Shown here: positions 1-32,664 of the stretch, in pieces | Layout of the letters: the number at the start of each line of letters is the position of its first letter | Position numbering within the stretch: position 1 is the stretch's first letter | Origin: Comamonadaceae bacterium | GTDB lineage: Bacteria > Pseudomonadota > Gammaproteobacteria > Burkholderiales > Burkholderiaceae_C | DNA: 32,664 nucleotides | Direction of reading: 5' to 3' | Assembly: GCA_012274225.1 (NCBI GenBank) | Contig: JAAOZX010000016.1 | Location: forward strand, 1-32,664 | Program-made: the position numbers and the translations under genes | The notes under the pieces: generated by a model | Told to the model about the DNA's origin: nothing | Databases searched by the model: none | Seen by the model: the letters and a program-made list of their open reading frames with translations, nothing else

Positions 1-79
1 AGGCTTTGCATCCCGCAGGGCGCACGTTGGGCCGCACTTCCAGCACCCAACGCAAGTTAAAACATTCAAGGAAACTGCA

Positions 80-343
80 ATGACCGCTTTGAACAAGGCC
101 GAAGTCGTAAAGGCCAACGCGCGCGGCGCGAACGACACGGGCAGCCCGGAAGTGCAAGTCGCACTGCTGACGGCCCGCATCAACGAACTCACTCCCCACT
201 TCAAGACCCACGCCAAGGACCACCATGGCCGGCGCGGCCTGCTGCGCATGGTGAACCGCCGCAAGAGCCTGCTGGCGTATCTCAAGAACAAGGATGCCGA
301 GCGCTACACGGCGCTGATCGGCAAGCTGGGCCTGCGCAAGTAA
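80..343 (+). CDS. rpsO: 30S ribosomal protein S15
   Basis: 87-aa ORF with typical S15 sequence ([49 protein letters not shown]); GGAAA ribosome-binding site upstream; followed by pnp. Confidence 0.98.
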
Positions 344-362
344 GCGGGACGGAATTGCCAGG

Positions 363-398
363 GCGCCTGAGTTAGTTCACCGCTAGCTCAGGCGCTTT
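363..398 (+). terminator. rpsO-pnp intergenic hairpin, possible terminator or processing site
   Basis: GCGCCTGAGTTAG (363-375) pairs with CTAGCTCAGGCGC (383-395), 13 bp with one G-T wobble, 7-nt loop, then a short CTTTGT tail. Confidence 0.6.
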
Positions 399-604
399 GT
401 ACTTCGGAGACGGCAAGACGAATGCGCGCTGTGTCATTCCACCAGGGGCCTTCAGGCAAGGCTGCTGCTGGAATGGCATCGTGTTCGACACCGCCATCCT
501 CTCCGGGCAGAAAGCGCAGCCTGATGCGCTCTTAGTCAGTTGGTGACACAGCAGATTGCCGGGCAATCCTGATCCGTCCCACAAAGTCAGAACGAGAGAT
601 CAAC

Positions 605-2893
<2,289 letters not shown>

Positions 2894-2953
2894 AGCATTC
2901 TCGGTTGGACCGCGGCGCGGCCTTTTGCGGGCGCGCCGCAGCCGGAGAAGACC

Positions 2954-3952
2954 ATGAAAGCCGTTGAAATCAGCGCCTTTGGCAAGCCCGACGTTCTGCG
3001 TCTGGGCGAGCGGCCCGACCCCGTCGCGGGGCCGGGCGAACTGTTGATTCGTGTCGCCGCCAGCGGCGTGAACCGGCCGGACGTGCTCCAGCGCACCGGA
3101 AACTACCCGGTGCCGCCGGGCGCGTCGGACATCCCCGGCCTGGAAGTCGCGGGCGAGATCGTCTCGGGCGACGCGCAGGCGATGGCGCAGTCCGGCCTGA
3201 AGGTCGGCGATCGCGTTTGCGCCCTGGTGGCCGGTGGCGGTTACGCGCAGCTTTGCGTGGCGCCCGTGGGCCAGTGCCTGCCGGTGCCTCAGGGCCTCAC
3301 CGACATCGAAGCGGCCTCTCTGCCGGAGACCTTTTTCACCGTCTGGAGCAACGTGTTCGACCGCGTCAAGCTGCAGCCGGGCGAGACCCTGCTGGTGCAG
3401 GGCGGGACCAGCGGCATCGGCGTCACCGCGATCCAGTTGGCCAAGGCATTGGGATCCAAAGTCATCGCCACGGCCGGCAGCGACGCAAAGGTCAATGCGT
3501 GCATCCAGCTCGGGGCCGACCACGCGATCAACTACAAGACGCAGGACTTTGCCGAGGAAGCGAAGAAGCTCACCGGTGGCGCCGGGGTCAACGTGATCCT
3601 GGACATGGTCGCCGGCGCCTACGCCGCGCGCGAGGTGGAGTGCCTGGCCGAAGACGGCCGGCTGGTCATCATCGCCGTGCAGGGCGGCGTGAAGAGCGAA
3701 TTCAATGCCGGGGTGGTGCTGCGCAAGCGGCTCATGATCACCGGCTCGACGCTGCGGCCGCGGCCGGTGGCGTTCAAGGCCGCGATCGCCCAGGCCCTGC
3801 GCGCCAAGGTCTGGCCGCTGCTGGCCAGCGGCGCCATCAAGCCGGTGATCCACAGCACCTTCCCGGCGGCCGATGCGGCCAAGGCGCATGTACTCATGGA
3901 ATCGAACCAGCACATCGGCAAGATCGTGCTGACCTGGGGGCAGGCCGCATGA
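2954..3952 (+). CDS. NAD(P)H quinone oxidoreductase-like zinc-independent MDR family protein
   Basis: 332 aa; MDR/QOR pattern ([53 protein letters not shown]). Confidence 0.92.
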
Positions 3953-4692
3953 AAAAACTGATCGCCGGCAACTGGAAGATGAACGGCAGCCTCGCTGCCA
4001 ACGACGCGCTGGTGCGCGAGCTGGTCCGCGGACTGGATGGCAACGCCGGCTGCACCGTGGCGGTCTGCGTGCCCGCGCCTTACCTCGCTCAGGTCCAGGC
4101 GCTGCGTGCGGGCACGCCGCTGGAGCTCGGTGCCCAGGACGTCTCCGAGCAGGCCGAAGGCGCGTACACCGGTGAGGTGTCGGCCGCCATGCTCAAGGAG
4201 TTCGGCGTGCGCTACGTGATCATCGGTCACTCCGAGCGCCGCCAATACCACGGCGAAACCGACGCTGTCGTGGCGGACAAGACCAAAGCCGCGCTCGCGG
4301 CAGGGATCACCCCGATCGTCTGCGTCGGCGAGACCTTGGTCCAGCGGGACGCCGGCCGGACGGTGGACATCGTCAAACGGCAGATGGCGGCCGTCATCCA
4401 CACCAACGGCCACTGCATCAGCGAAATCGTGGTCGCTTACGAGCCGGTCTGGGCCATCGGGACCGGCAAGACCGCATCGCCGGACGAGGTGCAGCAGGTA
4501 CACGCCGTGCTGCGCGCACAGCTCAAGGCGGCCACGTCGCACGCCGACCGCGTCCGCATTCTCTACGGCGGCAGCATGAACGCGGCCAACGCGGCGTCGC
4601 TGCTGGCCCAACCCGACATCGACGGCGGGCTGATCGGCGGCGCGTCGCTCAAGGCCCCCGATTTCCTGCAGATCGTCCGCGCGGCGCGCTGA
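3949..4692 (+). CDS. tpiA: triosephosphate isomerase
   Basis: Starts [37 protein letters not shown] and [11 protein letters not shown] motifs; 4-nt ATGA overlap with the upstream gene. Confidence 0.97.
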
Positions 4693-4728
4693 TGCACGCA
4701 GCCATAAGCACCAGGAGTTGAACCTCTC

Positions 4729-5142
4729 ATGAATTTTGTCCTTACCGCGATCCTCGCCGTGCAGATGCTGACGGCGCTTTCGATGATCGGCCTGATCCTG
4801 GTCCAGCACGGAAAGGGCGCCGACATGGGCGCCGCTTTCGGCAGTGGCAGCTCGGGCAGCCTGTTCGGTGCCAGCGGCAGCGCCAACTTCCTGTCGCGCA
4901 CCACCGCTGTGCTCGCGGCGGTGTTCTTCGCCTGCACCTTGCTGCTGGCCTATTTCGGCAACCTGCGCGCGCCCGAGTCGGGCAGCGTGCTCGAACGCGC
5001 CGCGGTCACGGCCCCGGCGCCGGCGGCTTCGGGCGCAGCCGCCCAGATTCCGGCCACCGCAGCACCCGCGCCGGCACCTTCCACGGCGGTCGTGCCGCCA
5101 GCGCCCGCCGCGTCCGGCGCCGCGCAGATACCGGCCCGCTGA
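4729..5142 (+). CDS. secG: preprotein translocase subunit SecG with Ala/Pro-rich C-terminal tail
   Basis: SecG pattern (LIGLILVQHGKGADMGAAFGSGSSGSLFGASGSANFLSRTTAVLA); tpiA-secG-tRNA-Leu-nuoA order. Confidence 0.95.
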   Translation: MNFVLTAILAVQMLTALSMIGLILVQHGKGADMGAAFGSGSSGSLFGASGSANFLSRTTAVLAAVFFACTLLLAYFGNLRAPESGSVLERAAVTAPAPAASGAAAQIPATAAPAPAPSTAVVPPAPAASGAAQIPAR

Positions 5143-5324
5143 AGTTCAATCGCTCCGCCGTGCGCGAGCCGTCGCGCGGCGTTGCTCGTGGCGGCTATTT
5201 CCCACTTTGCGATTGATGTGGCGCAACTGGACCGTGTAAGTTTCGCGTTGATTTCAGGGTAAACTCTGAGCCTGACCGGACGGTAAAAAAACAGGCTTTC
5301 CTCGGGTCTGTCCGGGCAGAAACC

Positions 5325-5409
5325 GCCGTCGTGGTGAAATTGGTAGACACGCTATCTTGAGGGGGTAGTGGCGAAAGCTGTGCGAGTTCGAGTCTCGCCG
5401 ACGGCACCA
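5325..5409 (+). tRNA. tRNA-Leu (GAG anticodon), CCA encoded
   Basis: Acceptor GCCGTCG/CGACGGC, anticodon arm CTATC-TTGAGGG-GGTAG, variable arm typical of Leu, T-arm GAGTTCGAGTCTC, discriminator A plus CCA. Confidence 0.95.
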
Positions 5410-5468
5410 ACAAGAACAGCCTGCCGGGCACGGATCGGCCGGCAAAAAAGAGCGGACGCAGACTCAAG

Positions 5469-5840
5469 ATGAATCTTGACCAGTATCTCCCTGTCCTCCT
5501 GTTTCTCCTGGTTGGCCTCGGCGTCGGCGTGGCGCCCATGGCGATGGGTTGGTTGTTCAGCTCCATCCTCGGCTTCCAGCGGCCCGATGCGGCCAAGAAT
5601 TCCCCCTACGAGTGCGGCTTCGATGCGTTCGACGACGCGCGCATGAAGTTCGACGTGCGCTACTACCTCGTCGCCATCCTGTTCATCCTGTTCGACCTGG
5701 AGATCGCCTTCCTGTTTCCCTGGGCCGTCTCGCTCAAGGACATCGGCCCGCTGGGCTTCTGGTCGGTGATGGTGTTCCTGGCGATCCTGGTCGTGGGTTT
5801 CGTGTACGAATGGAAGAAGGGCGCGCTCGACTGGGAGTGA
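5469..5840 (+). CDS. nuoA: NADH-quinone oxidoreductase subunit A
   Basis: NuoA motifs ([44 protein letters not shown]). Confidence 0.97.
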
Positions 5841-5890
5841 AGTCCCGGCCCACGCGTTTGCCCCAAGGAAACATCTAGGAATCAGCGGTT

Positions 5891-6394
5891 ATGGCAAACG
5901 AAGACGTTGTAAACCCCCCCGGCAGAGGCCTTCTCGACAAGGGCATGGTCACGACGACCGTGGACCTGGTCATCAACTGGGCCAAGACCGGATCGCTCTG
6001 GCCGATGACGTTCGGCCTCGCCTGCTGCGCCGTCGAGATGATGCATGCCGGCGCCGCGCGCTACGACATCGACCGCTTCGGCATGCTGTTTCGGCCCAGC
6101 CCGCGCCAGTCCGACCTGATGATCGTCGCGGGCACGCTGTGCAACAAGATGGCCCCGGCGCTGCGCCGCGTGTACGACCAGATGGCCGAGCCGCGCTGGG
6201 TCATCTCCATGGGAACCTGCGCCAACGGCGGCGGTTACTACCACTACAGCTACTCGGTGGTGCGGGGCTGCGACCGCATCGTCCCCGTCGACGTCTATGT
6301 GCCGGGCTGCCCGCCGACCGCCGAGGCGCTGCTGTACGGGATCATCCAGCTGCAGCAGAAGATCCGCCGCACGCAGACCATCGCCCGGGCCTGA
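5891..6394 (+). CDS. nuoB: NADH-quinone oxidoreductase subunit B
   Basis: [43 protein letters not shown]. Confidence 0.97.
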
Positions 6395-6404
6395 AGGAAT
6401 CACG

Positions 6405-7013
6405 ATGACCCTCTTCGCCGTCGACCCGCAAGCCCTGAAGGAAACGCTGGCCAGCACGCTCGGGACATTTGCCAAGAGCATAGACCTCAAGCTCGGCGAG
6501 CTCACCGTGGTGGTGGGCGCCGCTGATTACCTGAAAGCCGCCAGGCTGTTGCGCGATTCGCCGGGCTGCCAGTTCGAGCAACTGGTCGACCTGTGCGGCG
6601 TCGACTACAGCGAATACGGCATGGGCGGCTGGGAGGGCCCGCGCTACTGCGCGGTCTCGCACCTGCTCTCGGTCAGCCTGAACCAGCGCGTGCGGCTGAA
6701 GGTGTTCGCGCCGGACGACGACATGCCGTTGCTGGATTCGCTGACCAGCCTGTGGAGCTCGGCGAACTGGTTCGAGCGCGAGGCGTTCGACCTGTATGGC
6801 GTGATCTTCGAAGGCCATCCGGACCTGCGACGCATCCTCACCGACTACGGGTTCATCGGCCATCCGTTCCGCAAGGACTTTCCGATGGAAGGCCATGTCG
6901 AGATGCGCTACGACGCCGAGCGCCGGCGCGTGATCTACCAGCCGGTGACGATCGAGCCGCGCGAGATCACGCCGCGCATCATCCGCGAAGAAAACTACGG
7001 CGGCCTGCAATAG
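6405..7013 (+). CDS. nuoC: NADH-quinone oxidoreductase subunit C
   Basis: NuoC 30-kDa signature ([39 protein letters not shown]); ATG at 6405 within the longer ORF. Confidence 0.95.
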
Positions 7014-7021
7014 GTTTGACC

Positions 7022-8275
7022 ATGGCAGAAATCAAGAACTACACCCTGAACTTCGGCCCGCAGCACCCGGCCGCGCATGGCGTGCTGCGCCTGGTGCTCG
7101 AGCTCGATGGCGAAGTGATCCAGCGCGCCGACCCGCACATCGGCATGCTGCACCGGGCGACCGAGAAGCTGGCCGAAACCAAGACCTACATCCAGGCGCT
7201 GCCCTACATGGACCGGCTGGATTACATGTCGATGATGTGCAACGAGCACGCCTACTGCCTGGCCGTGGAGAAGATGCTGGACATCGAGGTTCCGATCCGC
7301 GCCCAGTACATCCGCGTGATGTTTGCCGAGATCACGCGCGTCCTGAACCACTTGCTGTGGCTGGGCGCCTCCGGGCTGGACTGCGGCGCCATGAACGTGC
7401 TGCTGTACTGCTTTCGCGAACGCGAAGACCTGTTCGACGTGTATGAGGCGGCGTCCGGCGCCCGGATGCACGCGGCCTATTTCCGTCCGGGTGGCGTCTA
7501 CCGCGACCTGCCCGACACCATGCCGCAGTACAAGGTCAACAAGATCCGCAACGAGCGCGCGGTGCGCCAGCTCAACGACAACCGCCAGGGCACGCTGCTC
7601 GATTTCATCGACGACTTCACCAAGCGCTTCCCGCACTACATCGACGAATACGAGACCCTGCTCACCGAGAACCGCATCTGGAAGCAGCGCATGGTGGGCA
7701 TCGGAGTGGTCTCGCCGGAGCGGGCCCTGAGCATGGGATTCACCGGTCCGATGCTGCGCGGCTCGGGCTTCGCATGGGACCTGCGCAAGAAGCAGCCGTA
7801 CGACGCGTACGCGCAGATGGATTTCGACATCCCGATCGGCAAGACCGGCGACTGCTACGACCGCTACCTGGTGCGGGTCGAAGAGCTGCGCCAGTCCAAC
7901 CGCATCATCAAGCAGTGCGTGGACTGGCTGAAGGTGAATCCGGGACCGGTCATCACCGACAACCACAAGGTTGCGCCGCCCAGCCGCGAATCCATGAAGT
8001 CCAACATGGAGGAACTGATCCACCACTTCAAGCTCTTCTCGGAGGGCTTTCGCGTGCCCGAGGGCGAAGCGTATGCGGCCGTCGAGCATCCCAAGGGCGA
8101 GTTCGGGATCTATTTCGTCAGCGACGGCGCCAACAAGCCCTACCGCATGAAGATCCGGCCGCCGGGGTTCGTGCACCTGTCCGCCATGGACGAGATGGCG
8201 CGCGGCCACATGATCGCCGACGCCGTGGCGGTGATCGGCACCTTGGACATCGTGTTCGGAGAAATTGACCGATGA
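7022..8275 (+). CDS. nuoD: NADH-quinone oxidoreductase subunit D
   Basis: [31 protein letters not shown], 49-kDa subunit; ATG at 7022. Confidence 0.97.
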
Positions 8276-8810
8276 GTTCGGAACCCAACAGAGAACCCGC
8301 GCCGGCATTGTCGGCGGCGACCCGCGCGCTTTTCGATCGCGAGATCGCCAAGTACCCGGCGGACCAGAAGCAATCGGCCGTGATGGCGTGCCTGCGCATC
8401 CTGCAGGCCGAGCGCGGCTACATCAACCTGGCCACCGAGGAGCAGGTCGCCCAGTACCTCGGCATGCCGCCGATCGCGGTGCACGAGGTCACGACCTTCT
8501 ACAACATGTACAACCAGCGGCCGGTCGGTCGCTACAAGCTCAACGTCTGCACCAACCTGCCGTGCCAGTTGCGTGACGGCGCCCGCGCGCTGCGCCACCT
8601 CGAGCACCGGCTGGGCATCAAGATGGGCGAAACCACGTCGGACGGCCTGTTCACCCTGCAGCAGGCGGAGTGCCTGGGCGCCTGCGCCGACTCGCCGGTG
8701 ATGCTGGTCAACGACAGCACCATGTGCAGCTTCATGAGCAACGACAAGCTGGATCAGTTGATCGAGGGCTTGCGCGCCGCGGGTGTTTCCGAATCCAAGG
8801 CGGGCCAGCT

Positions 8811-8814
<4 letters not shown>
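8272..8814 (+). CDS. nuoE: NADH-quinone oxidoreductase subunit E
   Basis: Thioredoxin-like [2Fe-2S] subunit ([26 protein letters not shown]); overlaps nuoD by 4 nt. Confidence 0.96.
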
Positions 8815-10214
<1,400 letters not shown>

Positions 10215-10229
10215 TCGGAACACAAAACT

Positions 10230-12365
10230 ATGATTGAGATTGAACTCGACGGTCAGAAGGTGGAGATCACCGAGGGCAGCATGATCATGCATGCGGCCGA
10301 CAAGGCGGGCACCTACATCCCGCACTTCTGCTATCACAAGAAGCTGTCCATCGCGGCCAACTGCCGCATGTGCCTGGTCGAGGTCGAGAAAGCGCCCAAG
10401 CCGATGCCGGCGTGCGCCACGCCCGTCGCCAAGGGCATGATCGTCCGCACCAAGAGCGACAAGGCCCTGAAGGCCCAGCAGTCGGTGATGGAGTTCCTCC
10501 TGATCAATCACCCGCTGGACTGCCCGATCTGCGACCAGGGCGGCGAGTGCCAGCTGCAGGATCTGGCCGTCGGCTACGGCGCCGGCGCGTCGCGCTATGA
10601 AGAGGAAAAGCGTGTCGTGCTGCACAAGGACGTCGGCCCGCTGATCTCGATGGAAGAAATGAGCCGCTGCATCCACTGCACCCGCTGCGTGCGCTTCGGC
10701 CAGGAGCTGGCCGGGGTGATGGAGCTGGGAATGATCCACCGCGGTGAGCATTCCGAGATCACCACCGTGCTGGGCGACACCATCGACTCCGAGGTGTCCG
10801 GCAACATGATCGACCTGTGTCCGGTCGGCGCGCTGACCAGCAAGCCGTTCCGCTACCAGGCCCGCAACTGGGAGCTGTCGCGCCGCAGGTCGGTCAGCCC
10901 GCACGACTCCACCGGTGCCAACCTGATCGTCCAGGTCAAGAACAACAAGGTCATGCGGGTCCTGCCGTTCGAGAACGAGGAGGTCAACGAATGCTGGTTG
11001 GCGGACCGTGACCGCTTCTCGTATGAAGCGCTGAACTTCGGGGAGCGCCTGACCCAGCCGATGATCAAGCACGGCGGAGAATGGAAACCGGTCGACTGGC
11101 AGACGGCGCTGGAATACGTGGCCAATGGCCTGCGCCAGATCAAGGCCGATCACGGGGCGCAAAGCATTGGCGCGCTGGTCAGCCCCCACAGCACCGTCGA
11201 AGAGCTGTACCTGGCCGGCGCCCTGGTGCGCGGCTTGGGCAGCGAGAACATCGACTACCGCCTGCGCAACGCGCAATTCGCCCAGGCCGAAGGGGTCCGC
11301 TGGCTGGGCACCTCGATCGCGTCGCTGTCGAACCTGCAGGGCGTGCTGGTGGTGGGCTCCAACCTGCGCAAGGACCACCCGCTGTTCGCCATGCGAGTCC
11401 GCGCCGCGGCACGCAAGGGCGCCGTCGTGTCCGTGATCAACGATACGGCCAACGACTGGGCCATGCCCGTTGCCGCCTCAGTGGTCGCGCCGGCCGCCAA
11501 CTGGCTGCAGTCGCTGGCCGACGTGGCCGCCGCGGTGGCCGCCGCCAAGGGCAGTGCGGCTCCCGCCAAGGGCAACGCGACCGATGCCGCCAAGACGATC
11601 GCCCAGTCGCTGATCGCCGGCGAACGCAAGGCCATCCTGCTGGGCAGCGCGGCCGCGCACCATGCCAGCGCCGCGTCGCTGCTGGCCCTGGCCAACTGGA
11701 TTGGCGCGCAGACCGGCGCCAGCGTCGGCTACCTGACGGAGGCGGCCAACACGGTTGGCGCGCAGCTGGTCGGCGCGCTGCCGGGGCCCAAGGGCCTGAA
11801 CGCCGCTCAGATGCTGGCCGGCTCGCTCAAGGCCGTCATCCTGCTGAATAACGAGCCGGTGTTCGACTCGGCCGCCGGCCCCAACGCCGTCGCCGGGCTC
11901 GCCAAGACGGACATGGTCGTGAGCCTGAGCCCATTCAAGGCCAACATGGACATCGCCGACGTGATGCTGCCGATCGCGCCATGGACCGAAACCCCCGGCA
12001 CCTTCGTCAACGCCGAGGGCCGGGTGCAGAGCTTCCACGCCGTGGTCAAGGCGGCCGGCGAGGCCCGGCCGGCCTGGAAGGTGATCCGCGTGATCGCCAA
12101 CCTGCTGGGACTGCCCGGCTTCGGCTTCGAGTCGGCCCAGGAAGTTCTCACCGCCGCGCGCGGCGCCCAGGATGCCCAGGCCAGCCTGGTGCAGGGCGGG
12201 AAATTGAGCAACGCGACCTCCGCTGCAATCGACGGATCCGTCACGGCGGGCCAACCGGTGTCGGCTGCGATCTACCGGCTCGACGGCATCGTGCGCCGGG
12301 CACCGTCACTGCAGCTCACCGCCGACGGCCGGCTCGCCAACGTTCGAGAGGAGACGCCAGCATGA
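10230..12365 (+). CDS. nuoG: NADH-quinone oxidoreductase subunit G
   Basis: N-terminal Fe-S cysteine motifs ([35 protein letters not shown]) plus molybdopterin-oxidoreductase-like C-terminal part. Confidence 0.96.
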
Positions 12366-13438
12366 TCGACCAGATCTGGGGCCTGGGTAACGGCCTGATC
12401 GCAGCGCCGTGGTGGACCGGCATGGGCTGGCCGGTGATATGGACGCTGGTCAAGATCGTCATCGTGGTGGCGCCGCTGATGGGCGCCGTGGCCTACCTCA
12501 CGCTGTGGGAGCGCAAGGCGATCGGCTTCACGCAGATCCGCATCGGTCCCAACCGCATCGGCCCTTCGGGCCTGCTGCAGCCGATCGCCGACGCGGTCAA
12601 GTTGATGACCAAGGAACTGATCCTGCCGACGGTCGCCAACAAGGGACTGTTCTACGTCGGTCCGCTGATGACGATCACGCCGGCGCTGGTCGCCTGGGTC
12701 GTGATCCCGTTCGGCCCGGAAATCGCGTTGTCCAACATCAACGCCGGGCTGCTGTTCCTGATGGCGATCACCTCGATGGAGGTCTACGGCGTGATCATCG
12801 CCGGCTGGTCGTCCAATTCCAAGTACGCCCTGATGGGCGCGCTGCGCGCCTCGGCCCAGATGGTGAGCTACGAGATCGCCATGGGTTTCTGCCTGGTGGT
12901 GGTACTGATGGTCGCCGGCAGCATGAACATGACCGACATCGTCATGAGCCAGGGCCGCGGCATCGGCGTGTCCAACGGCATGAACTTCCTGTCCTGGAAC
13001 TGGCTGCCGCTGCTGCCGATCTTCGTCGTCTACTTCATCTCCGGGCTGGCCGAGACCAATCGGCATCCGTTCGACGTGGTCGAGGGCGAATCCGAGATCG
13101 TCGCGGGCCACATGATCGAGTACTCGGGCATGAGCTTCGGCCTGTTCTTCCTGGCTGAATACGCCAACATGTGGCTGGTCTCGATCCTGGCCGTCACCCT
13201 GTTCCTGGGCGGCTGGCTGCCGCCGTTCGAGTTCCTGTCCTTCATTCCCGGCTGGATCTGGCTGGGCATCAAGACCTTCATGGCCGTCACGATGTTCCTC
13301 TGGGTCCGCGCCTCGTTCCCGCGGTTCCGCTACGACCAGATCATGCGGTTGGGCTGGAAGATCTTCATCCCGGTCACGCTGGTCTGGCTGATCGTGGTGG
13401 GCGCCTGGATGCAGACCCCCTACAACATCTGGAAGTAG
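12362..13438 (+). CDS. nuoH: NADH-quinone oxidoreductase subunit H
   Basis: NuoH motifs ([52 protein letters not shown]); ATGA overlap with nuoG. Confidence 0.97.
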
Positions 13439-13457
13439 ATCGGAGAAGTACCCCGCC

Positions 13458-13979
13458 ATGTCTACCCATACCACCACCACCCCGAACACGCCGTTCTCGC
13501 TGAAGGACTTTTTGTCCAGCTTCATGCTGATCGAATTGTTCAAGGGACTGGCCGTCACCGGCAAGTACGCCTTCAGCCGCAAGATCACGGTGCAGTTCCC
13601 GGAAGAAAAGACGCCGCTGTCGCCGCGATTTCGCGGCCTCCATGCGCTGCGCCGCTACGAAAACGGCGAGGAGCGCTGCATCGCCTGCAAGCTGTGCGAG
13701 GCCGTCTGCCCGGCCCTGGCGATCACCATCGAGTCGGACCAGCGCGCCGACGGCACCCGCCGCACGACCCGCTACGACATCGACCTGAACAAGTGCATCT
13801 TCTGCGGCTTCTGCGAGGAAAGCTGCCCGGTCGACTCGATTGTCGAGACCCACATCCTGGAATACCACGGCGAAAAGCCCGGCGACCTGTATTTCACCAA
13901 GGACATGCTGCTGGCCGTGGGCGACCGCTACGAGGCCGAGATCGCCGCCAACAAGGCCGCGGACGCCAGGTACCGCTGA
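13458..13979 (+). CDS. nuoI: NADH-quinone oxidoreductase subunit I
   Basis: Two [4Fe-4S] motifs ([24 protein letters not shown]). Confidence 0.97.
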
Positions 13980-14012
13980 AGAAAACGCCGAGCCCAGAAC
14001 AACGGAACCACC

Positions 14013-14660
14013 ATGGATATCAGAACCGGCTTCTTCTACCTGTTCTCAGCGCTGCTGCTGTTTGCATCTTTCCGCGTGATCACCGCGCGCAACCCCGTGT
14101 TCGCGGCGCTGTTCCTGGTGCTGGCCTTCTTCCAGGCCGCGGCGATCTGGCTGCTGCTGCGGGCCGAGTTCCTGGCAATCACGCTGGTGCTGGTCTACGT
14201 CGGCGCCGTGATGGTGTTGTTCCTGTTCGTGGTGATGATGCTGGACATCGACGTCGACAGCCTGCGCGCCGGCTTCTGGAAGCATTTCCCGCTGGCGGCG
14301 AGCGTCGGCGTGCTGATCGCGCTGGAGATGGCGGCGGTGCTGATGGGGGGCTTTCGCATGGGCGAGGAGCCCGGCGCGGTGCCGGTCGCGGCGCAGGGTG
14401 CCGTGCAATTCTCCAACACCCGCGAACTGGGCAAGCTGCTGTACAGCCAGTACCTGTACCCGCTGGAAGTGGCGGCGGTGATCCTGCTGGTGGGCATCAT
14501 CGCGGCCATCGCGCTGACGCTGCGCCAGCGCAAGGACAGCAAGTACACCGACCCGTCGCAGCAGGTGCGCGTGCACGCACGGGATCGCAAGAACCTGATC
14601 AAGATGCCGCCCACCACGGTGGCAACGCCCCGCGCGGGCGCCGCGGAGACCAAGGCATGA
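14013..14660 (+). CDS. nuoJ: NADH-quinone oxidoreductase subunit J
   Basis: NuoJ-like membrane protein ([51 protein letters not shown]). Confidence 0.95.
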
Positions 14661-14965
14661 CGCTCACCCTCGGACATTTCCTGGCGCTGGGCGCCATGCT
14701 GTTCAGCCTCTCGGTGATCGGCATCTTCCTGAACCGGCGCAACCTGATCGTGCTGCTGATGGCGATCGAGCTGATGCTGCTGGCCGTCAACATGAACTTC
14801 GTCGCGTTCTCCTATTACCTGGGCGACATGCACGGCCAGATCTTCGTGTTCTTCATCCTGACGGTGGCGGCCGCGGAGTCGGCTATCGGCCTGGCCATCC
14901 TGGTGCTGCTGTTCCGCAACAAGTCCAACCTCCTGGTCGACGAACTCAACACCCTCAAGGGCTGA
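14657..14965 (+). CDS. nuoK: NADH-quinone oxidoreductase subunit K
   Basis: 102-aa NuoK ([26 protein letters not shown]); ATGA overlap with nuoJ. Confidence 0.96.
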
Positions 14966-14975
14966 GCACAACAAC

Positions 14976-17015
14976 ATGAGTCAAACGCTCAACACCACCA
15001 CCCTGCTCATCGTCCCGCTGGCCCCGCTGGCGGCTTCGGTCCTGGTCGGCGTCTTCGGCACCACCTTCGGCGGCAACCTGATCGGGCGGCGGCTGTCGCA
15101 CACCCTGTGCGTGCTGGGCGTGTTGGTGGCGTTCGTGCTCTCGGCCATGACGCTCAAGAGCGTGGCGATGGACGGCGCGCGGCTCAACGAGACCATCTAC
15201 CAGTGGATGGTGGTGGGCTCGCTCAAGATGGAAGTGGGCTTCCTGATCGACGGCCTCACGGCCATGATGATGTGCGTGGTGACCTTCGTGTCGCTGATGG
15301 TGCACATCTACACCATCGGCTACATGGAAGAGGACGAGGGCTACAACCGCTTCTTCTCCTACATCTCGCTGTTCACCTTTTCGATGCTGATGCTGGTGAT
15401 GAGCAACAACTTCCTGCAGCTGTTCTTCGGCTGGGAAGCGGTGGGCCTGGTCTCGTACCTGCTGATCGGCTTCTGGTACACCCGCCCGACGGCGATCTTC
15501 GCGAACCTGAAGGCCTTCATGGTCAACCGGGTCGGCGACTTCGGCTTCATCCTGGGCATCGGCCTGATCGTGGCCTACGCCGGCACGCTGAGCTACGCCG
15601 ATGCCTTCGGCGCCGCCGGCTCGCTGGCCAAGCTCACCATGCCGGGCAGCAGCTGGCAATTGATCACCGTGATCTGCATCTGCCTGTTCATCGGCGCCAT
15701 GGGTAAGAGCGCGCAGTTCCCGCTGCACGTCTGGCTGCCCGATTCGATGGAAGGCCCGACACCGATCTCCGCGCTGATCCACGCGGCGACCATGGTGACG
15801 GCCGGCATCTTCATGGTGGCGCGCATGTCGCCGCTGTTCGAGCTGAGCGACGTCGCGCTGTCCTTCGTCATGACCATCGGCGCGATCACGGCCCTGTTCA
15901 TGGGCTTCCTGGGCATCATCCAGAACGACATCAAGCGGGTGGTGGCGTACTCCACCCTGTCGCAATTGGGATACATGACCGTGGCATTGGGTGCCTCGGC
16001 GTATTCCGTGGCCGTGTTCCACCTGATGACGCACGCCTTCTTCAAGGCCCTGCTGTTCCTGGCGGCCGGCTCGGTGATCATGGGCGTGCATCACAACCAG
16101 GACATCCGCTGGATGGGGGGCCTGCGCAAATACATGCCCATCACCTGGATCACCGCGCTGCTGGGGTCGCTGGCCCTGATCGGCACGCCGTTCTTCGCCG
16201 GCTTCTATTCCAAGGACAGCATCATCGAGGCGGTGCACTTCAGCCACATCCCGGGTTCGGAATTCGCCCATTTCGCGGTGCTGGCCGGTGTGTTCGTCAC
16301 CGCCTTCTACTCGTTCCGGATGTACTTCCTGGTGTTCCACGGCAAGGAGCGATTCGACCAGAACCCGGATGCGCACCACGCGCATCCCGCCGACGAGGAA
16401 CCCGATCCGCATGCCCATCACGACGACCATCACAAGCCGCACGAGTCGCCCTGGGTGGTGACGGTGCCGCTGGTGCTGCTGGCCATTCCCTCGGTCGTGA
16501 TCGGCTACCTCACCATCGGTCCGATGCTGTTCAGCGACCTGCTCAAGGACTCGATCATTGTCGACAACGACAAGCACCAGGCCATGGCCGCCCTGGGGGA
16601 AGAATTCCACGGCGCGGTGCAAATGGCGCTGCACGGTTTCACCGCGCTGCCGTTCTGGCTGGCGCTGGCCGGCGTGGTCTCGGCCTGGTACATGTACCTG
16701 GTGAACCCGGCGCTGCCGGCGGCGATCAAGCGCCGGGCCATGCCGCTGTACACCCTGCTCGAGAACAAGTACTACATGGACTGGTTCAACGAGAACGTCA
16801 TTGCCCGGGGCGCCCGCGGACTGGGCCGCAGCCTGTGGCATGGCGGGGACGAGGCGGTGATCGATGGCGCGATGGTCAACGGCAGCGCGCGCGGTGTGGC
16901 CTGGATTGCGGGGGTAGTGCGGTGGTTCCAGACCGGCTACATCTACCACTACGCGTTCGCGATGATCGTCGGCGTGTTCGTGCTGATGACGTGGTTCGTT
17001 TGGTTGAGCAGATAG
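14976..17015 (+). CDS. nuoL: NADH-quinone oxidoreductase subunit L
   Basis: 679-aa antiporter-like subunit (FGWEAVGLVSYLLIGFWYTRP, HAATMVTAGIFMVARMSPLFE). Confidence 0.97.
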   Translation: MSQTLNTTTLLIVPLAPLAASVLVGVFGTTFGGNLIGRRLSHTLCVLGVLVAFVLSAMTLKSVAMDGARLNETIYQWMVVGSLKMEVGFLIDGLTAMMMCVVTFVSLMVHIYTIGYMEEDEGYNRFFSYISLFTFSMLMLVMSNNFLQLFFGWEAVGLVSYLLIGFWYTRPTAIFANLKAFMVNRVGDFGFILGIGLIVAYAGTLSYADAFGAAGSLAKLTMPGSSWQLITVICICLFIGAMGKSAQFPLHVWLPDSMEGPTPISALIHAATMVTAGIFMVARMSPLFELSDVALSFVMTIGAITALFMGFLGIIQNDIKRVVAYSTLSQLGYMTVALGASAYSVAVFHLMTHAFFKALLFLAAGSVIMGVHHNQDIRWMGGLRKYMPITWITALLGSLALIGTPFFAGFYSKDSIIEAVHFSHIPGSEFAHFAVLAGVFVTAFYSFRMYFLVFHGKERFDQNPDAHHAHPADEEPDPHAHHDDHHKPHESPWVVTVPLVLLAIPSVVIGYLTIGPMLFSDLLKDSIIVDNDKHQAMAALGEEFHGAVQMALHGFTALPFWLALAGVVSAWYMYLVNPALPAAIKRRAMPLYTLLENKYYMDWFNENVIARGARGLGRSLWHGGDEAVIDGAMVNGSARGVAWIAGVVRWFQTGYIYHYAFAMIVGVFVLMTWFVWLSR

Positions 17016-17076
17016 ATTCCACTGGGTAGCCGGTGTCAGCCCGGTGCCCGACTAAAAGAAACGACGGAAGAACAAA

Positions 17077-18549
17077 ATGGGTTTCTTGAGCCTCGCCATC
17101 TGGACGCCGATCTTTTTCGGCGTTGTGCTGCTGGCCCTGGGACGCGACGACCAGGCGCGTACGGTGCGCTGGATCGCGTTGATCGGCGCGCTCGCGGGCC
17201 TGGCGGTGACGCTGCCTCTGTACGGGGCCTTCGACACCACCACCTCGGCGATGCAGTTCGTCGAGAAGGCCCCCTGGATCGCCCAGTTCAAGATCAACTA
17301 CCACCTCGGCATCGACGGCATCTCGTTCTGGTTCGTGCTGCTCACCGCCTTCATCAACGTGGTGGTCATCATCGCCAGCTGGGAATCGATCACCGAGCGC
17401 GTCAACCAGTACATGGCCGCGTTCCTGATCCTGTCGGGACTGATGATCGGCGTGTTCTGCGCGCTCGACGGCATCCTCTTCTACACCTTCTTCGAGGCCA
17501 CGCTGATCCCGATGTACCTGATCATCGGCGTCTGGGGCGGCCCCAACAAGATCTACGCGGCCTTCAAGTTCTTCCTGTACACGCTGCTGGGGTCGCTGTT
17601 GATGCTGATCGCGCTGCTGTTCCTGTACACCAAGTCCGGCGGCAGTTTCGACATCCTCACCTGGCACAAACTGCCGCTGACCATCTCGGCGCAGACGCTG
17701 CTCTTCTTCGCCTTCTTCGCGGCCTTCGCGGTGAAGGTGCCGATGTGGCCGGTGCACACCTGGCTGCCCGACGTGCACGTCGAGGCGCCCACGGGCGGTT
17801 CGGCGGTGCTGGCCGCCATCATGCTGAAGCTGGGGGCCTACGGTTTCCTGCGCTTCTCGTTGCCGATCACGCCGGACGCGTCGCACAAATGGGCCTGGCT
17901 GATGATCGGGCTGTCGCTGATCGCCGTCATCTACGTGGGCCTGGTCGCGATGGTGCAGCAGGACATGAAGAAGCTGGTGGCCTATTCATCGGTGGCGCAC
18001 ATGGGCTTCGTCACCCTGGGCTTTTTCATCTTCACCGACATCGGCATGGCCGGCGGCATCGTCCAGATGATCGCGCACGGCTTCGTTTCGGCTGCCATGT
18101 TCCTGTGCATCGGCGTGCTCTACGACCGCATGCATTCGCGCCAGATCGCGGCCTACGGCGGGGTGGTGAACACCATGCCCAATTTCACGGCCTTCGCGAT
18201 GCTGTTCGCGATGGCCAACTGCGGGCTGCCGGCGACGGCCGGGTTCGTCGGCGAGTGGATGGTGATCCTGGGGGCCGTGAAGGCCGACTTCTGGCTCGGG
18301 CTGGCGGCCGCCTCCGCGCTGATCTGGGGCGCGGCGTATACCTTGTGGATGTTCAAGCGGGTGTACCTCGGGCCGGTGGCGAATGATCACGTGCGAAAAC
18401 TCGTGGACATCAACAGCCGCGAATTCCTGATGCTCGGGCTGCTGGCGATCGCGGTACTCAGCATGGGCCTGTATCCCAAGCCGTTCACCGACATCATGAA
18501 CGTCTCCGTGGCGGATCTCCTCAAGCACGTCGCCGTGCCCAAACTGTGA
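17077..18549 (+). CDS. nuoM: NADH-quinone oxidoreductase subunit M
   Basis: 490-aa antiporter-like subunit (GIDGISFWFVLLTAF, FEATLIPMYLIIGVWGG, YSSVAHMGFVTLG). Confidence 0.97.
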   Translation: MGFLSLAIWTPIFFGVVLLALGRDDQARTVRWIALIGALAGLAVTLPLYGAFDTTTSAMQFVEKAPWIAQFKINYHLGIDGISFWFVLLTAFINVVVIIASWESITERVNQYMAAFLILSGLMIGVFCALDGILFYTFFEATLIPMYLIIGVWGGPNKIYAAFKFFLYTLLGSLLMLIALLFLYTKSGGSFDILTWHKLPLTISAQTLLFFAFFAAFAVKVPMWPVHTWLPDVHVEAPTGGSAVLAAIMLKLGAYGFLRFSLPITPDASHKWAWLMIGLSLIAVIYVGLVAMVQQDMKKLVAYSSVAHMGFVTLGFFIFTDIGMAGGIVQMIAHGFVSAAMFLCIGVLYDRMHSRQIAAYGGVVNTMPNFTAFAMLFAMANCGLPATAGFVGEWMVILGAVKADFWLGLAAASALIWGAAYTLWMFKRVYLGPVANDHVRKLVDINSREFLMLGLLAIAVLSMGLYPKPFTDIMNVSVADLLKHVAVPKL

Positions 18550-18579
18550 TCGGGCAGGAACCATGAGCCCGCACGTTCA

Positions 18580-18637
18580 CATTCGCTCTCTGCCCCCCGA
18601 GGGGGCGCTTGCCTCCCTAGAGGCGGCTCGTCGGAAG
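18580..18637. repeat. GC-rich double-hairpin intergenic repeat between nuoM and nuoN
   Basis: GCCCCC-CGA-GGGGGC (18592-18606) followed by GCCTC-CCTA-GAGGC (18611-18624) in the context CGCTCTCTGCCCCCCGAGGGGGCGCTTGCCTCCCTAGAGGCGGCTCG; resembles dispersed intergenic repeats I recall from Comamonadaceae genomes. Only one copy in this window. Confidence 0.6.
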
Positions 18638-18645
18638 ACAACAAA

Positions 18646-20133
18646 ATGATCGACAAACTCAGCTGGATGACGGTGTACCCCGAACTGGTGCTGCTGGTGA
18701 TGGCGTGCGCCATCGCCATGATCGACCTGTTCGTCACCACCCCGCGCCGCACCGTGACCTACGTGCTCACGCTCCTCACCCTCGGCGTGGTGGCCGTGAT
18801 GCAGGGTTTGTACGCGGCGGGAGACAACACCATCTACGGCTTCGGCAACATGGTGGTCAGCGACCCCATGGGCAACTGGCTCAAGTGCTTCGCCACCGTG
18901 GCGATGATGGTCTGCCTGGTGTACGGGCGGCCCTACGCGGCCGACCGCGACATGTTGCGCGGCGGCGAACTGTTCACGCTGGCCATGTTCTCGCTGCTGG
19001 GCATCTTCGTGATGATCTCGGGCAGCAACTTCCTGGTCATCTACCTCGGGCTGGAACTGCTGACGCTGTGCAGCTACGCCCTGGTCGCCTTGCGCCGCGA
19101 TCACGCCACCTCCACCGAAGCGGCGATGAAGTACTTCGTGCTGGGCGCCATGGCCAGCGGCTTCCTGCTCTATGGCCTGTCGATGCTCTACGGCGCCACC
19201 GGTTCGCTGGACATCGGTACCGTGTTCAAGGTCGTCAACTCCAAGCAGGTGAACCACCAGGTGCTGGTGTTCGGGCTGGTCTTCATCGTCTCCGGCCTGG
19301 CTTTCAAGCTCGGCGCCGTGCCTTTCCACATGTGGATCCCCGACGTCTACCAGGGCGCGCCCACCGCCGTCACGGTGATGATCGGCAGCGCGCCCGAGCT
19401 GGCGGCGTTCGCCATCGCGATCCGGCTGCTGGTCGAGGGCCTGCTGCCCCTGGCGATCGACTGGCAGCAGATGCTGGCGATCATGGCCATCGGTTCGCTG
19501 CTGGTGGGCAACCTTGCCGCCATCGCGCAGACCAACCTGAAGCGCATGCTGGCCTATTCGACCATCGCCCAGATGGGTTTCGTGCTGCTGGGCCTGATGT
19601 CGGGCGTCGTCAATGGCAACACGCTGTCGGCGGCCAACTCCTACAGCGCGGCCATGTTCTACATCATCTCGTACGTCCTGACGACGTTGGCGACCTTCGG
19701 CATCATCCTGCTGCTGGCGCGTGAGGGTTTCGAGAGCGAGGAAATTTCCGATCTCGCCGGCCTGAACCAGCGCAGCCCGCTTTACGCCGGCGTGATGGCC
19801 GTCTGCCTGTTCTCGCTGGCGGGCATTCCGCCACTGGTGGGCTTCTACGCCAAGCTGGCGGTGCTTCAGGCGCTGCTCGCTTCCGGCCAGGCGGCCTATA
19901 TCTGGATGGCGGTGTTCGCGGTGGTGATGTCGCTGATCGGCTCGTTCTACTATCTGCGGGTGGTGAAGGTGATGTATTTCGACGAGCCCATTACCGCGAC
20001 ATCCGTGTCTGCGGGCGCGGACGTGCGGTTCGTGCTGTCGCTCAACGGCGCGCTGGTGCTGATCCTGGGCATCCTGCCGGGCGGCCTGATGACGCTCTGC
20101 TCGCAGGCGATCATCAAGACCCTGAACACCTGA
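18646..20133 (+). CDS. nuoN: NADH-quinone oxidoreductase subunit N
   Basis: 495-aa antiporter-like subunit ([39 protein letters not shown]); last gene of the operon. Confidence 0.97.
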
Positions 20134-20164
20134 GGCCGCGGGCTGCGGACTGCGGTGGCAAGGC

Positions 20165-20196
20165 AAGGCGCCCGGCAACGGGCGCCTTTGCTTTTT
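20165..20196 (+). terminator. Rho-independent terminator after nuoN
   Basis: AAGGCGCCCG-GCAA-CGGGCGCCTT followed by TGCTTTTT. Confidence 0.85.
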
Positions 20197-20264
20197 GGGG
20201 CGGCCGGCATCAGGCATCATGGCGCCATGTCCCATTTCACTGCCCGGCCGGGCCCCCACCTGCC

Positions 20265-20837
20265 ATGTCCGACGACCGCCACCTGATCGAAAGCAAGACC
20301 GGCAGCCTCGAACTGCTCAAGGGGCGGTTCCTGCACGTCTTCCGCGACACGGTGCGGTTGCCGGACGGCAGGGACACGACGCGCGAATTCATCGTGCACC
20401 CGGGCGCCGTGATGATGATCGCCCTGCTCGATGACGGCCGACTGGTGCTGGAGCGGCAGTTCCGCTATCCGATGGGGCGCGTGATGATCGAGTTTCCGGC
20501 CGGCAAGATCGATCCCGGGGAAGAGCCGCTCGAGTGCGCGAAACGCGAGCTGCTGGAAGAAACCGGCTACAGTGCCCGCGAATGGGCCCGCGCCGGGGTG
20601 CTGCATCCGGTGATCTCCTATTCGACCGAATTCATCGAGATCTGGTTCGCGCGCGGCCTGACCCTGCAGGAGCGCAAGCTCGACCAGGGCGAGTTCATCG
20701 AGGTCATGCTGGCCACGCCCGCCGAGCTGCTGGAATGGTGCGGTGACGGGCGGGTTACCGACGCCAAGACCATCATCGGCAGTTTCTGGCTGCAGAACCT
20801 GCGATCGGGCACTTGGAAACTGGACTGGAACCCATAA
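20265..20837 (+). CDS. NUDIX hydrolase, ADP-ribose pyrophosphatase-like
   Basis: Nudix box GKIDPGEEPLECAKRELLEETGYSA (GX5EX7REUXEEXGU pattern). Confidence 0.93.
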   Translation: MSDDRHLIESKTGSLELLKGRFLHVFRDTVRLPDGRDTTREFIVHPGAVMMIALLDDGRLVLERQFRYPMGRVMIEFPAGKIDPGEEPLECAKRELLEETGYSAREWARAGVLHPVISYSTEFIEIWFARGLTLQERKLDQGEFIEVMLATPAELLEWCGDGRVTDAKTIIGSFWLQNLRSGTWKLDWNP

Positions 20838-20846
20838 ACTAAGGCT

Positions 20847-21287
20847 ATGAGAGTCCTCAACCTCCAGTGTTCGCGCGAGCACAGCTTCGAGGGCTGGTTT
20901 TCGTCCGAGGACGATTTTCAGGCCCAGCTCGCGCGCGGGCTGGTCGAATGCCCGCTGTGCGAGGACCGGGACATCCGCAAGATGCTGAGCGCGCCACACC
21001 TGAACCTGGGCGCGTCCGATCCCGGTGCAGCGCGCCGCGAGGTGATGACCAGCCCCGGGGCCGGCCTGCAGGCGGCCTGGATGAAGGCGGTGCGCGAAGT
21101 CATGGCCAACACCGAGGACGTGGGCGAGCGCTTCCCCGAGGAAGCCCGGCGCATCCACTACGGCGAAACCGAGAGCCGCGGCATCCGCGGCCAGGCGACA
21201 GCGAAAGAGACCGAGGCGCTGCTCGAGGAAGGCATCAGCGTGATGCCCTTGCCGATCCCGAAGGCTCTCAAAGAGCCCCTGCAGTAG
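20847..21287 (+). CDS. DUF1178 family protein
   Basis: MRVLNLQCSREHSFEGWFSSEDDFQAQLARGLVECPLCEDRDIRKMLSAP resembles DUF1178 proteins. Confidence 0.88.
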   Translation: MRVLNLQCSREHSFEGWFSSEDDFQAQLARGLVECPLCEDRDIRKMLSAPHLNLGASDPGAARREVMTSPGAGLQAAWMKAVREVMANTEDVGERFPEEARRIHYGETESRGIRGQATAKETEALLEEGISVMPLPIPKALKEPLQ

Positions 21288-21311
21288 TACCCAGTTCCAA
21301 ACCGGACAACC

Positions 21312-21431
21312 GGACGCAGAAGACGCAAAAGAACGCAAAAGACGCAGAAGAGACAGGAAATCATCAAATCCATTTTTGATTTTTTCTGGATTTTTTTGCG
21401 CTTTTTGCGTACTTCTGCGTCTTCTGCGTCC
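21312..21431. repeat. Inverted-repeat element copy 1: arms of GACGCARAA-like units around an AT-rich core
   Basis: Left arm GGACGCAGAAGACGCAAAAGAACGCAAAAGACGCAGAAG; right arm TTGCGCTTTTTGCGTACTTCTGCGTCTTCTGCGTCC; lies between convergent genes. Confidence 0.9.
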
Positions 21432-21453
21432 TGACTTTCTGCCTTGGCTATTC

Positions 21454-23235
21454 TCAATCCATGAACTGCAAAGCCGCCAGCCGGGCATAGACCCCGTTCG
21501 CGACCACCAGGGAATCATGGGTGCCTTGCTCCACGATCCGGCCATGGTCCAGCACCACGATGCGGTCGGCCTTTTGCACGGTGGCCAGCCGGTGCGCGAT
21601 CACCAGCGTCGTGCGGTCTCGCATCGCCGTCTCCAGCGCCGCCTGCACCATGCGCTCGCTCTCCGCGTCCAGCGCGCTGGTCGCCTCGTCCAGCAGCAGC
21701 AGCGGCGGGTTTTTCAGCATGGCACGGGCGATCGCGATGCGCTGGCGCTGGCCGCCCGACAGGCGCACGCCGCGCTCGCCCAGGAAAGTGCCATAGCCGT
21801 CCGGCAGGGCGGTGATGAAGTCGTGCGCGAAGGCCGCCTTTGCAGCCGAGATCACCTCGTCGTCGCCGGCGCCGGGCCGACCGTAGCGGATGTTCTCCAG
21901 CGCGCTGCTCGAGAACACCACGGCGTCCTGCGGCACGATGCCGATTCGCCCGCGCAGCTCGTGCAGCGCCAGTTCCCGGGTCACCGCGCCGTCCAGCACG
22001 ATGCGGCCCTGCTGTGGATCGTAAAAGCGCAGCAATAGCTGGAACACCGTGCTCTTGCCGGCGCCGCTGGGGCCCACCAGCGCGACGGTTTCCCCCGGCC
22101 GTACCGACAGGCTGAAGTCCCTCAATGCAGCCGCGGCCGGTCGCGACGGATAGTGAAAGGTAACGGCCTCGAAGGACACGGCGCTGCCGCCGGCGGTGGT
22201 GGGCGCCGTGACCGGGTTGGCCGGTGACATGACCGGCGAGCGGCTGTCCAGCAGTTCCATCAGGCGCTCGCTCGCGCCCGCCGCGCGCAGCAGGTCGCCG
22301 TACACCTCGCCCAGCACCGCCACCGCACCGGCCAGGATGATCACGTACACGATGGTCTCGCCCAGGTGGCCCGCGGTCATCGCGCCTGCCAGTACCGCCT
22401 GCGTTCCGCGGTACAGCCCCCATAGCAGCAGACCGGCCGTGCTGATGATGATGAACGCGACCAGCACCGCGCGGGCCCGGGTGCGGCGCACCCCGGTCTG
22501 GAACGCGTCCTCGGTCGCGGCGTCGAAGCGGGCGGCTTCGCGCGCCTGCGCCGTGTAGCTTTGCACCACCGGAATCGCGTTGAGCACCTCGGCGGCGATG
22601 GCGCTGGAATCGGCCACGCGGTCCTGGCTGGCACGCGACAGGCGCCGCACGCGGCGCCCGAACCACATTGTGGGCAGCACCACCAGCACGATGATCAGCA
22701 GCACCTGGGTCATCACGTACGGGTTGGTCCAGACCAGCATCGCCAGCGCACCGATGCCCATGACCGCATTGCGCAGGCCCATGCTCAACGACGAACCCAC
22801 CACCGTCTGCACCAGCGTCGTGTCGGTGGTCAGCCGCGACAGCACCTCGCCGGTCTGGGTGGTCTCGAAGAACTCCGGGCTTTGTTCGAGCACATGCGCG
22901 TACACGGCATTGCGCAGGTCGGCCGTGACTCGCTCGCCCAGCCAGCTCACCGTGTAGAAGCGCGCCGCGGAAAACAGCCCGAGCGCCACGGCCACGGCGA
23001 ACAGCTCGAGGAAGTGCGAACGCAGCGCCACCAGTTGCCGGCCCTTGTCCTCGGAGGCGAGGCCGCCGTCGATGAGTCCCCGCAGGGCGGCCGGGAACAC
23101 CAGCGTGGCCACCGCCGCAAGCACCAGAAACACGCCGGCGAGCGCAATGCCGCCGCGATACGGCCGCACGAACGGCCACAACCCCGACAGCGAGCGGGGC
23201 GACGCCTTGGCGGCGGTGACGGGAAGAGTGGACAT
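21454..23235 (-). CDS. ABC transporter, fused permease/ATPase (MsbA/lipid-or-drug exporter type)
   Basis: 594 aa from MSTLPVTAAKASP; Walker A GPSGAGKST, signature LSGGQRQRIAIARAML, Walker B LLLLDEATSALD. Confidence 0.93.
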   Translation of the reverse strand: MSTLPVTAAKASPRSLSGLWPFVRPYRGGIALAGVFLVLAAVATLVFPAALRGLIDGGLASEDKGRQLVALRSHFLELFAVAVALGLFSAARFYTVSWLGERVTADLRNAVYAHVLEQSPEFFETTQTGEVLSRLTTDTTLVQTVVGSSLSMGLRNAVMGIGALAMLVWTNPYVMTQVLLIIVLVVLPTMWFGRRVRRLSRASQDRVADSSAIAAEVLNAIPVVQSYTAQAREAARFDAATEDAFQTGVRRTRARAVLVAFIIISTAGLLLWGLYRGTQAVLAGAMTAGHLGETIVYVIILAGAVAVLGEVYGDLLRAAGASERLMELLDSRSPVMSPANPVTAPTTAGGSAVSFEAVTFHYPSRPAAAALRDFSLSVRPGETVALVGPSGAGKSTVFQLLLRFYDPQQGRIVLDGAVTRELALHELRGRIGIVPQDAVVFSSSALENIRYGRPGAGDDEVISAAKAAFAHDFITALPDGYGTFLGERGVRLSGGQRQRIAIARAMLKNPPLLLLDEATSALDAESERMVQAALETAMRDRTTLVIAHRLATVQKADRIVVLDHGRIVEQGTHDSLVVANGVYARLAALQFMD

Positions 23236-23276
23236 GGGGGCCAGTGTACTCAACGATTGCTCGCGCAAAGGAAGTC

Positions 23277-23305
23277 TTGACAATATTTGTCTAGGCAAGT
23301 ATGGT
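23277..23305 (+). promoter_or_regulatory. Sigma70-type promoter with embedded MarR-like palindrome
   Basis: TTGACA (23277-23282), 17-nt spacer, TATGGT (23300-23305); TTGTCTAGGCAA (23287-23298) is an imperfect palindrome inside the spacer. Confidence 0.65.
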
Positions 23306-23313
23306 TCCGAGCC

Positions 23314-23847
23314 ATGTCTGCACCCGCCAAGACCCGCGCCAAGGCGCCGCATCCCCGGCCGCACAGTCCGGCGCCGATCTTTTACCGGCCGGGCAACTAC
23401 CAGCCAGAAGACAGCGTCGGCTACCTCATGCGGCGCATCCTGCACACCTTCTCGCTGGCGGTGGAGCACGAGCTCGAGCCCAGCGGCCTGACCAACGCCC
23501 AGTGGGTTCCGCTGCTGAAGCTCTCCACCGGCTGTGCATCGACGGTGGCCGAGCTCGCGCGTGAGTGCCAGCTCGACGCTGGCGGCATGACGCGCCTGCT
23601 GGACCGCCTCGAGACCAAGGGCCTGGTGCGCCGGTTGCGCTCCAGCGAAGATCGCCGGGTGGTCAACCTCGAACTCACCGACCCGGGGCGCGAGGCGGCC
23701 AGGCACATTCCCGCCATCCTGTGCGGTGTGCAGAACGCGCACATGCGCGGATTCACCGTCGAAGAGTGGCAGCAGCTCAAGTTGCTGCTCGGCCGCATCC
23801 TGGACAACGCCCAGGCGATCCAGGCCGAACGCGAAGGACAACCATGA
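23314..23847 (+). CDS. MarR family transcriptional regulator
   Basis: 177 aa from MSAPAKTRAKAP; winged-helix pattern (CASTVAELARECQLDAGGMTRLLDRLETKGLVRRLRSSEDRRVVNLELTDPGREAA). Confidence 0.92.
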   Translation: MSAPAKTRAKAPHPRPHSPAPIFYRPGNYQPEDSVGYLMRRILHTFSLAVEHELEPSGLTNAQWVPLLKLSTGCASTVAELARECQLDAGGMTRLLDRLETKGLVRRLRSSEDRRVVNLELTDPGREAARHIPAILCGVQNAHMRGFTVEEWQQLKLLLGRILDNAQAIQAEREGQP

Positions 23848-25334
23848 CCCCGTCGACCATTGCCCCGCGCCTGCTGGCGCTGGCCGCCGCGCTGGCCCTG
23901 GCCGGCTGCGCCGACATGTCGGGCATAGACCCCGGTTCCACCCTGCGTGACGCGCCTTCGCTCGGCCTGAACCAACCCGGGTCCGCCGCCTCCGCGTCCG
24001 CCCAATCCGACTTCGCGCCGGCCACCGATTGGTGGCGCGGTTTCGGCGACGACCAGCTCAACCGGTTGATGGAGCAGGCGCTGGCCGGCAGCCCGACCCT
24101 CAAGCTGGCGCAGGCCCGGCTGGCGCGGGCCCAGTCCGTGATCGAGGTGGCCAGGGCCGCGACCCAACCGCAGTTGAACGGCTCGCTGGACCTCACGCGC
24201 CAGCTCTACACCGAGAACGGCCTCTATCCGCCGCCGCTCGCCGGAGCCATCGTCAACAGCGGCACCGTGAACTTGAACGGTAGCTGGGAACTGGATTTTT
24301 TCGGCAAGAATCGCGCGGCACTGGACGCCTCGGTGGGCTCTGCCCGCGCCGCCGAAGCCGACGCGCAGGCGGCGCGGGTGCTGCTGGCCAGCAATGTGGC
24401 GCGCGCCTACTTCCAGCTGGCCCGGGCCAACGATCAGTTCGACGTCGCCCGGCGCACGCTGGACCAGCGCGACCAGCAGCTCCGCCTGGTGCAGGACCGG
24501 GTGCAGGCCGGGCTGGACACGCAGCTCGAGCTGCGCCAGAGCGAAGGCGCGCTGCCCGAGGCGCGGCAGCAGATGGAGGCGATGCGCGAACAGGCCGAGC
24601 TGGCGCACCATGCGCTGGCGGCGCTGACCGGGCAGGGCAACCGCGAGGTGGTGCAGACCCAGCCGTCACTGACCGCGGTCAAGGCGATGGCGGCGCCGGC
24701 GCAGTTGCCGGCGGACCTGCTGGGCCAACGCGCCGACATCGTCGCCGCGCGCTGGCGCGTCGAGGCCGCCGGCCATGACGTGGGAAACGCCAAGGCCCAG
24801 TTCTATCCCAACATCAACCTGATCGGCTTGGTCGGCCTGTCCACCCTGGGCCTGGGCCGGCTGTTCGACGCCGGCAGCGCCCAATGGGGCGTGGGCCCGG
24901 CGATCCGCCTGCCGATCTTCGATGCCGGCCGGCTGCGTGCCAATCTGCGCGGCAAGACAGCCGACCTCGACGCGGCGGTGGAAAGCTACAACGCCACCGT
25001 GCTCGACGCCATCCACGACGCGGCCGACCAGATCGCGTCGGCGCAGTCGATCGCGCGTCAGCAGGGCGAGCAGCGCGACGCGCGGGCGGCGGCGGAATCC
25101 GCCTACCAGATCGCGGTGCAGCGCTACCAGGCGGGGCTGGGCACCTTCCTCAACGTGCTGGCGGCCGAGACAGCGGTGCTGAGCCAACGTCGGCTCGAGG
25201 TCGACCTGGCGGCGCGGGCCCTGGACACGCAGGTCGGACTGGCGCGCGCCTTCGGCGGCGGCTATCGCGGCGACGCCGGCAGCGGAACCAACTCACTTTC
25301 CAAGGCCGGTCCGCAGCAGCTGGCCGCGCATTGA
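23844..25334 (+). CDS. Efflux system outer membrane lipoprotein, NodT/OprM family
   Basis: Lipobox LALAGC; OMF repeats (DWWRGFGDDQLNRLMEQALAGSPTLKLAQARLARAQ; RYQAGLGTFLNVLAAETAVL). Confidence 0.94.
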   Translation: MTPSTIAPRLLALAAALALAGCADMSGIDPGSTLRDAPSLGLNQPGSAASASAQSDFAPATDWWRGFGDDQLNRLMEQALAGSPTLKLAQARLARAQSVIEVARAATQPQLNGSLDLTRQLYTENGLYPPPLAGAIVNSGTVNLNGSWELDFFGKNRAALDASVGSARAAEADAQAARVLLASNVARAYFQLARANDQFDVARRTLDQRDQQLRLVQDRVQAGLDTQLELRQSEGALPEARQQMEAMREQAELAHHALAALTGQGNREVVQTQPSLTAVKAMAAPAQLPADLLGQRADIVAARWRVEAAGHDVGNAKAQFYPNINLIGLVGLSTLGLGRLFDAGSAQWGVGPAIRLPIFDAGRLRANLRGKTADLDAAVESYNATVLDAIHDAADQIASAQSIARQQGEQRDARAAAESAYQIAVQRYQAGLGTFLNVLAAETAVLSQRRLEVDLAARALDTQVGLARAFGGGYRGDAGSGTNSLSKAGPQQLAAH

Positions 25335-25359
25335 CATCGAACAGGAACGGAAGCACGCC

Positions 25360-26661
25360 ATGAGCAATGAATCGCCAAACCCGGCCGCGCAGCCACTGCG
25401 CACCAACCGCCGCAAGAAAGCCCTGACGATGCTCGCAGGCGTCGTTGTCGTCGTCGGCCTTGCGTGGGGCGGCTACGAGTGGCTGGTCGCCAGCCATTAC
25501 GAATCCACCGACAACGCCTACGTGCAGGGCAACGTGATCCAGATCACGCCGCAGGTCGGAGGCACCGTGATGGCGATCTACGCCGACGACACCGATTTCG
25601 TCAAGGCCGGCCAGCCGCTGGTTCAGCTGGATCCGTCCGACGCGAAGGTGGCGCTGGAACAAGCCGAGGCGAACCTGGCGCAGACCGTGCGCCAGGTGCG
25701 GACGCTCTACGCCAACAACGGCTCGCTGGCCGCCCAGGTCAGCCTGCGTCAGGCCGACATCGCCAAGGCCGAGTCCGACGTGGCCCGCGCCAACGACGAC
25801 TTGAACCGGCGCCAGTCGCTGGTGGGCAACGGTGCGGTCTCGAAAGAGGAGCTGAATCACGCGCAGACCCAACTGGCTACCGCGCGCAGCGCATTGGCCT
25901 CGGCACAAGCCGGAGTCGCAGCCGCGCGCGAGCAGCTCGCCAGCAACCAGGCCATGACCGAAGGCACCAGCGTCGAACAGCATCCCAGCGTGCAAGCCGC
26001 CGCGGGCAAGGTACGCGAAGCCTGGCTCGCCGCTCAGCGCGCTGCGATGCCGGCGCCGGTGGACGGCTATGTGGCCAAGCGCACGGTGCAACTGGGCCAG
26101 CGCGTCGCCGCCGGCACCCCGATGATGTCGATCATCCCATTGGGCCAGGTCTGGGTCGACGCCAATTTCAAGGAGAGCCAGCTGCGCAAGATCCGCCTGG
26201 GCCAGCCGGTGAAGCTCACCGCCGACCTGTACGGCAAGAAGGTGGAATACGACGGCACCGTCTCCGGCCTCGGCGCGGGCACCGGCTCGGCTTTCGCCCT
26301 GCTGCCGGCGCAGAACGCGACCGGCAACTGGATCAAGGTGGTACAGCGTGTCCCCGTGCGGGTCGCGCTGGAGCCCAGCCAGATCGCCGCCAACCCGTTG
26401 CGGGTCGGCCTGTCGATGGATGCCGAGGTCGACGTCAGCAAGCAGGACGGCAAGACCCTGGCCGACGCGCCGCGCACTTCGCCGGTCGCGCAGACCCAGG
26501 TCTATAGCGCGCTGGACAAGGGCGCCGAGGCCGAGGTGCAGCGCGTCATCGCGGCCAACATCGGACGCGCCGCGCCGCTGGCGAACGCCCCCGCTAAGGC
26601 GCCGGTCCCGGCCCCGGCGAAATTGCAGGGCGCCAACATCGCCGCTTCTTCGTCCCTCTGA
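25360..26661 (+). CDS. HlyD/EmrA family periplasmic adaptor subunit
   Basis: EmrA-like (ESTDNAYVQGNVIQITPQVGGTVMAIYADDTDFVKAGQPLVQLDPSDA). Confidence 0.94.
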   Translation: MSNESPNPAAQPLRTNRRKKALTMLAGVVVVVGLAWGGYEWLVASHYESTDNAYVQGNVIQITPQVGGTVMAIYADDTDFVKAGQPLVQLDPSDAKVALEQAEANLAQTVRQVRTLYANNGSLAAQVSLRQADIAKAESDVARANDDLNRRQSLVGNGAVSKEELNHAQTQLATARSALASAQAGVAAAREQLASNQAMTEGTSVEQHPSVQAAAGKVREAWLAAQRAAMPAPVDGYVAKRTVQLGQRVAAGTPMMSIIPLGQVWVDANFKESQLRKIRLGQPVKLTADLYGKKVEYDGTVSGLGAGTGSAFALLPAQNATGNWIKVVQRVPVRVALEPSQIAANPLRVGLSMDAEVDVSKQDGKTLADAPRTSPVAQTQVYSALDKGAEAEVQRVIAANIGRAAPLANAPAKAPVPAPAKLQGANIAASSSL

Positions 26662-26662
26662 C

Positions 26663-28219
26663 ATGGCCGGTCCCGCCGCCGCGCCGCTGCAGCCCCTGGA
26701 AGGATCGGCCCGGGTCTGGGGCACGATCGCGCTTTCGGCCGCGACCTTCATGAACGTGCTGGACACGTCGATCGCCAACGTGTCGCTGCCGGCCATCGCC
26801 GGTGACCTCGCCGTGAGCCCCAACCAGGGCACCTGGGTGATCACCAGCTTCGCGGTGTCCAACGCCATCGCCGTGCCCCTGACCGGTTGGCTGTCACAGC
26901 GCTTCGGGCAGGTGCGATTGTTCGTGGCGAGCGTCGTGCTGTTCGTGATCGCGTCCTTCATGTGCGGCCTCGCGCCCAACATGACCACGCTGATCGCGTT
27001 TCGCGCGCTGCAGGGCTTCGTCGCCGGGCCGATGATTCCGCTGTCGCAGTCGCTGCTGCTCTCGAGTTACCCGAAGGCGCTGGCCGGGCTGGCGATGGCG
27101 ATGTGGGCCATGACCACGCTCGTCGCGCCGGTGATGGGGCCGCTGCTGGGCGGCTGGATCACCGACAACATGACCTGGCCGTGGATCTTCTACATCAACA
27201 TCCCGGTCGGCATTGTCGCCGCGCTGGCTTCCTGGGCGATCTACCGCAAACGCGAGAGCGCGACGCGCAAATTGCCCATCGATTCGGTCGGCCTGGCCCT
27301 GCTGGTAATCTGGATCGGCGCCTTGCAGATCATGCTGGACATCGGCAAGGAACACGACTGGTTCAACTCCGGCCTGGTGGTGGGGCTGGCCGTGACGGCG
27401 CTGGTCGGGTTCGCGTTCTTCCTGGTCTGGGAGCTGACCGACGAGCACCCGGTGGTGGAGCTGCGCCTGTTCGCGCGCCGCAATTTCTGGACCGGCACGT
27501 TGACCACCGCGATCGCCTACGGCCTGTTCTTCGGCAACATCGTGCTGCTGCCGCTGTGGCTGCAGCAGTTCATGGGCTACACCGCGACCGACGCCGGCAT
27601 GATCATGGCGCCGGTGGGACTGCTGGCGATGATCTTCTCGCCGATCGTGGGCAAGACCGTCAACCGGGTCGATCCGCGCCGCTATGCCAGCTTCGCCTTC
27701 GTCGTGTTCGCGCTGGTGCTGTGGATGCGCTCGCGCTTCAACGTGCAGGCCGATTTCTGGACCATCATGATCCCTACCATCGTGCAGGGGCTGGCCATGG
27801 CGTTCTTCTTCATCCCGCTGGTCACGATCACGCTGTCGGGCCTCTCGCCTGACAAGATCCCGGCGGCATCGGGCCTCACCAACTTCGCGCGGATCACCGC
27901 GGGGGCCTTCGGCACATCGATCGCGACGACGCTGTGGGAGAACCGCTCCGCGCTGCACCACGCGCAACTGGCCGAGTTCGTGAATCCGGGCAACCCGGCG
28001 GCGCAGGCCACGCTGCAGGGCCTGGCCGCATCGGGCCTGCCGCCGGAACAGGCGCTGGCGATGGTGAACCGGATGGTGGACACCCAGGCCTTCATGCTGG
28101 GCGCCAACGACATCTTCTACATTTCGGCGGTCATCTTCCTGCTGCTCATCCCGTTCGTCTGGCTGAGCCACCCGCAACCGAGCGCGGCCGGGGGCGAGGC
28201 AGCCGCGGGCGCGCATTGA
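26663..28219 (+). CDS. DHA2 family MFS drug transporter, EmrB/QacA type
   Basis: 518 aa; FMNVLDTSIANVSLPAIAGDLAVSPNQGTWVITSFAVSNAIAVPLTGWLSQRFG motif; directly follows the EmrA-like gene. Confidence 0.95.
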   Translation: MAGPAAAPLQPLEGSARVWGTIALSAATFMNVLDTSIANVSLPAIAGDLAVSPNQGTWVITSFAVSNAIAVPLTGWLSQRFGQVRLFVASVVLFVIASFMCGLAPNMTTLIAFRALQGFVAGPMIPLSQSLLLSSYPKALAGLAMAMWAMTTLVAPVMGPLLGGWITDNMTWPWIFYINIPVGIVAALASWAIYRKRESATRKLPIDSVGLALLVIWIGALQIMLDIGKEHDWFNSGLVVGLAVTALVGFAFFLVWELTDEHPVVELRLFARRNFWTGTLTTAIAYGLFFGNIVLLPLWLQQFMGYTATDAGMIMAPVGLLAMIFSPIVGKTVNRVDPRRYASFAFVVFALVLWMRSRFNVQADFWTIMIPTIVQGLAMAFFFIPLVTITLSGLSPDKIPAASGLTNFARITAGAFGTSIATTLWENRSALHHAQLAEFVNPGNPAAQATLQGLAASGLPPEQALAMVNRMVDTQAFMLGANDIFYISAVIFLLLIPFVWLSHPQPSAAGGEAAAGAH

Positions 28220-28320
28220 ACGGGTGAGGTCGGTCCCTTGGAGCGCATGACGGGTCAGCGCGTTCCGACATCACGATTCGCCGGCACGCTGGTGCCTATC
28301 CTCAGCCTTGTTACAGGTTC

Positions 28321-28803
28321 ATGCACTCTGCAGGAAAACATCGCTTTACGATGGGCAGGCGCGCCGCGCCGAGTTGTCACAGCGAGGTCGAACTGGTCAA
28401 GAAGAATGCGCCGCTGACCCGAGCCGAATTCCAGGCCCGGTCCGAGTTCCGTCATCATCTGAGGCGTTTCCTGCGCTTCAGCGAAACGGCGGCGAAGCAG
28501 CACGGCATCACGCCGGCGCAATACCAGTTGCTGCTGCATATCAAGGGACACCCCGAGCGACCATGGGCATTGATCGGCGAACTGGCCGAGCGGATGTTGC
28601 TGGAGCAGCACAGCATGGTCGGGCTGGTGTCCCGATCGGAAGCGGCCGGGCTGGTGAAGCGCCGGCCCGGCGCCCAGGACCGGCGTCAAGTGCAGGTGCA
28701 TCTCACCGCGGCCGGCGAGCGCGCGGCGCAGGCCATCGCCGCGATGCACGAAGAGGAATTGGCGTCCTTGCTGAGCGCGTTGCGCCGGGCCGGGCTCAAG
28801 TAG
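28321..28803 (+). CDS. MarR family winged-helix regulator (second copy, divergent sequence)
   Basis: GITPAQYQLLLHIKGHPERPWALIGELAERMLLEQHSMVGLVSRSEAAGLVKRRPGAQDRRQVQVHLTAAGE; start may be internal (e.g. ATG at 28351). Confidence 0.85.
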   Translation: MHSAGKHRFTMGRRAAPSCHSEVELVKKNAPLTRAEFQARSEFRHHLRRFLRFSETAAKQHGITPAQYQLLLHIKGHPERPWALIGELAERMLLEQHSMVGLVSRSEAAGLVKRRPGAQDRRQVQVHLTAAGERAAQAIAAMHEEELASLLSALRRAGLK

Positions 28804-28882
28804 CGGCTGCGACCTGGCCGAGCCATATCAATGCTTCTGCCCGGCCGGCGGCCGCGTCGTCGCGCGGTGACGCCGGTCAAGG

Positions 28883-28911
28883 AAAAGGCCGGCGCCAGGC
28901 GCCGGCCTTTT
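28883..28911. terminator. Bidirectional intrinsic terminator between convergent genes
   Basis: Perfect 14-bp inverted repeat AAAAGGCCGGCGCC-A-GGCGCCGGCCTTTT with A and T tracts on the two sides. Confidence 0.88.
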
Positions 28912-28929
28912 CTGCACGCGGCCGCGGCT

Positions 28930-30411
28930 TCAGCCGATGCGCACCGGCACGAAGATCTTGTCCTCGCCGCGCTGCACCAGCAGCGCCACCGACTTGTCGG
29001 CCTTGGCCACCACCGCGCGCACCTGCTCGATGCTCTTGGCCGGAGTGCCGTTCACGGCCAGCACCACGTCGCCGGGTTGCACGCCGGCGCGTTCGGCCGC
29101 TCCGCTGACATCCTCGACCAACAGGCCGCCGCCGCTGATGCCGGCCTGCCGGGCCTCGTCCGGCTGCAACGGCCGCAGCGACAAGCCCAGTTTGCCGCCC
29201 TGCGCGGACTTGTCCGAGCCGGAGTCGGACTTGGCCACCTTCTCGTCGGCGTTGGCCAGTTGCGCTGTCAACTGCACGTTGCCACCCTGCCGCCACACTT
29301 CGAGCGGAATGCGGTCGCCCGGCTTGGACTGGGCGATGATCGCGGGCAGATCGCCCGACGCCACGACGGTCTGGCCGTTGGCCTTGCGGATCACGTCGCC
29401 CGGCTGCAGGCCGGCCGCGGCCGCGGGGCTGCCCTTCTGGACGCTGGCGACCAGCGCGCCCTCGGGCCGGTCCAGCTTGAACGAATCGGCCAGGGTCTGA
29501 TTGATCTCCTGCACCGTCACGCCCAGCCGTGCGTGCTCCACCTTGCCGGTGGCCACGATCTGGTCCTTGACGCGGCTGGCGATGTCGATGGGGATCGCGA
29601 ACGACACGCCCTGGTAGCCGCCGGAGCGGCTGTAGATCTGCGAGTTGATCCCGACCACTTCGCCGCGCGAATTGAACAGCGGCCCGCCGGAGTTGCCGGG
29701 GTTCACGGCCACGTCGGTCTGGATGAACGGAACCGCGCTGTCGTCCGGCAGCGAGCGGCCCTTGGCGCTCACGACGCCGGCGGTGACCGTGTTCTCGAAG
29801 CCGAACGGCGAGCCGATGGCGAGCACCCATTCGCCGGTCTGCAGGTCCTTCACATTGCCCAGCTTGACCACCGGCAGGTTCCTGGCGTCGATCTTCAGCA
29901 CGGCGATGTCGGTCTTGGGATCCGCGCCCAGCACCTTGGCGCGGAACTCGCGCCGGTCGGTGAGCTTGACCGTCACTTCGCTGGCGTCCTTCACCACGTG
30001 CGCGTTGGTCAGGATGATCCCGTCGGGGCTGACGATGAAGCCCGAGCCCATGCCGTGCATCGGCACCTCGTGCGGCACCATCCGGCCCTGGCCCTGCCCT
30101 TGCTGGAAGTGACGGAAGAATTCGAACGGGTCGCCGTTGAAGGCCTCGGGGCCGAACTGCATTGCCGTCTTCTCGGTGCCGGTGACGCTGATGTTGACGA
30201 CGGCGGGTCCGTACTGCTGGGTGATGCGCGGAAAGTCGGGCAGCACGGCGCTGGACGGGGTATTGGTGCCGACCACGGCCGGGCTGAGCACCGGCGCCGG
30301 CTGCTGCGCATGCGCGCGGGTCTGCAGGGCCTCGACCCCGGCACCGCCGACTGCGCCTGCCGCCAGCAGCGCCAGCACCAACGGGGTGGTTCTCAGGGTG
30401 TGTTGTGTCAT
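28930..30411 (-). CDS. Do family periplasmic serine endopeptidase (DegQ/MucD-like) with two PDZ domains
   Basis: Signal peptide; catalytic motifs TNAHVV, DIAVLK and GNSGGPL; two PDZ regions (LGVTVQEIN..., LGLSLRPLQ...). Confidence 0.95.
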   Translation of the reverse strand: MTQHTLRTTPLVLALLAAGAVGGAGVEALQTRAHAQQPAPVLSPAVVGTNTPSSAVLPDFPRITQQYGPAVVNISVTGTEKTAMQFGPEAFNGDPFEFFRHFQQGQGQGRMVPHEVPMHGMGSGFIVSPDGIILTNAHVVKDASEVTVKLTDRREFRAKVLGADPKTDIAVLKIDARNLPVVKLGNVKDLQTGEWVLAIGSPFGFENTVTAGVVSAKGRSLPDDSAVPFIQTDVAVNPGNSGGPLFNSRGEVVGINSQIYSRSGGYQGVSFAIPIDIASRVKDQIVATGKVEHARLGVTVQEINQTLADSFKLDRPEGALVASVQKGSPAAAAGLQPGDVIRKANGQTVVASGDLPAIIAQSKPGDRIPLEVWRQGGNVQLTAQLANADEKVAKSDSGSDKSAQGGKLGLSLRPLQPDEARQAGISGGGLLVEDVSGAAERAGVQPGDVVLAVNGTPAKSIEQVRAVVAKADKSVALLVQRGEDKIFVPVRIG

Positions 30412-30464
30412 GGGTGGCTCCTTCAAGGGTGTGGATTTGACAACCCTTACTGTGAAGGCGCCGG

Positions 30465-30481
30465 CTTAGGCCGGTCTTAAA
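30465..30481. promoter_or_regulatory. Putative response-regulator box (PmrA/QseB-like) upstream of the protease gene
   Basis: CTTAGG-CCGGT-CTTAAA direct repeat with 5-nt spacer (11-nt period). Confidence 0.5.
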
Positions 30482-30484
30482 CGA

Positions 30485-31825
30485 TCAGGATGGCGCTTGC
30501 GCTTGCGGGTCCGTCGCCGGGAAGCGAACCTCGATCAGCAAGCCGCCCAGGCGCTGCGAGCGGTCCAGCCGCACGCTCGCGCCATGGCGTTGCGCGATGG
30601 CCTTGACGATCGCCAGGCCCAATCCGCTGCCGTTCGTGGCGCTGCCGGCCACACGGTAGAAACGGTCGAACACGCGCTCACGTTCGGCCTCGGGGATACC
30701 CGGGCCGCTGTCTTCGACCGTGATGCAAGGTAAGCCTTCCCGCACATCCAGCGAGATGTCGACCCGTCCGCCGTCCGGCGAGTACTTCACCGCGTTGTCG
30801 AGCAGGTTGCGCAGCAGCACCTGCAGGGCTTCGGGCTGGCCCCGGACCCAGGTGGTGCCCGAAGTCGCCAGGCCCAGGTCGATGCTGCGGGCCTGGGCCT
30901 GCGGCAACACGTCGCCGACGGCAAGCCGCGCCAGGTCCTGCAGTTCGACCCGTTGGGCGCGGGCCGCGCCGTGTTCGCCTTCCTCGCGCGCCAGCGCCAG
31001 CAACTGGCTCACCAGCGCTATCGCGCGCTCGATGCCGTCGTTCAGGCGGGCGACCGCCGCATCGCGGGTGCCCTCGTCGGTCGAACGGCGCAGCGCCTGC
31101 GCCTGGAGCTTCAGCGCCGTCAAGGGCGAGCGCAGTTCGTGCGCGGCGTCGGCCACGAACTGCTGCTGCGCGGCAAATGCCTGCCGCACCCGGCCGAACA
31201 GGCCATTGAGCTCGTTCACCAGCGGCAGCACTTCCTCGGGCAGCCCGGCGTCGGGCAGTGGCGACAGGTCATCGGCGGGGCGCTGCGCCACCTGCCGGCG
31301 CATGCGCTCGACCGGCGCCAGCGAGCGGTTGATAAGCCAGCCGACGGCCATCATCAACAGCGGCGCGAGCAGGGCCACCGGCAGCACGGCCCGCAAGGCC
31401 AGCGCCCGCGCGCGCGCCTGGCGCGCGTCCAGGTCCTGCGCGATCTGCACCGTGCGCTGCGGCGTCTGCAGCGAATAGACGCGGTAGCGCACGCCGCCGA
31501 CGGCGATATCGGAAAAGCCCAGTAGCGCCTGCGCCGGCAACGCGGGGCCGGTCGAGCTGAAGAGCTGGGTGCCGTCGGGCCCCCAGATCTGCACCAGGTA
31601 GTCATACGATTCGCCGTCAGCGCCCAGCGTCAGGGGCAGGCCGCCGCGCACCGAACGGGCGACCTCCTGCAGGTGCTCGTCGAACATCGCGTCGGCCTGC
31701 TGCAAGGCGGTGCGGTAGGTGGAGCTGGCCTGCAGCAGCGACGCCAGCGCAATGGCGGCCAGCACCAGCCACAGCAGGCGGCGCCGCAGCGAATGGGCCG
31801 GGGGGCTGGCCGCCGTCGGGTTCAC
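30485..31825 (-). CDS. Two-component sensor histidine kinase (QseC/PmrB-like)
   Basis: 446 aa from GTG at 31825, overlapping the response regulator stop; H-box AHELRSPLTALKLQ, N-box NLLDNAVKYSP, G-boxes EDSGPGIP and GSGLGLAIVKAI. Confidence 0.93.
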   Translation of the reverse strand: MNPTAASPPAHSLRRRLLWLVLAAIALASLLQASSTYRTALQQADAMFDEHLQEVARSVRGGLPLTLGADGESYDYLVQIWGPDGTQLFSSTGPALPAQALLGFSDIAVGGVRYRVYSLQTPQRTVQIAQDLDARQARARALALRAVLPVALLAPLLMMAVGWLINRSLAPVERMRRQVAQRPADDLSPLPDAGLPEEVLPLVNELNGLFGRVRQAFAAQQQFVADAAHELRSPLTALKLQAQALRRSTDEGTRDAAVARLNDGIERAIALVSQLLALAREEGEHGAARAQRVELQDLARLAVGDVLPQAQARSIDLGLATSGTTWVRGQPEALQVLLRNLLDNAVKYSPDGGRVDISLDVREGLPCITVEDSGPGIPEAERERVFDRFYRVAGSATNGSGLGLAIVKAIAQRHGASVRLDRSQRLGGLLIEVRFPATDPQAQAPS

Positions 31826-32481
31826 AGGCGGGGCACCACATAGCCCAGCCCGCGCACGGTCTGGATCAGTTCGCTGCCCAGCTTCTTGCGCAGGCCATGG
31901 ACATAGACCTCCACCGCGTTGCTGCTGATGTCGTCCTTCCAGCCATACAGCTTTTCCTCGAGCTGGGCCCGCGAGAACACCACCCCGGGGCGCGCCAACA
32001 GCGGCTCCAGCACCGCCCACTCGCGCGCGGACAAAGACACCGGCGCGCCGTTCACGCTGGCTTCGCGAGTGGCCGGATTGAGCGCGACGCCCTTGTGGCT
32101 GAAGACCGGCTCGGCGCGGCCGGCGCTGCGCCGGATCAGCGCCCGGATGCGGGCCAGCAGTTCGTCGGTGTCATAGGGCTTGACCACATAGTCGTCGGCG
32201 CCGGCGTCCAGGCCGGCGATGCGGTCGCCGACGGCGTCCCGCGCCGTGGCCACCAGCACCGGCATGGTCTGGTGGCGCGCGCGCAGGGCGCGCAGCACGT
32301 CCAGGCCGTCGCGCTTGGGCAGGCCCAGGTCCAGCAATACCAGGTCGTAGGATTCGCTGCGCAAGGCCGTATCGGCCATCACGCCGTCGCGCACCCAGTC
32401 GACGGCGTAGTGCTCGACGCGCAGCGCGTCGAGCACGGCTTCGCCGATCATCAAATCATCCTCGACCAGCAGGAGTCGCAT
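31822..32481 (-). CDS. OmpR-family response regulator (QseB/PmrA-like)
   Basis: MRLLLVEDDLMIGEAVLDALRVEHYAVDWVRDG...LVLLDLGLPKRDGLDVL, winged-helix C-terminal domain (NAVEVYVHGLRKKLGSELIQTVRGLGYVV). Confidence 0.96.
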   Translation of the reverse strand: MRLLLVEDDLMIGEAVLDALRVEHYAVDWVRDGVMADTALRSESYDLVLLDLGLPKRDGLDVLRALRARHQTMPVLVATARDAVGDRIAGLDAGADDYVVKPYDTDELLARIRALIRRSAGRAEPVFSHKGVALNPATREASVNGAPVSLSAREWAVLEPLLARPGVVFSRAQLEEKLYGWKDDISSNAVEVYVHGLRKKLGSELIQTVRGLGYVVPRL

Positions 32482-32487
32482 TTTTTC

Positions 32488-32520
32488 AGTATCCGTGGGT
32501 GGTCTTAATCGGGGCTTAAA
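32488..32520 (-). promoter_or_regulatory. Putative response regulator promoter with PmrA/QseB-like box
   Basis: CTTAAT-CGGGG-CTTAAA (32504-32520, plus-strand reading) and a -10-like GATACT (32493-32488 on minus) 10 nt downstream. Confidence 0.6.
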
Positions 32521-32534
32521 GAAGATTCAAAAAA

Positions 32535-32659
32535 CCGGACGCAGAAGACGCAAAAGAGCGCAGAAGACGCAAAAAAATTAAAGACAGAATTCCTGATTTC
32601 AATCTTCGCATTCTCTTTTTGGACTTCCTTTTGCGTCCTTTTGCGTCTTCCGCGTCCGG
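32535..32659. repeat. Inverted-repeat element copy 2: arms of GACGCARAA-like units around an AT-rich core
   Basis: Left arm CCGGACGCAGAAGACGCAAAAGAGCGCAGAAGACGCAAAA; right arm CCTTTTGCGTCCTTTTGCGTCTTCCGCGTCCGG; same design as copy 1. Confidence 0.9.
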
Positions 32660-32664
32660 CTGTC

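Follow-up and report, generated by a model that had tools for sequence, protein, structure and literature searches.

The window, by which we mean the whole stretch of 32,664 nucleotides analysed here, carries two palindromes of about 120 bp, each arm of which consists of four CGC-RRAR units. Copy 1 lies in the gap between a DUF1178 gene and a convergent ABC transporter gene, and copy 2 is found upstream of a response regulator gene. The relevant features are the following.

7009..7015, no strand: empty site; the congener G098 has a palindrome at the matching position (L282:1378-1526)
20847..21287, plus strand: DUF1178 gene, 24 nt before copy 1 (Pfam PF06676)
21298..21311, plus strand: outer module CCGGACAACC, short species-specific sequence that extends many copies on the outside
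21312..21431, no strand: copy 1, whole candidate miniature palindromic element (cmsearch 105.5 bits; hairpin z -12)
21312..21351, plus strand: left arm of copy 1, four units in 9-10-9 register (CGC core positions)
21352..21391, no strand: AT-rich core of copy 1; in the alignment of 21 copies, cores differ in both sequence and length
21392..21431, minus strand: right arm of copy 1, four units on the minus strand (GCG positions)
21454..23841, minus strand: ABC transporter gene, convergent, 22 nt after copy 1 (Pfam PF00664, PF00005)
31822..32481, minus strand: response regulator gene, 55 nt before copy 2, which is upstream of the gene (Pfam PF00072, PF00486)
32537..32657, no strand: copy 2, candidate miniature element whose right arm is partly decayed (cmsearch 82 bits)

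In the left arm of copy 1 the CGC cores start at 21315, 21324, 21334 and 21343, which gives a spacing of 9, 10 and 9 nt, and the right arm read inward repeats this series (GCG starts at 21398, 21407, 21417 and 21426). Copy 2 has 9, 10, 9 on the left and 9, 10 followed by decay on the right. These core positions agree with the register given for both palindromes by a first-pass annotation of the window. With up to two mismatches, GACGCARAAGACGCA matches the window eight times, against 0.16 expected. The folding energy is -69.6 kcal/mol for copy 1 (z = -12 against shuffles) and -55.8 for copy 2 (z = -8.4). The inner inverted repeat AATCCA...TGGATT, to which attention had also been drawn, is indeed present in copy 1 but is not common to the copies, because the core varies between them.

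Dispersed copies and the inverted symmetry of their arms

The source genome is a Ramlibacter-like Comamonadaceae MAG of 4.17 Mb in 518 contigs, 82% complete; the relatives of its NuoN protein belong to Comamonadaceae, the nearest being from Ramlibacter tataouinensis isolate UBA6035 (95% amino-acid identity). A search of this assembly for further copies, as the first-pass annotation had suggested, found at least 38 palindrome sites (about 40 dispersed copies). The idea of a copied element is borne out. The 9-10-9 register was recorded in 39 of 67 scored arms and 9-11-9 in 15, the latter predominating in sister genomes; the register is a family-wide feature but not a universal one. In an alignment of 21 copies the arms are conserved, and the cores differ in sequence and length. 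The same genome contains a second set of palindromes (GAACGCAGAG type, e.g. L141-L146) with CGCAGAG units. Short tandem outer modules, CCGGACTA and CGGCTGTCCGTATT, extend palindromes and differ by species (e.g. L135:2996-3036 and the right flank of L084).

The copies are tightly intergenic, many of them 10-60 nt from gene ends, and the genes beside them are unrelated to each other and mostly co-directional. With a simple codon-usage gene finder, 31 copies could be classified as co-directional (21), convergent (8) or divergent (2); one more lies inside a predicted gene and six are at contig edges. The placement between convergent genes proposed from the window applies to copy 1 but not to most copies.

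The very stable predicted hairpin and the proximity of many copies to gene ends speak for a terminator or an RNA-stabilising hairpin selected at gene ends, and both a selected structure and a terminator had been proposed from the window. Several results make this reading extremely improbable. A terminator scan revealed neither a U-tract nor a terminator-like site at copy 1 or copy 2, the gene context is mostly co-directional, and the palindromes are distributed patchily among genomes. Only two double-change pairs between arms were counted, versus 6.5 in shuffles, all 500 of which were at least as high. Purine variation within units is one-sided. The middle spacer base, whose asymmetry was used to orient the copies, is in most cases A on one arm and T on the other in unit orientation, so that the stem is mismatched there in 17 of 19 copies. 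On these covariation counts, selection of the structure as RNA was rejected, and the lack of both compensatory changes and a U-tract leaves a selected RNA hairpin or terminator unsupported. A search of Rfam with copy 1 returned 15 matches, all below threshold (plant miRNA-type, by chance). Since the compensatory changes fall below all 500 shuffles, the inverted symmetry is best read, from sequence comparison, as a sequence array present twice rather than as a selected RNA stem; incidental effects of the palindromes on transcripts are possible. Among the suggestions made from the window, the protein-binding array appears to be the best fit to such arrays of a short unit.

A GxxExxY gene between the same arms

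The first-pass annotation, made from the window alone, could not reveal the central point, a gene flanked by the same arms at another place in the genome. On contig C31, arms of the 9-10-9 type stand 400 bp apart and enclose a gene for a GxxExxY protein (L115:380-832:-), with 139 bits to TIGR04256 (cut-off 35) and 134.8 bits to PF13366 (cut-off 22). One neighbour of this gene is trpE, identified by Pfam as anthranilate synthase component I; the other, judging from position alone, is probably trpG. The source assembly has a single PF13366 gene, and its second match is the mirror-image end of C31: the two ends of this contig (L115, L116) mirror each other exactly, as reverse complements, over at least 3,761 bases, and GxxExxY is therefore seen twice. 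The mirror-image ends are probably an assembly artefact. GxxExxY is the sole gene type found between these arms (transposase types were searched in part), and the arm itself encodes the first ~20 residues of the predicted GxxExxY reading frame.

TIGR04256/PDDEXK_3 (PF13366) is a named family without an assigned function. The arm-enclosed protein is a clear member of it, but no link between the family and palindromes was found in the open-access literature searched. The AlphaFold2 model of the protein (pLDDT 89.1) has as its best PDB match Cas4 SSO0001 (E 8.9e-4, probability 1.00), with a TM of only about 0.5. A search of solved structures with the GxxExxY sequence gave no match, and PADLOC and PHROGs gave only weak Cas4 or CRISPR-associated matches. 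The PD-(D/E)XK catalytic residues D91 and E101-x-K103 are conserved. The protein belongs to the PD-(D/E)XK nucleases, and its predicted fold resembles that of Cas4. In one GxxExxY subfamily (L290, L303, L325, L326), D-T-K replaces the active-site E-x-K and the units end in T (CACGAAT, CGCGGAT). GxxExxY matches in L184, L154 and L162 lie within long open frames (e.g. 382, 451 and 624 codons), which may reflect fusions or read-through from adjacent frames.

Flanking inverted repeats scoring at least 12 are present at 77 of 90 GxxExxY loci, and in an earlier subset 36 of 42 loci exceeded the maximum of a shifted-flank null, 11.5. At five low-scoring loci (L192, L194, L293, L323, L328) the units are visible by eye; at L310 and L312 only one flank of the gene has a miniature palindrome, and beside the gene of L319 neither units nor a palindrome were seen. 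Arms were found in several families of Pseudomonadota, in two plasmid records from Bacteroidota and, adjoining miniature copies, in one from Gemmatimonadota; a Treponema record has a short inverted repeat only, and two contigs of a viral collection carry arm-flanked GxxExxY loci. Phyla beyond Pseudomonadota are represented by a few records, and GxxExxY occurs in 4 of 72,556 plasmid records.

Across these loci the unit is C-R-C-R-R-A-N, with G, T, A or C as its last base, and this base tracks the nuclease sequence: nearest neighbours below 80% identity agree at 0.96, versus 0.52 when permuted, and those below 70% identity agree in 94% of cases. The tracking shows that arms and gene travel as a pair and change in step, rather than binding as such, because common ancestry contributes; part of it could be due to descent of both from a shared ancestor. 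The arms of miniature copies are closest to the nuclease arms of their own genome (permutation p 0.009), with G072 as an exception.

The same 151 genomes of the family were searched for the PF13366 gene and for the palindrome. The gene was found in 10 of 10 genomes with at least five palindromes, which span nine genera, versus 3 of the 141 others (Fisher 2.3e-13, kinship ignored). Phylum-wide, among 299 genomes, it was found in 27 of 36 with palindromes versus 30 of 263 (p 2.5e-15, kinship ignored). Palindromes without PF13366 occur in 9 of 36 genomes in the phylum set and in 5 of 15 in the family set. The Y1 transposase, used as a control, was not associated with the palindromes (9 of 10 palindrome-rich genomes versus 95 of 141 others, p 0.17). 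One genome, G016, has eighteen Y1_Tnp matches, several of them identical, indicating an active IS200-like expansion beside palindromes.

Presence, absence and concerted change of copies

The Comamonadaceae loci clearly without arms are L162 (G123) and L163 (G013). In both, Asp91 is replaced by Gly and Tyr119 by Ala, and both remain at the trpE locus; a palindrome search of the two genomes gave no match. The two loci may represent one loss event.

Copies are also present or absent between species. L031, the closest relative found, lacks an element in the gap between convergent genes where copy 1 lies, and in L033 and L084 elements of other subtypes occupy it. Conversely, a palindrome stands between two neighbouring nuo-operon genes in G098 but not in the window. 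Four sites are common to the source genome and G098, and at three of them all arms differ alike (middle spacing of 11 versus 10; CGCAGAGG versus CGCAGAAG); the short outer modules at the shared sites also differ by species. A one-base change common to many dispersed copies points to copying or conversion among them, because independent mutation would hardly yield the same change in many copies. No target-site duplication was detected, the mean longest flank match being 4.47 versus 4.38-5.44 for shuffled pairs; the element boundaries are uncertain, and the comparison is weaker for it.

Replication slippage or gene conversion could itself have made and spread the palindromes, with GxxExxY merely inserting or being tolerated there. 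The units are short near-tandem repeats, and plain recombination between copies can yield concerted evolution. However, such hitchhiking predicts neither the tracking between unit and nuclease, nor the presence of the gene in all palindrome-rich genomes, nor the joint loss of catalytic residue and arms, and we regard it as rather improbable.

The palindromes might instead be chromosomal sites for a resident nuclease that serves the cell in repair, fork processing or regulation of neighbouring genes; the gene would lie between two sites for autoregulation, and copies would arise rarely and be kept for their function. This would suit the strong intergenic placement near gene ends, the great rarity of the gene on plasmids and on viral contigs (2 loci), and its occurrence as one copy in a conserved position, with trpE on one side and probably trpG on the other, at 12 Comamonadaceae loci (L150, L152-L159, L161-L163). 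We nevertheless consider it unlikely. The gene is carried by only 13 of 151 family genomes and is hence dispensable, close relatives differ in which copies they have, and the genes beside the copies are unrelated and mostly co-directional. Moreover, GxxExxY identity shows no correlation with trpE identity when the divergent L152 is omitted (rho 0.003, over a narrow range of identity). The trpE-side locus is possibly an insertion hotspot or homing site. L152, a member of a distant GxxExxY subfamily (about 46-51% identity) with CACAGAG arms, is found at this shared locus.

Known systems and a proposed nuclease-dependent element

REPIN-RAYT systems combine dispersed, intergenic, palindromic, non-autonomous copies with one partner gene that has the same repeats and is apparently not itself mobile, repeat and partner co-evolving (PMC3116915). 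The palindromes described here resemble them in being dispersed and intergenic, in having a partner gene that lies within the same repeats and is apparently not itself mobile, and in the co-evolution of repeat and partner. The partner of REPINs is, however, a Y1/HUH transposase, and here it is a PD-(D/E)XK protein; each arm is a tandem array of 3-4 units, each about 9 nt long, and lacks the GTAG tag. REPs are palindromes of 20-40 bp with an unpaired GTAG or CGTC at their foot, whereas those studied here are about 100-140 bp long and built of unit arrays; the aligned copies contain no GTAG, and their arms open with GGACGC or GAACGC and are paired throughout. REPIN-like elements or MITEs moved by a Y1 (RAYT) or another transposase of the genome would reproduce the pattern of dispersed palindromes plus partner gene (PMC3116915), but this origin is very improbable. 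The only Y1 (TIRYT-like) transposase gene of the genome (contig C7, L140:1095-1919) is bounded by 21-nt inverted repeats, AATTGGGGTCAGATTCCAATT, that are unrelated to the palindromes; Y1 presence is not associated with palindromes at the genome level, and a target-site duplication was not found. On the first two grounds Y1/RAYT was rejected as the partner.

In TIRYTs/TIRtrons a gene lies between long terminal inverted repeats that also occur dispersed, and CGTC-tagged REPs are palindromes without a known transposase (PMC3733652). The GxxExxY arms share the former arrangement, but TIRYTs encode tyrosine transposases and GxxExxY a putative nuclease. Like MITEs, the palindromes are small, non-coding and intergenic, have inverted ends and probably derive from a gene-carrying version; they differ in that no IS transposase (among the transposase types searched) and no target-site duplication was found, and in arms that are unit arrays, MITE ends being simple and 15-30 bp long. 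The lone GxxExxY gene, patchily present at the same intergenic locus in many genera, also recalls homing endonucleases, and I-Bth0305I, a PD-(D/E)XK homing endonuclease (PDB 3r3p), is a weak fold match to the GxxExxY model. By analogy, the anatomy is best read as working like REPIN-RAYT with an unrelated enzyme and repeat, and without the GTAG tag and the Y1 transposase. Homing genes are not known to have terminal repeat arrays or to seed dozens of coreless copies.

We favour the view that the palindrome is a miniature, non-autonomous derivative of a GxxExxY-nuclease element, and consider it probable. The nuclease would most likely recognise inverted arrays of the ~9-nt unit (C-R-C-R-R-A-N plus two bases), its own gene residing within the same arms at a single chromosomal position, beside trpE and probably trpG. 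It would cut at or near the arrays, host repair would then copy the arm-bounded DNA, and gene-less copies could persist, spread, or be overwritten and homogenised in trans by the nuclease. Computation established the arms common to gene and copies, the co-occurrence of the two at the genome level, the tracking between unit and nuclease, the joint loss of arms and catalytic Asp, the differing presence of copies in relatives and the concerted arm change at sites common to two species. We infer the binding and cutting of arms, the moving or converting of copies and the route by which copies are made; we know of no transposition chemistry that uses a lone PD-(D/E)XK nuclease. The nuclease gene itself has not been seen moving, because in the family it is confined to a single conserved locus.

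A broader proposal, which we hold tentatively and with slightly less than even confidence, is that such elements form an unrecognised class of bacterial selfish DNA. A lone Cas4/RecB-like PD-(D/E)XK nuclease, its gene lying between inverted arrays of the short unit it recognises, would spread and homogenise gene-less palindromic copies in trans. No transposase, recombinase or reverse transcriptase would take part, and the class would extend over several phyla. The open-access literature searched yielded no paper that links GxxExxY to palindromes or prints the units as such. The element is held to be new in kind because its enzyme class and repeat anatomy appear to match no known element family; on a cautious view, it may be a variant of the REPIN-RAYT kind.

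The association gives a testable partner and role both to GxxExxY proteins and to intergenic palindromes of CRCRRAN repeats. If the proposal is true, the element would do without a transposase, carry a nuclease of its own and have a recognition code that can be read, in which the unit changes with the enzyme, and both the specificity of the enzyme and the copying route would become directly testable.
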